Assembly (NCBI GenBank): GCA_903905455.1 | Contig: CAIVGN010000046.1 | Location: forward strand, 1 to 64,000 | DNA from: an uncultured Archangium sp. | GTDB taxonomy: Bacteria > Myxococcota > Myxococcia > Myxococcales > Myxococcaceae | Reading direction: 5' to 3' | Length of the DNA stretch: 64,000 nucleotides | Notes under the pieces: generated by a model | Database searches by the model: none | What the model saw: only the letters and a program-made list of their open reading frames with translations | What the model was told of the DNA's origin: nothing | Made by a program: the position numbers and the translations under genes | Shown: positions 1 to 64,000 of the stretch, in pieces | Position numbering within the stretch: position 1 is the stretch's first letter | Layout of the letters: each line of letters begins with the position of its first letter

Positions 1-1116
1 GGCACCTTGCGCGGCGCGGCCTTCGCCACCGTGGTGCTCTTCGGCCTGCGCCTCATGGAGCCCCTGCGCGCCGGTGACGGCGAGCTCATTCCCTGGACCC
101 AGCTCTTCATGGTGGGCCTCGGGGCGGGGCTGCTGCTGCACGCGCTCCTCTTCTTCGCGGGGCCGCGCTTTCACGAGAAGCCCTGGGGCCCGGTGGCGCT
201 GGCGACGGCGTTGCCCGCGACGTTCCCCGGCATGCTCCTCTTCTGGCAGCACGCCTTCGGCCGCTCGATGCAGGGCGCGCTGGCGGTGGGCCTGGCGGTG
301 GTCGCGCTGGGCTCGGCGCTGCTCGCGCAACGCTCGGTGCGCTCCCTGGGCAGCCGCGGGGTGATGTGGCAGCTCGCCGCGGCCTGCACCCTGATCGCCA
401 TCGCGGTGCCCCTTCAGCTCGAGAACCAGTGGGTCACCATCTCCTGGGCGCTGATGGCCCTGGCGTACCTCGGCCTGTGGCGGCGCTTCGACTCGCGCGG
501 GCTCAAGTGGCTGGCGCTGACGCTGCTGTCCTTCGTGAGCATTCGTCTGCTGCTCAACCCGGCGGTGCTCGACTACCACCAGCGCAGCGGCGTCCTCTTC
601 TTCAACTGGCTCACGTACACCTACCTCATCCCCGCGGCGTGCCTGGTGGCGGCGGCCTGGCTGCTCGCGCCGCAGGAAGTGCCTCGCGCGCGTGGCTGGG
701 AAGCGGGCCTGTACTCCACGAAGGTCCCGTGGGGCGCGTCCACCTCCGCCATCGGCGCGGCGCTGGTCGTCTTCGCCTGGGTGACCTTGAGCGTCTTCGA
801 CTTCTTCTCGGTGTCCAGCACCCTCACGGTAACGCTCGACCGGCTCCCGGCGCGCGACGTGGCCTTGTCGTTGAGCTGGGTGGTGTACGCGGTGGCGCTG
901 CTGGCCATCGGCATGTGGCGTCGCTCGCGGGCGCTGCGGTGGATGAGCCTGGGCTTCCTCCTCGCCAGCATCGGCAAGGTGTTCCTCTACGATCTCGGCG
1001 AGCTCAAGGACCTGTACCGCGTGGCGTCGCTCATGGGCCTCGCCATCTCGCTCATCATCATCTCCCTCGCCTACCAGCGCTTCGTCTTCCGCCGCGCTGA
1101 ACCGGAGTCGAAATGA
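1..1116 (+). CDS. DUF2339 family polytopic membrane protein, C-terminal part (5' end outside window)
   Basis: The reading frame is open from the first base, so the true start lies upstream and 371 residues are visible. The protein is a succession of hydrophobic helices with short arginine-containing turns. It ends in a segment of the type K-V-F-L-Y-D-L-G-E-L followed by Y-R-V-A-S and a last helix I-I-I-S-L-A-Y-Q-R-F. This resembles the C-terminus of the DUF2339 family of large inner-membrane proteins of unknown function. The stop codon overlaps the ATG of the next gene (ATGA), indicating translational coupling with a DUF3999 protein, a known neighbour of DUF2339. The biochemical function is not known. 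Family assignment is by recognition of the C-terminal pattern and context. Confidence 0.8.
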   Translation, partial: GTLRGAAFATVVLFGLRLMEPLRAGDGELIPWTQLFMVGLGAGLLLHALLFFAGPRFHEKPWGPVALATALPATFPGMLLFWQHAFGRSMQGALAVGLAVVALGSALLAQRSVRSLGSRGVMWQLAAACTLIAIAVPLQLENQWVTISWALMALAYLGLWRRFDSRGLKWLALTLLSFVSIRLLLNPAVLDYHQRSGVLFFNWLTYTYLIPAACLVAAAWLLAPQEVPRARGWEAGLYSTKVPWGASTSAIGAALVVFAWVTLSVFDFFSVSSTLTVTLDRLPARDVALSLSWVVYAVALLAIGMWRRSRALRWMSLGFLLASIGKVFLYDLGELKDLYRVASLMGLAISLIIISLAYQRFVFRRAEPESK

Positions 1117-3080
1117 TCACGCTCGTCGCGTTGCTGTTGCTGGCCCAGGCCCCTGAGAAGCTGGGCACCGTCTTCCCGAAGCGGGCCGAGGTGGTGCTCG
1201 CCACGCAGACCGGCGAATGGGCGCGGTTGCCGTTGCCCGAGGGCGTGCTCAGCCAGGTCGACCGTGATCTCGCCGACGTGCGCCTGTTCGATGCCGCCGG
1301 TGGCCTGGTGCCCTTCGTGGTGCAGCGCGAGCGCACCTACGATCCCGAGTCGCAGGTGCTGCTCAACATGGTGGCCGTCAGCCGCCAGGAGACGCCCTCG
1401 GGGGCTGGCACGCCCAACCGCTACGAGGAAGTGGTGATGTTCAACCTGCCCAGCACCCGCGCGCGCACCCCGCGGCTGGAGTTCGAGACCACCGCCTCGC
1501 GCTTCGTGAGGCACGCGCTGATCGAGGCGATCAGCACCACCGGCGCGGTGCTGGGCCGCATGGACACCACGCTCTTCCGCATCCCCGGCGTGGGTGAGCA
1601 GCTGGAGGTGTGGTTGCCGGCGCTCGAGCAGAACGCGACGCGCCTGCGGCTCACGTTGACCGGCCAGGACGACGGGTTCCTCTCGCCCATGGCCCACGCG
1701 ACCTTCGCCGAACGGGGCCCGCGGGAGACCTCGCTCGAGTGGCCGCTGACCGACGCGCCCCGCACTGAAGGCACCCAGACGGTCTACCGGCTCGGGAAGC
1801 CCCGCGGCGTGGTGCCCATGCGCTTGTCGGTGAAGACCACCACGCCCTGGTTCAACCGCGTGGTGACCGTGCGCAACGGCAGCGCGGTGTTGGGTGAGGG
1901 GCGCGTGTTCCGCCAGGCGGGGACGACGCCGCTCGAACGCCTCGAGCTGCCGCTGGCCGCCCTGAGCGACGAGGGCCTCGAAGTACGCATCGAGAACGCT
2001 GACAGCCCGCCCCTCGAGAAGCTCGAGTTGGCGCTGGTGGTCGAGCAGCCGGAGCTGGTCTTCACCGTGCCCTCGGAGCAGCCCGTGACGCTCTTCTTCG
2101 GCGGTCACCGCACCCGTCGCGCGAACTTCGACACCTCCGATCTCGAGGTGCGCCTGCCCTTCGGGCTCGAGGCGTCCGGGCTCAAGCCCATCGCCACCAA
2201 CCCCGGCTACGTGCCGTCGTCGCCGCTCGCCGAGTTCCGCAAGGCCGGCGCCGCCGTCGACGTCGCTGCGTTCCCCCAGCAGGCGTGGATCCGCGGCGTC
2301 AGTGCCACGGAGGTCACCAGCATCACCTTCACCGCCTCGCACGCGCAGACCATGAGCTCCGACTTCCGCGACCTGCGGCTGGTCGATGCCCAGGGGCTGC
2401 AGTGGCCCTACGTGCTGCGTGAGAGCACGGCCTCGTTGCCGGTGGCGTTGACGCCCGCGAAGTCCCCGACGCCGGGTCACTCGTCGTTCACCTTCCAGGT
2501 CGGTGGCCGGGTGCAGTCGTTGGCCCTCGTTCCGCCCGCCGGCACCCCGTACTTCTCGCGCAACACCTCGTTGCACTTCGCCGCCGAGGGCCGACGCCCC
2601 GAGGTGGTGTGGACGGGGTGGCTGACCTCGAACCCCAGCGAACGGGGCGAGCGCACCGACCTTGTGTTGTCGCTCGACGGCTCGTCGCGCGGCGAAGGCA
2701 CGTACACCCTGGAGTTCGAAGACGGGGGCGACGCGGCGCTCGAAGGACTGGGCCTCGAGGCCACGGTGAAGGTGCCGCAGTTGACGGCGCTGCTCGCCGC
2801 GGGCGACTACCGCGCGGTGTGGGGTGCCCCGGCGCAACGCGCGCCCCGCTACGACGTGGAGCGGGTCAGCGAGGTGCTCCAGGAGCTCCGCTCGACCCCG
2901 CGGCCCGCCGAGCCGACCGAGAAGAACGCCGCCTTCGTCGCGCCCAGCCTGCTCGAGGCGACCGGCGGCGCGACCCGGTGGTTGTTCTGGGCGACGCTGG
3001 CGCTGGCGGTGGTGGTGCTGGGCGGGCTCACCGTGCGCATCGCGCGGGCCGACCCGGGCGCGCCTCCCCCGGCGAGCTGA
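1113..3080 (+). CDS. DUF3999 family envelope protein
   Basis: This 655-residue protein starts at an ATG overlapping the stop of the DUF2339 gene. The N-terminus (M-I-T-L-V-A-L-L-L-L-A-Q-A) is a short signal peptide. A long beta-rich extracytoplasmic region follows, and a single membrane helix lies at about residues 628-646, followed by a short basic tail. That topology (signal peptide, large beta-sandwich region, C-terminal anchor) and the position after DUF2339 fit DUF3999. The role is unknown; the pair presumably forms an envelope complex, with the DUF3999 part in the periplasm. No catalytic motif is evident. Confidence 0.75.
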   Translation: MITLVALLLLAQAPEKLGTVFPKRAEVVLATQTGEWARLPLPEGVLSQVDRDLADVRLFDAAGGLVPFVVQRERTYDPESQVLLNMVAVSRQETPSGAGTPNRYEEVVMFNLPSTRARTPRLEFETTASRFVRHALIEAISTTGAVLGRMDTTLFRIPGVGEQLEVWLPALEQNATRLRLTLTGQDDGFLSPMAHATFAERGPRETSLEWPLTDAPRTEGTQTVYRLGKPRGVVPMRLSVKTTTPWFNRVVTVRNGSAVLGEGRVFRQAGTTPLERLELPLAALSDEGLEVRIENADSPPLEKLELALVVEQPELVFTVPSEQPVTLFFGGHRTRRANFDTSDLEVRLPFGLEASGLKPIATNPGYVPSSPLAEFRKAGAAVDVAAFPQQAWIRGVSATEVTSITFTASHAQTMSSDFRDLRLVDAQGLQWPYVLRESTASLPVALTPAKSPTPGHSSFTFQVGGRVQSLALVPPAGTPYFSRNTSLHFAAEGRRPEVVWTGWLTSNPSERGERTDLVLSLDGSSRGEGTYTLEFEDGGDAALEGLGLEATVKVPQLTALLAAGDYRAVWGAPAQRAPRYDVERVSEVLQELRSTPRPAEPTEKNAAFVAPSLLEATGGATRWLFWATLALAVVVLGGLTVRIARADPGAPPPAS

Positions 3081-3097
3081 GGAGGCCAGGGCAAGGC

Positions 3098-3982
3098 ATG
3101 AAGGCACTGCGCTGGTTGTGGACGTGGCTGCGTCGCGTGGCGACGTTCGTGGTGCGCGTGGTGAGCGCGTTCCTCAACAACCGCGGCATCCTGCTGGCCG
3201 GGGGCGTGGGCTACAACGCGCTGCTCTCCCTGGTGCCATTTCTGACGCTCACCGTCGCGGCGCTTTCGGTGTTCTTCGACCACCAGCACATCCTGGCCAT
3301 GTTGCGCTCGGAGCTGAAGGTGCTCGTGCCGCAGAACGCCGAGGCGATCCTCCAGGCGGCCGAGACGTACCTGGAGAGCCAGGCCACCGCGAGCGTGGTC
3401 AGCGTGTTGTTCCTGCTCTTCTTCAGCTCCATCGCCTTTCGCATGCTGGAGCAGGCGGTCGCGGCGATCTTCCACACCTCGAGCCAGGGCCTGCATCGCC
3501 ACTTCCTCGTCTCGGCGGTGCTGCCCTACACCTTCATGCTGCTGCTGATGGCGGCGCTGTTCTTCATCACCCTGCTCACCTCGAGCCTCGACGCACTGGG
3601 CGAGACGGCGGTGTGGATCCTGGGGTCGGAGCTCTCGCTGGCGTGGGGCACCAACCTGCTGCTGCGGGTCGCCGGCGCGGTCGGCCTGGTGGTGCTCTTC
3701 GCGGGCATCTACCGGGTGCTGCCGGTGGTGAAGATCTCCATGAACAAGGCGCTCGTCGGGGGCCTGTGCGCGGCGCTGCTCTGGCAGTTGGTCGGGCGCT
3801 TCATGGTCTATTACTTCGCGAACCTCTCGATGGTGAACGTGATCTACGGCTCGCTCGCCACGGTGGTGGTGATGCTGCTGTTCATGGAGATCGCGTTCGT
3901 GATCTTGCTGCTCGGGGCGCAGGTGATCGCCGAGCTCGAGGGCAGCGCCGCGGCGCGCGTGCCGTGGTGGGTCAAGCCGTAG
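3098..3982 (+). CDS. YihY/BrkB family inner-membrane protein
   Basis: A 294-residue protein starting at ATG 3098, with purine-rich sequence (GAGGAGG) just upstream. The frame is open far upstream, but the earlier segment is arginine-rich shadow sequence of the preceding gene. After a short amphipathic N-terminus comes the family-typical stretch L-L-A-G-G-V-G-Y-N-A-L-L-S-L-V-P-F. About six membrane helices and the late motif V-N-V-I-Y-G-S-L-A follow. Length and helix layout match the YihY/UPF0761 (formerly BrkB, RNase BN-misannotated) family, whose function remains unsettled. The 3' end overlaps the 3' end of the convergent methyltransferase by 11 bp. Confidence 0.9.
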   Translation: MKALRWLWTWLRRVATFVVRVVSAFLNNRGILLAGGVGYNALLSLVPFLTLTVAALSVFFDHQHILAMLRSELKVLVPQNAEAILQAAETYLESQATASVVSVLFLLFFSSIAFRMLEQAVAAIFHTSSQGLHRHFLVSAVLPYTFMLLLMAALFFITLLTSSLDALGETAVWILGSELSLAWGTNLLLRVAGAVGLVVLFAGIYRVLPVVKISMNKALVGGLCAALLWQLVGRFMVYYFANLSMVNVIYGSLATVVVMLLFMEIAFVILLLGAQVIAELEGSAAARVPWWVKP

Positions 3983-4509
3983 CCCGGTAGCGGTACACCT
4001 TGGTGCGGTAGAGATCGTCGGCGACGCGGGTCTCTTCGGGCTCGCGACCGCGCCACGCGAAGGTGTGGCTGATCACCTCGGCGCCTGTGGGCAGCTCCGC
4101 GTCGAACTTCGTCGCCAGCCGCGTCATGGCGCCGGTCCACAGGTAGGTCACCGTCAGGCTCGCGTGGCGCAGGTCGGCCTGGTGAAAGTCGCCGAAGCGC
4201 AGCACGAGGTTGGGGCGGCCGGCGAGGCGCTGACGCAGCCAGCAGAAGGCGAAGGGGAAGGGTGAGGCCTCCCAGGCGATGACCCGGGCCTTCGGGCACC
4301 GCGCCGCGATGGCGAACGCCAAGGTGCCCCCAGCCGGCGCCCAGTTCGTGGATCTCCCCCTGGTGGTCCTCGGAGATCATCGGCAACAACGTGCGCCGCA
4401 CCGCGCGGCTGGTCGGCATGGGCGAGATGCCCAGGCGCAGGGTGCTCCAGACGATCGACCCGAGGGCGATGCAGGTCAGGGCGAGGACGAGCAACTCGAG
4501 GAGCCACAC
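3972..4509 (-). pseudogene. Membrane-anchored class I SAM methyltransferase, frameshifted
   Basis: Two overlapping minus-strand frames together encode one plausible protein. The first half starts at GTG 4509 with a hydrophobic anchor (W-L-L-E-L-L-V-L-A-L-T) and runs through I-S-P-M-P-T-S to H-E-L-G-A-G-W-G, a methyltransferase motif I glycine loop. The second half resumes one base out of phase with T-L-A-F-A-I-A-A-R-C-P and W-E-A-S-P-F-P, the usual continuation of a Rossmann methyltransferase. The break falls in a run of five C on the plus strand (4327-4331); removing one base restores a single frame of about 178 residues. Either the gene is truly broken or this is a homopolymer sequencing error. 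The substrate is unknown. It is convergent with the BrkB gene and divergent from rmuC. Confidence 0.7.
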
Positions 4510-6026
4510 GGAGCCATGATTACCTCGGACCGTGGGTTCGCTTCTCCTGCCAACTGCGCCTCGCGGCCTGCTCCTCGGCGTGACCGGTCGGCTGGACGAA
4601 GGGGTTCCCGGGCTGGTGGCCATCGTGCCCGACGATGCCAAGCGCTCGAAACGACTGGCCTGCAGAGGGACTTGTCAGTGGTGGCTGGTACACCGCTCGC
4701 CCATGGGCATCGTGACGGCGGTGATCGCCGCGGCCGTGGCCGCAGGGGTGGGGTGGCTGGTCGCGCGCCGAAGCGGCGAAGGCGAGGTGCGTCGACTCGA
4801 GCTCGAGCTCGCGGCCCTCAAGGGGCAACTGCTCGCCCGCGACGAGGCGCTGCGCCGCTCGGAGGTCCACGCGGCGGCCCTCAGCGTGCAGGAAGAGCAG
4901 CTCTCCGAGACGCTCACCGTCACCCGCACCGAGCTCGCCGTCGCCCGATCGCGCGCCGCCGACCACGAGCAGGGCCGCGCCGCCATGCGCCTCGAGTTCG
5001 AAGCCCTCGCCCAGAAGCTCCTCGATGAGAAGGGCCGCGCCATGCTCGACCAGAGCCACCGCGGCCTCGAGGGGCTGCTCGCGCCCGTGAAGGACCGGCT
5101 CAAGGAGTTCGAAGAGAAGTTCCAGAAGACCTACGACCAGGACAACCGGGATCGCGGCTCGCTGCTCGAGAAGCTGCGCGGGCTGCAAGACGCGCAGAAC
5201 CGGCTCCACGCCGACGCCCAGGCCCTGTCGCGCGCCCTGACCGGCGAGTCGAAGGCCCAGGGCGACTGGGGCGAGCTGGTGCTCGAGAGCCTGCTGTCGA
5301 CCGCCGGGCTCACCGAGGGCCGCGAGTACGAGTTGCAGGTCGATCACCGCGACGAGGCCGGCGGCCACAAGCGCCCCGACGCCCTGGTGTACCTGCCCCC
5401 CAACCGGGTGATCATCGTCGACTCGAAGTGCTCGCTGAAGGCCTTCGTCGCCTCGACCCGCGCCCCCGACGACGACGAGCGCGAAGTGGAACTCGACGCC
5501 CACGTGGCCTCGGTGCGCGCCCACGTGCGCTCCCTGTCTTCGAAGGACTACCAGGCCGTGGTCAAGGAGCGGACCCTCGACATCGTCCTGCTCTTCGTGC
5601 CCAACGAGGCCGCCTTCCACGCCGCGCTCTCCCGAGACCCCTCGCTGTACGAAGACGCCTTCCGCCAACGCGTGGTGCTCTGCAGCCCCACCACGCTCCT
5701 CGCCGCGTTGCAGGTCGTCAGCCACGTGTGGCGCAGCGAACGGCAGACCCTCAACGCCCAGCGCATCGCCGAGGAGGCGGGGAAGATGATCGACAAGCTC
5801 TCCATGGCCCTCGAGTCGTTCGAGGACCTGGGCGACAAGCTGGGTCGGGCCCAGCACGCCTTCGAGACTTCGCGTTCCCGGCTGGCGACGGGGCGCGGCA
5901 ACGTGATGCAGGTCGCCAACAAGGTGGTGGAACTGGGGGCCCGGGTGGCCAAGCCGGAGAAGCTCGAAGCGGCCCGCGCCCGGCTCGACGCCGAGCCACA
6001 GTTCGACGCGATGGAGGGGGAATCGA

Positions 6027-8747
<2,721 letters not shown>

Positions 8748-8749
8748 CC

Positions 8750-9514
8750 ATGCAGCTCGCCATCCCCAGCGCTCCACGGCCGGTGACGCTCGCCCAGATC
8801 CCCGGGGCGTTGCGCCGCGTCGCGCTCGTCGGCGGGGCCGCCGTCGCCTTGACCCTGGTGGCGTGGTTCCTCGCCGCCCAGGCCCAGCGCTCGCTGTCCA
8901 CCCAGCGCGCCTTCCTCGCGGACGCCCTCGAGGTGAAGGGCCAGGTCACCGAGGTGGTGCTGCCCCCCATGGCCAGCCGCCTCGAGGACCCCGCGAAGCT
9001 GCGCGTCATCTTCCTGCTCCGCGGCCGCGAGTACTCGGCCTCCTCGGTGCTCATGGGCGGGGCTGACGCCGAGCCGCTCTTCGTCGGCGCGAAGGTGGAC
9101 CTGCTCGTCGATCCCGCGTCCCCGTGGAAGGCCCAGGAGGCGAAGTGGGCCCGCGATCGCGCTGGCTGGGTGTGGCTGGGCTCGTTGATCCTCGGGGTGG
9201 GGCTGTTGCTGGCGCTCGGCGCGGTGGCCTTCGAGCTGCGCCGCGCCATTCGACGCGAGGTGGCCCCCCTGCGCCTGGGCGCGCTGGTGTGGCTCACCCC
9301 CGAAGTCGAGCTGCCCGACACCAGGGACGAGCTCCGCTTCCCGGCGCACTACTTCCGGGATGATCAGAAGGTGCACGTCACCGCGCGGGTGCGGCCGGGA
9401 CGCCGGCCGGTGCGCAACGGCGGCAAGGTGCTGGCGGCGGTGGTGCCCACCGAGCCCGACTGGGCCCGGGTGGTCGACGAAGAGCTGGCCCAGGTGCTGG
9501 GCTGGTACCGCTGA
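8750..9514 (+). CDS. DUF3592 family two-helix membrane protein
   Basis: A 254-residue protein whose ATG lies 2 bp after the mutS stop. One membrane helix lies at about 29-47 and another at about 141-162. Between them is a beta-rich soluble segment with V-K-G-Q-V-T-E-V, F-L-L-R-G-R-E-Y and V-G-A-K-V-D-L-L-V-D-P-A-S-P-W-K. This is the usual DUF3592 pattern, in which a domain between two helices ends in a D-P-x-x-P-x-x-A-type motif. The C-terminal 90 residues are cytoplasmic and unassigned. Function is unknown; close spacing suggests co-transcription with mutS, but no mechanistic link to mismatch repair is evident. Confidence 0.7.
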   Translation: MQLAIPSAPRPVTLAQIPGALRRVALVGGAAVALTLVAWFLAAQAQRSLSTQRAFLADALEVKGQVTEVVLPPMASRLEDPAKLRVIFLLRGREYSASSVLMGGADAEPLFVGAKVDLLVDPASPWKAQEAKWARDRAGWVWLGSLILGVGLLLALGAVAFELRRAIRREVAPLRLGALVWLTPEVELPDTRDELRFPAHYFRDDQKVHVTARVRPGRRPVRNGGKVLAAVVPTEPDWARVVDEELAQVLGWYR

Positions 9515-10333
9515 TCAGTCGTGGAAGAAGCAGTCGACGGCCTTGGCCCCGAACATGTCGCGCGGGTGCACGCCCACGTCACGGCGCAGGCAGATGCCGG
9601 TGAGCCGCGGCGAGTTGTCGGGCGGGTAGGCCTGGGGCATCACCAGGGCGAGCTGCTTGGTGCGCATCTCGCGGGGCAGGGCGATCACCAGCAGGCCCTC
9701 GTTGGCGCGGTCGATGACTTCCGTGTCGGACACGCGCTTCCACCCGCGCATCGGGCCCTCGTGGCGCAGCCAGTCGCAGGTCTGCGCGAGGGTGAGCTCC
9801 TTGGCGCCCACGAAGTGGGGGATCTCGCAGTTCATCGCCCGGCTCACGTCGCAGGCGAAGATGTGCCCGCGGATCTTGCCCGGCCCGTCTTCGGCGTAGC
9901 GCGGGTTGACCAGCACGCCGAACTGGTTGACGACCATCTGGTACAGGTCCTTGCTGCGGCGGCCCGGCCGGCTCTGCAACGGGGCCTGCACTGCTTTCCA
10001 CAGGTCCCGCGTCTGCAGCACCTCGGGCACGGTCTTCCCATCGAACTTCATGCCGATGTTCGTCGGCTCGTCGGCCTCGTCGGGGTTGGGCTGCGACGGG
10101 CTGCCGGCGAGCAGCGAGTTGCGGCGCCGCTCGGCGCTGGTGTCGGCGAACTGCGAGCCGAGCAGGTTCTTCTGGTGCGAGGTGAGCATCGAGGCGTCGC
10201 TGCGCAGCTCGAACTTTCCGTCGTCGACCAGTTGCGCGGCGATGCTCCCCGTCGACGTCCGCGGCGCCACGGTGCCGGGCTTCTTCTGACCAGCCGAACC
10301 ACCCTTGCCCTGCGGAGGACGCTCCTGAGCCAT
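9515..10333 (-). CDS. Conserved-looking protein of unknown function
   Basis: A 272-residue minus-strand protein that I cannot place in a named family. It has a flexible basic N-terminus (residues 1-35, rich in Gly, Lys, Gln, Ser and Thr), no signal peptide and no membrane helix, so it is probably cytosolic. The globular part begins around residue 95 (K-T-V-P-E-V-L-Q-T-R-D-L-W). It contains five cysteines in dispersed positions (for example F-A-C-D-V-S-R-A-M-N-C), many aromatic residues and a compact end F-F-H-D. Codon choice resembles the neighbours, supporting a real gene. It is convergent with the DUF3592 gene (stops adjacent) and divergent from the amidase gene. Confidence 0.75.
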   Translation of the reverse strand: MAQERPPQGKGGSAGQKKPGTVAPRTSTGSIAAQLVDDGKFELRSDASMLTSHQKNLLGSQFADTSAERRRNSLLAGSPSQPNPDEADEPTNIGMKFDGKTVPEVLQTRDLWKAVQAPLQSRPGRRSKDLYQMVVNQFGVLVNPRYAEDGPGKIRGHIFACDVSRAMNCEIPHFVGAKELTLAQTCDWLRHEGPMRGWKRVSDTEVIDRANEGLLVIALPREMRTKQLALVMPQAYPPDNSPRLTGICLRRDVGVHPRDMFGAKAVDCFFHD

Positions 10334-10334
10334 G

Positions 10335-10367
10335 GGCCGGAGACTAGCGCGATCCGGCCGATTTTTT
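10335..10367 (+). terminator. Terminator-like hairpin with T6 tract upstream of the amidase gene
   Basis: Perfect 7-bp stem GGCCGGA (10335-10341) and TCCGGCC (10353-10359), with an 11-nt loop, followed after two bases by TTTTTT (10362-10367). This is the layout of an intrinsic terminator on the plus strand. It sits between the start of the minus-strand unknown gene and the amidase ATG 65 nt downstream. It would either stop plus-strand transcripts antisense to the unknown gene or act as an attenuator in the amidase leader. Which applies depends on the transcription start, which cannot be read from sequence. Confidence 0.5.
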
Positions 10368-10431
10368 GCCGAGATGTACGACGCATGTTCACATCCGACA
10401 CCCCTGTAGCGAGTCGTTGCCGCGAGCCACC

Positions 10432-12063
10432 ATGATCCGAGTCGTCGCCAGCCTGGTTGTCCTGATCTGCGGAAGCGCAGTGGCCGCCGGCGGCAACGCC
10501 GAAGACGCGTACAAGGACGCCAAGGGCGCCTACCAGAAGCTCAAGGACGACCCCAAGCGCCGCTCGCTGCGGCACCACTGGCAGAACGTGGCGAAGAAGT
10601 TCGAGGCGGTGGCCAGCAAGTACCCGAAGAGCGAGCGCGCCCCGGAGGCGCTCTTCAACTCCGGCGAGCTGAACAACGAGCTCTCGCGCATCTCGCAGCG
10701 CGACGACGACCGCGAGCTGGCCAAGCGCAGCTATCGGCGCCTCATCGACGGCTGGCCCAAGCACAAGCTGTGTGACGACGCCGCCTGGTCCCTGGCTCAC
10801 CTCCTGGCCGACAGGGAAGCCGACCCCACGGGCGCGCGGCAGGTGCTCGAGGCGGGCCTCAAGGGCGCCGGAGATCGCAAGAAGGACATCCAGGCGATGC
10901 TGGCCGCGCTCCCCAGTGAGGCCGCCCGCCCGGTGGTCGCCACGCGGGCCCCTGCGCCCCCCCGCGGCGCCCCGGCGCGCCCCGCCCCTGTCGTGGCCGA
11001 CGAGCCCGAGCCCCGGAGCCGCAGCGTCAACGACGTCGCCGAGGCCATCCGCCGCGCCATCAAGCCCCTCGAGGTCGCCACCCGCACCGGCGACGACGGC
11101 CCGCTCACCGCGCAGGCCCGCCGCAGCGCGCCCACCCGCCCGGCCGACGACGAGAAGCCGCGGGCCTTCGACCAGGTCGACCCCGAGGGCGCGGCCTCCG
11201 ACGAGGTGGTGGAGGCCTCCGAGCCGGTGGTGGCCAGCCTCGCCGAGAAGCTGCGCGACGTGCGCGTGGGCGCCCGCGTGGTGGGCAACGACGACTCCGA
11301 GACCCGGGCGAAGTTCAAGAAGCTCGCGAAGGCCGAGCACGGCGCCGAGCTCTCGCTGGCCCAGCAGCTGGGCCTCAAGGTGCGCCGGGTGGTGGTCGAC
11401 GCGGGCCACGGCGGCCACGACACCGGCGCCATCGGCCCGGGGGGCACGCGGGAAAAGGACGTCTCCCTGGCCATCGCCAAGAAGCTCGCGGCGCGCCTGG
11501 AGGAGGCCGGCCTCGAGGTGGTGCTCACCCGCGACGACGACACCTACGTGAAGCTCGAAGATCGCACCCGCATCGCCAACCGCCAGAAGGGCGACCTCTT
11601 CATCTCGGTGCACTGCAACGCGGCCCCCAGCAAGGCCCTGCGCGGCATCGAGACCTACACCCTCAACACCTCGTCCAACCGCTACTCCATCCGCCTCGCG
11701 GCAAGGGAGAACGCCACCACCGAGCGCGGCGTGGGGGACCTCCAGTACATCCTCGCGGACCTCGCCACCAAGGCGAACACCGGCGAGTCCTCGCACCTCG
11801 CCGAGCGCGTGCAGCGCTCGCTCATCCGCAACCTCTCCGAGTCGTACAAGAACGTGAAGGATCTCGGGAACAAGGAGGCCCTGTTCTTCGTGCTCCTCGG
11901 GGCGAAGATGCCGGCGATTCTCGTCGAGACCTCCTTCCTCTCGCACCCCGAAGAAGAAGAGCGCCTGGCCGACGACGCCTACCAGCAGAAAGTGGCCGAC
12001 TCGATCTCCGAGGCCGTGGGCGGCTTCCTCGAAGAGCGGAACAAGGTGGCCCAGGTCGACTGA
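10432..12063 (+). CDS. Periplasmic N-acetylmuramoyl-L-alanine amidase (Amidase_3) with N-terminal TPR-like domain
   Basis: This enzyme cleaves the amide bond between N-acetylmuramic acid and the stem peptide during daughter-cell separation or wall remodelling. The 543-residue product, from ATG 10432, opens with a signal peptide (residues 1-20, ending A-V-A-A-G). A helical repeat region resembling TPR or BamD-like domains (about 22-160) follows, then a proline/alanine-rich linker and a C-terminal Amidase_3 domain from about 318. Zinc ligands and catalytic residues are visible: His326 in D-A-G-H-G-G-H-D, Glu341 in T-R-E-K-D, His394 in S-V-H-C-N-A and Glu499 in L-V-E-T-S-F-L-S-H. It resembles AmiC-type enzymes but has a TPR-like rather than an AMIN N-terminus. 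Confidence 0.93.
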   Translation: MIRVVASLVVLICGSAVAAGGNAEDAYKDAKGAYQKLKDDPKRRSLRHHWQNVAKKFEAVASKYPKSERAPEALFNSGELNNELSRISQRDDDRELAKRSYRRLIDGWPKHKLCDDAAWSLAHLLADREADPTGARQVLEAGLKGAGDRKKDIQAMLAALPSEAARPVVATRAPAPPRGAPARPAPVVADEPEPRSRSVNDVAEAIRRAIKPLEVATRTGDDGPLTAQARRSAPTRPADDEKPRAFDQVDPEGAASDEVVEASEPVVASLAEKLRDVRVGARVVGNDDSETRAKFKKLAKAEHGAELSLAQQLGLKVRRVVVDAGHGGHDTGAIGPGGTREKDVSLAIAKKLAARLEEAGLEVVLTRDDDTYVKLEDRTRIANRQKGDLFISVHCNAAPSKALRGIETYTLNTSSNRYSIRLAARENATTERGVGDLQYILADLATKANTGESSHLAERVQRSLIRNLSESYKNVKDLGNKEALFFVLLGAKMPAILVETSFLSHPEEEERLADDAYQQKVADSISEAVGGFLEERNKVAQVD

Positions 12064-12084
12064 GTTGGTTAAGCGGGGCCCCCC

Positions 12085-12837
12085 ATGAAACGAAAGCTCC
12101 TGATCTCCCTCGGCGTAGTGGTGCTCTTCGTCGGCGCGTTCGGCGCGATGATGGCCACGGCCTTCATCGGGCTCGCGCCGGTCACCCCCTTCACCGCGCT
12201 GCCCAACGGCGTGGTCGGCGTGACGGATGGCTACGTGCAGGCCTTCATCGTGCCTTGCGGCGACGACAGCGCGGTGCTCATCGACTGCGGGCAGGACCCC
12301 GAGGCGAAGGTGCTCAAGGGCAAGCTCGCCGAGCTGAAGCTGACGGTGAAGGCCATCTTCGCCACCCACGGCCACTCCGATCACGTCGGCGGCTGCGGCG
12401 CCTTCCCCCAGGCTGACCTCTACGCCCTCGAGGCCGAGCGCGCGGTGGCCGAGGGCAGCGCCGCGGCGAAGGGCCCGTTGACCCAGATGGCGAAGAACGA
12501 TCCCGCGAAGATGCGCAAGCTGACCCGCGGCCTCTCCGACGGCGAGACGGTGCAGGTGGGCACGGTGGCGGTGCAGGTCTTCGCCATTCCCGGCCACACC
12601 GCCGGCAGCGCCGCCTACCTCGCCGACGAGGTGCTCTTCCTGGGTGACGCGGTCGCCGGGCAGGCTGACGGCCACGTGCGCAACGCCCCGTGGATGTTCA
12701 CCGACGACGGCGACCAGTGCCGCGCCTCGGTGCAGGGCCTGGCGAAGAAGCTCGCCGCCTCCGGCGCGCCCGTGCAGAGCCTCGCCTTCGCGCACTCCGG
12801 GCCGCTCCAGGGCCTGGGCCCGCTCACCGCGTTCTGA
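12085..12837 (+). CDS. MBL-fold metallo-hydrolase with N-terminal membrane anchor or signal
   Basis: A 250-residue metallo-beta-lactamase-fold protein. Residues 7-30 are hydrophobic and act as a signal peptide or anchor, so the enzyme should face the periplasm. The dinuclear metal site is complete: His95, His97, Asp99 and His100 in T-H-G-H-S-D-H, then His171 in P-G-H-T-A-G-S, Asp188 in L-G-D-A-V and a distal His237. The fold includes glyoxalase II, lactonases and other hydrolases, and nothing here fixes the substrate. It starts 21 bp after the amidase stop on the same strand, so the two may be co-transcribed. Confidence 0.88.
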   Translation: MKRKLLISLGVVVLFVGAFGAMMATAFIGLAPVTPFTALPNGVVGVTDGYVQAFIVPCGDDSAVLIDCGQDPEAKVLKGKLAELKLTVKAIFATHGHSDHVGGCGAFPQADLYALEAERAVAEGSAAAKGPLTQMAKNDPAKMRKLTRGLSDGETVQVGTVAVQVFAIPGHTAGSAAYLADEVLFLGDAVAGQADGHVRNAPWMFTDDGDQCRASVQGLAKKLAASGAPVQSLAFAHSGPLQGLGPLTAF

Positions 12838-12858
12838 GCCGAACCCGGCGCCCGGAGA

Positions 12859-15423
12859 TCAGTTCGGCGGCCGGGCCTTCAATACGCCGCCGCCCTCGGT
12901 GCCCAGCCAGATCTCGGAGGTCGACTTGCCGATGAGCGCGGTGCCCTTGCGGTGCGCGCCGGCGTCCACCAGCGACCACGAGATGCCGTCGAAGCGGAGC
13001 AGGAACCCGAACACCGACGGCAGCTTCGAGAGCCCGGTCATGTAGAGGTTGTCGACCTGGTTGCCCCACATGGCGGTGGTGACGTCGATGCCCAGGGGAA
13101 CGTTGCCCTGCTGGAGCTGCAAGGTCGTGCTGTCCCAGTACACGCCGAACATGGCGTCGCCGAAGGCGTAAGCCTCGCCGTGCCCGGGGCTCCACACGGC
13201 CTGCCAGGGGCCCTGGGAGATCATCGGGTCGCTGCGCTGGGTCCAGCCGGTGTTGTCGGTGTTGGAGGCGAGGTACTGGGTGCCGGCGATCCAGACCTCC
13301 GTGGGCGTGGGGCAGTGAATGGAGAACAGCGGGTTGCTGGTGGGCGAGCCGCTGGGCTGCAGCCGGGTGACGTCGCCGCGCAGCACCGCGCCCGAGGCGC
13401 TCACGGCCACCAGGGCGGTCCCGCACCACTGGAGATCCTGGAGCGGCGCGGTGAGCCCGCTGATGAGCGAGCTCCAGGAGGAGCCGTTCCACAGCCACGC
13501 GCCGGTGGTGGCCGCGACGATGACCTCGGTGTCGCTGCGCGCGACGATGGCGTGCAGGGGCTCGCTGGTGGGCAGCGCGCCGAGCGCCACGAAGCCCGAG
13601 GGGCCGCGGTGCATCACCGTGCCCCGGCGGCTGAGGCAGCGCAGGTCGGAGCACTCGTTGACCGCCGCGAAGAGATCGTCGGAGGTGACCGCGAGATCGG
13701 CGACGTTGCCCTGGAAGCCCTGCGAGCGCTCGGTGAAGTCGGCAGTGGCGGTGTTCCAGGCCCACACGGCCCCGAAGTCGCCCACCACGCGCCCCTGCGT
13801 CGACGTCGGCCCGGCGCCGAAGAGGCCGCGGGGCACCTGCTGCCCGCGCAGCTCGTGGGTGGCCCAGGTCACCTCGCCCACGCCGCCGTCGGTGGACACG
13901 ATCTCGCTGCGCGAGAGCACCACGCCCTTGCCCGGGGGCAGGAAGCCGACCAGCTCGTGCTCGCCGCCGACGAACACGCGCGAATCGAAGAGGCCGATGG
14001 TGGTGGTGCGGGTGAGCACCGGGCCGGCGGGCAGGTTCTCGGCCACCCAGGCGGCGCCGGTGAAGTGCCACAGGCGGTTGGCGCCCACGGCCCAGGCTTC
14101 CCCGGTGGCCACGTCGACCAGCTGCGCCGCGTCGAGCTTCACCGCGAGGCGGGTGTCGTAGAGCGAGTCCCACACCTTGCGCGTGGGATCCCAGCGGTAG
14201 ATCGACCCGAGATCGCCGACCACCACGAAGCCGCCGAGGCCGTCGCCGATGACCGAGAGCAGCGCCTCGAACGAGGGGTGGTACTCGGTGGTCCACTGGC
14301 CGTTGCGGCGAATGACGACCTCGTTGCCGGTGCCCACGCCCATGCCGTGGGTGCCGTCGAACCAGAGCGCGGTGAGATCGCTGATCGCCGTGGGCTGGAA
14401 GATGCGCACCAGGGGCGCCATGGTGCCCTTGAACTCGAGCAGCACCCCGGCGCCGTTCGACTGCCCGATGGCGACGGCGTTGTTCAGCGAGGTGCCGCCC
14501 ACGGCCTTGAAGGTGACGCCCGGCGCGGAGAACGCGCGGGTCCACGCGCCGACCGCGTCTTCGACCAGCACCGTGCCGTTGCCGCCGGCGTAGACGGTGC
14601 CGAAGTTGCCCGGGGCGAAGGCGCCGCCGAAGAGATCGTTGCCCGTGGGGAAGGGGTTCTCGTGCTCGAAGGTGCCGGGGCCGACGGTCGCGCCGCGCAC
14701 CAGGACCTTCGCGGTGATGGACTGCGATCCGGCCCTCGCGGTGAGGGTGGCCACGCCCGGGTCCAGAGCGGTGACCAGGCCGGCGGTGCTCACGGAGGCG
14801 ACGCGCGCGGGGGCGATCTGCCAGTTGACGGGAAGATCGATGGTCTCTCCGGTGGGCGCCACCACCCGGGCGGTGAACTGCTGGGTGTCGCCCACGTTGA
14901 GGGTGACCTCGGTGGGGTCCAGCTCCACGCGCTCGATGTTGGGCTCCGAGGGGCTGGTGAGCCAGAAGAGGCCCAGCTTGTCGGTCTTCGCCTGCACGTT
15001 GGGCGAGGGCATGGTGTTGGTCTGCGAGCCGGGCAGCGCCTGGTAGGCCTCGGTGCCCGCCTTGCGCCGCATGTCGTAGGTGGCCGGGTCGACGCCGGCG
15101 ACCAGCTTCTCGACCTGCCACGGCAGGTAGAGGGTCAGGGGCAGCTTGGGCACCAGCAGCGAGGGCGAGAGTCGATAGCCGCGGCTGATGCGCTTGCGCA
15201 TCGGCACTTCGGGGATGTCGGTGTCGACGATGGTGACGACGATCGTCTGCTGCTCGGTGAAGGCGCCCGGGGGCACCTCGAGCACGTAGCCGGGGCGCAC
15301 GAAGATCGCGCCCGCCGGGCCGACGACGAGCGCGCCATCATCTCCGCCGTCGGGGAGATCGATGGGGCCGGGGCAAGCGCCCAGCAGGAGGGCCAGGGGC
15401 AACAACCAGAACGGGCGGGTCAT
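12859..15423 (-). CDS. Large lipoprotein with bacterial Ig-like domain and repeated beta-rich region
   Basis: An 854-residue protein with a lipoprotein signal peptide (L-L-L-G-A-C, lipidated Cys17). Residues about 30-115 form a beta-rich domain with V-P-P-G-A-F-T-E-Q-Q-T-I-V-V-T-I, resembling ZU5-like surface domains. Around residues 160-240 comes a Big_2-type Ig-like domain (V-T-L-N-V-G-D-T-Q-Q-F-T-A-R-V through V-A-T-L-T-A-R-A-G). The remaining 600 residues carry many W-x-W/G-D-G-like strands, such as I-Y-R-W-D-P-T, L-W-H-F-T-G and V-W-A-W-N, suggesting a beta-propeller of the kelch or BNR kind. Probably an outer-membrane surface protein; the ligand is unknown. Divergent from htrA. Confidence 0.85.
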   Translation of the reverse strand: MTRPFWLLPLALLLGACPGPIDLPDGGDDGALVVGPAGAIFVRPGYVLEVPPGAFTEQQTIVVTIVDTDIPEVPMRKRISRGYRLSPSLLVPKLPLTLYLPWQVEKLVAGVDPATYDMRRKAGTEAYQALPGSQTNTMPSPNVQAKTDKLGLFWLTSPSEPNIERVELDPTEVTLNVGDTQQFTARVVAPTGETIDLPVNWQIAPARVASVSTAGLVTALDPGVATLTARAGSQSITAKVLVRGATVGPGTFEHENPFPTGNDLFGGAFAPGNFGTVYAGGNGTVLVEDAVGAWTRAFSAPGVTFKAVGGTSLNNAVAIGQSNGAGVLLEFKGTMAPLVRIFQPTAISDLTALWFDGTHGMGVGTGNEVVIRRNGQWTTEYHPSFEALLSVIGDGLGGFVVVGDLGSIYRWDPTRKVWDSLYDTRLAVKLDAAQLVDVATGEAWAVGANRLWHFTGAAWVAENLPAGPVLTRTTTIGLFDSRVFVGGEHELVGFLPPGKGVVLSRSEIVSTDGGVGEVTWATHELRGQQVPRGLFGAGPTSTQGRVVGDFGAVWAWNTATADFTERSQGFQGNVADLAVTSDDLFAAVNECSDLRCLSRRGTVMHRGPSGFVALGALPTSEPLHAIVARSDTEVIVAATTGAWLWNGSSWSSLISGLTAPLQDLQWCGTALVAVSASGAVLRGDVTRLQPSGSPTSNPLFSIHCPTPTEVWIAGTQYLASNTDNTGWTQRSDPMISQGPWQAVWSPGHGEAYAFGDAMFGVYWDSTTLQLQQGNVPLGIDVTTAMWGNQVDNLYMTGLSKLPSVFGFLLRFDGISWSLVDAGAHRKGTALIGKSTSEIWLGTEGGGVLKARPPN

Positions 15424-15440
15424 GGGGTAGGGAGGGCTCC

Positions 15441-15458
15441 TTCGGCCGCTGAGCCGAA
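15441..15458. promoter_or_regulatory. Inverted repeat in the lipoprotein/htrA divergent region
   Basis: TTCGGC (15441-15446) and GCCGAA (15453-15458) form a perfect 6-bp inverted repeat with a 6-nt spacer, 18 bp upstream of the lipoprotein start. It lies in the 101-bp region that must hold both divergent promoters. It could be an operator; no regulator is identified. Confidence 0.25.
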
Positions 15459-15524
15459 TGACACTATCGGAAATTGGCGGTGAGGGTTGATCGTTGGGTC
15501 GGGTGCGTTACCAACGTGACCCGC

Positions 15525-16901
15525 ATGCGAATCCTCCTCCTGTCGGCCCTCCTTTCGTTGTCCGTCCCCGCCTTTGCCCAGCAGCCCACGGGTCAGGTCG
15601 TGTCGGTGCCGTCGCTCGCGCCGCTGATCGACTCGGTGAAGGGGGCGGTGGTGAACCTCGACGTGGCCAAGCGCGCCAGCGACGAGCAGCAGGCCCTCGC
15701 CGAGCGCTTCCACCGGGGCCCGCCGCGCGGCGCGGAAGAAGGCCCGCTCAACCAGGGCACCGGCTCAGGCTTCATCATCGACCCCAGGGGGCTGGTGCTG
15801 ACCAACAACCACGTGGTCGAGGGCGCGGTGACGCTCCGGGTGCGCATGGACGACGGGCGCTCCTTCGACGGCGAGGTGGTGGGCCGCGACCCGCTGACCG
15901 ACGTGGCCATCGTGCGCCTCAAGGGCAAGTTCGAGGCGCTGCCTGCGGTGAAGCTGGGCGACTCGGCGGCGATGAAGGTCGGCGACTGGGTGGTGGCCAT
16001 CGGCAACCCCTTCGGCCTCGCCCAGAGCGTCTCGGCGGGCATCGTGTCCGCCCTCGAGCGGCAGATCGGCGCGTCGCGCTACGATCAGTTCCTCCAGACC
16101 GACGCGGCGATCAACCCCGGCAACTCCGGCGGGCCGCTCTTCAACCTGCGCGGCGAGGTGATCGGCATGAACACCGCGATCATCGGCGCGGCCACGGGCA
16201 TCGGCTTCGCGGTGCCCTCGAACCTGATCAAGGCCGTGGTGCCGCAGCTCGAGAAGACCGGCACTGTGACCCGCGGCTGGCTGGGCGTGGGCATCCAGGA
16301 CGTGTCGCCCGCGCTCTCCAGGGCCCTGGCGCTGCCCGGGCGTGACGGGGCGCTGGTCACCTCGGTCAACGACGGCAGCCCGGCGCACCGCGGCGGCATG
16401 AGAGAAGAGGACGTGGTGCTGGCCATCGACGGAGACCGGGTGGCGACCTCCTCGTCGCTGACGCGGATCATCGCCCTCAAGCGCCCCGACGCCACGGTGA
16501 CCCTCTCGGTGATGCGCCAGGGCAAGCCCGTCGATCTCAAGGTGAAGCTCGGCGTGCGCCCCGATCTCGAGAACATCGGCGACACGCGCAAGCCCGCGAG
16601 CGCCGGCAACGACTCGCACCGCATCGGCATCGCCTTCCAGGACATCGACCCGCGCATGGCCGAGGCCACCGGCTTGCCCAGGCAGGGCGCGCTGGTGATC
16701 GAGGTCTCCCCGGGCTCGCCGGCCGACGAGGCGGGGCTGCACCGGGGCATGGCGGTGGTGGAGCTCAACCGCAAGCCCATCAAGAGCCGCGACGAGCTCA
16801 TGGCCGCCCTCAAGGGCCTGGGCACCGGTGCCGTGGCCCTCTTCCGCGTGGCGCTCCCCGGCTCGGCCGGAAAGTCGCTCATCGCCCTCGAAGTCCCGTG
16901 A
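15525..16901 (+). CDS. HtrA/DegP-family periplasmic serine protease with two PDZ domains
   Basis: Protein quality-control protease of the cell envelope that degrades or refolds damaged proteins. From ATG 15525 the product is 458 residues with a signal peptide M-R-I-L-L-L-S-A-L-L-S-L-S-V-P-A-F-A. The frame is open back to 15474, but that extension would bury the signal peptide. The trypsin-like domain has the full catalytic triad: His96 (N-N-H-V-V-E-G), Asp126 (L-T-D-V-A-I) and Ser201 (P-G-N-S-G-G-P). Two PDZ domains follow, about residues 250-345 (G-W-L-G-V-G-I-Q-D-V) and 365-455 (I-G-I-A-F-Q-D-I). Family length is normal. No transmembrane anchor beyond the signal peptide is seen. Confidence 0.95.
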   Translation: MRILLLSALLSLSVPAFAQQPTGQVVSVPSLAPLIDSVKGAVVNLDVAKRASDEQQALAERFHRGPPRGAEEGPLNQGTGSGFIIDPRGLVLTNNHVVEGAVTLRVRMDDGRSFDGEVVGRDPLTDVAIVRLKGKFEALPAVKLGDSAAMKVGDWVVAIGNPFGLAQSVSAGIVSALERQIGASRYDQFLQTDAAINPGNSGGPLFNLRGEVIGMNTAIIGAATGIGFAVPSNLIKAVVPQLEKTGTVTRGWLGVGIQDVSPALSRALALPGRDGALVTSVNDGSPAHRGGMREEDVVLAIDGDRVATSSSLTRIIALKRPDATVTLSVMRQGKPVDLKVKLGVRPDLENIGDTRKPASAGNDSHRIGIAFQDIDPRMAEATGLPRQGALVIEVSPGSPADEAGLHRGMAVVELNRKPIKSRDELMAALKGLGTGAVALFRVALPGSAGKSLIALEVP

Positions 16902-16921
16902 GCCCCCGGCTCGTGCCCCAG

Positions 16922-16953
16922 GGGGTGGGGTGCTCGCGCTCCACCCCGGATGG
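16922..16953 (+). terminator. G/C-rich hairpin after htrA, possible terminator without T tract
   Basis: Just after the htrA stop, GGGGTGG is followed about 12 nt later by its complement CCACCCC, in line with a stem-loop. There is no downstream T run, so intrinsic termination is uncertain. It may simply stabilise the htrA 3' end. Confidence 0.3.
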
Positions 16954-16993
16954 AACACCTGTGACCCCGTGGGTTAAGTCCTTGAAGTGGGCT

Positions 16994-17011
16994 GGGGCCA
17001 AAGTTGGCCCC
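16994..17011. repeat. Perfect 7-bp inverted repeat with 4-nt loop
   Basis: GGGGCCA (16994-17000), AAGT, then TGGCCCC (17005-17011) form a strong hairpin or palindromic operator. It lies 33 bp upstream of the small ORF at 17044. No poly-T follows. It is one of several palindromes between htrA and smc. Confidence 0.4.
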
Positions 17012-17043
17012 GACCTTGCTCGAGTGGTCGCCGGGGTGCGTTC

Positions 17044-17205
17044 ATGAGCGTCGAGCCGAAGGACAACAAAGTCGTGGTTCTCGCCGACCGGGCTCCTCGC
17101 GAGACCACCTTGATGCCGGTGACCCGTCTCGTTTCGCGTCCTTCCGTGTGTATCGTCGATGGTCGTCTGGCTGCGGTGATGGAACTGCGCCGCGCCGCCG
17201 CCTGA
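17044..17205 (+). CDS. Small hypothetical protein, 53 residues
   Basis: An ATG-started ORF in the 497-bp interval between htrA and smc. The product (M-S-V-E-P-K-D-N-K-V-V-V-L-A-D-R...) has a balanced composition, alternating beta-type stretches (V-S-R-P-S-V-C-I-V-D-G-R-L) and a helical end M-E-L-R-R-A-A-A. No signal peptide or membrane helix is present. No good ribosome site is evident and codon bias is weaker than in neighbouring genes, so it may be a small real gene or chance. I do not recognise a family. Confidence 0.4.
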   Translation: MSVEPKDNKVVVLADRAPRETTLMPVTRLVSRPSVCIVDGRLAAVMELRRAAA

Positions 17206-17398
17206 CACGAATTGCAGACCCCGCGATGAGGTGATGTGCGCTTCGCGCCTTCACCTCCCCTTGGCACCGAAACATATGGTCACCTGACGTAGTGTCACGC
17301 TTGCTCGTGACGAGGCCCACATGGTACTCGGCGCGCTTCCGAGGCCGATTTCCCGGCCTCAGCGCGATTTCGCGAAAGCACGAGGGGCGCGAAAAACC
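17206..17398. other. Hairpin-rich intergenic leader upstream of smc
   Basis: This 193-bp stretch contains no convincing gene but four inverted repeats: GAGGTGA/TCACCTC (17228-17234 and 17251-17257), with an inner GCG/CGC pairing; GTCACG/CGTGAC (17294-17299 and 17306-17311); GAGGCCG/CGGCCTC (17341-17347 and 17354-17360); and a small CGCG-ATTT-CGCG. It must hold the smc promoter. The spacing suggests either protein-binding palindromes or a structured 5' leader. No known riboswitch pattern was recognised. Confidence 0.4.
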
Positions 17399-20300
17399 AT
17401 GCGAATCAAGCGACTCGACATCACCGGCTTCAAGTCTTTCATGGACCGGGTGGTCATCGGTTTTGACGACGGCGTCACAGGCGTCGTCGGGCCCAACGGC
17501 TGCGGTAAATCCAACGTCGTCGATGCCATCCGCTGGGTGATGGGCGAGCAGAGCGCCAAGAACCTGCGCGGCCGCGGCATGGAAGACGTGATCTTCAACG
17601 GCTCCGAGACCCACGCCCCGCTGTCCATGGCCGAGGTCACCATGACCTTCAGCCTCGGCGAGGGCGACGTGCTCCCCGAGACCCTGGCGGGGCTGCCTGA
17701 GGTGTCCGTGACCCGCCGGCTCTTCCGTTCGGGCGAGTCGGAGTACCAGATCAACAAGACGGCCTGCCGCCTGCTCGACATCACCGAGCTCTTCCTGGGC
17801 ACCGGCGTCGGCACCCGCGCCTACTCGATCATCGAGCAGGGCCGCGTCGGCCAGATCGTCTCGGCCCGCGCCGAAGATCGCCGCTCGATCATCGAGGAGG
17901 CCGCCGGCATCACCAAGTACAAGGCCCGCCGCCGCGCCGCCGAGCGGAAGATGGAATACACGCAGCAGAACCTGCTGCGCGTCAACGACATCGTCACCGA
18001 GCTCGAGCGCCGCCTCGACTCGCTCGAGCGCCAGGCCAAGAAGGCCGAGAAGTACAAGCGCCTCAAGGGCGAGATGCGCGACATCGAGCTGCACTTCAGC
18101 TCGCACCGCTGGCTCGATCTCCAGTCCCAGAAGAAGGTGCTCGAGGCGCAGCTCACCCTGCTCAACGCCGACGAGCGCGAGACCTACGAGAAGGTCAAGG
18201 CGCTCGAGGGCGACATCGCCGAGCGCCGCACGGCCCTCGAGACCGACTCGCAGACCCTCGAGCAGCTCAGCGCCGACGTGTTCGCCATCGAGAGCCAGGT
18301 GCAGCTCGACGCCCAGAGCATCGCCCACTGGCAGGAAGACCTGCTCGCCACCCGGGCCCGCGTGGCCCTGGCCGAGACCGAGCTGGCCGACGTGCTGGTC
18401 AAGAAGACCCAGGCCGAGGCCGACAAGGCCGAGGGCCTGCTGGAACTCGACCGCATGGGCGTGGCGAGCAAGGAAGACGAGGTCGCGCTCACCGTCAACG
18501 AGGAGGAGCTGCGCCGCGCCACCCACCTCGTGGCCGAAGTCGCCTTGCGCCTCGAGGAAGACCGGCTCCACCTCGTGGAGATCGCCACCCGCGTGGCCAA
18601 CCACGAGTCGAAGCTCCAGGGCCTCGAGCAGCGCAAGCACGAGCTGGCCGAGCGCCAGGGCCGGCTCCACGCCGAGCTGGAGATGCTCCGCACCGAGGAG
18701 AGCCAGCTCGACCTCGCCCGCAAGGAAGTGCTCGAGCGCGTCGAGCAGGCCCGCCAGTTCTCCATCGAGCTGACGCAGCGCCAGAGCGAAGAAGAGGCCA
18801 CGCTGCAGCAGGTCCGCGAGCACTTCACCGAGAACGAGGTGATGGTCACCGCGGTGCGCGAGGAGCTGGCCGACAAGCGCAGCCGCCTCACGTCGCTCGA
18901 GGAGATCTCGCGCAACTACGACGGCTTCGATCGCGGCGTGCGCGCGGTCATGACCCACGCCGGCCCGGAGCCCAAGCTGACGGGCGTCTTCGGCCTGGTG
19001 TCGGACATCGTCTCCGCCCCCTCGGACCACGAGCAGGCCATCGAGGCGGCCCTCGGCGAGCGGCTGCAGCACGTGATCGTCGAGACGCCCGAGCGCGGCT
19101 ACGAGCTGCTCGAGTTCTTGAAGAGCACCCAGGAAGGCCGCTCCACGTTCCTCCCCGTGCCGCGCGACGAGCAGCCCCCGCTCGCGCCGCTCGAGATGAA
19201 CGAAGTGATCGGCATGGCGCTCTCGCTGGTGCAGGTCAGCGACGAGACGCTGCGCCCGGTGGTGGCCCAGCTGCTCTCGGGCGTCGCCGTGGTGCACGAC
19301 CTCGAGTCGGCCCGGCGCTGCGCCTCGATTCACCCCGCGTACACCTTCGTCACCCTCGACGGCGACGTGGTGCGCCCCGGCGGCGTGATGACCGGCGGCG
19401 TGATGGAAGGCCCCGCCGTCGGCGCGCTGCAGAAGAAGCGCGAGATCGGTGGGCTGCAGGGCGACGTGGTGCACCTCGAGGAGCGCTACAACGAGCTCAT
19501 CACCCGGCACTACGAGCTCCAGAAGCAGATGGGGCAGTCGGAAGGGGTGCTCAAGGGCATCGAGAAGAACACCCACGCCGAGGAGGTGCAGCTCGCCGGT
19601 CATGAGAAGGACCTGCACTCCGCGGGCTCGGGCCTGGTCAAGCTGCGTGATCGCATCGCCGGTGTCCAGGCCGAGGTCGATCAGCTCGAGGCCTCGAAGT
19701 CGAGCATGGAGTTCGAGCTCGAGTCGTCACGCGGCGAGGTGGCCCACGGCCAGACCGATCGCGAGCAGCGCGACGAGCGCGTGAAGATGATGACCGCCGA
19801 GCGCGAGACCCTCGAGCAGAAGATCGCGGCCCTGTCGGCCGAGGTCACCACGCTCAAGGTGAAGTGCGCGTCGGTCTCGGAGCGCGGCGCCGCGGCCCGC
19901 AACCGCGTCGACGGGCTGTCCGCCCAGGCCGACGAACTCTCCGAGCGCGCGGGCCGCCTGTCGCAGGGCCGGGACGACGGGCTGCTGCACCTGGGCCAGC
20001 TCGAAGATCGCCTCGCGGAGACCGCCACCGAGCGCAACGAGCGGCAGGAGAAGCACGCCACCGCCAAGGCCGACCTCGACGGGCGCAAGACGGCGCACGC
20101 CGAGCGCGCGGTGAAGGTCAGCGAAGACGAGAACGTGCTGCGCGAGCTGCGCGGCAAGATCGACGGCCTCTCGCAGGGCCTCACCGCGATGTCACTGCAG
20201 GAAAAGGAGCTCACCCTCGAACTGGAGCACCTCGTGGCCAGCGTGGCCGAGCGGTTCCAGGTCAACGTGATCGACGCGGTGCACCAGTACCACCTCATGC

Positions 20301-20989
20301 CGCAGCTCGGCGCCGAGGCGCAGGAGACGCTCAAGGACCTGCGCGGCCAGCTCGAGCGCATGGGCGAGGTGAACGTCACCGCCATCGAGGAGCACCAGGA
20401 GATCCGCGAGCGCTTCGCGTTCCTCTCGAAGCAGAAGGTCGACCTCGAAGACTCGCTGCGCCAGCTGCGCGACGCGATCGAGAAGATCGATGAGACCAGC
20501 CGCCAGCGCTTCAAGGAGACGTTCGACGTCGTCAACGAGAAGTTCCAGGCGGTCTTCCCGCGCCTGTTCGGTGGCGGTCGGGCCTCGCTGCTGATGACGC
20601 AGGGCGCGGCGGGCGAAGAGCCGGGTGTGGAGATCCTCGCCCAGCCCCCGGGCAAGAAGCTGCAGAACGTGAACCTCTTCTCGGGTGGCGAGAAGGCGCT
20701 GACGGCGGTGGCGTTGATCTTCGCCATCTTCCTCATCAAGCCCACGCCCTTCTGCCTGCTCGACGAGGTCGACGCCCCGCTCGATGAAGGCAACGTCGGT
20801 CGCTACAACGAGATGGTCCGCGAGATGAGCAAGGGCTCGCAGTTCATCCTCATCACCCACAACAAGCGCACGATGGAAGTGGCCGACACGCTCTACGGCG
20901 TCACCATGGAAGAGCCGGGCGTCAGCAAGCTCGTCTCGGTGAAGCTCAAGAACGCGGTCGCCGCCAACACCGACGCTCAGGTGGCCTGA
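17399..20989 (+). CDS. smc: Chromosome segregation protein SMC
   Basis: Structural-maintenance-of-chromosomes ATPase that dimerises and, with ScpA and ScpB, folds and segregates the chromosome. The 1196-residue length is normal. Start ATG 17399 gives the canonical N-terminus M-R-I-K-R-L-D-I-T-G-F-K-S-F. Walker A is G-P-N-G-C-G-K-S (31-38). Two coiled coils flank the hinge at about 520-665, which includes G-V-M-T-G-G-V-M-E-G. The ABC signature F-S-G-G-E-K is at 1094-1099 and Walker B L-L-D-E ends at Asp1122-Glu1123. No scpA or scpB lies alongside. Its 3' end overlaps that of the convergent gene by 13 bp. Confidence 0.97.
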   Translation: MRIKRLDITGFKSFMDRVVIGFDDGVTGVVGPNGCGKSNVVDAIRWVMGEQSAKNLRGRGMEDVIFNGSETHAPLSMAEVTMTFSLGEGDVLPETLAGLPEVSVTRRLFRSGESEYQINKTACRLLDITELFLGTGVGTRAYSIIEQGRVGQIVSARAEDRRSIIEEAAGITKYKARRRAAERKMEYTQQNLLRVNDIVTELERRLDSLERQAKKAEKYKRLKGEMRDIELHFSSHRWLDLQSQKKVLEAQLTLLNADERETYEKVKALEGDIAERRTALETDSQTLEQLSADVFAIESQVQLDAQSIAHWQEDLLATRARVALAETELADVLVKKTQAEADKAEGLLELDRMGVASKEDEVALTVNEEELRRATHLVAEVALRLEEDRLHLVEIATRVANHESKLQGLEQRKHELAERQGRLHAELEMLRTEESQLDLARKEVLERVEQARQFSIELTQRQSEEEATLQQVREHFTENEVMVTAVREELADKRSRLTSLEEISRNYDGFDRGVRAVMTHAGPEPKLTGVFGLVSDIVSAPSDHEQAIEAALGERLQHVIVETPERGYELLEFLKSTQEGRSTFLPVPRDEQPPLAPLEMNEVIGMALSLVQVSDETLRPVVAQLLSGVAVVHDLESARRCASIHPAYTFVTLDGDVVRPGGVMTGGVMEGPAVGALQKKREIGGLQGDVVHLEERYNELITRHYELQKQMGQSEGVLKGIEKNTHAEEVQLAGHEKDLHSAGSGLVKLRDRIAGVQAEVDQLEASKSSMEFELESSRGEVAHGQTDREQRDERVKMMTAERETLEQKIAALSAEVTTLKVKCASVSERGAAARNRVDGLSAQADELSERAGRLSQGRDDGLLHLGQLEDRLAETATERNERQEKHATAKADLDGRKTAHAERAVKVSEDENVLRELRGKIDGLSQGLTAMSLQEKELTLELEHLVASVAERFQVNVIDAVHQYHLMPQLGAEAQETLKDLRGQLERMGEVNVTAIEEHQEIRERFAFLSKQKVDLEDSLRQLRDAIEKIDETSRQRFKETFDVVNEKFQAVFPRLFGGGRASLLMTQGAAGEEPGVEILAQPPGKKLQNVNLFSGGEKALTAVALIFAIFLIKPTPFCLLDEVDAPLDEGNVGRYNEMVREMSKGSQFILITHNKRTMEVADTLYGVTMEEPGVSKLVSVKLKNAVAANTDAQVA

Positions 20990-22173
20990 AGTCGCGAGAG
21001 CAACGCCTCGGCGACGACGGCCTGCCCGTAGATCATCACCCTGAAACTCCCTCTCCCTGCGCCAGCGGGGAGAGGGCCGGGGTGAGGGGCCGAACGCACG
21101 ACCACGCCGAGATTCGCGTTGGCCGAACGCTCCACCACCACCTCACCTCTCCCAAGCCACACCGCGTCTGCCCGTTCTCCGAGCCTGACCGCGAGATCCC
21201 GCAAGCGCTGTTCCGGCAGCCGCGCCACCAGCGCCAGCACCTCCCGCAACTCGGGCACCACGCGCAACTTCCCGTCCACCAGGGCCCGCACCGCCAACTC
21301 GCCCCGGTCCTTCGGGACGAACATCACGCCGGCGCCGGTCAGCAACGCCAGCCCGCGCTCCCTGCTCTCGACCGCCTCCGCCTCGAGCACCACGTGGGGC
21401 TGCTCGCGCGCTTCCAGGCCCCGGAGCCACGTCCCGCCCAGCAGCCTCAAGTACGACTCCAGGCGCTCCGGCTCGGCGCACGGCACCTCGATCGTCTCGC
21501 CGGCCACGACGAGCCGCAGCCCGCTGCGGCCCATCAACTCCACCCCCACCAACTCCGAGGGCATCACGTCGCGCGCCGCCTGACCGCGCCCGGCCGGCAG
21601 GTGGAGGCGATCGGCCAGCAGCGCCCAGCGCGGCCACCGCAGGCCCCACACCAACGCCGGCACCGGGAGCACCAACCACCACGCCGCCTGGGACACCGCC
21701 CACGGCGCGAGCGCGACGGCACACAGCCCCAGCACGCTGAACGCCGACGGTCCGGGGCCGCGCATCAGCCGCTGCTCCCCGCTCTCCGGCGCGACGGCCT
21801 GCCGCCGGTTCAACTCGAGGATCGCGCTCAGCATCCCGCGCAGCGAGGGCGGAGCCATGGCGCCCACCTCACCCAACCGCGCCTTCGCCACGATCTCGAT
21901 CTCGCGCCGCTTCTCGCCCAGCGCCCGGGTCAACCGCGTGGCCTGGGCATGCTGCGTGGCCCGTTCGACGGCCTCCTCGATGCGCGGCAACTGCAGCACG
22001 CACTCCCGCACGGTCACCCTGTCATCCTCGGTCCAGGCTTTTCGACCCAGGGCCAGCAGCACCGAATCGAACAGGGGCAGGGCGTCTTCGAGGAGCTCGA
22101 TCTGCCCCTCCAGGCGGATGCGTAACTCCGCGTCGATGCTGGAAGATTCGAGGGGGCGGAGCGAATCGGACAC
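20977..22173 (-). CDS. Hypothetical membrane protein containing a REP-encoded insertion
   Basis: A 398-residue protein of no family I recognise. Residues 15-110 are helical and charged (R-I-R-L-E-G-Q-I-E-L-L-E-D-A). Two adjacent hydrophobic segments at about 143-182 form a membrane hairpin. The C-terminal half is an alternating beta/alpha cytosolic region rich in Leu, Val and Arg. Near the end, the segment P-H-P-G-P-L-P-A-G-A-G-R-G is encoded by a dispersed palindromic repeat (21049-21089) that keeps the reading frame; afterwards the sequence resumes with F-R-V-M-I-Y-G-Q-A-V-V. This suggests insertion into a loop that tolerates extra residues. The gene is convergent with smc and divergent from a vWA gene. 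Confidence 0.7.
   Translation of the reverse strand: MSDSLRPLESSSIDAELRIRLEGQIELLEDALPLFDSVLLALGRKAWTEDDRVTVRECVLQLPRIEEAVERATQHAQATRLTRALGEKRREIEIVAKARLGEVGAMAPPSLRGMLSAILELNRRQAVAPESGEQRLMRGPGPSAFSVLGLCAVALAPWAVSQAAWWLVLPVPALVWGLRWPRWALLADRLHLPAGRGQAARDVMPSELVGVELMGRSGLRLVVAGETIEVPCAEPERLESYLRLLGGTWLRGLEAREQPHVVLEAEAVESRERGLALLTGAGVMFVPKDRGELAVRALVDGKLRVVPELREVLALVARLPEQRLRDLAVRLGERADAVWLGRGEVVVERSANANLGVVVRSAPHPGPLPAGAGRGSFRVMIYGQAVVAEALLSRLQAT
21049..21089. repeat. REP-like palindromic repeat inside a coding sequence
   Basis: CCCTCTCCC (21049-21057) pairs with GGGAGAGGG (21068-21076) around a short G/C loop. The conserved tail CCGGGGTGAGGGG (21077-21089) follows. This is the form of a widespread bacterial dispersed repeat which, read on one strand, gives the peptide P-H-P-G-P-L-P. 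Only one copy occurs in this window, and it lies within the minus-strand gene at 20977-22173. No transposase is nearby. Confidence 0.75.
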
Positions 22174-22271
22174 GGTCGTTGAATTCTACAGATCCCCGCG
22201 GCGGGTGACCCGTTTCAGGAAGTCACCGGCCGCACCTCCACCCCGCAGCCGACTTCGCCAGGAGCCATCCC

Positions 22272-23423
22272 ATGTTTCGTAAGACCCTGCTCGCCGCGTG
22301 CGCCGCGGCGTTGACGGCTGTCCCCTGCCTTGCCGACGTCACGCCGGTCGACCCGAAGGGCGTGATCGAGGCGCGGGTGTCCGCGGAGCCGAAGATCCAG
22401 ATCGCCATCCTCCTCGACACCTCGGGGAGCATGGACGGGCTGATCAACCAGACCCGCGAGCAGCTCTGGCGCATCGTGAACACCTTCGCGACGGCCAAGA
22501 AGGAAGGCAAGCGCCCGCGGCTCGAGCTGGCGCTCTACCAGTACGGCAACGACGGCATCCCCGCGGCGCAGCACCACGTGCAGCGCATCGTTCCCCTCAC
22601 CACCGATCTCGACAAGGTGTCCGAGGCGCTCTTCAAGCTCTCGACCAATGGCGGCAACGAGTACTGCGGCGCGGCCATCTCGCACGCGCTCGGCGAGCTC
22701 GAGTGGAGCCCCAGCCCGAAAGACCTGAAGCTCATCTACATCGCCGGCAACGAGCCCTTCACCCAGGGGCCCATCTCGTTCCGCGACTCGGTCAAGGCGT
22801 CCATTGGCCGCGGCATCGTGGTGAACACCATTCACGCGGGCACGCAGGAACAGGGCATCTCCGACAGCTGGGCCGAGGCCGCGAAGCTCGCTGACGGCAA
22901 CTTCCTCTTCATCGACAGCAACCGCGCGGTGGCCCGGGTCGACGCGCCGCAGGACGCCGAGCTCGCCCGCCTCTCGCAGGCCATGAACAAGACGTACATC
23001 GCCTACGGCGGCGAGGGGAAGGCGGCCGTCGCCCGCCAGGAGGCGCAGGACAAGAACGCCATGGGCGTGAGCGCCGGCAGCATGTCGACGCGCGCCGCCG
23101 CCAAGGCCTCGCCGATGTACCGCAACGGCGACTGGGATCTCGTCGACGCCAAGAAGGAAGGCAAGCCGATGAAGGCGGTCGCCGCCGACGAGCTCCCCAC
23201 CGAGATGCGCGGCATGAACGACAAGGAGCGCGACGCCTACGTGGAGAAGAAGGGGAAGGAGCGCTCGGACCTCCAGGCGCAGATCGCGAAGATCTCCGCC
23301 GAGCGCGAGCAGTACGTGCAGGGCGAGCTGAAGAAGAAGGCGAAGGACTCGAGCAAGACGATGGACGACGCCCTCATCGAGTCGGCGAAGAGCCAGGCGC
23401 AGAAGGCCGACTTCGCCTTCTGA
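22272..23423 (+). CDS. Secreted von Willebrand factor type A domain protein
   Basis: A 383-residue protein with a signal peptide (residues 1-21, ending P-C-L-A-D) and a strong ribosome site (AGGAG) ahead of ATG 22272. The vWA domain spans about 41-225, with an intact metal-ion-dependent adhesion site D-T-S-G-S (Asp49, Ser51, Ser53) and the later threonine and aspartate strands. The remaining 150 residues are Lys/Glu/Ala-rich and likely coiled coil (E-K-K-G-K-E-R-S-D-L-Q-A-Q-I-A-K-I). A periplasmic metal-dependent protein-binding role is likely, but the partner is unknown. It stands alone, convergent with the phosphatase gene. Confidence 0.85.
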   Translation: MFRKTLLAACAAALTAVPCLADVTPVDPKGVIEARVSAEPKIQIAILLDTSGSMDGLINQTREQLWRIVNTFATAKKEGKRPRLELALYQYGNDGIPAAQHHVQRIVPLTTDLDKVSEALFKLSTNGGNEYCGAAISHALGELEWSPSPKDLKLIYIAGNEPFTQGPISFRDSVKASIGRGIVVNTIHAGTQEQGISDSWAEAAKLADGNFLFIDSNRAVARVDAPQDAELARLSQAMNKTYIAYGGEGKAAVARQEAQDKNAMGVSAGSMSTRAAAKASPMYRNGDWDLVDAKKEGKPMKAVAADELPTEMRGMNDKERDAYVEKKGKERSDLQAQIAKISAEREQYVQGELKKKAKDSSKTMDDALIESAKSQAQKADFAF

Positions 23424-24128
23424 TCACCGCGCGGCGACCTGGCGGAAGACCCACGTCAGGTCGCGGCCGATCTGCTCCACCCGCTCGTCATAGGTCCTCG
23501 CTTCCGACTCCGTGCCGTCCGCGACCTTCGGGTCGAGGTACGGCACGGAGACGCGTTTGCGGGCGCCGGCGACGAAGGGGCAGGCGGCGTCGGCCTGGGT
23601 GCAGGTCATCACGGCCACGAAGTCGGCGTGCGGGTTGGCCTCGTCGGTGATCGCCTTGGAGAACGCGTCGAAGGGCGCGTCCGCGGGCGAGAGGCGAACG
23701 GCGTAGCGGGGGTTCTGCACGCCCTCGGTGACGCCTTCGATCCCGAAGCCGACCCGCAGCAGCGCAGCCACTGCTCGCGGGTTGAAGGCCGTCGCCTCGG
23801 TGCCGCCCGAATACGTCGTCACCCCGGTGAGCCCGGCGTGGCGCGCGGCCGCGAGCCCGAGCACCTGGGCCATGTGGCTGCGCCGCGAGTTGTGGGTGCA
23901 GACGAAGAGCACCGCGAGGGCGCCGCTTCGCTCCCGCTCCGACCGGAGCGCGGCCACGAGCGCCTCGAGCTTGGCGCGGTGGGTCTCGTCGCCGGTGGGC
24001 CCCGCGGCTTCCCAGGCGGTGAGGTGCTGTTCGAGCGTGTCATTCATGGCGGTGGGTCTCGGGGAAGGCATCGACCGGCAGGCAGGGAGGGCCGCGAGCA
24101 CGGAGCAGAGGAGGGCGCGAAGCAGCAT
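23424..24128 (-). CDS. Low-molecular-weight tyrosine phosphatase / ArsC-like protein with possible lipoprotein signal
   Basis: From ATG 24128 the product has 234 residues and begins with a hydrophobic segment ending L-P-A-C-R (Cys17), a possible lipobox. Starting at ATG 24047 would instead give a cytosolic form without it. The catalytic P-loop is F-V-C-T-H-N-S-R-R-S (Cys77, Arg83 region), matching the CX5R signature of the LMW phosphatase/arsenate reductase superfamily. A downstream C-T-Q-A-D-A-A-C-P pair (C-X6-C) resembles the resolving cysteines of thioredoxin-coupled arsenate reductases. The substrate may be phosphotyrosine or arsenate. It is the last gene of a tight minus-strand cluster, 13 bp after the JAMM gene. 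Confidence 0.8.
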   Translation of the reverse strand: MLLRALLCSVLAALPACRSMPSPRPTAMNDTLEQHLTAWEAAGPTGDETHRAKLEALVAALRSERERSGALAVLFVCTHNSRRSHMAQVLGLAAARHAGLTGVTTYSGGTEATAFNPRAVAALLRVGFGIEGVTEGVQNPRYAVRLSPADAPFDAFSKAITDEANPHADFVAVMTCTQADAACPFVAGARKRVSVPYLDPKVADGTESEARTYDERVEQIGRDLTWVFRQVAAR

Positions 24129-24141
24129 GGCCCGGTGCGAC

Positions 24142-24489
24142 TTAGTCGAGACCGGAGGCCCGGCGAAGGGAGGGAACCCACGACGGGGCAGGGGCCGCGA
24201 CCGCGTCGTCACCGTCACCGCGCACCAGGTACTGCGTGGGCGTCACCAGCGAGAACCGCAAGCGCCGCCCCAGGGCCTGGTCGAGCGCGACCATGGTGCT
24301 CGCGTCTTCAGCGCTGAAGGCGTCGGGGCCGACCGGGTGGGAATGCGCGAGCTCCACGAGGTCGGCGCGGTGCGCCCAGATCGCCTCCCAGCGGGCGCGC
24401 GAGTCCGGCAGGGCCAGCGCCGTCTCGCCTGCGTCGCTCCACAACACGACGTCACCAGGGCCGATGAGGAAGAAGACCTCCCGCTTCAC
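24142..24489 (-). CDS. JAMM/MPN-type metallopeptidase, short (JAB family)
   Basis: A 115-residue protein, close to a minimal JAB domain. The zinc-binding motif H-x-H-x7-S-x-x-D is exact: His49, His51, Ser59 and Asp62 in A-H-S-H-P-V-G-P-D-A-F-S-A-E-D. Acidic residues ahead of it (Glu35, Glu46) could supply the catalytic glutamate. JAMM proteases cleave isopeptide or peptide bonds C-terminal to ubiquitin-like modules, or process sulfur-carrier precursors in bacteria. No ubiquitin-like, E1 or E2 gene is adjacent. The GTG start overlaps the stop of the upstream unknown gene by 4 nt (GTGA), so it is translationally coupled to it. Confidence 0.85.
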   Translation of the reverse strand: MKREVFFLIGPGDVVLWSDAGETALALPDSRARWEAIWAHRADLVELAHSHPVGPDAFSAEDASTMVALDQALGRRLRFSLVTPTQYLVRGDGDDAVAAPAPSWVPSLRRASGLD

Positions 24490-25457
24490 GGTGCCCTCAA
24501 GATCACCAGCGCGTCGGTGTCGATCGCTTCCTTGATCACCGCGGGCAACGAATCGAGGGTGACCAGCTCGTCGCGGGGCGGGTGCCCCAGGCAGATGCCC
24601 GAGTCGATGACCTGCAGGGTGTGCTCGTCGACGAGGCTGATGAAGCGCTCACCCATGAAGGCGAAGACCACCTCGAGCTGTCGCGGGCCGGCGTGGCGGC
24701 ACGACTCCAGCGTGGCGCCCGCCTTGTCCAGGGCACCAGCGGCCCGCTCCTCGGAGTCTCGGGCGTCGTGGACTCGCAGCTCGCGTGCGGCCTGGACCTC
24801 GGCGCGCAGGTGGGCCGCGGTGAGCCGCGCCCTGCGCTCGCGAAGCTCTCGCTCGGTCTCCTCCCGCTCTGCGATGAGCGCTCGCACCACCGCTTCGGCC
24901 TCGGTGGCGCCGCCTTCGGCGACACGCCCTACGTGCCCTCGGACCTCTGCGGCCGCCAAGGGGACGTAGAGCTTCCGCGCGGCCTGCTCGAGGAGCGCGT
25001 ACCCGTAGGCGGCGCGCAGCGGCGCAGGCACCGCCTTCAGCCCCGACAGCGAGGCGCCCCGTGCGAGCGCCTCCCGCACCGCACCCTCGGCCTCCGACTC
25101 GAACTCGAGCCCCTCGAAGAGCAGCGCGCCCCCGTGCCACCGCCGGGCACTCACGGGCGAAAAGCGCGGGGCTTCTTCTTCGGGGAGCAGGTGCAGCGGC
25201 TCGGCGCGCGCGGACTCGCCGACCAGCCGTTCACGCCACAGGAAGCCCCGCACCTTCGGCAACGCGCCAAGTTCTTCGGGCGCGGCCGGCCCCGCCACGT
25301 GCGCGACGCGCCCCTTGAGCTCGAAGCGGTACCAGCCCACGCGCTCGGGCCGGGTGCCCAGCCGCAGCCTGCGCCCGGGCGCGTCGATGCTCGCCCCTCC
25401 GAGCCACGGCGCGATCACCGCGTCGATCTTCCCGAGGAACTTGCGGTAGTCGACCAC
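24486..25457 (-). CDS. Unknown three-part protein between vWA and JAMM genes
   Basis: A 323-residue protein with no family I recognise. GTG 25457 starts 3 bp after the vWA stop. The N-terminal 130 residues look globular and beta-rich (L-R-L-G-T-R-P-E-R-V-G-W-Y-R-F-E-L-K-G). Residues about 130-245 are strongly helical, Ala/Arg/Glu-rich and probably coiled coil. The C-terminal 75 residues form a second compact domain (L-E-V-V-F-A-F-M-G-E-R-F-I-S-L-V, then V-I-D-S-G-I-C-L-G-H-P-P). No signal peptide or membrane helix, so it is cytosolic. As the middle gene it is the natural partner or substrate of the JAMM and vWA proteins. The D-S-G-I-C-L-G-H-P motif may mark the family. Confidence 0.8.
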   Translation of the reverse strand: MVDYRKFLGKIDAVIAPWLGGASIDAPGRRLRLGTRPERVGWYRFELKGRVAHVAGPAAPEELGALPKVRGFLWRERLVGESARAEPLHLLPEEEAPRFSPVSARRWHGGALLFEGLEFESEAEGAVREALARGASLSGLKAVPAPLRAAYGYALLEQAARKLYVPLAAAEVRGHVGRVAEGGATEAEAVVRALIAEREETERELRERRARLTAAHLRAEVQAARELRVHDARDSEERAAGALDKAGATLESCRHAGPRQLEVVFAFMGERFISLVDEHTLQVIDSGICLGHPPRDELVTLDSLPAVIKEAIDTDALVILRAP

Positions 25458-25460
25458 GCG

Positions 25461-27230
25461 TCAGGCGACCTTCAGCTCGAGGAGCTTCGTCCTCATCACC
25501 CGCTCGACCCAGCCCTGCTGCGGGGCCGCGCCGACCGCCACCGGCGCATCGAGCAACGCCTTGAGTACGCGCGTCACCTGGTACGGGTCGTCGAACTGCG
25601 AGACGTTCACCTCGCTGAAGGGCACGCGCATGAACGACGCGCAGGTGCGCACCGTGTTGCCGCGCGCTCCCTGGCCGGCCACCGACACCAGCATCGCCAT
25701 CGCCGAGACCGCGAAGCCTGCGTCGCGGAACGAGCGCGCGAACTGGTCGCCCGCCTCGCCGGCCTCGTCACCCACGACGATCACCACCAGGCGCGCCTCC
25801 GGGGGCAGCGTCAGCTCCGAGGCCAGCGCGCGCACGCCCGCCGCGTGCACCGTGCCGCCCTCGGCGTTGATGCCCTTGAGCATGTGCTGCACGGCGGCGC
25901 GCGTGGCGGCCTTGGGGCGCAGCACCGTGCCCATGGTGTCGAAGGTGGCGATGTGGAGCTTCTCCAGGGGGAACCCGGCGAGGATCTTCGAGAGCGCCTC
26001 CTTGGACTGTTCGATCGCCCCCTGCATCGAGCCCGACTTGTCGATGAGGAACATCACGCGCACGTCGACGTCCTTCGTCGCCTCGCTCACCGCCGAGCGC
26101 GCGGCGACGTCCGCGGCCTCCACGAGCTTCTCGCGCAGTGCCTTGCTGCGGACGTTCTTCGCGATGTTGAGCGAGCGCTGATCCGTCGAGGTGCCGATGG
26201 CCTGCTCCCACCGCGCGCGGATCTCCGGGTCGGCCATCAGGCCCAGCTCTTCGAGCGTCGGCGTGAGGATGCGCAGGTCGCGGTCGGACAACGAGGGGAA
26301 CACCGCGGCCATGATCGCCGGGGTGAGGCCGAGGTCCTTCGGCAGCCGGCCCACCACGTCCTTGTAGGAGAGCCGCTGCGTCTCGATGGCCTCGCAGACT
26401 TCCGCCTCGCTCAGGCCGTCGAAGCGCTCCTGCTTGTCGAGCTTGAGCGTGCCCAGGCCCACGGTGCGGTGGCCGCCTTCCGCCTGCTTCTGCTTCCAGC
26501 CGAGGATCTCGAAGTATGCCTGGCTCGCGGGCTTGTAGCCGCACTTGCGCGTGAGGTCCTTGATGGTCTCCTTGAAGCCCGCCTTCACCAGGCCCTTGAG
26601 CATCGCGGGGTTGTTCTCGCGCATGGCCAGCCACTTCTGCGCGGCGCGCTTCCACCGGCCCAGCGGCGGCTTCTTCGACGCGGGGTCGCCGAAGCCGGCC
26701 TTGCGGTTGAGCGCGGCGATCTCCTTCGTCTCGAGCAACTGGGCCACGCGCAGCACGGCCTTGGGCGTCATCATGCGCGCCGACTTCTTCTCGTAGAACA
26801 GCAGCATCGCCTCGCCGATCTGCCTCAGGTCGTCGTCGTAGAAGGCCACCGAGCCGTCGTCTTCCTTCACCGGCTGGCCCGACCGCGCCTGGACCAGCAT
26901 CAGCGCCGCGCAGGCCACCTTGAGATCGCGCCAGTCGGTCTCCATCAACGCGTACGAGGCGAAGTGGGCCTTGAGATCGACGTTGAGCCGGTAGATCTCG
27001 AGCAGCTTCTCGTAGATCCGCACCGCCGCCGCCACGTGCAGGCCCGGGTCGACGTCGCGCGCACCCTTGGGGCGTGGCTGGCCCTTCTTCGGGCGCGGCT
27101 GCCAGGTGCCGTTGACCTCGATGCCGGGGCGGTTGTGCCACAGGTGCGCCGAGCTCGAGAGCACGAGGTCGAGCAGCTTCTCGGCGGGGCCCAGCTGCGC
27201 TTCGGGGAGCAACGGCTTCGCGATGGCCAT
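25461..27230 (-). CDS. Cytosolic vWA protein with TROVE-like helical N-terminus
   Basis: Start ATG 27230 is preferred because AGGAG precedes it by 8 nt; an in-frame start at 27278 lacks this. The 589-residue product has a helical region to about residue 385, rich in amphipathic helices (A-A-V-R-I-Y-E-K-L-L-E-I-Y and A-M-L-L-F-Y-E-K-K). A C-terminal vWA domain follows, with MIDAS D-K-S-G-S-M (Asp397, Ser399, Ser401). Helical repeats followed by vWA recall Ro60/TROVE RNA-binding proteins, and L-S-Y-K-D-V-V-G-R-L-P-K resembles the family region before vWA. TROVE membership is inference. No signal peptide. First gene of the four-gene minus operon; divergent from the EcsC gene. Confidence 0.85.
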   Translation of the reverse strand: MAIAKPLLPEAQLGPAEKLLDLVLSSSAHLWHNRPGIEVNGTWQPRPKKGQPRPKGARDVDPGLHVAAAVRIYEKLLEIYRLNVDLKAHFASYALMETDWRDLKVACAALMLVQARSGQPVKEDDGSVAFYDDDLRQIGEAMLLFYEKKSARMMTPKAVLRVAQLLETKEIAALNRKAGFGDPASKKPPLGRWKRAAQKWLAMRENNPAMLKGLVKAGFKETIKDLTRKCGYKPASQAYFEILGWKQKQAEGGHRTVGLGTLKLDKQERFDGLSEAEVCEAIETQRLSYKDVVGRLPKDLGLTPAIMAAVFPSLSDRDLRILTPTLEELGLMADPEIRARWEQAIGTSTDQRSLNIAKNVRSKALREKLVEAADVAARSAVSEATKDVDVRVMFLIDKSGSMQGAIEQSKEALSKILAGFPLEKLHIATFDTMGTVLRPKAATRAAVQHMLKGINAEGGTVHAAGVRALASELTLPPEARLVVIVVGDEAGEAGDQFARSFRDAGFAVSAMAMLVSVAGQGARGNTVRTCASFMRVPFSEVNVSQFDDPYQVTRVLKALLDAPVAVGAAPQQGWVERVMRTKLLELKVA

Positions 27231-27310
27231 GGTCGGTTCAGTCTCCTGTGAGCTGCCGGGGACGGCCATGACTTTCACGCCCTGACGGAAGGGGGCTACC
27301 GTGCCGCCCC

Positions 27311-28039
27311 ATGGCCACCGACGACGAGACGAAGGGGAAGCAGCTCCTCACCGCGGTGGAGCGCCTGGTGTCGACCAACGAGGCCCTGCGCGAACACGTC
27401 AAGGTCTGCCAGATCAAGGCGAAGGGGGAAGGGCTCGATGGCGTCGCCGCGGAGCTCACCCGCAGCTACTCGAACCGCGCCGCGATCGCCGGTGGGGCCT
27501 CGTCGCTGCCCGCCTTGATCCCGGGCATCGGCTCGATCGCCGCGGGCATCGCCGGCACCTTCGCGGAACTCGCCTACCTGCTCAAGACCGAGGTCGAGCT
27601 GTGCCTGTCCATCGCCCACGTCTACGGCTTCGACATCGACGACCCGAAGGAACGGCAGCTCGCGTTCCTCCTGGCCGCGGTGGGCACCTACGACGCCGGC
27701 GGGAAGAACTTCTTCGCCGACGTGGTGCGGGCCGAGGGCGTGGCCCTCTGGAACTACGGGCCCCGGGTGATGGCGCGCATGGTGCTCAAGGCGATGACCG
27801 CGCTGGCCCTGTCCTACGTGTGGCGCGGGCTGCTGCGCATGGTCCCGGTGCTGGGCATCGCCATCGGCAGCGGCATGAACAAGGTGCTCACCCAGCGCGT
27901 GGGCGAGCGGGCGATGCGCGATTTCCGCACCCGCCGCGAGCTGGTCCGCGAGGCCCCCACGGCCCCGAAGCGCGCGGCCGCCCCGAAGCGCCTGAAGAAG
28001 CCCGTCCAGCGCAAGCCGAAGCTCGTGCTGGCGAAGTGA
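27311..28039 (+). CDS. EcsC family protein
   Basis: A 242-residue protein from ATG 27311. The core has the EcsC-type glycine-rich hydrophobic segment (A-L-I-P-G-I-G-S-I-A-A-G-I-A-G) followed by A-E-L-A-Y-L-L-K-T-E-V-E-L-C. A second hydrophobic region is G-L-L-R-M-V-P-V-L-G-I-A-I-G. It ends in a lysine/proline-rich tail (K-R-L-K-K-P-V-Q-R-K-P-K). EcsC proteins are membrane-associated and linked in some bacteria to secretion, but their activity is unknown. It diverges from the vWA operon across an 80-bp gap and may be regulated with it. Confidence 0.8.
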   Translation: MATDDETKGKQLLTAVERLVSTNEALREHVKVCQIKAKGEGLDGVAAELTRSYSNRAAIAGGASSLPALIPGIGSIAAGIAGTFAELAYLLKTEVELCLSIAHVYGFDIDDPKERQLAFLLAAVGTYDAGGKNFFADVVRAEGVALWNYGPRVMARMVLKAMTALALSYVWRGLLRMVPVLGIAIGSGMNKVLTQRVGERAMRDFRTRRELVREAPTAPKRAAAPKRLKKPVQRKPKLVLAK

Positions 28040-28054
28040 ATCCTTGGTTGGCGC

Positions 28055-28075
28055 TCCGGGCTCTGAGGGCCCGGA
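28055..28075 (+). promoter_or_regulatory. Hairpin overlapping the ribosome site of the small Cys-rich gene
   Basis: TCCGGGC (28055-28061) and GCCCGGA (28069-28075) form a perfect 7-bp stem with a 7-nt loop. The 3' arm includes the first bases of the GGAGG ribosome site (28073-28077) for the ATG at 28086. It may limit translation until opened, or end the EcsC transcript; no T tract follows. Confidence 0.4.
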
Positions 28076-28085
28076 GGTTTCAACC

Positions 28086-28217
28086 ATGTGTATGGCCGTC
28101 CAATGCCCGAAGTGCGCCAAGCCCACCTGGGCTGGCTGTGGTGCCCACGTTGAGCAGGTCCTGGGCCACGTCCCCAAGGACCAGCGGTGCCAGTGCAACG
28201 CCCCGCCCAAGAAGTGA
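28086..28217 (+). CDS. Small Cys-rich zinc-ribbon-like protein, 43 residues
   Basis: ATG 28086 has a strong ribosome site (GGAGG, 28073-28077). The product has five or more cysteines in a zinc-binding layout: C-P-K-C-A-K-P-T-W-A-G-C-G, then His, then C-Q-C near the end. This matches a widespread, unnamed family of about 40-residue proteins of the type M-C-x-A-V-x-C-x-x-C-x-K-x-T-W-x-G-C-G-x-H-V. The function is unknown; a bound zinc ion and a nucleic-acid or protein contact role are plausible. It is too short for most gene finders, yet spacing and motif make it convincing. Confidence 0.85.
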   Translation: MCMAVQCPKCAKPTWAGCGAHVEQVLGHVPKDQRCQCNAPPKK

Positions 28218-28221
28218 CGCG

Positions 28222-28252
28222 TTGACGTGGGGGCGCAGGCCGCATCAATACT
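28222..28252 (+). promoter_or_regulatory. Candidate sigma-70-like promoter for the small lipoprotein gene
   Basis: TTGACG (28222-28227) and AATACT (28247-28252) lie 19 bp apart, a long but possible spacing. Transcription would begin near 28259, at the ATG of the next gene, giving a leaderless or nearly leaderless mRNA. The match is moderate and untested. Confidence 0.25.
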
Positions 28253-28258
28253 GCGTGC

Positions 28259-28360
28259 ATGCGCTTCCTTGTCTTCGCCCTGATGCTGCTGCTGACGGCG
28301 TGTGCGCCCACTTCCCGCGACGATCAGCTCGAGCTCACCTACTACTACTTGAGATTCTGA
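28259..28360 (+). CDS. Small lipoprotein, 33 residues
   Basis: An ATG-started ORF encoding a classic lipoprotein signal (M-R-F-L-V-F-A-L-M-L-L-L-T-A-C, lipid on Cys15) and an 18-residue mature peptide ending T-Y-Y-Y-L-R-F. A lipobox this clean in a chance ORF is unlikely. The mature part is too short to fold and may act like entericidin-type small lipoproteins or as a membrane-anchored peptide. No clear ribosome site. I know of no named family. Confidence 0.6.
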   Translation: MRFLVFALMLLLTACAPTSRDDQLELTYYYLRF

Positions 28361-28387
28361 CGCGTCTGCGACGCGACGCGGGCCGCC

Positions 28388-28615
28388 GTGAGCGGTCTCG
28401 AGACTGAGCTGCATGGCCAGGTGCGGGTGCGCACGGTGCCCCACCTCGACCCCGAGGCGAAGGCGGCCGTGGCGCGCTTCGACTGGGCCAGCCACGGGCT
28501 GATCATCACTCGCGGCTCCCGGCTCGTCTATTCGGCCGGAGATCACCGGGCCAACGGCTACGACGCGCACGTGGCGCTGCGCAACGAATTGGGGCTTCCT
28601 CTCGACTGCCGATGA
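28388..28615 (+). CDS. Small hypothetical protein, 75 residues
   Basis: GTG 28388 starts a 75-residue protein (M-S-G-L-E-T-E-L-H-G-Q-V-R-V-R-T) with a beta strand, H-G-L-I-I-T-R-G-S-R-L-V-Y-S-A-G-D-H and a helical end V-A-L-R-N-E-L-G-L. A single cysteine sits next to the C-terminus. The alternation suggests a small alpha/beta domain, remotely like thioredoxin-fold fragments, but the identity is unknown. Its stop overlaps the ATG of the TIGR02996 gene (ATGA), which supports it as a real, co-translated gene. Confidence 0.6.
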   Translation: MSGLETELHGQVRVRTVPHLDPEAKAAVARFDWASHGLIITRGSRLVYSAGDHRANGYDAHVALRNELGLPLDCR

Positions 28616-30231
28616 GCACCGCCCTGGCGCAGCTCGAGCAGGCCGTCCGGTCCCGCTCCCCGATCGAAGCCGTGGTGGCCGCGTGCCGCGCGTGGGCGCT
28701 CGTTCCCTCGACCCGGCTGGCGCGCATCGCCCGCGGGCTGGCGGCACAGGCCCCCGGTGACGCGGTCGCTGGCGCGAACCAGGAGGAACGCGAGGCCGCC
28801 TGGCAGGCGATGGCCGCGCGCGCCGGTCCGGTCGAACTGCAGGACCTGCTGGCCACCCCCTGGAGCAAGAAGCCGAAGGACGCCGCCGCGCGGCTCTCGC
28901 AGTTGAAGCGTCTCGGGCCGGACCCCCGCATCGTCGGCGCGCTGCTCGACCTCGATACCGGGGGGCGCTACCCGAGCGCCGCGGGTCACCGCTTCTGGCA
29001 AGACGCCTACGAGCTCCTGCTCTCGTGGGGCTCGGTGGAGGCGGCGACGCGCGTTCCCCGCGATCTCTCCGCCTCGGACTACGCCTCCCCGTGGACCACC
29101 GCGCGCTACGGCGCGATCTTCGAGCCGCTCACGGTGCGCTGGGCCGGGCGCTGGCCGGTGGAGCCGTCGCTCGAGGCTTGGGCGAACGACGCGCTGCTCG
29201 CCCTCGAGGCGAGGCTCGAGCCCCGTCGCGAGTTGGTCGGCGGGCTCCTCGCCGCCGTGCACGCCGCGCCCCACGAAGACTCGCCGAAGCTGGTGCTCTC
29301 CGACGCGCTCACGGAGCAGGGTGACCTGCGCGGCGAGTTCATCGCGTTGCAGTTCGCGCACGCCGCCGGGGAGCTGACCATGGGCAAGCGCGAGCGCATG
29401 CAGCGGCTGCTCTCGGCCTCGGGCAGCAGCTGGTTCGATGGCCTCGAGGGGCAGGTGGCGCCGCTCGCCGTGTTCCACAAGGGCTTCCTGCGCGAGGTGC
29501 GCCTCGAGACGCGGACGCCCAACGCATCGTTGGCCGGGTGGGCCACGGTGGAGACGATCGACACGGCGGGCATCGCCGGTGCGTGGTCGGGCTTCCTCAA
29601 CCACCTCGAGGGTGTCCAATCCCTGCGCTCCTTGCGCGGCGCGACGCTGGAGGAACTGGCGCGCCTCGGCTCCGCGCGCGACTGGGGGCTGCTCGAGGTC
29701 GAGCACTTCGGCGGGCGCGACTTCGCGGCTCCTGCGTGGACGGTGGAGCGGCTCCGCCTCAAGGGGAACATCGACCAGGCGTCGTGGTGGCTGCTGGGCA
29801 CCCCGTTGCTCCCGCGCACGCGGGCGCTCGAGTTCTCCCTGACCCAGAGCTTCGACCGGGTGGGCCCGACCCTCCGCGAGCTCGAGTCCAGGGCGCCCGG
29901 CGTGGCGCGCCTCTCCTTCTCGTCGATGCCCCCGCCCTGGCCGACGCCGTGGCACGGCGCCTGGAAGCTCGACCTCGAGCGCGACGCGAAGGGGCGCTTC
30001 TCCCGGGGCACGCTGTCGCTGGGCGACGAGGTGCTCACCGGCCTCGATCTCGCCCTGGCGAGCCTCGCGCCGAAGCAGCTCAAGGCCCTGGCCGTGACCT
30101 CGGTGCTCCGCCGCGGGCCGGTGTGGCGCGCCTCGACGCAGGCGATGATCGCGCAACACGTCGCCGGCACCTTCGACCTCGAGAAGCCCACCGCGTTGGC
30201 GCCCAGGCCGGTGATCCACGAAGGTCGCTAG
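28612..30231 (+). CDS. TIGR02996 (repeat-companion) domain protein
   Basis: A 539-residue cytosolic protein. Residues about 214-249 match the TIGR02996 domain (A-A-P-H-E-D-S-P-K-L-V-L-S-D-A-L and G-D-L-R-G-E-F-I-A-L-Q), known chiefly from Myxococcales and Planctomycetes. It usually accompanies leucine-rich or other degenerate repeats. The N-terminal 200 residues are helical (A-V-V-A-A-C-R-A-W-A-L) with a W-x-x-A/Y-x-L pattern. The C-terminal half resembles irregular LRR-like units such as L-R-S-L-R-G-A-T-L-E-E-L. The function is unknown. It shares a 4-bp convergent overlap with the DUF58 gene. Confidence 0.8.
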   Translation: MSTALAQLEQAVRSRSPIEAVVAACRAWALVPSTRLARIARGLAAQAPGDAVAGANQEEREAAWQAMAARAGPVELQDLLATPWSKKPKDAAARLSQLKRLGPDPRIVGALLDLDTGGRYPSAAGHRFWQDAYELLLSWGSVEAATRVPRDLSASDYASPWTTARYGAIFEPLTVRWAGRWPVEPSLEAWANDALLALEARLEPRRELVGGLLAAVHAAPHEDSPKLVLSDALTEQGDLRGEFIALQFAHAAGELTMGKRERMQRLLSASGSSWFDGLEGQVAPLAVFHKGFLREVRLETRTPNASLAGWATVETIDTAGIAGAWSGFLNHLEGVQSLRSLRGATLEELARLGSARDWGLLEVEHFGGRDFAAPAWTVERLRLKGNIDQASWWLLGTPLLPRTRALEFSLTQSFDRVGPTLRELESRAPGVARLSFSSMPPPWPTPWHGAWKLDLERDAKGRFSRGTLSLGDEVLTGLDLALASLAPKQLKALAVTSVLRRGPVWRASTQAMIAQHVAGTFDLEKPTALAPRPVIHEGR

Positions 30232-31544
30232 AGCAGGCCGCGCTGCTTCACGTCGAGGTACGCGCTGACGCCCGCGCTCGCGAAGACCGCCGGCGTGCCG
30301 CGCACCACCCGGGCCCCGCCTTCTCGCAGCCGCGCGACGGTGGCCTCCCCCTCGCGCTCGAGCCGGGCCGCCACCACGCGCTGGTAGGCCTCGGCCGAGG
30401 TCTGGGGCACGGCCGTGGCCACGCGGTGCACGTCGGCGTCCTGCAGCGAGACGATCATCGGGAGGTGGCGTGGCACGAGGCGCCGGGTGCGCAGCAGCAG
30501 GGACTGCGCCGTCTCCAGGTCGAGCAGGTCCGTCAACACGATCACCAGCGAACGTCGCGCGCCCCGGGCGAAGGCCCGGTCCATCGCCGCGCCGTAGTTG
30601 CTCTCTTCGAGTACCGCCTCGACCTGGTAGAGCGCCTGGGCGATGGCCCGGAGCTGCTCCGCGCCCTTGCGCGGCGGCAGCCAGCGCTTCACGTCCTTGC
30701 CGAAGGCCATCACCCCCACCAGGTCACCCTGGTCGAGCGCGACCTTCGCCAGGCGCAGCGCGGCGTCGACGGCGTGATCGAGCTTGCGCCGGCCCTCGAC
30801 CTCGCCGGCCATGTGCCGCCCGCAATCAAGGAGCAGCAACACCTGCTGGTTCCGCTCGGGTTGGTGCTGGCGCACGAAGGGCCGCCCCCGGCGCGCGGTG
30901 GCCTTCCAGTCGATGCTCCGGCGATCGTCTCCCGGGCGGTACTCGCGCAGCGACTCGAACTCGCGGCCCTCGCTGCGGACGCGCACGATCCGCCGCGCGG
31001 CCTGGTCGTCGGCCCGCGCCAGCGTCAGCGCGTCACGGGTGAGCACCGAGAGATCGGGGAACACCTTCGCCGCGCCGGGCAGCGGCCTCGTCACTTGCCG
31101 CGCGCACAGCCCCAGCGGCCCTTCGAGGCGCAGGGTCACCGGGCCGAACTGGAGATCGCCCCGCGTCGCCGGCGTGAGCTTCCACTCGAGCTGGGTGGTG
31201 CCGGTCAACTCGAAGCGTTGGCGGTGGCCCGCGACGATCGGCCCCGGGGTCACCCAGTCGCGCACCTCGCCGCGCACGCTGCGCGTCACGCCCGGCGCGA
31301 GCCGCAGCTCCAGCTTCACCACGTTCGCGCGGCCCGACGAGAGCACCGGCTCGACGACCCGGTTGACCTCCACCTCGGCGCCTCGCGCGGCGCGCAGGAA
31401 GTCGATCACCACCAGGGCCACCAGCGCCACGTCGAAGGCCAGCACCAGCGGCGCGATGGCCGGCGAGAGCACCGCCACCACGGAGGGGATCAAGCTCAGG
31501 GCGGCCAGCCACAGCGCCCGCGTGGTCGGCACCGGCCGGCCCAT
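30228..31544 (-). CDS. DUF58 domain protein (MoxR-associated, vWA-like)
   Basis: A 438-residue protein with two membrane helices near the N-terminus (about 10-50), a beta-sandwich region, and the DUF58 signature E-F-E-S-L-R-E-Y-R-P-G-D-D-R-R-S-I-D-W-K followed by R-R-G-R-P-F-V-R. Downstream is a vWA-like domain (V-L-L-L-L-D-C-G-R-H-M), in which the usual D-x-S-x-S metal site is changed. The start lies 1 bp after the MoxR stop, so they form an operon. DUF58 proteins work with MoxR ATPases in assembling or activating envelope or metal-dependent complexes. Confidence 0.92.
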   Translation of the reverse strand: MGRPVPTTRALWLAALSLIPSVVAVLSPAIAPLVLAFDVALVALVVIDFLRAARGAEVEVNRVVEPVLSSGRANVVKLELRLAPGVTRSVRGEVRDWVTPGPIVAGHRQRFELTGTTQLEWKLTPATRGDLQFGPVTLRLEGPLGLCARQVTRPLPGAAKVFPDLSVLTRDALTLARADDQAARRIVRVRSEGREFESLREYRPGDDRRSIDWKATARRGRPFVRQHQPERNQQVLLLLDCGRHMAGEVEGRRKLDHAVDAALRLAKVALDQGDLVGVMAFGKDVKRWLPPRKGAEQLRAIAQALYQVEAVLEESNYGAAMDRAFARGARRSLVIVLTDLLDLETAQSLLLRTRRLVPRHLPMIVSLQDADVHRVATAVPQTSAEAYQRVVAARLEREGEATVARLREGGARVVRGTPAVFASAGVSAYLDVKQRGLL

Positions 31545-31545
31545 G

Positions 31546-32474
<929 letters not shown>

Positions 32475-32475
<1 letters not shown>

Positions 32476-33299
32476 CAGCGGCCCACGTCGCGCAGGCCGA
32501 AGATGGTGCCCACGATCGAGGTGATCGCCGCGAGCAGCGCCAGGATGAGCCCGAAGCTCGGCTTCGAGACCCACACCTCGTAGTTGCCGACCTGGCTGTT
32601 GGCGAGCGTCGGGTCCCACGAGAGCTTGAGGTACACGAGGCACCACAGGCCCGAGAACCCCACGCAGCCCAGCTGCGCGATCCACGGCAGCAGCGGGTTG
32701 AGGGTGGGGCTGGTCTTGCGCGTGCGCACGATGATGCCGGTGATCGCCATCGCGCCCAGCAGCGTCACCAGGATGCCCGACGAGAAGACGCCCAGCACGT
32801 CGCCGTCGGCCACGGTCTCCTTCCAGGGGAAGAAGGTGGCGAGCACCATCACCGAGACGCCGAAGAGGGCGAGCTTGTCCGCCATCGGCAGCTCCAGCAG
32901 GTACTTCTTCGTCTGCGACATCGCGTCTTCGGGGTCGAGCTGGCGGTCGACGACGAAGGCCTCCGGGGCGCGGCCGGCGTTCTCCTTCCAGTCGGCCTCC
33001 GAGAGCTGCGCGCGCCAATCCGGCTTCTGGGACGGCGGGGGCGCGTCGTCGTCGTCGCTGCGCCGCTTCGGGGCGGGCCGGGCGCCGGGGGGACGCTTCT
33101 TGGGCGCTCCGGGCTTGGCGGCGACCTTCCTCGCACCGCCGGGCTTGGTGGCCGGGCGGGCAGGGCGGCGCGGCGGTGGGGCCGGTGCGTCGTCGTCGGG
33201 CGGGGAGGCGTCGAGCAGCGAAGGGTCCAGGACCGCGTCGCAGTGGGGGCAAACGGCGGCGTCGTCGGCCACGTCGTTGTTGCAGGAGGGGCACATCAT
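32475..33299 (-). CDS. Zinc-ribbon membrane protein of the MoxR operon
   Basis: A 274-residue protein starting at ATG 33299. The N-terminus is a zinc ribbon (C-P-S-C-N-N-D-V and C-P-H-C). A long, low-complexity Pro/Ala/Lys linker follows (about 30-85), then a soluble stretch. Four hydrophobic helices lie between about 145 and 270, ending [11 protein letters not shown]. It is the first gene of the zinc-ribbon/MoxR/DUF58 operon. The composition suggests a membrane adaptor whose cytosolic ribbon docks partners. No catalytic motif is present. Confidence 0.85.
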
Positions 33300-33374
33300 C
33301 GGCGGCCTGCACTGTAGACCGTCGCAACCGGTTTGCACTCGACAAGCTGGCGGAGGGTTCCTACGAGACTCGCC

Positions 33375-35498
33375 ATGCGTCAGCTCTTGATCTCGTCGCT
33401 CGTGTTCGTCGCCGGTTGTGCCACCTGGACTTCGGACACCAACCGCTCCACCACGTCCGGGAGCACCACCCCCCAGGGCCGCCCCGCCACCGGGGGCACC
33501 GCGCAGCGCAGTGACGTGCAGGCCCTGGTCGATCTCGAGGATCGCCGCTCGCTGGGTGATGGCCGGCTCATGCAGACCGCCATCACCGACCGCGAGCCGC
33601 TGCTGCGCAAGCGCGCCTTCCTCGCCCTGGGCCGCATCCAGGACCCCAACACCGCCGGCGCCATGGTCGAGGGCCTCTCGGATCCCGACCCGGGCGTGCG
33701 CGGGGAAGCCGCCTTCGCGGTGGGCCTGCTGGGCCTCTCGTGGGCGCCGCTCGCCGACGACGTGAAGGTGCGCCTCACCTCCGGCCTGCTCGAGAAAGAA
33801 GCGAACGAGCCCGACGCCACGGTGAAGCTCGCGCTGATCGAGGCCATGGGCCGCGTGGCCACCCCGGCGCTCGTCGAGCGCCTCACCGAGCGCCTCTCGG
33901 TGCAAGGCGACGTGCAGGCCCGGGCCGCGCTCTCGCTCGGTGTCGCCGCGCGCACCAAGGTGGTGGTGCCTCCCCGCGCCTATGCCGCCCTCGCCGTGCT
34001 GCTGAAGAAGGACATGCCCGTCGGGGCCCGCTACGGCGGCGCCTACGCGCTGCTCCAGACGAAGAACCCGCTCTCCCGGCCCTACCTGCTCGCCTGCGCC
34101 AGCGACGACGCCTCCGAGGTTCGCGCCCTGTGCGCCAAGGGCCTGGGCGAGACCGGCAACGACATCGACGCGGTGACCCTCAAGCGGCTCATCGACGATC
34201 CCGACTACCGCGTGGCCGTGGAGGCGACGCGCTCGCTCGCCAGGCTCGCCGGCAAGTGCAAGACGGCCGCGTGCCCCGCCCTGGGCGCACTGGTGGATCT
34301 CCAGTACCGCGTGGAGCGCCTGGTGCGCGGCGACAGCGTCGGTGGTGGGCAGCCGCTCCTCGCCCTGGCCCAGCAGGGGCTCCCGGCGTCGGGCAAGGCC
34401 CTGCTCTCGTCCCTGCGCGCGCAGTTGAACGCCGCGAAGACCGCGCCCGATCAGCGCATCAAGCTCGACGCGGCGAACCTCGATTGCCGGCTGGCCGCCG
34501 CGATGGATCGCCTCGGTGGCTCGCTCACCGAGTCCATGGGCTGCGGCCACGGGCTGGTCGAAGAGGCGCGCCGGCTCCAGCTGGGCCTGCAGGCGCTGCA
34601 GGAGGCCGCGAAGGCCGGCCCCGTCGACGGCGCCAGGCTGGTCGCCGAGGTGGGCTCGTTCGTGTTCCACACCGATGGGCGCGTGAAGCTCGCCGCCGTC
34701 GAACTCCTGGGTGAACTCAAGACGCCGGCCGCGCAGGAAAAGGTGCGCACCCAGTTGCTGGCCACCGACCTGGTGCTCGCCGCGGCGGCCGCCTCGTCGG
34801 CCGCCAAGCTGGGCGACAAGACGCAGATCCCGCTGATCCGCCAGCTGGCGCAGAAGACGCTCACCCAGGTCGACGTGGCGCCCACCATCGCCGAGGCCCT
34901 CGCCACGCTCGACGCGAAGGAAGCCATTGGCGACCTCGAGGCCTGGCTGCAGTCACCCAACGCGACCATCCGCCAGTCGGCGGCCGAGGCGCTCACCAGG
35001 CTCAAGGGCGTGCCGGTGGTTGCCGAGCGCGTCGAGAAGCCGATCGACGGCGCCCGCGTGCAGCTCGCTCCGAAGGGCGCGAAGCTGATCGTCACCACCG
35101 AGAAGGGCGAGTTCGAGATCGCGCTCTTCACCGACGAGGCGCCGCTGACCTCGGTCAACCTCTTCTCGCTGGCGCGCAAGGGCTTCTTCCGCAACCTCAC
35201 CTTCCACCGCGTGGTGCCCGACTTCGTGGCCCAGGGCGGTGACCCTCGCGGCGATGGCAACGGGGGCCCGGGCTACACCATTCGGTGCGAGGTCAACCAC
35301 AAGCCCTACGCGCGCGGCGTGGTGGGCATGGCCCTCTCGGGCAAGGACACCGGCGGCTCGCAGTTCTTCGTCACCGCCGCGCCGCAGCCGCACCTCGACG
35401 GGCGCTACACGGCCTTCGGCGAAGTGGTGAAGGGCCAGGAGATCGTCGACGCGCTCCTCGAGGGCGACAAGATCGTCGAGGTTCGCGCCACGCCCTGA
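33375..35498 (+). CDS. HEAT-repeat lipoprotein with C-terminal cyclophilin-type peptidyl-prolyl isomerase
   Basis: From ATG 33375 the product has 707 residues. The signal peptide M-R-Q-L-L-I-S-S-L-V-F-V-A-G-C is lipidated at Cys15. A longer upstream frame would mask it. Residues about 50-530 are HEAT-like helical repeats (R-K-R-A-F-L-A-L-G-R-I-Q-D and R-G-E-A-A-F-A-V-G-L). The last 160 residues are a cyclophilin domain (F-E-I-A-L-F-T-D-E-A-P-L-T-S-V-N-L-F; F-H-R-V-V-P-D-F-V-A-Q-G-G-D-P; G-S-Q-F-F-V-T). It is probably an envelope folding factor with a protein-binding HEAT scaffold. Divergent from the zinc-ribbon/MoxR operon. Confidence 0.9.
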   Translation: MRQLLISSLVFVAGCATWTSDTNRSTTSGSTTPQGRPATGGTAQRSDVQALVDLEDRRSLGDGRLMQTAITDREPLLRKRAFLALGRIQDPNTAGAMVEGLSDPDPGVRGEAAFAVGLLGLSWAPLADDVKVRLTSGLLEKEANEPDATVKLALIEAMGRVATPALVERLTERLSVQGDVQARAALSLGVAARTKVVVPPRAYAALAVLLKKDMPVGARYGGAYALLQTKNPLSRPYLLACASDDASEVRALCAKGLGETGNDIDAVTLKRLIDDPDYRVAVEATRSLARLAGKCKTAACPALGALVDLQYRVERLVRGDSVGGGQPLLALAQQGLPASGKALLSSLRAQLNAAKTAPDQRIKLDAANLDCRLAAAMDRLGGSLTESMGCGHGLVEEARRLQLGLQALQEAAKAGPVDGARLVAEVGSFVFHTDGRVKLAAVELLGELKTPAAQEKVRTQLLATDLVLAAAAASSAAKLGDKTQIPLIRQLAQKTLTQVDVAPTIAEALATLDAKEAIGDLEAWLQSPNATIRQSAAEALTRLKGVPVVAERVEKPIDGARVQLAPKGAKLIVTTEKGEFEIALFTDEAPLTSVNLFSLARKGFFRNLTFHRVVPDFVAQGGDPRGDGNGGPGYTIRCEVNHKPYARGVVGMALSGKDTGGSQFFVTAAPQPHLDGRYTAFGEVVKGQEIVDALLEGDKIVEVRATP

Positions 35499-35505
35499 AG
35501 GGCGG

Positions 35506-36609
35506 TCAGGCGGTCACGGCGGGCATCTCGCCCGTCACCCGCCGGCGATCGACGTGCTCCAGCTGTTCGATCTCCCGGCGAATGCGCACCCACTCGGCCG
35601 GGTCGATCGAGAGGAACACCTCCACCGCCCGCGGGTCGAACTGGGTGCCGGAGAGGCGGCCGATCTCGGTGATCGCCACCTCCAGCGTGCTGCCCTTGCG
35701 GTAGGGGCGATCGCTGCAGATCGCGTCCATGGTGTCGGCGATGCAAAACAGCCGCGCCCCGACGGCGATCTCCTCACCCTTGAGTCCCCGCGGGTAGCCC
35801 AGGCCGCTCCACTTCTCCTGGTGCTGGTAGACGATCTCCGCGGCGTTCTTCAGGTACGGGATGTTCTGCAGCATCCGGAAGCCGAGCTCCGGGTGCTTCT
35901 TCATCTCCACCCACTCTTCGGGCGTCAGCGGCCCGGGCTTGAGGAGGATCGCGTCGCGCACGCCGATCTTCCCGATGTCGTGCAGCAGCGCGCCCTGTTC
36001 GATCTGCACCAGCTGGTCGCCGTGAATGCCCATCGCCTGGGCGAGGCGGCCGGTGAAGCGCGCCACGCGCCACGAGTGCCACTGGGTCTCGGTGTCGCGG
36101 TAGTCGAGCGCGCGGATCATGCCCTCGAGCAGCCCGTTGGTGCGCTCGGTGACCTGCTGCTCCAACGTGGCGTTGAGCCGGGTCAGCTCGGTGTTCCGGT
36201 CGGCGAGCTCGGCGGTCAGCCGCTTGTTGTCCCGTACCAGGCGGAAGTACTCCACGGCCTGGGTGATCGCCGCACGCAGCTCCGAGAGCGACCAGGGCTT
36301 CGAGAGCAGCTTGAAGACCTCGCCCTCGTTGACCGCCTTGGTGGCCACCTTGAAATCATTGGCCGCGGTGATCAACAGGCGCACCGCCCCGGGGTTCGAG
36401 CTCTTCAACTGGTGCAGCAGCTCCACGCCCGACATGTGCGGCATCATGAAGTCGGTGATCACCAGGTCGAACTGCGTCTCCCTGGCGGCCTCGCGGGGGT
36501 CGGTGTGCGCCACCGACTCGAAGCCCATCGACTTCAGCACCCGGCAGATGGCCTCGGTGATGGTCGCGTCATCGTCCACCACCAGGAATCGTTCGGTCGC
36601 AGCTTGCAT
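35506..36609 (-). CDS. Response regulator with HD-GYP output domain
   Basis: A 367-residue two-domain protein from ATG 36609. The receiver domain (about 5-120) has the acidic pocket Asp12/Asp13, phospho-acceptor Asp53 in I-T-D-F-M-M-P and Lys104 in L-L-S-K-P-W. A coiled linker (125-155) leads to the HD-GYP domain, with His210-Asp211 in L-L-H-D-I-G-K-I-G and Gly-Tyr-Pro 271-273. HD-GYP domains hydrolyse cyclic di-GMP to pGpG or GMP. The line before GYP reads Q-H-Q-E-K-W-S-G-L, with Ser where Asp is more usual. The cognate kinase is not adjacent. Convergent with the HEAT-cyclophilin gene. Confidence 0.92.
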   Translation of the reverse strand: MQAATERFLVVDDDATITEAICRVLKSMGFESVAHTDPREAARETQFDLVITDFMMPHMSGVELLHQLKSSNPGAVRLLITAANDFKVATKAVNEGEVFKLLSKPWSLSELRAAITQAVEYFRLVRDNKRLTAELADRNTELTRLNATLEQQVTERTNGLLEGMIRALDYRDTETQWHSWRVARFTGRLAQAMGIHGDQLVQIEQGALLHDIGKIGVRDAILLKPGPLTPEEWVEMKKHPELGFRMLQNIPYLKNAAEIVYQHQEKWSGLGYPRGLKGEEIAVGARLFCIADTMDAICSDRPYRKGSTLEVAITEIGRLSGTQFDPRAVEVFLSIDPAEWVRIRREIEQLEHVDRRRVTGEMPAVTA

Positions 36610-36740
36610 GGAGATCGCCGGACCATAGCGGGACTTCGGGGCGGGCACGGGTGCGATGAAGGCCCACACGGGTTTTCCGAGGGCGCCGGGGGGAAATGTT
36701 CGCGCCCCGCTGATCGCGTCGCGTACCATTCTCGACATCT

Positions 36741-37796
36741 ATGGCGCGAGGTGGACCCCCGGCGGGTGCGGCACGAGGCGAGAAGAAGAAGGCAGTCGTC
36801 CCCAGGGTCGACGGGCCGGTGCCGGTCGTGGTCATGGGCCTGGGCTTCATCGGCCAGGAGATCGCCCGCGCGGCGCTCCAGTCTGAAGAGCTCGAGCTGA
36901 TCGGCGCCGTCGACAAGTCGCCTTCGCTGGCGGGCAAGAAGCTCACCGACGTGCTCGGCATCCCCGCGGGCACCTTCAAGATCAGCTCGACGCTCTCGCA
37001 GGCCGTCGGTCGTCGCCAGGGCGTGGTGCTGCTGCACGCCACCGGCTCGAAGCTGCCACAGGTCACCGACCAGGTGCTCGAGGCGCTCTCGCTGGGCATG
37101 CACGTGGTGAGCACCTGCGAAGAACTCAGCTTCCCCTGGTTCAACTACGCCGACCTCGCCGAGAAGATCGAGCGGGCCGCGCAGCGCGCCGGGACCACGG
37201 TGATCAGCACCGGCATCAACCCGGGCTTCGTGATGGACCGCCTCGTCGCCACCCTGGGCCAGGTCTGCGGCCAGGTGCGCCACGTGAAGGTGACCCGCGT
37301 GGTGGACGCGCGCACGCGCCGCGAAGGCCTGCAGCGCAAGGTCGGCGCCGGCCTCACCGAAGACGAGTTCTTCAACCTGGTCGACCAGGAAGCCGTGGGC
37401 CACGTGGGCCTCGTCGAGTCGACGGCGCTGTGCGCCCTGGGCCTCGGCCTGGACTGCGACGACTTCGAAGAAGAGCTCACCCCGGTCTTCGCCGAAGAGG
37501 ACATCTCCGGCGGCGCGTTCCTCGTGAAGAAGGGCCGGGTGGCGGGCATGCACCAGGTCGCCGTCGGCCTCGCCGAAGGGCAAGAGAAGGTGCGCCTCGA
37601 GCTCACCATCGCCGTCGGCGCCGATGACCCGGGCGACGTCATCGAGATCGACGCCGATCCGCCGGTGCGCCTCTCGATCCCCGGCGGACTCTCCGGTGAC
37701 CGCGCCACCGCGAACCTCGTCGTCAACGCCGCGCCGCGGGTCACCGCCGCCCAGCCCGGCCTCCTCACTGTGTTGGAGCTGCCCGCAGCACGCTGA
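36741..37796 (+). CDS. DapB-like NAD(P)-dependent oxidoreductase (2,4-diaminopentanoate dehydrogenase type)
   Basis: A 351-residue protein. After a basic N-terminus (about 1-25) comes a Rossmann dinucleotide motif G-L-G-F-I-G-Q-E-I-A-R-A-A-L. S-T-C-E-E-L-S-F-P-W and the late I-S-T-G-I-N-P-G-F-V-M-D are typical of the 2,4-diaminopentanoate dehydrogenase / dihydrodipicolinate-reductase-like group. Lysine biosynthesis by DapB is less likely because it lacks the classic DapB C-terminal pattern. The preferred substrate is unknown. It precedes a MaoC pair and an acyl-CoA dehydrogenase, so a carbon-degradation role is possible. Confidence 0.75.
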   Translation: MARGGPPAGAARGEKKKAVVPRVDGPVPVVVMGLGFIGQEIARAALQSEELELIGAVDKSPSLAGKKLTDVLGIPAGTFKISSTLSQAVGRRQGVVLLHATGSKLPQVTDQVLEALSLGMHVVSTCEELSFPWFNYADLAEKIERAAQRAGTTVISTGINPGFVMDRLVATLGQVCGQVRHVKVTRVVDARTRREGLQRKVGAGLTEDEFFNLVDQEAVGHVGLVESTALCALGLGLDCDDFEEELTPVFAEEDISGGAFLVKKGRVAGMHQVAVGLAEGQEKVRLELTIAVGADDPGDVIEIDADPPVRLSIPGGLSGDRATANLVVNAAPRVTAAQPGLLTVLELPAAR

Positions 37797-37824
37797 ACAC
37801 CGCAACGAAGGAGCGACTCAACCG

Positions 37825-38271
37825 ATGCTCGACCGGAACGCCGTGGGACGCACGACGCCGCCAACGCTGAACGAAGTCGAGAAGGGCGCCATTCGGAGGT
37901 TCGCTGAGAGCCTCGGCGACTACAACCCGAGCTACTTCGACGCGGAGTACGCGCGCGCCTCGGGCTTCCCGGGCATCGTGGTGCCACCTTCCTTCCCGCT
38001 CTCGTTCACCTCGAGCGTCGACCTGCGGGAGCTGCTGGGGGTGCCCTCCAAGCACCTGCTGCTCGCCGAGTGGAGCGTGGACTACGAGCGCCCGGTGATC
38101 GCCGGGGATCGCCTGTTGTTGACCACCAGGGTCGTCGACGTCGGTGAGCGCCCGGGCCCCGCGGGCCGGGTGGAGGTCGCGGTGGTCGAAGACGAGGGCC
38201 GCGACGAGCGCGGCCAGCTCGTCTTGAAGGTTCGCCGCACCTACGTCGTGCGCAGCACCCGGGAGACGTGA
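37825..38271 (+). CDS. MaoC-type N-terminal hot-dog dehydratase subunit (HadA-like, lacking catalytic His)
   Basis: A 148-residue hot-dog-fold protein, starting at ATG 37825 after an AAGGAG ribosome site. It has the FAS1-type N-domain pattern R-R-F-A-E-S-L-G-D-Y-N-P-S-Y-F-D followed by G-I-V-V-P-P-S-F-P. In catalytic MaoC proteins this loop reads G-D-x-N-P-[LIV]-H; here serine/tyrosine replaces the histidine, so it is probably a non-catalytic partner. The stop overlaps the start of the catalytic MaoC gene by one base, resembling the HadA-HadB arrangement of mycobacteria. Confidence 0.85.
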   Translation: MLDRNAVGRTTPPTLNEVEKGAIRRFAESLGDYNPSYFDAEYARASGFPGIVVPPSFPLSFTSSVDLRELLGVPSKHLLLAEWSVDYERPVIAGDRLLLTTRVVDVGERPGPAGRVEVAVVEDEGRDERGQLVLKVRRTYVVRSTRET

Positions 38272-38927
38272 TGCCGCCACGCAAGCTGTACTTCGAGAAC
38301 ATCCGCGTCGGTGACGAGCTGCCGGCCATGGCCAAGGCGCCGCTGGACCGCGTGCAGCTCGCCCGCTACGCCGGCGCCACCGGCGACTTCAACCCGGTGC
38401 ACGTCGACGAGCTGGCGGCCCGCGGCCTGGGCATGCCCTCGGTCGTGGCCCCCAACACCATCGGCATGGGCTTCCTCGCGCAGTTGGTGGGCGACTGGGC
38501 CCGCGGCGCGCAGGTGCGCAAGCTCTCGTGCCGCTTCTCGCGCATGCTCTGGCCGGGTGACACCCTGGTGTGCAAGGGCCGCGTCGCCGACCGCCACGGG
38601 CAAGACGGGAAGTACTTCCTCGAGCTCGACGTGTGGGCCGAGAACCAGAAGGGCGAGCTGGTCATTCGCGGCAACGTCACCCTCAAGGTCTTCTATTCGG
38701 TCGAAGACGAGAACCGCCTGCGCATGGGTCAGCCGCCGCTCATCGTCAACGTGCAGCGCCAGTCGATCCGCCTCGCGCCCACCGCGCCCGTCGCCGAGGC
38801 GGCCCGCGGAACGCGCGCGGTGAAGGCTGCCCGACCGGCTCGTGCCAGCACGCCCGTGCGGGTCGAAAGGCCCACCCGGAAGGCCCCCGTCAAGAAGCCC
38901 AAGCCCGCGAAAGCAAAGCGGAAGTAA
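38271..38927 (+). CDS. MaoC-type (R)-enoyl-CoA hydratase / 3-hydroxyacyl dehydratase, catalytic subunit
   Basis: A 218-residue protein from ATG 38271. The hydratase-2 motif A-T-G-D-F-N-P-V-H contains catalytic Asp39 and His44, followed by G-M-P-S-V-V-A-P-N-T-I-G-M-G. A single hot-dog domain runs to about residue 150. An unusual, very basic Ala/Pro/Lys/Arg tail of about 60 residues follows (R-P-T-R-K-A-P-V-K-K-P-K-P-A-K-A-K-R-K) and may aid interaction with acidic partners. The neighbour at 37825 supplies the other half. Together they would catalyse hydration or dehydration of medium-to-long acyl chains. Confidence 0.88.
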   Translation: MPPRKLYFENIRVGDELPAMAKAPLDRVQLARYAGATGDFNPVHVDELAARGLGMPSVVAPNTIGMGFLAQLVGDWARGAQVRKLSCRFSRMLWPGDTLVCKGRVADRHGQDGKYFLELDVWAENQKGELVIRGNVTLKVFYSVEDENRLRMGQPPLIVNVQRQSIRLAPTAPVAEAARGTRAVKAARPARASTPVRVERPTRKAPVKKPKPAKAKRK

Positions 38928-38935
38928 GGTTTCTG

Positions 38936-38950
38936 CAACGCGCTGCGTTG
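38936..38950. promoter_or_regulatory. Inverted repeat upstream of the acyl-CoA dehydrogenase gene
   Basis: CAACGC (38936-38941), GCT, then GCGTTG (38945-38950) form a short palindrome 95 bp ahead of the acyl-CoA dehydrogenase ATG. Such sites are often TetR- or FadR-type operators in fatty-acid gene regions; no regulator is identified here. Confidence 0.25.
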
Positions 38951-39045
38951 GCAGATATTGACTTCAGAATCAGCAGCGATTGAGGTCGCGACGCGTTCCG
39001 TCATTCACGGCGTATCGCGGGCCGACCCTTCGAAGGAGCTGCTGC

Positions 39046-40887
<1,842 letters not shown>

Positions 40888-40914
40888 AGCAGGCGCAGGT
40901 TCCTCAGGTGAAAA

Positions 40915-40958
40915 ACGAGCCGGTTCTCCTTGTGGGGGCCGGCTCGTTGTCTTTTCTT
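40915..40958 (+). terminator. Rho-independent terminator of the acyl-CoA dehydrogenase gene
   Basis: ACGAGCCGG (40915-40923) and CCGGCTCGT (40939-40947) make a perfect 9-bp stem with a 15-nt loop, preceded by an A run and followed by TGTCTTTTCTT. This is the clearest intrinsic terminator in the window. It isolates the acyl-CoA dehydrogenase from the gene starting at 40969. Confidence 0.92.
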
Positions 40959-40968
40959 CCCGGGCACC

Positions 40969-41709
40969 ATGTCGTCGCTGCAGTCGCTCGCGCTGAAGGC
41001 GCCCTTCGTCGTCTTGTTCTTCGCGGCCCTGGTGTTCCCGGTGCTGTTCGTCATCAGCGCCCCCTACGGCCGGCACGCGCGCGCGGGCTTCGGGCCCTCC
41101 ATGCCTGCCAAGCTCGGCTGGCTCATCATGGAGTCGCCGTCGTTCTTCCTCTTCGGCTCGCTGTGGCTGCTCAACCCGGCCTTCGGCTCGCCGCTGGTCA
41201 CCGTGCTCGGCGCCGCGTGGTTGCTGCACTACGGGCAGCGCACCTTCGTGTTCTCGCTGCTGATGCGCGACGAGAACCGCCAGCAGCCGGTGATGACGGT
41301 GGTGATGGCCATCGCCTTCAACGTGCTCAACGCCTCGGGCAACGCCGTCAGCCTCACGGCGCGGCCCCTCGACCTGCCGTTCTGGCTGGGCCTGGGGCTC
41401 TTCGCGCTGGGCTTCACCATCAACCTCCACGCCGACCACGTGCTGCGCACCCTGCGCCAGCCCGGCGAGACCGGGTACAAGGTGCCCCACGGCGGCCTCT
41501 ACGGGTGGATCAGCTCGCCCAACTACTTCGGTGAGTTGGTGGAGTGGACCGGCTTCGCCCTGGCCGCCCAGACCACCGCCAGCTGGGCCTTCGTGGCCTT
41601 CGCCTTCGCCAACCTCGCCCCGCGCGCGGTGGCCAACCACCGCTGGTACCTGCAGAAGTTCCCCGGGTACCCCGCGCGGCGGCGCGCGCTGATACCGTTC
41701 GTATGGTGA
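40969..41709 (+). CDS. Steroid 5-alpha-reductase-like membrane protein (DUF1295/isoprenylcysteine methyltransferase superfamily)
   Basis: A 246-residue polytopic protein with ATG 40969, just 10 bp after the terminator. Hydrophobic helices alternate with loops. The C-terminal catalytic-type region has I-S-S-P-N-Y-F-G-E-L-V-E-W-T-G-F-A-L, then N-H-R-W-Y-L-Q-K-F-P-G-Y-P and the terminal L-I-P-F-V-W. This strongly recalls eukaryotic 3-oxo-5-alpha-steroid 4-dehydrogenases, which reduce a C-C double bond using NADPH. In bacteria the substrate is uncertain: a sterol-like lipid or another unsaturated lipid. The stop overlaps the ATG of the alpha/beta hydrolase gene. Confidence 0.85.
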   Translation: MSSLQSLALKAPFVVLFFAALVFPVLFVISAPYGRHARAGFGPSMPAKLGWLIMESPSFFLFGSLWLLNPAFGSPLVTVLGAAWLLHYGQRTFVFSLLMRDENRQQPVMTVVMAIAFNVLNASGNAVSLTARPLDLPFWLGLGLFALGFTINLHADHVLRTLRQPGETGYKVPHGGLYGWISSPNYFGELVEWTGFALAAQTTASWAFVAFAFANLAPRAVANHRWYLQKFPGYPARRRALIPFVW

Positions 41710-42497
41710 AGAAGCTTCGGCGCCTGGGGATGGTCATTCTGGGCGCCCTCGTCAGCGGCTACCTGTTGCTGTGCGTGCTCCTTTTCGCGGCGCAGCGTCC
41801 CCTGATCTTCCCCGCGCCCCAGTCCCTGATGTCGGTGCTCGATGGCTCGACGCGCGTCGAGGTGCCCAACGGCACCTACTTCCTCTACCGCCAGGCGCCA
41901 GGGGAGGGCGCCGTCGTGGTGCACTTCCACGGCAACGGTGAGCAGGTGTCGAACCTCTCGTGGCTCGCCCAGTCGTGGGTGCGCGAGGGCGTGTCGTTCG
42001 TCGCGGTGGAATACCCGGGCTACCCGGGTACCCGGGGGGGCCCTTCCGAAGCGGCGTTCTTCGACGCCGCGGAGGCGGCCCTCGTGCACCTGACCCGCGT
42101 GTTGCACGTCGATCGCAGCCGGCTGGTGCTCGAGGGCCAGAGCATCGGCACCGGGGTGGCGGTGGCCATGGCGGCGCGCGGTTGGGGCCGGCGGTTGGTG
42201 CTGCTCTCTCCGTACACCTCGCTGTTCGACGTCGCGGCCCGCGCCTTCCCCTGGTTCCCGGTCCGGCTGCTGCTGCGCGACCGTTTCGATTCAGGTGCGA
42301 AGGCCGCCGAGATCAAGGTGCCGACGCTGATCGTCCACGGCACCCATGACGAGGTGATTCCTTTCGACCTGGGCGAGACCCTCTCCCACGCGATCGTCGG
42401 CGCGCGGTTCTTCCCCGTGCAGGGGGCGCATCACAATGATCTGTGGGAATCCGAAGACGTCGTCGAGCGCGTCTTCGAGTTCGTCATCGGCGGCTGA
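41703..42497 (+). CDS. Alpha/beta hydrolase with N-terminal membrane anchor
   Basis: A 264-residue protein from ATG 41703, overlapping the previous stop. Residues 10-30 are hydrophobic and anchor it or act as a signal. The hydrolase core has the oxyanion region H-F-H-G-N-G-E, nucleophile elbow G-Q-S-I-G-T-G, acid Asp in H-G-T-H-D-E-V-I-P and His in G-A-H-H-N-D-L-W, a complete Ser-Asp-His triad. It is of the BEM46/FrsA-like type, serine esterases of uncertain substrate. Coupling with the reductase suggests a shared lipid substrate. Convergent with the exbD-like gene. Confidence 0.88.
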   Translation: MVKKLRRLGMVILGALVSGYLLLCVLLFAAQRPLIFPAPQSLMSVLDGSTRVEVPNGTYFLYRQAPGEGAVVVHFHGNGEQVSNLSWLAQSWVREGVSFVAVEYPGYPGTRGGPSEAAFFDAAEAALVHLTRVLHVDRSRLVLEGQSIGTGVAVAMAARGWGRRLVLLSPYTSLFDVAARAFPWFPVRLLLRDRFDSGAKAAEIKVPTLIVHGTHDEVIPFDLGETLSHAIVGARFFPVQGAHHNDLWESEDVVERVFEFVIGG

Positions 42498-42968
42498 TCA
42501 CTTCTGCTGGTCGCGCACGCCGATGGCCAGCTGGCCCAGTCCTGCGCCCTTGGCCATCTCCATCACCTCGACGACCTTGCCGTGGGACACGCCCTCGTCG
42601 GCCTGGACGATCACCATGGTGTCGGGGTTCTTGTCCTTCGCGCCTTCGAAGGCCTTCTTCAGCTCGTCGGCGCTGACCACGTCGCCGCCCAGCACCAGCC
42701 GCCCGTCCGCGAGGATGGCGACCGAGAGATCGCTGGCCTGCGTCGCCACGTCGGCCGAGCCGCCCGCCGGGAGGTTCACCTTGAGGCCGGCCTTCGCGCC
42801 GCTCGAGGTGTTCACGATCACGCTGCTGGTGACCATGAAGATGATCAACAGCACCAGGAAGATGTCCGTCAGCGGGGTGATGTTGATGTCGTTGAAGCCG
42901 CCGCTGCCGCCGTCATCCAGCCCGAGATCATCGTCGTGGCGCCCGCCCGACCCAGAACCCATCGCCAT
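42498..42968 (-). CDS. ExbD/TolR-type biopolymer transport protein
   Basis: A 156-residue inner-membrane protein that, with its ExbB/TolQ partner, forms a proton-driven motor powering outer-membrane or envelope processes. The single membrane helix contains the essential acidic residue (Asp35 in T-P-L-T-D-I-F-L-V-L-L). A Gly/Ser/Asp-rich N-terminus precedes it. The periplasmic domain has the usual C-terminal pattern (V-I-V-Q-A-D-E-G-V-S-H-G-K-V-V). No TonB or TolA neighbour is seen. The stop is one base away from the convergent hydrolase gene, and the start lies two bases after the exbB-like gene. Confidence 0.93.
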   Translation of the reverse strand: MAMGSGSGGRHDDDLGLDDGGSGGFNDINITPLTDIFLVLLIIFMVTSSVIVNTSSGAKAGLKVNLPAGGSADVATQASDLSVAILADGRLVLGGDVVSADELKKAFEGAKDKNPDTMVIVQADEGVSHGKVVEVMEMAKGAGLGQLAIGVRDQQK

Positions 42969-42970
42969 CG

Positions 42971-43657
42971 TCAGTTCGCCGCCGGAGGAGGGGGATCGAT
43001 GGTCACGGGCAGCTTGCCGTTGGGCGCCTGCTCACGCAGCAGCTCCACGAACTCCTCGGCGATCAGCTTGAGCTCCAGGTTGAGCCGGCCCAGCCGAGCC
43101 TGGAACATGTTGAAGAGCACCACCGCCTCGACGGCCACCACGATGCCCACGGCCGTGGCGATCAGCGCTTCCGAGATGCCGGCCATCACCGCCACCGAGC
43201 CACCGGTGCCGCCGGCCTCGACGTCGAGCCCGAGATCCTTGAACGAGCGCATGATGCCCCACACCGTGCCGAACAGGCCGACGAAGGGCGCCGTGGCGCC
43301 GATGGTGCCCAGGATCCACAACCCGCGGCGCAGCTTGAGCGCCAGCTGGATGCGCTCGCGGTCCACGGCCGCATCGAGCGGGGGGCCGGTGGTCTTGGTG
43401 GCGCGCTCGAAGCCCGCGCGGAACAGGTCGGCCGACAGCGTCGTCGAGCGATCGGCCGCCGATCGCGCCGCGGCCACCTCGCCCCGCAGCAGGTGCCGGG
43501 CAATCAGCTGGCCCAGCTCGCGGGCCTTACCGCCCACGCCCCACAAGGTGATGACGCGTTCGATGGCCACGCCGATGGCGAGCACCGAGGCGAGGAGGAT
43601 GACCACGATGGTGAAGCCACCGAGGCGGAGGTAATGGAGCAGCTCGTCGAAGGTCAT
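42971..43657 (-). CDS. MotA/TolQ/ExbB proton channel family protein
   Basis: A 228-residue membrane protein, ATG 43657 (M-T-F-D-E-L-L-H-Y). Its first helix is at about 13-35. The signature region contains R-R-G-L-W-I-L-G-T-I-G-A-T-A-P-F-V-G-L-F-G, then a C-terminal pair of helices with I-S-E-A-L-I-A-T-A-V-G-I-V. The A-T-A-P-F-V-G-L-F-G-T-V motif is the ExbB/TolQ pore loop. It forms the five-subunit channel that hosts the ExbD dimer. Translation couples the two genes (2-bp gap). It diverges from the lipoprotein at 43685 across only 27 bp. Confidence 0.92.
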   Translation of the reverse strand: MTFDELLHYLRLGGFTIVVILLASVLAIGVAIERVITLWGVGGKARELGQLIARHLLRGEVAAARSAADRSTTLSADLFRAGFERATKTTGPPLDAAVDRERIQLALKLRRGLWILGTIGATAPFVGLFGTVWGIMRSFKDLGLDVEAGGTGGSVAVMAGISEALIATAVGIVVAVEAVVLFNMFQARLGRLNLELKLIAEEFVELLREQAPNGKLPVTIDPPPPAAN

Positions 43658-43684
43658 CGCGAAAGAGGCTATTAGCGGCAAAGG

Positions 43685-44509
43685 ATGCCCGCCGCCATGG
43701 TGCCTCAACGCCGCACACTGCTCTTTCTTCCCCTCCTGCTGGCGCTCGCCGGTTGCCCCAGGCGCATCGCCGATTTCGGCAAGGACGGGGAGCCCACGAG
43801 CCCGCAAGAGCTCCTCAAGCGCATCAACTACGCCGAATCGCAGGTCTACGCCCTCAAGGGCGACGCGCGACTCGGGGTCGATTCGCCCCAGGGCCGGGGC
43901 TCGGTGACGCTCTTCGCGGCCGTGAGCCACCCCGCGCTCATCCACATCGAGCAGCTCGATTTCTTCGGCCGCCCGCAGGGGGTGCTGGTCACCGACGGCA
44001 CGCGCTTCGGCCTCTACAACGCGCAAGACGGCAAGTACTACCGGGGCCCCGCCACGCCTACCAACCTCGGTCGCTTCCTGCCCCTGGTGATGCCGCCTTC
44101 CGAGCTCGCCGCGGTGATGCTCGGGCGCGCCCCGCGCATTCCCGCCGATTCGCTCGAGATGCGCTTCGACGATCAGCTCCAGCTCTTCGTGTTGGTGATC
44201 ACCCGCGGCAAGGTGAAGCAGACGCTCCACGTGCAGCCCCCGAGCTACCGCGTGGTCAAGAGCACCGCCGAGAACCTCAACGCCTACGATCTCGCCTTCT
44301 CCGACATCATCACCCAGGGCGCCGTGACGCTGCCCCGGCAGGCCTCGCTCGACGCGAAGAGCGCCCGCACGTCCATCGAGCTGGTGTGGAAGGACGTGGC
44401 GATCAACGAGGCCCCCGATCTCACGCTCTTCGAGATGGAGCCGCCGGAGGGCATGCCCGTCGTCGAGGTGGATGAGAACGGCGTTCCGCGCGAACCTCCG
44501 ACCCCGTGA
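43685..44509 (+). CDS. DUF4292-like / LolB-type lipoprotein
   Basis: A 274-residue lipoprotein (signal ending L-A-L-A-G-C, lipidated Cys24). ATG 43697 is a second possible start. The mature part begins with a helix and then a beta-rich half-barrel (V-Y-A-L-K-G-D-A-R-L-G-V-D and V-L-V-T-D-G-T-R-F-G-L-Y). This resembles the DUF4292/LolA-LolB-like fold that binds lipid chains; assignment to DUF4292 is by pattern and not certain. It overlaps the ABC substrate-binding gene by 4 bp, so it is the first gene of that operon and may be an outer-membrane helper. Confidence 0.7.
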   Translation: MPAAMVPQRRTLLFLPLLLALAGCPRRIADFGKDGEPTSPQELLKRINYAESQVYALKGDARLGVDSPQGRGSVTLFAAVSHPALIHIEQLDFFGRPQGVLVTDGTRFGLYNAQDGKYYRGPATPTNLGRFLPLVMPPSELAAVMLGRAPRIPADSLEMRFDDQLQLFVLVITRGKVKQTLHVQPPSYRVVKSTAENLNAYDLAFSDIITQGAVTLPRQASLDAKSARTSIELVWKDVAINEAPDLTLFEMEPPEGMPVVEVDENGVPREPPTP

Positions 44510-46125
44510 GCCGCCTCACGCCCCTCGTCGTCCTCCTCGCGCTGGCGGGCTGCAAAGGAAGCGGCGGCGTCGACGCGGGCAGCCCCGGCCCCGACGCCCG
44601 GTGGCTCCAGGGCGCGCTCGCTCCCGAGACCGGCACGCCCCGCGACGGCGGCACGCTCACGGTGCGGCTCCCCCTCGAGCCCACCGGGCTGACGCGCCTG
44701 CACGACCGGTTCAACGAGGGCACGATGGTGCGGCTGACCGTCGGGCCGCTCTACGAGACCCTCGCGCGCGCTCATGATGGGCAGCTGACCCCGCTGCTCG
44801 CCGAGACGTGGTCCGAGACGGCCGACGCGCTCACCATCACCCTGCGCGCCGGGGTGAAGTTCCACGATGGCACCGAGCTCACCTCGGCCGACGTGAAGGC
44901 GACCCTCGACGTGGTGATGGACCCGGCGAAGCCGACCGCCGGCTTCCGCGCCGCGCTCGACTCGTTGCGCTCCGTGGAGACGCCCGACGCGCGCACCGTC
45001 GTCGTGCGGTGGTCCCGGCCGTGGTTCCTCGCGCGGCACACGCTGCTCGCGGCGCTCCCGGTGATGCCCGCGCACGCGCTCCAGGGCGACTTCGACACGT
45101 TGCCCATTCACCGGGCCCCCATTGGCACCGGGCCCTTTCGTTTCGAAAAATGGGAACCCGGGCTGTCGCTTTCCCTCGTCCGCGCCGACGGCCGCGCCCA
45201 CCTCGATCGCGTCGTCTTCCGCTTCCTCAAGGACGAAGGCGCCGCGATGCAGGCCTTCGAGAAGGGTGAGCTGGGCCTGATGACGCGGCTGACGCCCTCT
45301 GCGTGGCGCTCGCTCGAGACCCAGCCGTGGGCGTGGCAGCGCAGCCAGCGCATCTTCTTCGAGGAGAACGCCTACGCCTGGCTGGGGTTCAACCAGCGCA
45401 AGGCGCTCTTCGTGGATCCGCTCGTTCGCCGCGCGCTCGCGATGCTCTACCCGGCGGAACTGGTGGAGAAGACCGTCGATCTCGGCCTCGAGCCCCGCAC
45501 CACCTGCCCCTATTTCCCCGGCTCGAGGAGCTGCGACCCCTCGGTGCAGCCCCTCGCCTACGACCCCGCGGAGGCCCGGCGGTTGCTCGCGGCCGCGGGG
45601 TGGGGTGACTCGGATCACGACGGCGTGCTCGACCGCGAGGGGGTGCGCTTCTCGTTCGCGTTTCTTGCCGCCTCGCAGAGCGTGAAGATGGCCAGGCTCC
45701 TGCCGCTCTTTCTCGACACCTTGAGGCACGCGGGCATCGAGGCCCGCATCGAGACCGTCGACGTCTCCGCCTACCTGAGCCGCGTGCGGGCGCACGACTT
45801 CGACGCCATGGCCTTGAGCTGGGCGTCTGCCGACGAGGTGCAGGACAACTTCCCCAACTTCCACTCGTCGCAGGCCGCGCAGGGCAACAACTACGTGGGC
45901 TACTCGAACCCCGAGGTCGACGCGCTGCTCGAGCGGGTGCGCACCGAGCTCGACGCCGATCGCCGCGCGGCCCTCGAGCGCGAGGTGCACCGCCGGGTGT
46001 ACGCCGACCAGGCCTATCTCTTCCTGGGGCGCCGGCCCGCGCTCGACGCCGCGCTGCGCACGGTGCATGGGCTGAAGCCGTCGCTGGGCTGGTACGATCT
46101 CACCGCCGTGTGGATCTCGAACTGA
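44506..46125 (+). CDS. ABC transporter substrate-binding lipoprotein (oligopeptide/dipeptide type, SBP family 5)
   Basis: A 539-residue family 5 substrate-binding protein with GTG start and lipobox L-A-L-A-G-C (Cys16). It has the SBP_bac_5 hallmarks: G-P-L-Y-E-T-L-A-R, L-A-E-T-W-S-E-T and F-H-D-G-T-E-L-T-S-A-D-V-K, followed by T-G-P-F-R-F-E-K-W-E-P-G. Ligands of this family include oligopeptides, nickel and glycosides, and the pocket cannot be read here. It is followed by OppB/C-type permeases, and OppD/F-type ATPases lie beyond two inserted genes. Confidence 0.93.
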   Translation: MSRLTPLVVLLALAGCKGSGGVDAGSPGPDARWLQGALAPETGTPRDGGTLTVRLPLEPTGLTRLHDRFNEGTMVRLTVGPLYETLARAHDGQLTPLLAETWSETADALTITLRAGVKFHDGTELTSADVKATLDVVMDPAKPTAGFRAALDSLRSVETPDARTVVVRWSRPWFLARHTLLAALPVMPAHALQGDFDTLPIHRAPIGTGPFRFEKWEPGLSLSLVRADGRAHLDRVVFRFLKDEGAAMQAFEKGELGLMTRLTPSAWRSLETQPWAWQRSQRIFFEENAYAWLGFNQRKALFVDPLVRRALAMLYPAELVEKTVDLGLEPRTTCPYFPGSRSCDPSVQPLAYDPAEARRLLAAAGWGDSDHDGVLDREGVRFSFAFLAASQSVKMARLLPLFLDTLRHAGIEARIETVDVSAYLSRVRAHDFDAMALSWASADEVQDNFPNFHSSQAAQGNNYVGYSNPEVDALLERVRTELDADRRAALEREVHRRVYADQAYLFLGRRPALDAALRTVHGLKPSLGWYDLTAVWISN

Positions 46126-46126
46126 C

Positions 46127-47062
46127 ATGCGCCGCTACGTGCTGCGACGGCTGTTGCTGATGGTGCCCACCTTCCTCGGCATCACCGTGCTCACCTTCAG
46201 CCTCGCCATGCTCGCCCCCGGCGACCCCTTCCAGCTCGATCTCGAGACCGCCGGCCTCGGCGCCCAGGCGGTCGCCCAGCAGCGCGTCCAGCGCGGCCTC
46301 GACGCGCCGATTCCCCTGCAGTTCGGCCGCTGGCTTTCCCGGGTGGTGCGCTTCGACTTTGGGCGTTCGCTCATCGATCAGCGCCCGGTGCTCGACAAGC
46401 TCGCCGAGGCGCTGCCCCGCACCGCGCTGGTCGCGGGCCTCGCGCTGCTGCTGGGCTTCGGCCTCGCGGTGCCCCTGGGCGTGGTGCTGGCGACGAACCA
46501 GAAGCGCCGGTGGGCCAGGGCCGTCGAGCTGCTGCTCCTCGCCGCCTGGAGCGTGCCCTCGTTCTGGCTGGCCGTGCTGCTGTTGATGCTCTTCGCCGGC
46601 CCGCGGTACCTGCCGCTCTTCCCCGTGCAGGGCCTCGCCGACGGGGGCTTCGTGCTCCCGGTGATCTGCCTGACCTGGCCGACCCTGGTGATCGCCACCC
46701 GCCAGGTCCGCTCGGCGATGGAGGAGTCGCTGTGCCAGGACTACGTGAAGGCCGCGCGTGCCCGGGGCATCCCCGAGCGGCGGGTGATCTGGCGTCACGC
46801 GCTGCGCAACTCGCTGCTCCCCGTGGTGACCATGTTCGGCCTGCACCTCCCGCACCTCGTGGGCGGCAGCGTGGCCATCGAGCGCATCTTCGGCATCCCG
46901 GGCATGGGCCTTTTGGCCTTCGATTCGATCGGCACCCGCGACTACCCGACGGTGATGGGCGTGGCGACCACCATGGCCCTGGTGACCATGGTCTCCATGC
47001 TCCTGGTCGACCTTGCGTACGGCTCCATCGACCCCCGCATTCGACTCGAGAGGGCCGGGTGA
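46127..47062 (+). CDS. ABC transporter permease, OppB/DppB type
   Basis: A 311-residue inner-membrane permease with ATG 46127, one base after the previous stop. The N-terminus M-R-R-Y-V-L-R-R-L-L-L-M-V-P-T-F is standard, as is the first periplasmic loop. Six helices are present, with the cytoplasmic coupling (EAA) loop A-R-A-R-G-I-P-E-R-R-V-I-W-R-H-A-L-R-N. Together with the OppC partner it forms the channel for the substrate delivered by the upstream lipoprotein. Its stop overlaps the OppC start (GTGA). Confidence 0.94.
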   Translation: MRRYVLRRLLLMVPTFLGITVLTFSLAMLAPGDPFQLDLETAGLGAQAVAQQRVQRGLDAPIPLQFGRWLSRVVRFDFGRSLIDQRPVLDKLAEALPRTALVAGLALLLGFGLAVPLGVVLATNQKRRWARAVELLLLAAWSVPSFWLAVLLLMLFAGPRYLPLFPVQGLADGGFVLPVICLTWPTLVIATRQVRSAMEESLCQDYVKAARARGIPERRVIWRHALRNSLLPVVTMFGLHLPHLVGGSVAIERIFGIPGMGLLAFDSIGTRDYPTVMGVATTMALVTMVSMLLVDLAYGSIDPRIRLERAG

Positions 47063-48024
47063 GGCGGCTGTGGGGGGACCGCGGGGGCCGCCGTTCGCTG
47101 CTCTTCCTCGGCACGCTGCTGGTGCTGGCCCTGGGCGCCGATCTGCTGGCCTCCGATCTGCCCCTCGCCGTGCGCCTGGACGGACAGACGTGGTGGCTGC
47201 CGTGCCTCTCGCGGCCCGTCGCGCTCCAGGGCCGCAGCCTCGCGGACGCCGAGTGGTCGTGGCGAACGCCGATCCCCTGGGGGCCGCTGCAGACCGTCGC
47301 CTCCACCGGCGAAGAACGACCCGAGCCGCCGCCCTGGGCGCCCGATGCGCATCATTGGCTGGGCACCGATGAGCTGGGCCGCGATGTCGCCGCCCGCCTG
47401 CTGCACGGCGCCCGCGTCAGCCTCTTCGTGGCGGTGTTCACGGTGCTCATCTCGCTCGGCATCGGGCTGCTCATCGGCGGCGTCAGCGGCTACGCCGGGG
47501 GCCTGGTCGACGCCGTGCTCTCGCGCCTGCTGGAAGTGATGCAGACCTTCCCGCTGGTGTTCTTTCTCATCGCGCTGCTGTCCCTCATCCGCGTGCAGTC
47601 GCTGTGGCCGCTGGTGCTCGCGCTGGCGCTCACCCGGTGGACCGACGTGGCCCGGCTGGTGCGCGCCGAGGTGCTGTCGCTCGAGTCGCGGGAGTTCGTC
47701 CTCGCGGCCCGGGCGCTCGGTGCCTCGCCGGCCCGCATCATCACCCGGCACCTGCTCCCCAACGCCCTGGGCCCGGTGCTCGTGGTGGCCACCTTCGGCG
47801 TCGGCTCGGCGATCCTCCTCGAGACCGCGCTGTCCTTCCTCGGCCTGGGCGTGGCGCCCCCGACCGCGAGCTGGGGCGAGCTGCTGACCGAGGCGCATCG
47901 CACCCTTCACCACCCCGGGGCGTGGTGGTTGGCCCTGTTTCCGGGCCTGGCCATCGCCTCCACGGTGCTCGCGGTGAACGGTTTAGGAGAAGCCGTGCGT
48001 CGTTCATTCGACGGCCGGTCGTAA
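47059..48024 (+). CDS. ABC transporter permease, OppC/DppC type
   Basis: A 321-residue permease starting at GTG 47059. After the first helix comes an unusually long periplasmic stretch (about 28-110) containing L-D-G-Q-T-W-W-L-P-C, longer than in many OppC proteins. The family motif G-T-D-E-L-G-R-D-V-A-A-R-L-L-H-G-A-R follows, then five further helices and the coupling loop A-R-A-L-G-A-S-P-A-R-I-I-T-R-H-L-L-P-N. The extended loop may shape docking of its binding protein. It precedes the MshEN pair by 22 bp. Confidence 0.93.
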   Translation: MRRLWGDRGGRRSLLFLGTLLVLALGADLLASDLPLAVRLDGQTWWLPCLSRPVALQGRSLADAEWSWRTPIPWGPLQTVASTGEERPEPPPWAPDAHHWLGTDELGRDVAARLLHGARVSLFVAVFTVLISLGIGLLIGGVSGYAGGLVDAVLSRLLEVMQTFPLVFFLIALLSLIRVQSLWPLVLALALTRWTDVARLVRAEVLSLESREFVLAARALGASPARIITRHLLPNALGPVLVVATFGVGSAILLETALSFLGLGVAPPTASWGELLTEAHRTLHHPGAWWLALFPGLAIASTVLAVNGLGEAVRRSFDGRS

Positions 48025-48046
48025 ATGGTTAGAATCCTTCGCGCTC

Positions 48047-48832
48047 ATGGCAATCCGACTCGGCGACCTCCTCGTCAAAGCGAAGGTGATCAACGAGAGC
48101 CAGTTGAAGGCGGCCCTCGCTGAACAACAGAAGTGGGGAGGCAAGCTCGGCGAACTGCTCGTTCGCATGAACTTCCTCACCGAAGACATGCTGGTCAAGG
48201 CACTGAGCAAGCAGATGAACGTGCCCTCGGTGAACCTGGAGACGATCCAGGGAATCCCCCCGCACGTCCGGGCGAAGGTGCCCCCGGAGGTGGCCAGAGA
48301 CCTGGTCGCGTTGCCGCTGCAGCTGCGCGACGACGGCAAGACGCTGCTGGTGGTGATGGCCGAGCCCCAGAACCTGAAGCACCTCGACACCCTGCGCTCG
48401 GTCAGCCGCTGCCGGATCATCGCCCAGCTCGCCGGGCGGCAAGCCATCGCGCGCTCGTTCAGCCGGTTCTACGACGGCGAGGCCGAGGTCGAAGGCGACG
48501 TCGAGAGCAGCTTCAAGCTCGTCGACACGCAGGGTCACACCATCATCAAGTCGGCCGAAGAGGTGAAGGCCGAACGGCGCCCCGTGGCGCCTCCCCCTCC
48601 CGCTGCCGCGCCCGTGCCACCGCGCGCCGCACCCGCGGCCCCGGCCCCGGCGGCTCGCGCCCCGACCGCCGAGCAGCCGGCCTCGATGCAGGGCAAGTCA
48701 CCGGCCGAGATGCTGCGCGCCGTCGAAGATGCCCAGCGCAAGGAAGTCGCGGCGATCAAGGGCATGGTCGAGCTGCTCATCGGGAAGGGCGTCTTCACGC
48801 GCGAGGAGTACCTGGCGAAGGTGAAGCGCTGA
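48047..48832 (+). CDS. Stand-alone MshEN (GspE/PilB N-terminal) domain protein
   Basis: A 261-residue protein without any ATPase domain. The N-terminal 150 residues are a MshEN-type domain containing two copies of the c-di-GMP-binding-type motif: R-L-G-D-L-L-V-K-A-K-V-I-N-E-S-Q-L and K-L-G-E-L-L-V-R-M-N-F-L-T-E-D-M-L. The rest is a Pro/Ala-rich linker and a helical tail (V-E-L-L-I-G-K-G-V-F-T-R-E-E-Y). MshEN domains of secretion and pilus ATPases bind cyclic di-GMP. Here it lies between permease and ATPase genes of an ABC transporter, so it may regulate that system; this is inference. Confidence 0.85.
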   Translation: MAIRLGDLLVKAKVINESQLKAALAEQQKWGGKLGELLVRMNFLTEDMLVKALSKQMNVPSVNLETIQGIPPHVRAKVPPEVARDLVALPLQLRDDGKTLLVVMAEPQNLKHLDTLRSVSRCRIIAQLAGRQAIARSFSRFYDGEAEVEGDVESSFKLVDTQGHTIIKSAEEVKAERRPVAPPPPAAAPVPPRAAPAAPAPAARAPTAEQPASMQGKSPAEMLRAVEDAQRKEVAAIKGMVELLIGKGVFTREEYLAKVKR

Positions 48833-48839
48833 ACCGGTG

Positions 48840-50069
48840 ATGAAGAAAAAGCTCGGCGAGATCCTCGTGGCGTCAGGGGTCGTGAGCGCCCACGATATCG
48901 AAGCCGCGCTCGGTGACCAGAGCGCCGGCGAGCCCAGTCGCCTGGGCGATCTCCTGGTGGCCACCGGCAAGCTCACGTCGACCCAGCTCGCGCAGGCCCT
49001 GGGGGAACAGTACGAGATCCCCTTCGTCGATCTCCCTCCGCTGCCCCAGGCGGTGCTCGACCTGGTCCCCCTCGAGCTGCAGCGGCAGTTCCGCTTCGTG
49101 CCGCTCCAGTCCCAGGGCACCGAACTCTCGATCGCCATGGCCGATCTCTCCAACGTGGAGGTCGTCGCCATCCTCGAGCAGCAGTGGACGAAGGTTCACC
49201 TGCACGTGGCCGGTGGCGACGAGATCGACGCGCTCCACAACACCCTCTCGGGCATCTTCAAGATCCCCGGGCCGGAGCTGCCCAACGTCGCGCCTTCCAT
49301 CAGCCCCATGAGCGCTGCCGACGAACTCTTCGGGGGGTTCGAGCTCGAGCCGCTCGAGCCCATGCCGTCACCGGTCCCGGCCATCGCGCCCGTCGAGCCC
49401 CGGCCCTCACCGGCGCACGTGGCGTCGTCTCCGCCGCGCGTCGAGGATCTCTTCGGCGATCTCAACCTCGAGTCGGTGCGCACCGGCATCGCCTCCCGGC
49501 CCCCGGAAGACGAGGCTCCGTCCCCGCCCGCGGCCCAGCCGCTGGCCCCGCCGGTCGACGACGAACCCGAGCCCGAGGTGATCTTCTCGGATCCTCCGGC
49601 CGACCCTGACGCCATCCCCGAAGGCTCCGGGCCCGTGCTGATGGGCATTCGTGACGGCACCGGGCCCTTGCTCGACATGCTCGCCGACGGCGGCGGCACC
49701 GGGCCGGTGGTCGACACGCCGTTCTTCACCGACGCCTCGGTGGGCCAGCTCGTGCCGCCGATGAACGACTTCCTGTTCTCGAGCCCTTCGTCGCTCGCCG
49801 CGCTCGAAGCCTCCTCGCCGCACCCGATGGTCGGCCCTCCGGTGCCCGATTCGTCCCCCTCCAGCCCCGGCGAGCCGTTACCCGATTGGCTCAAGGGCGA
49901 CGCTGCTCCCGCGCCGGTGAGCGCCGCTCCCGCGGCGGGGGGCAGCTGGTCCGGGGCGCTCGATCACCTCGCCCCCTCGAAGCTCGTGGTGGGGCTGACG
50001 CGAGCGCTGCTGGCGCGTGGCCTCGTCACCGAGGGCGAGATCCTGGCGGCGCTGGGCCAGAAGAAATGA
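48840..50069 (+). CDS. Second stand-alone MshEN domain protein with long acidic Pro-rich region
   Basis: A 409-residue protein from ATG 48840, 7 bp after the first MshEN gene. The N-terminal domain again has two motif copies: K-L-G-E-I-L-V-A-S-G-V-V-S-A-H-D-I and R-L-G-D-L-L-V-A-T-G-K-L-T-S-T-Q-L. Residues 150-370 are Pro/Ser/Asp/Glu-rich and apparently disordered. A short C-terminal helix (L-T-R-A-L-L-A-R-G-L-V-T-E-G-E-I-L) resembles another motif half. The stop overlaps the start of the ATPase gene (ATGA), so it is tied into the ABC operon. It may form a heteromer with the first. Confidence 0.82.
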   Translation: MKKKLGEILVASGVVSAHDIEAALGDQSAGEPSRLGDLLVATGKLTSTQLAQALGEQYEIPFVDLPPLPQAVLDLVPLELQRQFRFVPLQSQGTELSIAMADLSNVEVVAILEQQWTKVHLHVAGGDEIDALHNTLSGIFKIPGPELPNVAPSISPMSAADELFGGFELEPLEPMPSPVPAIAPVEPRPSPAHVASSPPRVEDLFGDLNLESVRTGIASRPPEDEAPSPPAAQPLAPPVDDEPEPEVIFSDPPADPDAIPEGSGPVLMGIRDGTGPLLDMLADGGGTGPVVDTPFFTDASVGQLVPPMNDFLFSSPSSLAALEASSPHPMVGPPVPDSSPSSPGEPLPDWLKGDAAPAPVSAAPAAGGSWSGALDHLAPSKLVVGLTRALLARGLVTEGEILAALGQKK

Positions 50070-50959
50070 GGCTCGAGGTCCAGGGGCTGCGCGTCGCGCT
50101 CGGCGGCGTGGCCCTCGTCGAAGACTTCTCGCTGCGTGTCGACGCCGGCCAGGTGCACGCCGTGGTCGGCGAATCGGGGAGCGGCAAGACCCTCTCGGCG
50201 CTCGCCTTGCTCGACCTGTTGCCCGAGGGCGCGACGTGGACGGGCACGGTGCGTGTCGACGGCCAGTCCCCCCGGGGCCGCGAGGGGTTCGCCATGGTGC
50301 TCCAGGAGCCCCTGAGCGCCCTCAACCCCGTGCTCACCGTCGGAGCCCAGCTGCGCGAGACCCTCGAGGTGCACGGGTACTCGGGAGACCTCCAGGGCCG
50401 CGCCGTGGAGTTGCTCGCCGAGGTGGGGCTCGTGGAGGGAGAAGAGCGCCTCGGAATGTTCCCGCACCAGCTCTCGGGCGGCCAGCGACAACGGGTCTGC
50501 ATCGCGTGCGCGCTCGCGGCCAACCCCCGGGTGTTGATCGCCGACGAGCCCACCACGGCGCTCGACGCGTCGATGCGCGGCGTGATCCTGGCGCTCCTCG
50601 TGCGCCTCGCCCGCCAGCGTTCGCTCTCGGTGTGGCTCATCACGCACGATCTCCAGTCGGTGCGCGAGGCGAGCGACGAGGTGAGCGTGATGTACGCCGG
50701 GCGCGTGGTGGAGCATGGGCCGACGCGCGAGGTGCTGTCGTCGCCCAGGCACCCGTACACGGCCGCGCTGCTCGCCTCCAACCCCTCGGCGACCCCCGTG
50801 GGCCAGCGCCTGCCGGCCATCGACGGCAACGTGCCGCTGGCGGGCGAGGTGATCTCCGGCTGTCGCTTTCACCCGCGCTGCCCGCGAGCCCTGGCGCGCT
50901 GTTCCAGCGAGCGCCCGGCCTTCGCCGACGGCGTCGCGTGCTGGCTGGTGTCGGCGTGA
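50066..50959 (+). CDS. ABC transporter ATP-binding protein, OppD/DppD type
   Basis: A 297-residue ATPase starting at ATG 50066. Walker A is G-E-S-G-S-G-K-T, the Q-loop is V-L-Q-E-P-L-S-A-L-N-P, the signature is L-S-G-G-Q-R-Q-R and Walker B is V-L-I-A-D-E-P. The switch His is in I-T-H-D-L. The C-terminal oligopeptide-type extension carries C-R-F-H-P-R-C-P and further cysteines. These cysteines bind an iron-sulfur cluster in some OppD/DppD proteins. It drives the permease pair encoded before the MshEN genes. It overlaps the OppF-type gene (GTGA). Confidence 0.95.
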   Translation: MRLEVQGLRVALGGVALVEDFSLRVDAGQVHAVVGESGSGKTLSALALLDLLPEGATWTGTVRVDGQSPRGREGFAMVLQEPLSALNPVLTVGAQLRETLEVHGYSGDLQGRAVELLAEVGLVEGEERLGMFPHQLSGGQRQRVCIACALAANPRVLIADEPTTALDASMRGVILALLVRLARQRSLSVWLITHDLQSVREASDEVSVMYAGRVVEHGPTREVLSSPRHPYTAALLASNPSATPVGQRLPAIDGNVPLAGEVISGCRFHPRCPRALARCSSERPAFADGVACWLVSA

Positions 50960-51852
50960 GGCTCGAGGCCCGGGAGGTGCGGGTGCACTACCGAGTCGGT
51001 GGCCGAACGCTGGAAGCCGTGCGCGGTGTCTCGCTCCACGTCGACCGGGGCGAACGCGTCGGGCTCATCGGCGAGTCGGGCTCGGGCAAGTCGTCGCTCG
51101 CGCGCGCGTTGCTCGGCCTCGAGGCCCTGGCCGGCGGCGCGGTGCAGCTCGACGGGCAGCCGATGCACGGTGCCTCGCGGGCCCAGCGCCGTCGCTTTCA
51201 GCCCGTCTTCCAGGACGTGGGGGCTTCGCTCGACCCTCGCATGCGGTTGCGCGACGCGCTCGCCGAGCCCTTCGAGATCCACTCCGTCCCGTTCGACGAG
51301 GCGAAGCTCGCGGGACTCCTGGCGCTGGTGCAGCTCAGCCCCGAGCTCCTGGGCCGGCTTCCGCGCGAACTCTCCGTCGGCCAGCGCCAGCGCGTCAACC
51401 TCGCCCGCGCGCTCGCCCTCGAGCCGGAGTTGCTGCTGCTCGACGAGCCTGTCTCCGCGCTCGACGTGAGTGTCCAGGCCCAGGTGCTCAACCTGCTGCA
51501 GGACCTCGTCGCGCAGAGGGCCCTGGGCCTGCTGGTCATCTCCCACGACCTCGACGTGGTCGCGCACCTCTGCACGCGGGTGCTGGTGATGTACGCGGGG
51601 AAGATCGTCGAAGCGGGCCCGGTGGCGGCGATCCTCTCGCGGCCGCGGCACCCGTACACCCGGCTCCTCGTCGAGAGCCGCCAGCGGCTCGTCGAAGGGA
51701 AGGGGGAGCCGCCGTCGCGCCTCGAGCCGTTCCCCGCGGGGTGCGCGTTTGCGCCGCGGTGCCCCCTGGCCCTCGAGAAGTGCCGGACCGAGGTCCCCGC
51801 CCTGGGCGGCGCGAGCCACCGCAGCGCGTGCTTCGTCTCGGGGGGCGACTGA
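50956..51852 (+). CDS. ABC transporter ATP-binding protein, OppF/DppF type
   Basis: A 298-residue ATPase, GTG 50956. Walker A is G-E-S-G-S-G-K-S, Walker B is L-L-L-L-D-E-P-V-S-A-L-D and the switch His is in I-S-H-D-L. The signature reads L-S-V-G-Q-R-Q-R, with Val where Gly is usual (L-S-G-G-Q). That change is seen in some active transporters, so loss of function is not implied. The C-terminal extension has C-A-F-A-P-R-C-P. It is followed 1 bp later by the DUF2085 gene. Confidence 0.93.
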   Translation: MRLEAREVRVHYRVGGRTLEAVRGVSLHVDRGERVGLIGESGSGKSSLARALLGLEALAGGAVQLDGQPMHGASRAQRRRFQPVFQDVGASLDPRMRLRDALAEPFEIHSVPFDEAKLAGLLALVQLSPELLGRLPRELSVGQRQRVNLARALALEPELLLLDEPVSALDVSVQAQVLNLLQDLVAQRALGLLVISHDLDVVAHLCTRVLVMYAGKIVEAGPVAAILSRPRHPYTRLLVESRQRLVEGKGEPPSRLEPFPAGCAFAPRCPLALEKCRTEVPALGGASHRSACFVSGGD

Positions 51853-51853
51853 G

Positions 51854-52261
51854 ATGTTCTGGCTCAGCCACCACCCGCCCGAGGAGCTCGACCGTTGTTA
51901 CCGCGTCGGCGGCGTTCACCTGTGCGCCCGGTGCCTCGGCACCTATCCGGTGATGTTCCTCGCCATGGCGGCCCAGATCGCCCTGCGCGCGCCGCTGGCG
52001 CACCCCCTCGACGTCGCCGGGTGCGTGGCCCTCGTGCTGCCGGCCACGCTCGACTGGGCCTACGGGCGCTTCCACCCGCACCGCTTCCCCAACGCCTGGC
52101 GCACCGCGACGGGCATCTTGTTGGGACTGGGGCTGGGGCGAAGCCTGTTCATCCACGTCCAGCGGCCGATGCCCCCCGCGCTCCTGGCGCAGGCGTTGGT
52201 CGTGACTTGCGTTGCTCTGCCTGTCATTCTCACGGCTTACCGGCGAAATCGTCGGGGATAG
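51854..52261 (+). CDS. DUF2085 family small membrane protein
   Basis: A 135-residue protein starting at ATG 51854. It has the DUF2085 cysteine signature R-C-Y-R-V-G-G-V-H-L-C-A-R-C-L-G-T-Y-P near residue 13, normally C-x(n)-C-x-R-C in a metal-binding arrangement. Four hydrophobic helices follow. The function of DUF2085 is unknown. It begins one base after the OppF stop, suggesting it is the last member of the ABC operon. Confidence 0.85.
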   Translation: MFWLSHHPPEELDRCYRVGGVHLCARCLGTYPVMFLAMAAQIALRAPLAHPLDVAGCVALVLPATLDWAYGRFHPHRFPNAWRTATGILLGLGLGRSLFIHVQRPMPPALLAQALVVTCVALPVILTAYRRNRRG

Positions 52262-52274
52262 ATCACTGTCGCGA

Positions 52275-52291
52275 CCCATTCGTTCAATGGG
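52275..52291. promoter_or_regulatory. Inverted repeat upstream of the ECF sigma gene
   Basis: CCCATT (52275-52280), CGTTC, then AATGGG (52286-52291) form a palindrome 24 bp before the proposed sigma-factor start and just after the DUF2085 stop. It could be an operator, or a weak 3' hairpin of the ABC operon. No T tract follows. Confidence 0.3.
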
Positions 52292-52315
52292 GACGAAGAC
52301 AGAACGAGGACACGG

Positions 52316-52945
52316 TTGGGACCTGCGACTTCGGACGAGCACCTCATGCTCGCTTTCAAGTCCGGTGACGCTCGGGCGTTTGCAACGCTCGTCCAGCGCC
52401 ACCGAGGGCCGGTCTACAACTTCATTCTCCGTTTTGTCGGTCACCGGCAGCGGGCCGAGGACGTCCTGCAGGAAACGTGGCTCAAGGTGGTGCGCAACAG
52501 CAGCGAGTGGCAACCGAAGGCCAAGTTCACGACCTGGGTCTACACAATCGCCAGGAATCTCTGCGTGGACAGCGCGCGGAAAGAGAGCTTCCGGAAGACC
52601 GATTCGCTCGACGCCCCGGTGTCGCGCGATGAAGGGGATGGGCGGTCGGTGGGAGAACTGGTGGCCGACGAGGCCGTGCAGACCCCCGATCGGGCAGCAC
52701 ACAACGTACGGTTGCGCCCCCTCATCGAGCAGGCGCTGCGGGGGTTGCCGGCAGAGCAGCGTGAAGTCTTCCTGCTCCGCGAGTACCAGGGGCTGGGGTT
52801 CAAGGAGATCGCCGAGGTCACCGGGGTGAACGAGAACACGGTGAAGAGTCGCATGCGGTACGCGCTCGAGGGGCTGCGCAAGCGCCTCTCCGAGCTCGGG
52901 GTCGATGGAGAGTTGATCAACGCAGAAGGAAGGACAGTGGCCTGA
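52316..52945 (+). CDS. ECF-type RNA polymerase sigma factor
   Basis: A 209-residue sigma factor. TTG 52316 is preferred for the conserved start S-D-E-H-L-M-L-A-F-K-S-G-D and a GAGGA site just upstream; ATG 52346 would remove it. Region 2 (A-E-D-V-L-Q-E-T-W-L-K-V and F-T-T-W-V-Y-T-I-A-R-N) binds the -10 element. Region 4 (L-P-A-E-Q-R-E-V-F-L-L-R-E-Y-Q-G-L-G-F-K-E-I-A) binds the -35 element. ECF factors switch on envelope-stress regulons. The adjacent membrane protein is its anti-sigma factor. Confidence 0.94.
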   Translation: MGPATSDEHLMLAFKSGDARAFATLVQRHRGPVYNFILRFVGHRQRAEDVLQETWLKVVRNSSEWQPKAKFTTWVYTIARNLCVDSARKESFRKTDSLDAPVSRDEGDGRSVGELVADEAVQTPDRAAHNVRLRPLIEQALRGLPAEQREVFLLREYQGLGFKEIAEVTGVNENTVKSRMRYALEGLRKRLSELGVDGELINAEGRTVA

Positions 52946-52949
52946 CGTC

Positions 52950-54365
52950 ATGACGACCGCCGCGCACCAGTACGAGGACAAGCTCCTCGAGTTCGCCTAC
53001 GGCGAGCTTTCCCCTCACGAGGCCGACGCCGTCGACGCCCACGTGAAGGGGTGTGCGACCTGCGCCGAGTCGCTGGTCGCGCTGCGAGCCGTGCGCGCGA
53101 CGATGGCCCAGCTGCCCATGGAAGCGGCGCCCGAGGCGGGCCTCGACTCGCTGCTGGCCTACGCCGAACAGGCCGCCCGGCGCACCACCGAGGCGAAGTC
53201 GGCGGGCTCGATCTGGAAGCGTTTCCTCACCCCCCTGGTGACGGTGCTCGCCCTGAGCACCATCGGGGTCGTCGCCTGGCGCGCCAACCAGGAGTTCGAC
53301 ACCAGCCCCGCGTCGGCCGCCGCGGACACCAAGCTCGAGGCGCGGGCCCAGCGGCAGGAGAAGCAGAAGGACCAGGAGGCCGAGCAGCCCGCGCCGACGG
53401 TGCCTTCGCCGGTCGTGGCCGCGGCCCCCGCGCAGCAGGAGCCACGCGAAGCGCTGGCCCAGAAGGCCGCCGCGCCCGATCACGCCGAGCCCGCGAAGAA
53501 GACGCTGATGGGGAAGGGTGACGGGGCCACCCCCAAGGCGATGCCGAAGCCGCTGGCAAGGGACGACTACTCGAACGCCGTGCAACGTGGTGCGGGCGCG
53601 AGCGACAGCCTCTTCGACGAGGTGCAGGGTGGGGCGAAGGCCAAGGACGCCGCGCCGCCGCCTCCCAAGACCGCGGAGGCCGGCTCGCTCGACAAGTCGT
53701 TGAGCTTCGGCCTCGGCAGCTCTGGCGCGGGCGGTTCCTTCGCGGGTGACTCGCGCGGCAGCGGGCCTGGCGTGGCCACGGAATCAAAGAAGCGCGCGAA
53801 GGAAGAGCAGGCGGCGCCGATGGCCGAAGCGGCGCCGATGCCCAGCAACGCTCCGGTGGCCACCCCGAGCGCCCCTCCGGCCAGCAAGAAGCCCGCGGCC
53901 CGCGGCAGCTACACGCTCTCTCCGCTGAGCACCTCGGGGCGCAGCGCCACCAGCACCGCCGACGAAGACACTGCCGCCGTCGCGCTCGAAAAGAGCGACT
54001 CCAAGATGGTCGACGACGAGGCGAAGTTCACCGAGCGCCAGCGCGCCGCGACGCGCACCCAGTCACTCGAGTCGGCCCGGGTCGCCTCGAGCCGCGGCGA
54101 TCGCTCCGCGGAGATCGATCTCCTGCTCAAGGTGTTGGAGAACGGCGCCACCGGCTACGAGAAGGCCGAGACCCTCAAGCGGTTGTGCGATGCCTTCGAG
54201 GCCCTGGGGGCCTTCGAGCGCGCCGACCCCTACTGCGACCAGCTCCTCAACGAGTTCCCCAACACCGTCGCCGCGAAGGTGGTGACCCAGCGCCGCAACA
54301 GCACCCAGCGCGCGACCCCGAAGGTCGTGCCCGCGAAGAAGGCGTCGCCGGCCGATTCGTACTGA
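52950..54365 (+). CDS. Anti-sigma factor with zinc-finger (ZAS) motif and C-terminal repeat region
   Basis: A 471-residue protein 4 bp after the sigma gene. The N-terminal ZAS motif is H31-x3-C35-x2-C38 (A-H-V-K-G-C-A-T-C), which binds zinc and the sigma factor. One membrane helix lies at about 95-112 (F-L-T-P-L-V-T-V-L-A-L-S-T-I-G-V-V-A). The extracytoplasmic part is unusually long: a Glu/Gln/Ala/Pro-rich low-complexity region to about 390, then a helical repeat end (S-A-E-I-D-L-L-L-K-V-L-E-N-G-A-T-G-Y-E-K) resembling a TPR tail. The envelope part probably senses stress and triggers release of the sigma factor. Confidence 0.9.
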   Translation: MTTAAHQYEDKLLEFAYGELSPHEADAVDAHVKGCATCAESLVALRAVRATMAQLPMEAAPEAGLDSLLAYAEQAARRTTEAKSAGSIWKRFLTPLVTVLALSTIGVVAWRANQEFDTSPASAAADTKLEARAQRQEKQKDQEAEQPAPTVPSPVVAAAPAQQEPREALAQKAAAPDHAEPAKKTLMGKGDGATPKAMPKPLARDDYSNAVQRGAGASDSLFDEVQGGAKAKDAAPPPPKTAEAGSLDKSLSFGLGSSGAGGSFAGDSRGSGPGVATESKKRAKEEQAAPMAEAAPMPSNAPVATPSAPPASKKPAARGSYTLSPLSTSGRSATSTADEDTAAVALEKSDSKMVDDEAKFTERQRAATRTQSLESARVASSRGDRSAEIDLLLKVLENGATGYEKAETLKRLCDAFEALGAFERADPYCDQLLNEFPNTVAAKVVTQRRNSTQRATPKVVPAKKASPADSY

Positions 54366-54433
54366 GTCGGCCCCGTGACAGGCGCAGGCGAGGCGCGCTG
54401 CACCAGCCGCCGGGTTCATGCGACACTCACCGC

Positions 54434-54667
54434 GTGGGCGCGCCTCGACGTCAGCGAAGAACCGGCCAGGCGATGCTCGAGTACTCGATGCTCAACTGGG
54501 TGATCATCGTCGCGCTGGTGCTCAGCTCCACCGTGCGCATCATCCCCGGGCCCCGGGTCTCGACGTCGTCCACGCGCCCGCCGATGAGCCTGATCGAGAT
54601 GTTCCTGTACGCCTACCAGGTGCACTACGACACCTACTTGTACTCCCTGAGCCTCCCCTTCCCCTGA
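54434..54667 (+). CDS. Flp-type prepilin-like small protein
   Basis: A 77-residue protein. The GTG start at 54434 gives the prepilin-like leader M-G-A-P-R-R-Q-R-R-T-G followed by Q-A-M-L-E-Y and a hydrophobic helix W-V-I-I-V-A-L-V-L-S-S. The G|xxxxEY pattern (cleavage after Gly, Glu at +5, Tyr at +6) is the hallmark of Flp/type IVb pilins processed by a TadV/FppA peptidase. Starting at ATG 54473 would remove the leader. The C-terminal Tyr-rich end (Y-D-T-Y-L-Y-S-L-S-L) is unlike classic Flp, which is usually shorter. Next to cpaB-tadB-tadC, a role as pilin or pseudopilin is likely. Confidence 0.6.
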   Translation: MGAPRRQRRTGQAMLEYSMLNWVIIVALVLSSTVRIIPGPRVSTSSTRPPMSLIEMFLYAYQVHYDTYLYSLSLPFP

Positions 54668-54751
54668 GGCGGGGGTCTGGTAGCATCCCACTGACTTTTC
54701 GCGCTTTTTTGGTCGCGCACGGCAGTTCGTCGCATTCGGAGACCTGTACGC

Positions 54752-55573
54752 ATGCTCAAGGGAAAAGCCCCACTCATCGTCGCCGTCGTCCTTTTCGTCA
54801 TTGGCTTCGGCGTCTCGTTCTCTGCCATTCAAAAACAGAAGAACGACGCCCGAAAGGGCTGGAACCTGGTGCCGGTGGTGGTGGCCGCGGTCGACATTTC
54901 TGAAGGCACCGTGGTGACCATGGAGATGATCAGCCAGCGCTCCATTCCCGAGCAGTTCGTGACCTCCTCGGTCGTGAAGCCGGACTCGGCCAGCTACATC
55001 GTCAACCAGAAGGTGCTCGTGGCGCTGCAGTCGGGCGACCCGCTGCTGTGGAGCCAGTTCGAGACCACCAAGGCGGCCGAGCGGCTCTCGACGAAGGTGC
55101 AGAAGAAGGCCCGCGCGATCACCATCGAGGCGAAGTCGACGACCGCCGTCGGCGGCTGGGTACGCCCGAACGATCACGTCGACATCATCGGCACCTTCAA
55201 GGACCCCGCGACCAACGAGCAGGTCGCCGTCACGTTGCTGCAGAACGTGATCATCCTCGCCACGGGCAAGATCACCGGCACCACGAACATCAACCTCATC
55301 CCCGAGAACGAGCGCTCGTACGGTCACGTGTCGCTGCTCGTGATCCCGGAAGAGGCGGAGATCCTGGTGCTCAGCCAGGAACTCGGCAACCTGACGCTCT
55401 CGCTGCGCAACGAGGAAGACATCGACGTCCTCGAGGAGCGCGGCCGCGCCACCATCAACACGCTGCTCTCCGGCGAGCGCACCAAGGTGCTCCAGCAGAA
55501 GCGGTTCAACACCATCCAGGTCATCCGCGGCGCGGCAGCGAGCGACACGCGCGGCGCAGCGGCCCCGGAATAA
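54752..55573 (+). CDS. cpaB: Flp pilus assembly protein CpaB (RcpC)
   Basis: A 273-residue protein with one N-terminal membrane helix (about 7-26). A SAF-type domain follows (V-V-V-A-A-V-D-I-S-E-G-T-V-V), and the CpaB/RcpC pattern I-T-I-E-A-K-S-T-T-A-V-G-G-W-V-R-P-N-D-H-V-D is typical of Flp pilus assembly proteins that work near the secretin. The gene opens the cpaB-tadB-tadC set, 84 bp after the prepilin-like ORF. The secretin gene (cpaC/rcpA) is absent here. Confidence 0.88.
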   Translation: MLKGKAPLIVAVVLFVIGFGVSFSAIQKQKNDARKGWNLVPVVVAAVDISEGTVVTMEMISQRSIPEQFVTSSVVKPDSASYIVNQKVLVALQSGDPLLWSQFETTKAAERLSTKVQKKARAITIEAKSTTAVGGWVRPNDHVDIIGTFKDPATNEQVAVTLLQNVIILATGKITGTTNINLIPENERSYGHVSLLVIPEEAEILVLSQELGNLTLSLRNEEDIDVLEERGRATINTLLSGERTKVLQQKRFNTIQVIRGAAASDTRGAAAPE

Positions 55574-55592
55574 GCGAAGGAGCCCGCGATAC

Positions 55593-56438
55593 ATGTTCGC
55601 CGCGATCGCAAGTCTGCTGCTCGGCGGAGGAATGTTCTTCCTCTCGCTCGTCGTGATGGGCGTCCTGGGGAAGGCGTATGAGCAGTACCAGGAGCGCTAC
55701 ATCGTCAAGTCGATGAACGACTTGAGCGACATGTTCCTCTTCATCGACCCGCGCCAGATGCTGGTGCTGAACATCGCGTCGATGATCATTCTCGGCGGGT
55801 TCTCGTACCTGCTCATCAACCCGCTGGTGGCGATCGGCGCCTTCATCTTCGGCTTCTTCCTGCCGATGATCATGGTGAAGCACTACCGCACCAAGCGGAT
55901 CAAGAAGTTCAACACCCAGCTCGTCGACGCGCTCCAGGCGATGGCCAACGCCTTCAAGGCCGGCCTCACCTTCCAGCAGTCGATCGAGTCGGTCTCGAAG
56001 GACGCCATGCCCCCCCTGCAGCAGGAGTTCGGCCTGTTCGTGAAGGAGGCCAAGCTGGGCGTGCCGCTCGAAGAGGCGCTCAACAACATGAGCAAGCGGG
56101 TGGGCAGCGACGACCTCGAGCTGGTCTCGACCGCCACCAACATCTCGCGTCAGCTCGGCGGGAACATGGCCGAGATGTACGAGACGCTGTCGACCACCAT
56201 TCGCGAGCGGTTTCGCCTCGAGGGCAAGATCGACGCGCTCACGGCGCAGGGCAAGCTGCAGGGCTGGGTGGTCTCGGCCATGCCGCTCATCCTGGGCATG
56301 GTGCTCAACTACATGCGCCCCGACCTGATGCAGCCGATGCTCGACCACATCTTCGGCTACGTGCTCGTCGCGGCGATCATGCTCATGGAGATCATGGGCG
56401 TGCTCCTGATTCGTCGCATCACCAACATCGACATCTGA
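55593..56438 (+). CDS. tadB: Tad pilus inner-membrane platform protein TadB (type II secretion F-domain)
   Basis: A 281-residue membrane protein with N-terminal helices (about 1-25 and 65-90). A cytoplasmic T2SSF domain (A-N-A-F-K-A-G-L-T-F-Q-Q-S-I-E-S-V and F-V-K-E-A-K-L-G-V-P-L-E-E-A-L) and two C-terminal helices follow. TadB and TadC form the platform that the TadA/CpaF ATPase drives to extrude Flp pilin. It lies 19 bp after cpaB and 9 bp before tadC. Normal family length. Confidence 0.93.
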   Translation: MFAAIASLLLGGGMFFLSLVVMGVLGKAYEQYQERYIVKSMNDLSDMFLFIDPRQMLVLNIASMIILGGFSYLLINPLVAIGAFIFGFFLPMIMVKHYRTKRIKKFNTQLVDALQAMANAFKAGLTFQQSIESVSKDAMPPLQQEFGLFVKEAKLGVPLEEALNNMSKRVGSDDLELVSTATNISRQLGGNMAEMYETLSTTIRERFRLEGKIDALTAQGKLQGWVVSAMPLILGMVLNYMRPDLMQPMLDHIFGYVLVAAIMLMEIMGVLLIRRITNIDI

Positions 56439-56447
56439 GGTTGCCCC

Positions 56448-57341
56448 ATGAACATGCCTGAACTCTGGGTCACCGTATTGATCGGCGTCGCCGCCGTGCT
56501 CTTCGCGGGCGCGGCCGGCATGGTCGGCCTGGGTGTCTCCAACGTCGTCTCTCCGTTCCTGGTCGAGGTGAAGGAAGAGTCTGCCGGTGGTGTCGCCGGT
56601 GCCGGCTCGGTCGTGGTGCGCAAGCTCGGCGTGATGAACCGCCGCTTCATGTGGCCCGGCTACGAAGACAAGATGCGCCGCAGCCTGATCAAGGCCGGCG
56701 AGCCGAAGACCTACAAGCCAGAAGACATCATGGCCTTGCAGGAGATCGGCTTCATCGTCGGGCTCATGTTCGGCGTGGTGCTCGCCAGCGCCATCGACTT
56801 CAACCTCGCGTGGTCGCTGGTGGTGGCGCTGATCGGCCTCTTCTACCCGCTCATCTGGGTCAACGACCAGGTCAACAAGCGGCACCTGCAGATCAGCCGC
56901 GCGCTGCCCTTCAACCTCGACCTGCTGACGCTCTCCGTCGAGGCCGGCCTCGACTTCACCGCCGCCCTCGCGAAGGTCGTCGAGAAGGGCAAGGCCGGGC
57001 CGCTGCGCGAAGAGCTCGCCCTGGTGCTCAAGCAGCTGAAGATGGGCAAGACGCGCGAGGAGGCCCTCAAGGGAATGATCGCCCGCGTCGATCTCCCGGC
57101 CCTCAGCCAGTTCGTCACCGCGCTCATCCAGGCCGACAAGATGGGCACCTCGCTGGGCAAGGTGCTGCGCATTCAGTCGACGCAGCTGCGCATCGAGCGC
57201 ACCCAGCGGGCCGAGAAGCTCGCCAACGAGGCGCCGGTGAAGATGCTCTTCCCGCTCATCGCCTGCATCTTCCCGACGGTCTTCATGGTGCTCTTCGGGC
57301 CGATCGTCTTCGCCTTCATGTTCGGCAACATTGCCGGCTGA
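56448..57341 (+). CDS. tadC: Tad pilus inner-membrane platform protein TadC (type II secretion F-domain)
   Basis: A 297-residue partner of TadB. An N-terminal helix precedes a cytosolic segment with Y-K-P-E-D-I-M-A-L-Q-E-I-G. The characteristic TadC motif is R-A-L-P-F-N-L-D-L-L-T-L-S-V-E-A-G-L-D. C-terminal helices end in F-A-F-M-F-G-N-I-A. It forms the platform heteromer with TadB. The FHA gene begins 7 bp later, so the transcript probably continues into it. Confidence 0.93.
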   Translation: MNMPELWVTVLIGVAAVLFAGAAGMVGLGVSNVVSPFLVEVKEESAGGVAGAGSVVVRKLGVMNRRFMWPGYEDKMRRSLIKAGEPKTYKPEDIMALQEIGFIVGLMFGVVLASAIDFNLAWSLVVALIGLFYPLIWVNDQVNKRHLQISRALPFNLDLLTLSVEAGLDFTAALAKVVEKGKAGPLREELALVLKQLKMGKTREEALKGMIARVDLPALSQFVTALIQADKMGTSLGKVLRIQSTQLRIERTQRAEKLANEAPVKMLFPLIACIFPTVFMVLFGPIVFAFMFGNIAG

Positions 57342-57348
57342 CCGTCAC

Positions 57349-59115
57349 ATGCCTCCTCCTCCTTCTGGAAAACAGCCACCGCCGCGCCGTCCGACCGGGG
57401 TCGCCCCGGCGGCTCCCCGTGCCCCCACGGGAGGTGCGCCGGCCGTACGCCGGCCCACGGCCACCGCGCGCGCCGTCAAGCAGACCCCGAAGCTCATCGC
57501 CCAGGCCGGGCCTGCCTCGGGCCAGGAGTTCGTGCTCGACGGTGATGAGCTGGTGATCGGCCGTGCTGCCGACAACCCGGTCTCCATCCCCGACACCTCC
57601 GTCAGCCGGAAGCACGCGCTGGTTCGCAAGACGTCCGACGGCTGGGCGGTCAGCGACCTGGGGTCGGGCAACGGCACGATGCTCAACGGCGAGGCCATCG
57701 CCGACGAGACGACGCTCGCCGAGGGCGACGTGATCACCCTGGGCGACAGCGAGCTGCGCTACTCCGCGGGTGGGGCGCCGGCCGCGGCCGTCGAGCCCCC
57801 CACGGCCGAGTTTCCGACGGGTGCTCGCCGTCCCCCGGTGCGCACGGCGCGCAGCGGCGGCGGGGCCATCGAGCGCAGCACCGGTCGAGGGCGCCCGGTG
57901 CGCACCTCGCGCATGGCGGAAGACCCGGAGGAGGCCAAGAAGAAGCGCCGGAAGGCCTTCATCGTCGTCGGCGGTTCGCTGGTGGTGATCATGGCCCTGG
58001 GCGTGGGCTGGAAGGCCATCGACAACAAGCGGCAGATCGCGGTGCGGGCCGAGCGACTCAAGGGCCAGGAGCACCAGGCCGAGATGGCCAACCTCTTCAA
58101 GGAGGCCAAGTCGATGGTGCGCCTCGGCAAGTGGGTCGAGGCCAAGGCCAAGCTCGAGGAGATGCAGGCCGAAGACGTCGACTACGAGACCCGCCAGGTC
58201 GAGAACTACATCAAGATCGCCGAGACCGAGATCCCCAACCAGTCGCTGCTCGCCGAGGCGAACGTGGCGATCGCCAAGGGCGAACTGGGCAAGGCCGGCG
58301 CGGCCCTCTCGAAGGTGAAGACCACCACCCAGGAAGCCGCCCTGCGCTCGGCAAAGGACGCGCTCGACGCCAAGACCACCGAGAAGCTGGCTGAAGCGCG
58401 TGGGCTGGCGGCATCGGCGAGCGACCTGGCCAAGATGGAGCAACTCAAGGCCCTGTGTGAGGACATCCTCCTGGTGCGCGTGGACGACCGAGAGGCCTCG
58501 GAGCTCAAGAAGGCGGCGGAGACCGCGATCTACCGCATCAAGAACCCCTCGGTGGCGCCGCCGCCTCCCGACACCCCGTGGCTCGAGGTGCAACTGCGCT
58601 ACAAGAACGGCGACTCGTCGGGCTCGCTCTCGCTGGCCCAGGCGTGCGCCAACAAGCACGCGCAGTGCCGCGCGCTCGAAGAGAACATCAAGGAGTTCGA
58701 GGCCAAGTCGAAGCGCCTCGAGGAACTCAACGAGAATGAGCTCATCGCGGCCTACGAGCTCGACAAGAAGATCGCCGGCGGCTCGTCGAGCGAGCTGTCC
58801 CGGCCGCTGCGCACCCAGCTCGTCTCGAAGCTGTACGTGAAGGCCAGCCAGGCCAAGACCACCGGCAACTGGAGCCGGGCCATCGAGTTCGCCCGGCGCG
58901 TGTTGCAGGCCGATTCCGGCCACGTGGGCGCGCAGGCGCTGGTGAACGAGGCGCGCAACCAGGCGCGCGATGTCTACCTTCGCGGGTACCAGCTCAAGGA
59001 GTCGAGCCCCGACGAGGCCATTCGGCTCTTCAAAGACGTGATGAACATGACGCCGCCCGACGACGACAACCACCAGAAGGCCAAGGCGCGCGTGGCGGAG
59101 CTGCAGAAGCAGTGA
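57349..59115 (+). CDS. FHA-domain membrane protein with C-terminal TPR-like region
   Basis: A 588-residue protein from ATG 57349. A Pro-rich N-terminus leads to an FHA domain at about 48-138. It has the phosphothreonine-binding residues: Gly71-Arg72 (V-I-G-R-A), S-V-S-R-K-H at 84-89 and G-S-G-N-G-T at 105-110. A single membrane helix lies at about 202-222 (F-I-V-V-G-G-S-L-V-V-I-M-A-L). The C-terminal 360 residues are helical repeat (TPR-like) and probably periplasmic. It may link Ser/Thr kinase signalling to pilus assembly. The next gene, xseA, overlaps by 4 bp. Confidence 0.9.
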   Translation: MPPPPSGKQPPPRRPTGVAPAAPRAPTGGAPAVRRPTATARAVKQTPKLIAQAGPASGQEFVLDGDELVIGRAADNPVSIPDTSVSRKHALVRKTSDGWAVSDLGSGNGTMLNGEAIADETTLAEGDVITLGDSELRYSAGGAPAAAVEPPTAEFPTGARRPPVRTARSGGGAIERSTGRGRPVRTSRMAEDPEEAKKKRRKAFIVVGGSLVVIMALGVGWKAIDNKRQIAVRAERLKGQEHQAEMANLFKEAKSMVRLGKWVEAKAKLEEMQAEDVDYETRQVENYIKIAETEIPNQSLLAEANVAIAKGELGKAGAALSKVKTTTQEAALRSAKDALDAKTTEKLAEARGLAASASDLAKMEQLKALCEDILLVRVDDREASELKKAAETAIYRIKNPSVAPPPPDTPWLEVQLRYKNGDSSGSLSLAQACANKHAQCRALEENIKEFEAKSKRLEELNENELIAAYELDKKIAGGSSSELSRPLRTQLVSKLYVKASQAKTTGNWSRAIEFARRVLQADSGHVGAQALVNEARNQARDVYLRGYQLKESSPDEAIRLFKDVMNMTPPDDDNHQKAKARVAELQKQ

Positions 59116-60740
59116 GCCGGTCGAAGCAGGGTGATCTCTTCGGTGGCGCGGCACCGGCTCCGAAGGCCGACGTCGCGGCGCCGAAGTCCGTGGTGGCGCC
59201 CGTGGCCCTGCCGCCCGTCGAGCCCAGCCGGACGCCCGCCTGGCGCAAGCCGGTCGAGCCGAAGGCCGAGGCCACGGTGCTCACGGTCTCGGAGCTCACC
59301 CGGCAGGTCAAGGGTGCCCTCGAGCCGCAGTTCACCCGGGTGCTGGTGCGCGGCGAGGTGGCCAACTTCCGCGGCGCCAACGCCCGCGGGCACCTCTACT
59401 TCGCGCTCAAGGACGAGGGCGCGTCGATCGACGTGAAGCTCTGGGCCGGCTCGGCGCAGCGCCTGAAGTTCCAGTTGAAGGAAGGCCTGTCGGTGATCAT
59501 CGAGGGCAACCTCGACGTGTACGCGCCGCAGGGGCGCTACAGCCTGATCGTCAACCGCATCGATCCCGAGGGCGTCGGCGCGCAGGCGCTGGCCTTCGAG
59601 CAGCTCAAGCAGAAGCTCGTGGCCGAGGGCCTCATCGGTGACCAGCGCACCCGGCCGCGCCGCCCGCTGCCCTTTCTTCCCCGGCGCATCGGGGTGGTGA
59701 CCAGCGTCACCGGCGCGGCGCTGCGCGACTTCGTCAAGGTGCTCCACCGGCGCCACCCCCGGCTCTCGGTGCTGGTCGCCGACGCGCGGGTGCAGGGCGA
59801 CGGGGCGGTGGGGGACGTGTGCCGCGCGCTGCGCTGGCTGGGCCGAACTGACGTCGACGTGATCGTCGTCACGCGGGGCGGCGGGAGCGCCGAGGATCTC
59901 TGGACCTTCAACGAAGAGCAGGTGGTGCGCGCGGTGTGGGCCTGCCCGGTGCCCGTGGTCTCCGCGGTGGGCCACGAGATCGACACCACCCTGTGCGATC
60001 TCGTCGCCGACGTGCGGGCGCCGACGCCCAGCGCGGCGGCCGAGCTCCTCGCGCCGATGCTGGTGGACCTCGAGGCACAGCTGGCCACCATCAAGTCCCA
60101 ACTCCACCGGGCGATGGAGAAGACGCTGCTGCAGGAGCGCTCGGAGCTGCGGGCGATGCGCGGCGCGCTGGGCGACCCACGGCGGGCGCTCACCACCCAG
60201 CGCCTCTTCATCTCGGGCGCCGCGGAGCGCCTCACCACCATCTTGCGCAAGCGGGCGCGTACGGAGGGCGTCGCGCTGCGGGACCTCTCGCAGCGGCTGC
60301 AGCGCGCGCGGCCCCAGGCGCAGCTCCAGGCCCGGAAGGCCGCGCTGGTCGGCCTGCGGTCGTCGCTCCTCGCGCTGGGGCAGCGGCGCCTGCGCGGCGA
60401 ACGCGAGCGGTTCTTCCAGCTCTCGCGCGAGCTCGAGCGCCACTCGCCCCGGCCGCTGCTCCAGCAGGGCCAGCAGCTCCTCGCCCGGCAAGACGAGCGC
60501 CTGGGCGCGGCGCTCAAGGCGCGGCTGCAGCGCGAACGGGAGGCGCTGCGGGGCCTCGCGGCCCAGCTCGACGCCTACAGCCCCTTGAAGGTGCTCAGCC
60601 GCGGCTACGCGCTGGTCCAGGGACCGGACGGGCAGGTCGTGCGGCGCGCGGCCCAGGTGGCGGTGGGCGACCAGCTGCGGCTGCGCCTGGGCGGCGGCGA
60701 CGAGGTCAGCGCGACGGTGACGCAGGTGAAGGGGCGCTGA
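59112..60740 (+). CDS. xseA: Exodeoxyribonuclease VII large subunit XseA
   Basis: A 542-residue nuclease subunit that degrades single-stranded DNA with XseB and acts in DNA repair. The GTG start overlaps the FHA stop. Relative to E. coli it has an N-terminal extension of about 55 residues that begins with Q-G-D-L-F (residues 6-10), a sliding-clamp-type pentapeptide, then a Pro/Ala-rich linker. The OB-fold (V-L-V-R-G-E-V-A-N-F) and the catalytic core (D-V-I-V-V-T-R-G-G-G-S-A-E-D-L-W-T-F-N-E) are typical, and a coiled-coil C-terminus follows. xseB starts 20 bp later. Confidence 0.95.
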   Translation: MSRSKQGDLFGGAAPAPKADVAAPKSVVAPVALPPVEPSRTPAWRKPVEPKAEATVLTVSELTRQVKGALEPQFTRVLVRGEVANFRGANARGHLYFALKDEGASIDVKLWAGSAQRLKFQLKEGLSVIIEGNLDVYAPQGRYSLIVNRIDPEGVGAQALAFEQLKQKLVAEGLIGDQRTRPRRPLPFLPRRIGVVTSVTGAALRDFVKVLHRRHPRLSVLVADARVQGDGAVGDVCRALRWLGRTDVDVIVVTRGGGSAEDLWTFNEEQVVRAVWACPVPVVSAVGHEIDTTLCDLVADVRAPTPSAAAELLAPMLVDLEAQLATIKSQLHRAMEKTLLQERSELRAMRGALGDPRRALTTQRLFISGAAERLTTILRKRARTEGVALRDLSQRLQRARPQAQLQARKAALVGLRSSLLALGQRRLRGERERFFQLSRELERHSPRPLLQQGQQLLARQDERLGAALKARLQREREALRGLAAQLDAYSPLKVLSRGYALVQGPDGQVVRRAAQVAVGDQLRLRLGGGDEVSATVTQVKGR

Positions 60741-60760
60741 GTCCGTGTTACGCAGCGCGC

Positions 60761-61099
60761 GTGGCGAAGGAAAAGAACGCAGCGCGTGGGCAGTACGGCG
60801 AGGTGGTCTCGCGGCTCCAGCAGATCGTCGGTTCTCTCGAGGCCGGAGAGCTGACGCTCGAGGACTCGCTGGATCGCTTCCAGGAGGGCATCACCCTCGT
60901 GAAGCAGGGCGAGGCGATCCTTGCTGATGCCGAGAAGCGCATCGAGCAGCTCTTGTCGGAGGACGGGCGCACCGCGCCGCTCAAGCTGGGCGACGCGCCG
61001 GCTGAGCCCGTGAAGGCCGCGCCCGCCGTGACGGGGCGCAAGGCGGCCCCCGCGCCCGTTCCCGCACCGTCGGCTGAAGACGACGACGTGCCGTTCTGA
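60761..61099 (+). CDS. xseB: Exodeoxyribonuclease VII small subunit XseB with SSB-like acidic C-terminus
   Basis: A 112-residue protein from GTG 60761. The conserved XseB domain (about 1-70) has R-L-Q-Q-I-V-G-S-L-E-A-G-E-L-T-L-E-D-S-L and F-Q-E-G-I-T-L-V-K-Q-G, the usual small-subunit signature. The family is normally about 80 residues. Here an Ala/Pro-rich linker (K-A-A-P-A-P-V-P-A-P) ends in E-D-D-D-V-P-F, closely resembling the C-terminal peptide D-D-D-I-P-F of single-stranded DNA-binding protein. It sits with xseA, ispA, dxs and tlyA, a common genomic arrangement. Confidence 0.92.
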   Translation: MAKEKNAARGQYGEVVSRLQQIVGSLEAGELTLEDSLDRFQEGITLVKQGEAILADAEKRIEQLLSEDGRTAPLKLGDAPAEPVKAAPAVTGRKAAPAPVPAPSAEDDDVPF

Positions 61100-61114
61100 T
61101 CATTGGAGACCCTG

Positions 61115-62017
61115 ATGTCCACGTTCACCCTCGAAGGCTGGCTCCCGGCGCAGCAGAAGCGCGTCGAAACGCTGCTCGCCGGGCGCATGGAATCGATCGC
61201 CCGTCGCAGCCCGGCGCGGCTGGCCGAGGCGATGCGCTACTCCCTGCTCGACGGCGGCAAGCGCCTGCGCCCGGTGCTCTGCCTGGCGTTCTCCGACGCG
61301 GTGGCGCGGGCGTCGAATGGCGGCGGTGAGCCGGCCAACGACGCGGCCTGCGCGCTCGAGTGCATCCACACCTACTCGCTGGTGCATGACGACCTGCCGG
61401 CGATGGACGACGACGATCTCCGCCGCGGGAGGCCGACGAATCACAAGGTCCACGGCGAGGCCATGGCCATTCTCGCGGGCGACGCGCTGCTGACCGACGC
61501 GTTCTCGCTGCTGGCGAGCGGATCCCCGGCAGAGCAGTCGTTGCGCGGCCGCCTCGTCGCGGAGCTCGCCCTGGCGGCGGGCGCCGGCGGCATGGTGGGC
61601 GGGCAGGTGCTCGACATCGCCGAAGATCGGCCCGCCGAGCTGGATTACCTGCAGCGCCTGCACCGCATGAAGACCGGCGCGCTGATCAAGGCGGCCTGTC
61701 GCATGGGGGCGATCGCCGGAGGGGCCGACGCGCAGGCGCTCGACGCTGCGGAGATCTACGGCGACGCCGTGGGCCTCGCGTTCCAGATCGCCGACGACCT
61801 GCTCGACGTCACGGCCAGCGCCGAGGCGATGGGCAAGCCGACCGGCGCCGACGCGGCCGCGGGGCGTCACACCTTCCCCGCGGTGGTGGGCCTCGAGCGA
61901 TCGCGGCAGATGGCGAAGGACCACGTGGCCCGGGCGCTGGCCGCCGTGGCGCCGCTCGAGGGGGCCGACGGCCCGCTCGCGGCGCTGGCGCGGTACTCCA
62001 TCGAACGTTCGAGCTGA
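61115..62017 (+). CDS. ispA: Polyprenyl synthetase, farnesyl/geranylgeranyl diphosphate synthase type (IspA)
   Basis: A 300-residue prenyltransferase joining dimethylallyl and isopentenyl diphosphates. ATG 61115 follows a GGAG site by six bases; an in-frame TTG lies earlier at 61103. The first aspartate-rich motif is D-D-L-P-A-M-D (Asp92, Asp93, Asp98) and the second is D-D-L-L-D (Asp227, Asp228, Asp231). G-K-R-L-R-P marks the substrate-binding pocket. The chain length (C15 or C20) cannot be read from the motif. It precedes dxs by one base, linking it with isoprenoid precursor supply. Confidence 0.93.
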   Translation: MSTFTLEGWLPAQQKRVETLLAGRMESIARRSPARLAEAMRYSLLDGGKRLRPVLCLAFSDAVARASNGGGEPANDAACALECIHTYSLVHDDLPAMDDDDLRRGRPTNHKVHGEAMAILAGDALLTDAFSLLASGSPAEQSLRGRLVAELALAAGAGGMVGGQVLDIAEDRPAELDYLQRLHRMKTGALIKAACRMGAIAGGADAQALDAAEIYGDAVGLAFQIADDLLDVTASAEAMGKPTGADAAAGRHTFPAVVGLERSRQMAKDHVARALAAVAPLEGADGPLAALARYSIERSS

Positions 62018-62018
62018 C

Positions 62019-63719
62019 GTGCCCATCGACTCACCCAAGGCGCTCCGCGCGCTCGACGAGGCCCAGTTGGCGGCGCTGTGCGCCGAGCTGCGCGAGGAGA
62101 TCATCTCGGTCTGCGGGCGCGTCGGCGGGCACCTCGGGGCCTCGTTGGGCGCCGTCGAGCTGATCGTCAGCCTGCACCGGGTCTTCAAGTCGCCCGTCGA
62201 TCGCCTGGTCTTCGACGTGGGCCACCAGGCCTACGCGCACAAGCTGCTCACGGGCCGCCGGGAGGGTTTCTCGACGCTGCGCCAGAAGGACGGCGTCGCG
62301 CCGTTCCTCGACCCGACCGAGAGCGAGCACGACGCCTTCGGGGCGGGGCACGCCTGCACCGCGCTGTCGGCGGCGCTGGGCCTGCTCGAGGGCAAGCGCG
62401 CCCAGGGCCAGCCGGGCGACGTGGTGGCCATCGTCGGTGACGGCGCGCTCACCGGTGGACCCACCTTCGAGGCGCTGAACAACGCGGGGGCCTCGTCGCT
62501 GCCGGTCAAGCTGGTGCTCAACGACAACGGCATGAGCATCTCGAAGAACGTCGGCGCGGTGGAGCGGCTCCTGCGCGAAGGCGCGCGGCCCTTCTTCGAG
62601 TCGCTGGGGTTCACCTACCTCGGCCCCGTCGACGGCCACGATCTCGAGGCGCTGCAGGCGGCCCTCACCGCCGCGCGGCGTTGCGCGAAGCCGGTGGTGG
62701 TGCACGCGCGCACGCAGAAGGGCCGCGGGTTCGCGCCCGCCGAGCTCGACGCGCGCACCCGAGGCCACGCGATGGGCCCGTGGGAGTTGCGCGACGGCAA
62801 GCTGGTGCGCAGCCGCCAGGGCCAACAGACGTGGAGCGACGCCTTCGCTTCGGCCCTCGAGGAGCGCATGGCGCGCGACCCGCTGGTGCACGTGGTGACC
62901 CCGGCGATGATCGAGGGGAGCTCGCTGACGCGCCTGGTGCAGCGGTTCCCCGGGCGGGTGCACGACGTGGGCATCGCCGAGCAGCACGCGGTCACCTTCG
63001 CCGCGGGCCTCGCGCACGCGGGGCTGCGACCGGTGGTCTGCATCTATTCCACGTTCCTCCAGCGGGCCTACGACCAGGTGGTGCACGACGTGGCGCTCCC
63101 GGGGCTGCCGGTGGTGTTCGCGATCGATCGCGCGGGCCTGGTGGGCGCCGACGGGGCGACGCACCAGGGGGCCTTCGACGTGAGCTTCCTGCGGCCGCTG
63201 CCGGGGCTCACGCTCTACGCCCCGGTCTGGGGCGGCGACGTCGTCGAGGCCCTCGACCTCGCGCTCGCGGCAAGGGGGCCGACGGCCATCCGCTTTCCCC
63301 GGGGCACGCTGCCGGTGGCGCCGGCGCCCGCGCCGATGGGCGTGCGCTGGCTCCAGGACCCGCCCGACGCGCAGGTGCAGCTCGTCACCTTCGGGCACCT
63401 CACGCTCGCGGCGCTCGAAGCCGCGGAGGGCCGGCCGTGGGCCGTGGTGGACGTCGGCGCGCTGCCGCTGTCGGCCGAGGTGGTCGCCCGCCTCGCGCGC
63501 GACGTGCCCATCGTCACCATCGAGGAGGGCACCACGCACGGCGGGCTGGGGAGCGCGGTGCTCGAGGCCCTGGCCTCCGGCGCGATCCGCCCGCGGGTGA
63601 AGGTGCTGGGGTTGCCTGACCAGTTCGTGCGCCACGGCGAGGCCCGGGCGCAGCGCGCGGAGCTGGGCCTGGATGCCCCGGGCATCCGGCGGGCCGCGCT
63701 CGAGGTGATCGCCCCGTGA
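62019..63719 (+). CDS. dxs: 1-Deoxy-D-xylulose-5-phosphate synthase (Dxs), compact form
   Basis: First enzyme of the MEP isoprenoid pathway; condenses pyruvate and glyceraldehyde 3-phosphate with thiamine diphosphate. The 566-residue protein is shorter than the usual 620-640. It has V-F-D-V-G-H-Q-A-Y, the TPP motif G-D-G-A-L-T-G-G (140-147) and the activating Glu321 in I-A-E-Q-H-A-V-T-F. D-R-A-G-L-V-G-A-D-G and G-L-P-D-Q-F complete the family pattern. Between N-V-G-A and G-P-V-D-G-H-D only about 21 residues remain, against about 60 in E. coli. The GTG start is one base after ispA; the stop overlaps tlyA (GTGA). Confidence 0.93.
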   Translation: MPIDSPKALRALDEAQLAALCAELREEIISVCGRVGGHLGASLGAVELIVSLHRVFKSPVDRLVFDVGHQAYAHKLLTGRREGFSTLRQKDGVAPFLDPTESEHDAFGAGHACTALSAALGLLEGKRAQGQPGDVVAIVGDGALTGGPTFEALNNAGASSLPVKLVLNDNGMSISKNVGAVERLLREGARPFFESLGFTYLGPVDGHDLEALQAALTAARRCAKPVVVHARTQKGRGFAPAELDARTRGHAMGPWELRDGKLVRSRQGQQTWSDAFASALEERMARDPLVHVVTPAMIEGSSLTRLVQRFPGRVHDVGIAEQHAVTFAAGLAHAGLRPVVCIYSTFLQRAYDQVVHDVALPGLPVVFAIDRAGLVGADGATHQGAFDVSFLRPLPGLTLYAPVWGGDVVEALDLALAARGPTAIRFPRGTLPVAPAPAPMGVRWLQDPPDAQVQLVTFGHLTLAALEAAEGRPWAVVDVGALPLSAEVVARLARDVPIVTIEEGTTHGGLGSAVLEALASGAIRPRVKVLGLPDQFVRHGEARAQRAELGLDAPGIRRAALEVIAP

Positions 63720-64000
63720 AGAAGGAGCGCCTCGACGTGTTGGTGCAGGAGCGCGGGCTCGCCGAGTCGCTCAAGCGCGCCCAGGCGCTGATCCTCGCGG
63801 GCCAGGTGGTGGTCGACGACCAGCGCATCGACAAGCCCGGCACGAAGGTCGCGGTCGACTCGGAGCTCCGGCTCAAGGGCGAGGTGATGCCCTACGTCTC
63901 GCGCGGCGGGCTCAAGTTGAAGGGGGCGCTCGATGCGTTTGCCCTCGAGGTGCGCGGGGCGGTGTGCGCGGACATCGGCGCGAGCACCGGTGGGTTCACC
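63716..64000 (+). CDS. tlyA: TlyA-family rRNA 2'-O-methyltransferase, N-terminal part (truncated by window end)
   Basis: GTG 63716 overlaps the dxs stop. The visible 95 residues contain an S4 RNA-binding domain (R-L-D-V-L-V-Q-E-R-G-L-A-E-S-L-K-R-A-Q-A) and Y-V-S-R-G-G-L-K-L-K-G-A-L. The SAM-binding loop D-I-G-A-S-T-G-G-F-T begins at the window edge. TlyA methylates 16S and 23S rRNA cytidines and affects capreomycin sensitivity in mycobacteria. The order xseA-xseB-ispA-dxs-tlyA is commonly seen in bacteria. The rest of the gene is outside the window. Confidence 0.92.
   Translation, partial: MKKERLDVLVQERGLAESLKRAQALILAGQVVVDDQRIDKPGTKVAVDSELRLKGEVMPYVSRGGLKLKGALDAFALEVRGAVCADIGASTGGFT

Follow-up and report, generated by a model that had tools for sequence, protein, structure and literature searches.

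Do four closely spaced genes on one strand of a myxobacterial contig form a functional unit and, if so, what would such a unit do? The question is raised by positions 23,424 to 27,230 of a 64,000-nucleotide stretch of DNA from an uncultured Archangium sp. (hereafter the window, meaning the whole stretch that was analysed), where an earlier note had read a vWA gene, a gene for an unknown protein (here called MID), a JAMM gene and a PTP/ArsC-like gene as one operon. Our analysis favours a different grouping: we consider it probable, at roughly 60%, that vWA, MID and JAMM make up one half of a ubiquitin-like activation system of five genes, the other half of which, namely a small ubiquitin-like protein (UBL) and an E1 enzyme, has been relocated in the genome of the window.

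Results

The coordinates and residues bear out what had been described for the window, i.e., four minus-strand genes with their claimed spacing and motifs. The vWA gene (25461-27230, minus strand) starts with ATG and encodes 589 residues matching VWA_2 of Pfam (1e-8); it is followed after a gap of 3 bp by the MID gene (24486-25457, minus), which starts with GTG and encodes 323 residues with no match in Pfam, and then, with an overlap of 4 nt, by the JAMM gene (24142-24489, minus), which again starts with GTG and encodes 115 residues matching Prok-JAB (1e-5). A further 13 bp separate JAMM from the PTP/ArsC-like gene (23424-24128, minus; ATG, 234 residues), the product of which matches LMWPc (1e-7). 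The third-position GC of the vWA, MID, JAMM and PTP genes is of coding type (0.89-0.97). When Rfam was searched, no structured RNA was found near the operon, and a search of plasmids for the system gave zero matches.

The vWA protein is composed of a helical N-terminal region of ~385 residues and a C-terminal vWA domain with an intact MIDAS (DxSxS), an arrangement shared with the TROVE-vWA proteins Ro60/Rsr, in which a helical N-terminal region likewise precedes a vWA domain with MIDAS. The TROVE domain (PF05731) had no match in the genome of the window. Against the Ro60/Rsr profile, the vWA protein gave a weak collinear alignment over ~311 columns, which is not significant (hhalign probability 4%), and its N-terminal part alone gave 0.2% against 0.1% in the reversed control. 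The TROVE-like layout named in the earlier note is no more than possible.

Scanning for the vWA protein with one genome per species gave 36 loci, onto which the window proteins were then mapped. The order vWA-MID-JAMM was collinear in nearly all of those having enough flank, and three of the four window genes are therefore more than chance neighbours. Loci of the trio were found in Myxococcota, in two Planctomycetota-labelled MAG contigs, with JAMM seen in just one of the two (L044), and in two Virgisporangium genomes. Indeed, vWA and JAMM genes, the pairing of which had been pointed out from the window, remain neighbours across Myxococcota and beyond, and the middle protein, suspected to be part of a system, is a true component that is conserved in the trio.

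The earlier note had also proposed that co-conservation across related genomes would tell whether the genes belong together; in this respect, the trio passed and the fourth gene failed. The PTP gene was found in 10 of 195 Myxococcota genomes, two of which (G004 and G158) are without the system, and among the relatives with flanks examined, it adjoined JAMM in the window and in one sister genome (G005) alone. Its product begins with MLLRALLCSVLAALPAC, a putative lipoprotein signal with an LPAC lipobox, and is hence predicted to be exported. With this lipobox and the distribution among genomes, PTP was ruled out as a fourth component: it is a passenger, usually unlinked and outside the system. 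A four-gene unit of vWA, MID, JAMM and PTP, working independently of UBL and E1, would agree with the tight spacing within the window, but it is already refuted by the distribution of PTP and sits poorly with the perfect co-occurrence of vWA and MID with UBL-E1 (see below); we find it scarcely credible.

Clustering of the neighbours revealed a ThiF-like protein of ~190 residues, the E1, encoded 3' of JAMM in 13 loci. A gap of a few hundred bases is usual between JAMM and this gene, and the gap encodes a small protein of 76-91 residues, which is the UBL. The order vWA-MID-JAMM-UBL-E1, in a single orientation, was found in Polyangia-type, Planctomycetota-labelled and Virgisporangium loci. In the assembly of the window, E1 (10808-11371, minus) and its partner UBL (11398-11631, minus; product ending in ...LYLRPKVPFGAA) are on contig C167, and the vWA-MID-JAMM and UBL-E1 halves are unlinked, on separate contigs. 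The statement that no Ubl, E1 or E2 gene is present, and that this would thus not be a standard conjugation cassette, is accordingly correct for the window and incorrect for the system, the UBL and E1 of which are encoded elsewhere in this genome and right behind JAMM in phages and in deeper lineages.

The association of the two halves is seen in the counts of genomes. MID and E1 were present in the identical 20 genomes among 60 relatives, and MID, vWA, UBL and E1 in the identical 76 of 195 Myxococcota genomes with zero exceptions, although a Fisher test on such counts ignores shared ancestry and is not usable as a probability. In terms of genera, all of these four were found in 16 of 90 and a partial set in none. 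JAMM was present in 74 of the 76 set-positive genomes; in one of the other two (G002), the sequence stops within MID at a contig break, and in the second (G077), UBL comes directly after MID with no room for JAMM. Since one genus (g16) splits into three genomes with the set and four without, the set has been acquired or lost in its entirety, even among close relatives. Furthermore, E1 was 4.1-13.1 kb downstream of MID, on the same strand, in 18 of 18 positive genomes of at most three contigs. Other arrangements occur: in one genome (G019), E1 comes after JAMM, and a different contig has UBL along with a second copy of vWA; in another (G129), the sole vWA adjoins UBL-E1 and MID-JAMM is located elsewhere. 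The genes of the system thus drift apart in position yet stay retained as one set, which is conserved across much of Myxococcaceae and, going by record labels, is found scattered in two further phyla.

Related E1 genes were also found in IMG/VR contigs and in Virus Rctr197k (197 kb; KX853510). When these loci were searched with profiles, four large phage contigs proved to have all five genes in the order vWA-MID-JAMM-UBL-E1: namely, Rctr197k (L087 plus H3) and the IMG/VR contigs L090, L091 and L092 of 233, 111 and 363 kb, respectively, while L084 and L085 have JAMM-UBL-E1. The set without JAMM in G077 is of the phage type. The identity of phage to bacterial vWA is 36-41%, compared with 60-89% among bacteria, where vWA is the most conserved component, and the MIDAS residues D397, S399, S401, T460 and D488 are invariant across both. 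Taken together, the five genes form one unit, the fold and motifs of their products fit, and the catalytic residues are conserved.

UBL, ~80 residues in length, has the common pattern MAxLNITYxG...VVDRF...R[IL]YLRPKVPFG, in which R73, P74, K75, F78 and G79 are invariant across bacteria and phages, as are the acidic residues E34 and D60. The C-terminal Gly is invariant in 22 aligned sequences, phages included, and is followed in bacteria by 0-12 variable residues after ...RPKVPFG (none, A, S, C, RV, AG, SSAR, GRRSA, AAAAR, GGARGA or AARYGLSRCVEN); in phages, the C-terminus reads ...RPKT[P/A]FG, and then V, R, S, RRRRLRG or long extensions. Ubiquitin-like precursors typically look this way, with a strictly conserved glycine ahead of a short tail that can be discarded. 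In G077 and L053, the loci from which JAMM is absent, UBL stops exactly at FG, although the L053 genome may encode a JAMM at another position. Tail-less UBL was found in 2 of 20 loci with intact JAMM versus both of the two JAMM-lacking loci (Fisher 0.026), with L050 excluded from the count as its JAMM is without the N-terminus, possibly by an assembly error. In these sequences, the absence of the tail appears to track that of JAMM, which, being based on two JAMM-lacking loci, is suggestive only.

The predicted model of UBL (pLDDT 92.4) has a beta-beta-alpha-beta-beta topology with strands 2-8 and 11-19, helix 25-38, and strands 57-64 and 67-74. Its VIA matches are mostly ubiquitin-like/beta-grasp with Z of just 4-5, where Z <8 may reflect merely a common arrangement; they include PI3K RBD, PB1, protein G, NLE1-UBL solved with the MDN1 MIDAS domain, and a ubiquitin variant (Z 4.3, 2.4 A, 60 residues). 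The top BFVD match, a model made independently, is of a viral protein of 166 residues (TM 0.82), the length of which is near that of Rctr197k UBL. Foldseek found no significant match of the model in the PDB, and hhalign gave no signal between the UBL profile and ubiquitin or ThiS/MoaD. The fold is thus predicted to be beta-grasp-like, with modest fold statistics.

The JAMM protein contains the motif H49-x-H51-x7-S59-xx-D62 together with Glu4, and all five residues are invariant in 19 bacterial sequences. H49, H51, S59 and D62 are invariant in phages too, where a Glu near the N-terminus can be made out by eye, although the profile did not align Glu4. Its PDB match to BubCD is at chance level only (E 1.3). 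A tag-removing role, as had been supposed for JAMM, fits.

E1 is a minimal ThiF-like domain (ThiF match, 3.7e-22), and its profile matches MoeB (1.2e-11), ThiF, Uba4, UBA5 and Cap2. G15, G17, S21, D38, D40, K61, D104 and C156 are invariant in bacteria and phages, with GxGAxGS as the nucleotide site. The invariant Cys156 aligns with the TC-x-EAG segment of MoeB, which we take to be the region of ThiF Cys184 and Uba4 Cys225. The Arg of NxxRQ and the zinc-binding CxxC of MoeB/ThiF are both absent. Against the curated NCBIfam cut-offs, E1 scores below ThiF (77.3 vs 159) and MoeB (57.7 vs 266), and also, with regard to PRTRC membership, below PRTRC_ThiF (30.5 vs 144.75 bits).

The MID protein (model pLDDT 91) is composed of an N-terminal OB-like beta domain (11-119), a helix of ~60 residues (184-245) and a C-terminal beta-meander with Cys289, and it belongs to no Pfam or NCBIfam family. 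Single OB proteins are modestly similar to the beta domain, and so is the tandem OB inter-domain of Mpa (Z up to 5.4), a proteasomal ATPase. Cys289 sits in D-x-G-[IV]-C-L, of which G287, C289 and L290 are invariant across bacteria and phages. The order of the elements, i.e., helix, meander, Cys289 and helix, resembles that of E2 enzymes, and GxCL is common to both; nonetheless, homology of MID to true E2 enzymes found no support, as the searches by hmmscan, Foldseek, VIA, hhalign (0.3%) and PDB profile were all empty. The idea that MID is the tag was also set aside and is probably wrong, because the tag is a separate small protein. The simplest role of Cys289 would be transfer, since this invariant cysteine is kept together with UBL and E1, and we infer that MID may carry UBL to targets on this residue.

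Discussion

In the five-gene system, JAMM would cut the tail of the precursor UBL after ...RPKVPFG, and the minimal E1 would adenylate the exposed C-terminal glycine and, from the chemistry of the family, probably form a thioester with UBL on Cys156. UBL might then move to Cys289 of MID, acting as a functional E2 with no demonstrable E2 homology, and further to a target protein. By analogy with the Rea1-MIDAS/UBL complexes, the MIDAS of vWA would bind UBL, MID or the target in a recruiting role, and JAMM could strip the modifier again, which would make the modification reversible. Trimming of UBL by JAMM and activation by E1 are well supported, because both are implied by the parts, while we infer the conjugation of UBL to proteins and the E2-like role of MID; a role in the cell or in phage-bacterium conflict is possible. 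The full proposal would be an undescribed Ubl protein-conjugation pathway shared by bacteria and large phages. In it, E1 would be minimal, E2 would be replaced by a cysteine carrier of non-UBC type, built from an OB-like domain, a coiled helix and a cysteine domain, and vWA-MIDAS would serve as the UBL receptor or target selector; this we put forward tentatively, with a chance somewhat short of even.

The similarity of the E1 profile, which is closest to ThiF/MoeB, gives rise to the main rival explanation, in which UBL would carry sulfur in the manner of ThiS/MoaD/QbsE/CysO: JAMM would trim it, E1 would adenylate it, a thiocarboxylate would form, and MID and vWA would build an acceptor complex, so that sulfur is delivered to a small molecule or RNA. 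A core of ThiS-like UBL, E1 and JAB is indeed also found in the PDTC/quinolobactin siderophore operons (type 4a, PMC1779556), and the OB-like domain of MID is compatible with RNA binding. Those operons, however, have a rhodanese-fused E1 and biosynthetic genes and are devoid of vWA and MID (PMC1779556), whereas the present E1 is without a rhodanese domain as well as the zinc site, no biosynthetic or sulfur gene recurs downstream of the set, and UBL terminates in FG, not GG. A metabolite pathway would, furthermore, poorly explain five genes in phages of about 110-363 kb, and we consider the sulfur carrier unlikely.

Binding of a UBL by a MIDAS is established for Rea1 (PMC6624252), and UBL might alternatively act with no conjugation at all; namely, JAMM, E1 and vWA would run a non-covalent UBL switch, with MIDAS binding UBL as Rea1 binds Ytm1/Rsa4, perhaps in RNP assembly. 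The top conservation of vWA, the NLE1-UBL/MDN1-MIDAS structure among the fold matches, and the invariant E34 and D60 of UBL would all be consistent with such a switch. It leaves unexplained, nonetheless, the invariance of GxGAxGS and Cys156 in E1, of Cys289 in MID and of the tailed FG terminus, and hence appears quite improbable to us.

Bacterial UBL-E1-JAB operons as such are already known (PMC1779556, PMC7159879, PMC11354881), and compared with these, the proposed five-gene system has both familiar and new parts. Like the set described here, the Ubl operons 6a-6e (Iyer, Burroughs and Aravind 2006, PMC1779556) combine a separate small UBL with a C-terminal Gly, a ThiF-type E1 and JAB, and further conserved proteins are encoded in the operon as well. 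Type 6d, which consists of Ub-like, JAB, E1, E2-like and alpha-helical proteins and is related to PRTRC cassettes (PMC1779556), differs in its recognisable E2, the N-terminal extension of its JAB and the lack of vWA; here, E1 is minimal, JAMM has 115 residues, and two of the components, vWA and MID, are without precedent in such systems. In Bil (BilABCD)/Bub, JAMM is similarly expected to free the C-terminal glycine of UBL, and activation is driven by E1 (PMC11354881; PMC13373217), but an E2 is present, BilA is a protein of two UBL domains, and the E1, BilD, likewise has two domains. The FtsH-type vWA-MoxR ternary systems (Kaur et al. 2020, PMC7159879) also place a vWA gene with Ubl, E1, E2 and JAB, but are equipped with MoxR, FtsH, RING E3, EAD adaptors and caspase-like effectors (PMC7159879), and none of these five families was recognised among our clustered, partly annotated neighbours. 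Among the PADLOC defence families, UBL, MID, JAMM and vWA had no meaningful match, and the matches of E1 were confined to the E1 portion of E1-E2 models. No description of vWA-MID-JAMM-UBL-E1 was found in the open literature, where key reviews were outside our reach and an earlier mention is possible.

Conclusion

The five-gene set looks like a bacterial relative of ubiquitin tagging that has gone undescribed. That it is complete on large phages prompts one to ask why they have it. Known bacterial Ubl systems are few and were mostly discovered via defence operons; if conjugation is true, the set would represent a separate route for the transfer of UBL to targets, possibly without the E2 fold and with the vWA protein as a core part.

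In the window, a DUF58 gene and an adjoining gene for an AAA+ ATPase, read by eye as MoxR-type, are located ~3 kb away from the vWA gene of the vWA-MID-JAMM trio (30228-32500). DUF58 was close to vWA in just three relatives and was hence left out of the vWA-MID-JAMM-UBL-E1 system. Also, the gene at 22272-23423, convergent with the adjoining LMW-PTP/ArsC-like gene, encodes another vWA protein, the start of which resembles a signal peptide; in several relatives, this protein is close to the trio on the opposite strand. Second copies of the vWA of the set itself were noticed in two Myxococcota genomes, in both cases apart from the MID-JAMM copy: namely, near UBL (G019:C7:454446-456191) and near UBL-E1 (G127:C3:137781-139529). 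One further locus (L057, BNCN01000002.1) is titled Comamonas sp. KCTC 72670, but its sequence and gene order are Myxococcus-type, and the record therefore looks mislabelled or contaminated.

Genes for UBL were found on viral contigs as well. The viral contig L086 carries ParB-related, JAB, small UBL, and ThiF-domain genes (997-4897), a row similar to the PRTRC cassette and separate from the five-gene system. On a 177-kb IMG/VR contig (L088), a UBL near the bacterial form is encoded at 8001-8204, and the other four genes of the set were absent within 8 kb of it. For Virus Rctr197k, the public record (KX853510.1) leaves the MID gene unannotated, giving an opposite-strand CDS, Rctr197k_234, in its place, and enters the vWA merely as a misc_feature (region 2-1087 and upstream in our locus L087). 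A phage-type vWA-MID-UBL-E1 set without JAMM, the UBL of which stops exactly at FG, was furthermore present in a Myxococcota genome (L093, G077:C199); this locus may represent a provirus or a binned phage contig.

Follow-up and report, generated by a model that had tools for sequence, protein, structure and literature searches.

Exonuclease VII (Exo VII) is widespread, and its recruitment to substrates is poorly known. The window analysed here, a stretch of 64,000 nucleotides from an uncultured Archangium sp., contains genes for both subunits, each of which carries a short terminal peptide resembling a docking peptide of the replication machinery. The original prediction was that XseA reaches the sliding clamp and that XseB reaches the partners of single-stranded DNA-binding protein (SSB). 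Comparative sequence analysis partly supports this docking proposal.

The exonuclease VII locus

The features considered here are the following.
59112..60740, + strand: xseA, exonuclease VII large subunit, 542 aa, GTG start (TIGR00237, PF02601/PF13742)
59127..59141, + strand: Q-G-D-L-F, clamp-binding-motif-like, XseA residues 6-10 (sequence, family conservation, low pLDDT)
59142..59279, + strand: predicted disordered Pro/Ala-rich leader from the motif to the OB fold, XseA residues 11-56 (low pLDDT, no secondary structure)
60761..61099, + strand: xseB, exonuclease VII small subunit, 112 aa, GTG start (TIGR01280, PF02609)
60986..61075, + strand: Pro/Ala-rich linker of XseB (A 29% and P 29% in the linkers of its family)
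61076..61096, + strand: E-D-D-D-V-P-F tail of XseB, resembling the SSB C-terminus (pattern scan, identity 0.90, synonymous codons)

The two genes clearly encode exonuclease VII. Both the Exonuc_VII_L domain and the OB fold are present in XseA according to Pfam and NCBIfam, the Pfam start of the OB fold being residue 57, and R255-GGG, GHE-x-D (287-291) and other residues are invariant over 49 sequences. XseB scores 59.4 bits against TIGR01280 (cut-off 35), and the window copy of XseA is the only one in the genome. The same two subunits and domains make up Exo VII of E. coli (PDB 8TXR), and ispA and dxs are adjacent in both organisms; here, a polyprenyl synthase (ispA-like) and dxs, as read from their translations, lie 3' of xseB. 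Upstream, an ORF at 57331-59115, whose translation looks like an FHA-domain protein, shares a 4-base overlap (GTGA) with the GTG start of xseA, and this stop/start overlap suggests translational coupling of the two. In translation, the N-terminus of XseA reads MSRSKQGDLFGG and the C-terminus of XseB reads ...PAPSAEDDDVPF-stop, with DDDVPF at 61079-61096.

A clamp-motif-like peptide in the XseA leader

The opening residues of XseA (MSRSKQGDLF) had been proposed to fit the clamp-binding consensus, and this holds well beyond the window. The motif was searched for in frame over at most 160 codons before the OB fold, in one genome per genus; this region may hold untranslated codons, by which the signal would be diluted, not created. 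In the family of the window (f1, probably Myxococcaceae), Q..LF was found in all 23 of 23 genera, against a mean of 0.08 in shuffled leaders. Outside f1, Q..LF was present in 15/39 genera (shuffle mean 0.25) and the shorter [DG]LF in 26/39 (shuffle mean 0.56). Among the 35 f1 XseA proteins with Q.DLF, the Q, D, L and F do not vary while the flanking residues drift, and the codons of the motif itself differ between genes (GAT/GAC, CTC/TTG/CTG, TTC/TTT); the motif is kept at the amino-acid level, not at the DNA level.

The AlphaFold2 model of XseA has a mean pLDDT of 85, but of only about 43-51 for residues 1-50, and shows no structure as far as residue 58. The low pLDDT and the lack of structure place the motif, in this model, at the tip of a flexible leader, so that XseA presents, in a segment predicted to be disordered and accessible, a conserved peptide of the form Q-x-x-[LM]-[FL]. 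The Q-x-x-L-F peptide is shared with the clamp-binding proteins Pol III alpha, Hda, Pol II, Pol IV and RecB (PMC11139829, PMC13254535), and in Hda it likewise lies in a disordered N-terminus.

One residue departs from the preferred grammar. Known clamp-binding motifs favour Leu at position 2, whereas the window XseA has Gly, which is not the preferred aliphatic residue, and f1 sequences have Gly (26/35) or Ala (5/35), the latter counted as aliphatic in the quoted consensus. According to a review of the E. coli clamp, Ala, Val or Gly at this position weakens binding, Ala by ~40-fold (PMC11139829), and for this reason the affinity of XseA for the clamp may be low unless avidity helps. The resident DnaE carries QSNLFG exactly at the site of E. 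coli 920-QADMF; with its Ser, a known ligand of the resident clamp is thus also small at position 2, and an aliphatic residue there would be preferred but not strictly required. The resident DnaN was compared with E. coli at 20 positions taken to form the clamp pocket: 19/20 are identical, the exception being S346P, and by this comparison the resident pocket is intact.

A genome-wide DNA search for QxDLF was rejected as evidence, although it gave 57 matches against 16 in the control, because the pattern also allowed QxDFF and many of the 30 matches that were read lay in frames of non-coding appearance. It was kept only for one match: a resident ExoIII-like endonuclease/exonuclease (L219, G000:C49:18942-18956) carries the canonical clamp-binding consensus at its C-terminus (QLDLF-stop).

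The motif is not confined to one place in the protein. In one relative (L077) the XseA leader lacks it and the C-terminus reads ...GPDQGNLF-stop instead, a shift that is expected of a portable short linear motif. Some XseA proteins of families f3 and f5 have xDLF without the Gln, and the motif is absent from XseA in several phylum-level lineages. Beyond the phylum, 80 named loci were judged by eye, not statistically; clamp-like leader peptides were seen in Acidobacteria, Bdellovibrionales, Verrucomicrobia and others, and none in the XseA relatives of the enterics Escherichia, Citrobacter and Photorhabdus. The clamp peptide is more widely spread than the XseB tail. In another phylum, the XseA of L105 ends in GSLF, which may be a clamp-like or an SSB-like C-terminal peptide.

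The SSB-like tail of XseB

The C-terminus of XseB (EDDDVPF) had likewise been read as close to the SSB peptide, and the genome bears this out. When the whole 8.6 Mb genome was scanned with a DNA pattern for [DE][DE][ILMV]PF-stop, two matches were obtained, XseB and SSB, and none in the reversed control. Most f1 genomes, among 80 genomes of the phylum scanned, also have such tails on XseB and SSB only. The resident SSB, encoded on another contig, ends in PPPADDIPF, nearly identical to the ...DDDVPF of XseB. In the 43 f1 xseB genes whose products end in PF, F at -1, P at -2 and D at -4 are invariant, position -3 is V in 39, I in three and T in one, and the tail codons vary synonymously (CCG/CCC/CCA/CCT, GAC/GAT). 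Pairwise identity is 0.90 over the last six residues and 0.25 over the preceding 18-residue linker.

In SSB, a disordered linker leads to DDDIPF, in which acidic residues precede a hydrophobic-Pro-Phe ending at the extreme C-terminus. XseB likewise presents such a peptide at its exact C-terminus, its linker being judged disordered from Pro/Ala composition only. The tail nevertheless differs from that of SSB in three respects. It belongs to a nuclease subunit that is not homologous to SSB: XseB matched PF02609 only, not the SSB OB fold PF00436, which in this genome matched once, on contig C191. The linkers are also unlike, so that the claim of a Pro/Ala linker similar to that of SSB was mistaken; in f1 XseB the linker is A 29% and P 29%, whereas the SSB linkers of the phylum are Gly-rich (G 41%), as is that of the resident SSB. 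Finally, the Ile of f1 SSB is mostly replaced by Val in f1 XseB, and SSB-tail readers may for this reason treat XseB differently. An origin of the tail from a fragment of the SSB gene was considered and judged unlikely, because the linker compositions differ and only the last residues match.

Could such peptides arise without any docking function? Pro/Ala-rich and acidic linkers are frequent in GC-rich genomes, and a chance resemblance in composition-biased linkers might be suspected, but the shuffle and control counts (0.08 of 23 leaders expected against 23 observed, and no tail in the genome-wide control) refute this reading, to which we give practically no credence. Alternatively, the XseB tail could be generic, serving for acidity or solubility, and the motif of the XseA leader could have a structural or translational role. 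Acidic XseB tails without PF are indeed common elsewhere. This is improbable in our view: P -2 and Asp -4 are invariant in f1, SSB is the only other match genome-wide, and the XseA motif is kept despite synonymous drift, lies in a predicted disordered leader and can shift to the other end of the protein (L077).

Within f1, the tail occurs in every genus for which a complete XseB was read, save g22, a genus of small genomes. Outside f1, it was found in f7, in two genera of f8 and in one genus each of f9 and f6; in the f6 locus L266 xseB lies apart from xseA and still keeps the tail (...GGDDIPF). Weaker forms occur in f5 (DPDIAF) and f13 (DKIPF), and the tail is absent from f2, f3 and most other families of the phylum. 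Since it is missing in f2, f3 and g22, the tail is dispensable. On the XseA tree, the tail label changes ~7 times, 6 of these changes being forced by starred branches; one change is an artefact, because the DDDTPF tail of L030 was scored as absent in this run. Either an old tail with repeated loss or several gains may account for this pattern. E. coli XseB is not known to end in an SSB-like peptide. Among the 80 named loci of other phyla, a single XseB, from an Acidobacterium (L156), ends in such a peptide (DDDDGMPF); SSB was not found in the assembly of that Acidobacterium. The comparison of SSB and XseB tails in other phyla covered the SSB tails of Pyrinomonadaceae, which read SDDDIPF and DEDEIPF. 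Three XseB endings from other phyla, ESVF, ELLF and SSLF (L107, L137, L138), were excluded from this count; together with the GSLF of L105, they mostly follow acidic stretches and may be clamp-like or SSB-like C-terminal peptides.

Several other proteins with tails of this kind were observed. In three f3 genomes (G027, G035, G039), GGDDVPF or GGEDVPF forms the C-terminus of a UvrD-like helicase (L251, L271, L272); in this family the helicase has an SSB-like tail and XseB has none. A protein with an FPNYGRSKG...YYANG.RR region, whose last 159 residues have no Pfam match, ends in DDDIPF or DDDVPF in L258, L267, L268, L269 and L277 (f5, f8 and genus g7 of f1). Two proteins that are winged-helix-like by eye end in DDLPF or DDEIPF in f9 and f8 genomes (L270, L278).

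Candidate roles of the two peptides

Lack of conservation among relatives had been named beforehand as the result that would count against the docking proposal, and both peptides are clearly conserved. Because this conservation goes far beyond chance, Exo VII is probably plugged into the replication and repair machinery. The clamp half of the proposal is supported by the intact pocket residues of DnaN, the shared grammar of DnaE and the relocation of the motif to the XseA C-terminus elsewhere, and the SSB half by the near identity of the tail to that of the resident SSB and its uniqueness in the genome. In the open-access literature searched, no report of an XseA clamp motif or an XseB SSB-like tail was found; "exonuclease VII" and "clamp-binding motif" occurred together only in work on RecBCD, and XseA does not occur in the 2024 clamp review (PMC11139829).

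Our preferred reading, to which we assign a probability of roughly 0.6, is that Exo VII uses XseA to dock on the clamp and XseB to display SSB-tail mimics in many copies. The Q-x-D-L-F peptide in the disordered N-terminus of XseA would enter the peptide pocket of DnaN and dock Exo VII at forks, at gaps or along mismatch-repair tracts. Each copy of XseB would offer its imitation of the SSB tail at the end of a flexible Pro/Ala linker. With several XseB subunits to each XseA in the holoenzyme, the enzyme would display many such tails. These could retain SSB-tail readers (e.g. RecO, PriA, RecJ, RecG) at the trimmed end, where the nuclease would strip away single-stranded DNA and, with it, the SSB platform. 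The E. coli structure contains 4 XseA and 16 XseB chains (PDB 8TXR); if the stoichiometry is the same here, one holoenzyme would carry 4 clamp peptides and 16 SSB-type tails. From the sequences, we infer the binding of the peptides, the partners and the repair step served.

What the XseB tails would bind is less certain. The genome encodes RecO, a known reader of the SSB tail, and ExoI (SbcB) was not detected in it. In E. coli mismatch repair, Exo VII is one of four redundant exonucleases (PMC8744996). In B. subtilis, SSB and XseA co-purify, and XseA forms foci at forks that require the SSB C-terminus (PMC3000357). Exo VII is thus tied there to SSB-tail traffic at forks, as is proposed here; however, the B. 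subtilis enzyme relies on the tail of SSB itself, whereas here XseB bears a copy of such a tail.

Since B. subtilis XseA is a known client of the SSB tail, the XseB mimic may act in cis, and we consider this the main rival. The tail would occupy an SSB-tail pocket of XseA and autoregulate the nuclease or compete with SSB, the role of the clamp motif being unchanged. Such a tail would resemble the acidic tips of SSB and Hfq, which bind their own cores, those of Hfq autoregulating through nucleic-acid mimicry (PMC5606850), and the Val that replaces the Ile of SSB in f1 XseB would fit a weaker, displaceable ligand. On the other side, the strong conservation of PF and of the acidic residues equally fits binding in trans, and the pocket in XseA is hypothetical. 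Overall, we regard action in cis as rather unlikely.

A more specific form of the preferred reading, clamp docking with display of SSB-tail mimics, is offered tentatively and with considerable doubt. In cells without ExoI, Exo VII might be a multivalent hub, anchored on the clamp by XseA. Its many XseB tails would substitute for SSB at the point where it removes the SSB-coated strand, and would retain SSB-tail readers or pass them on while gaps or mismatches are processed.

Conserved clamp and SSB-like peptides on its two subunits offer a direct candidate route for the recruitment of Exo VII. If the preferred reading is true, a nuclease with multiple mimics of the SSB tail would steer the SSB interaction network by unusual means, and the other tailed repair proteins of the phylum, such as the UvrD-like helicase of f3, suggest that mimicry of the SSB tail may be a wider device.
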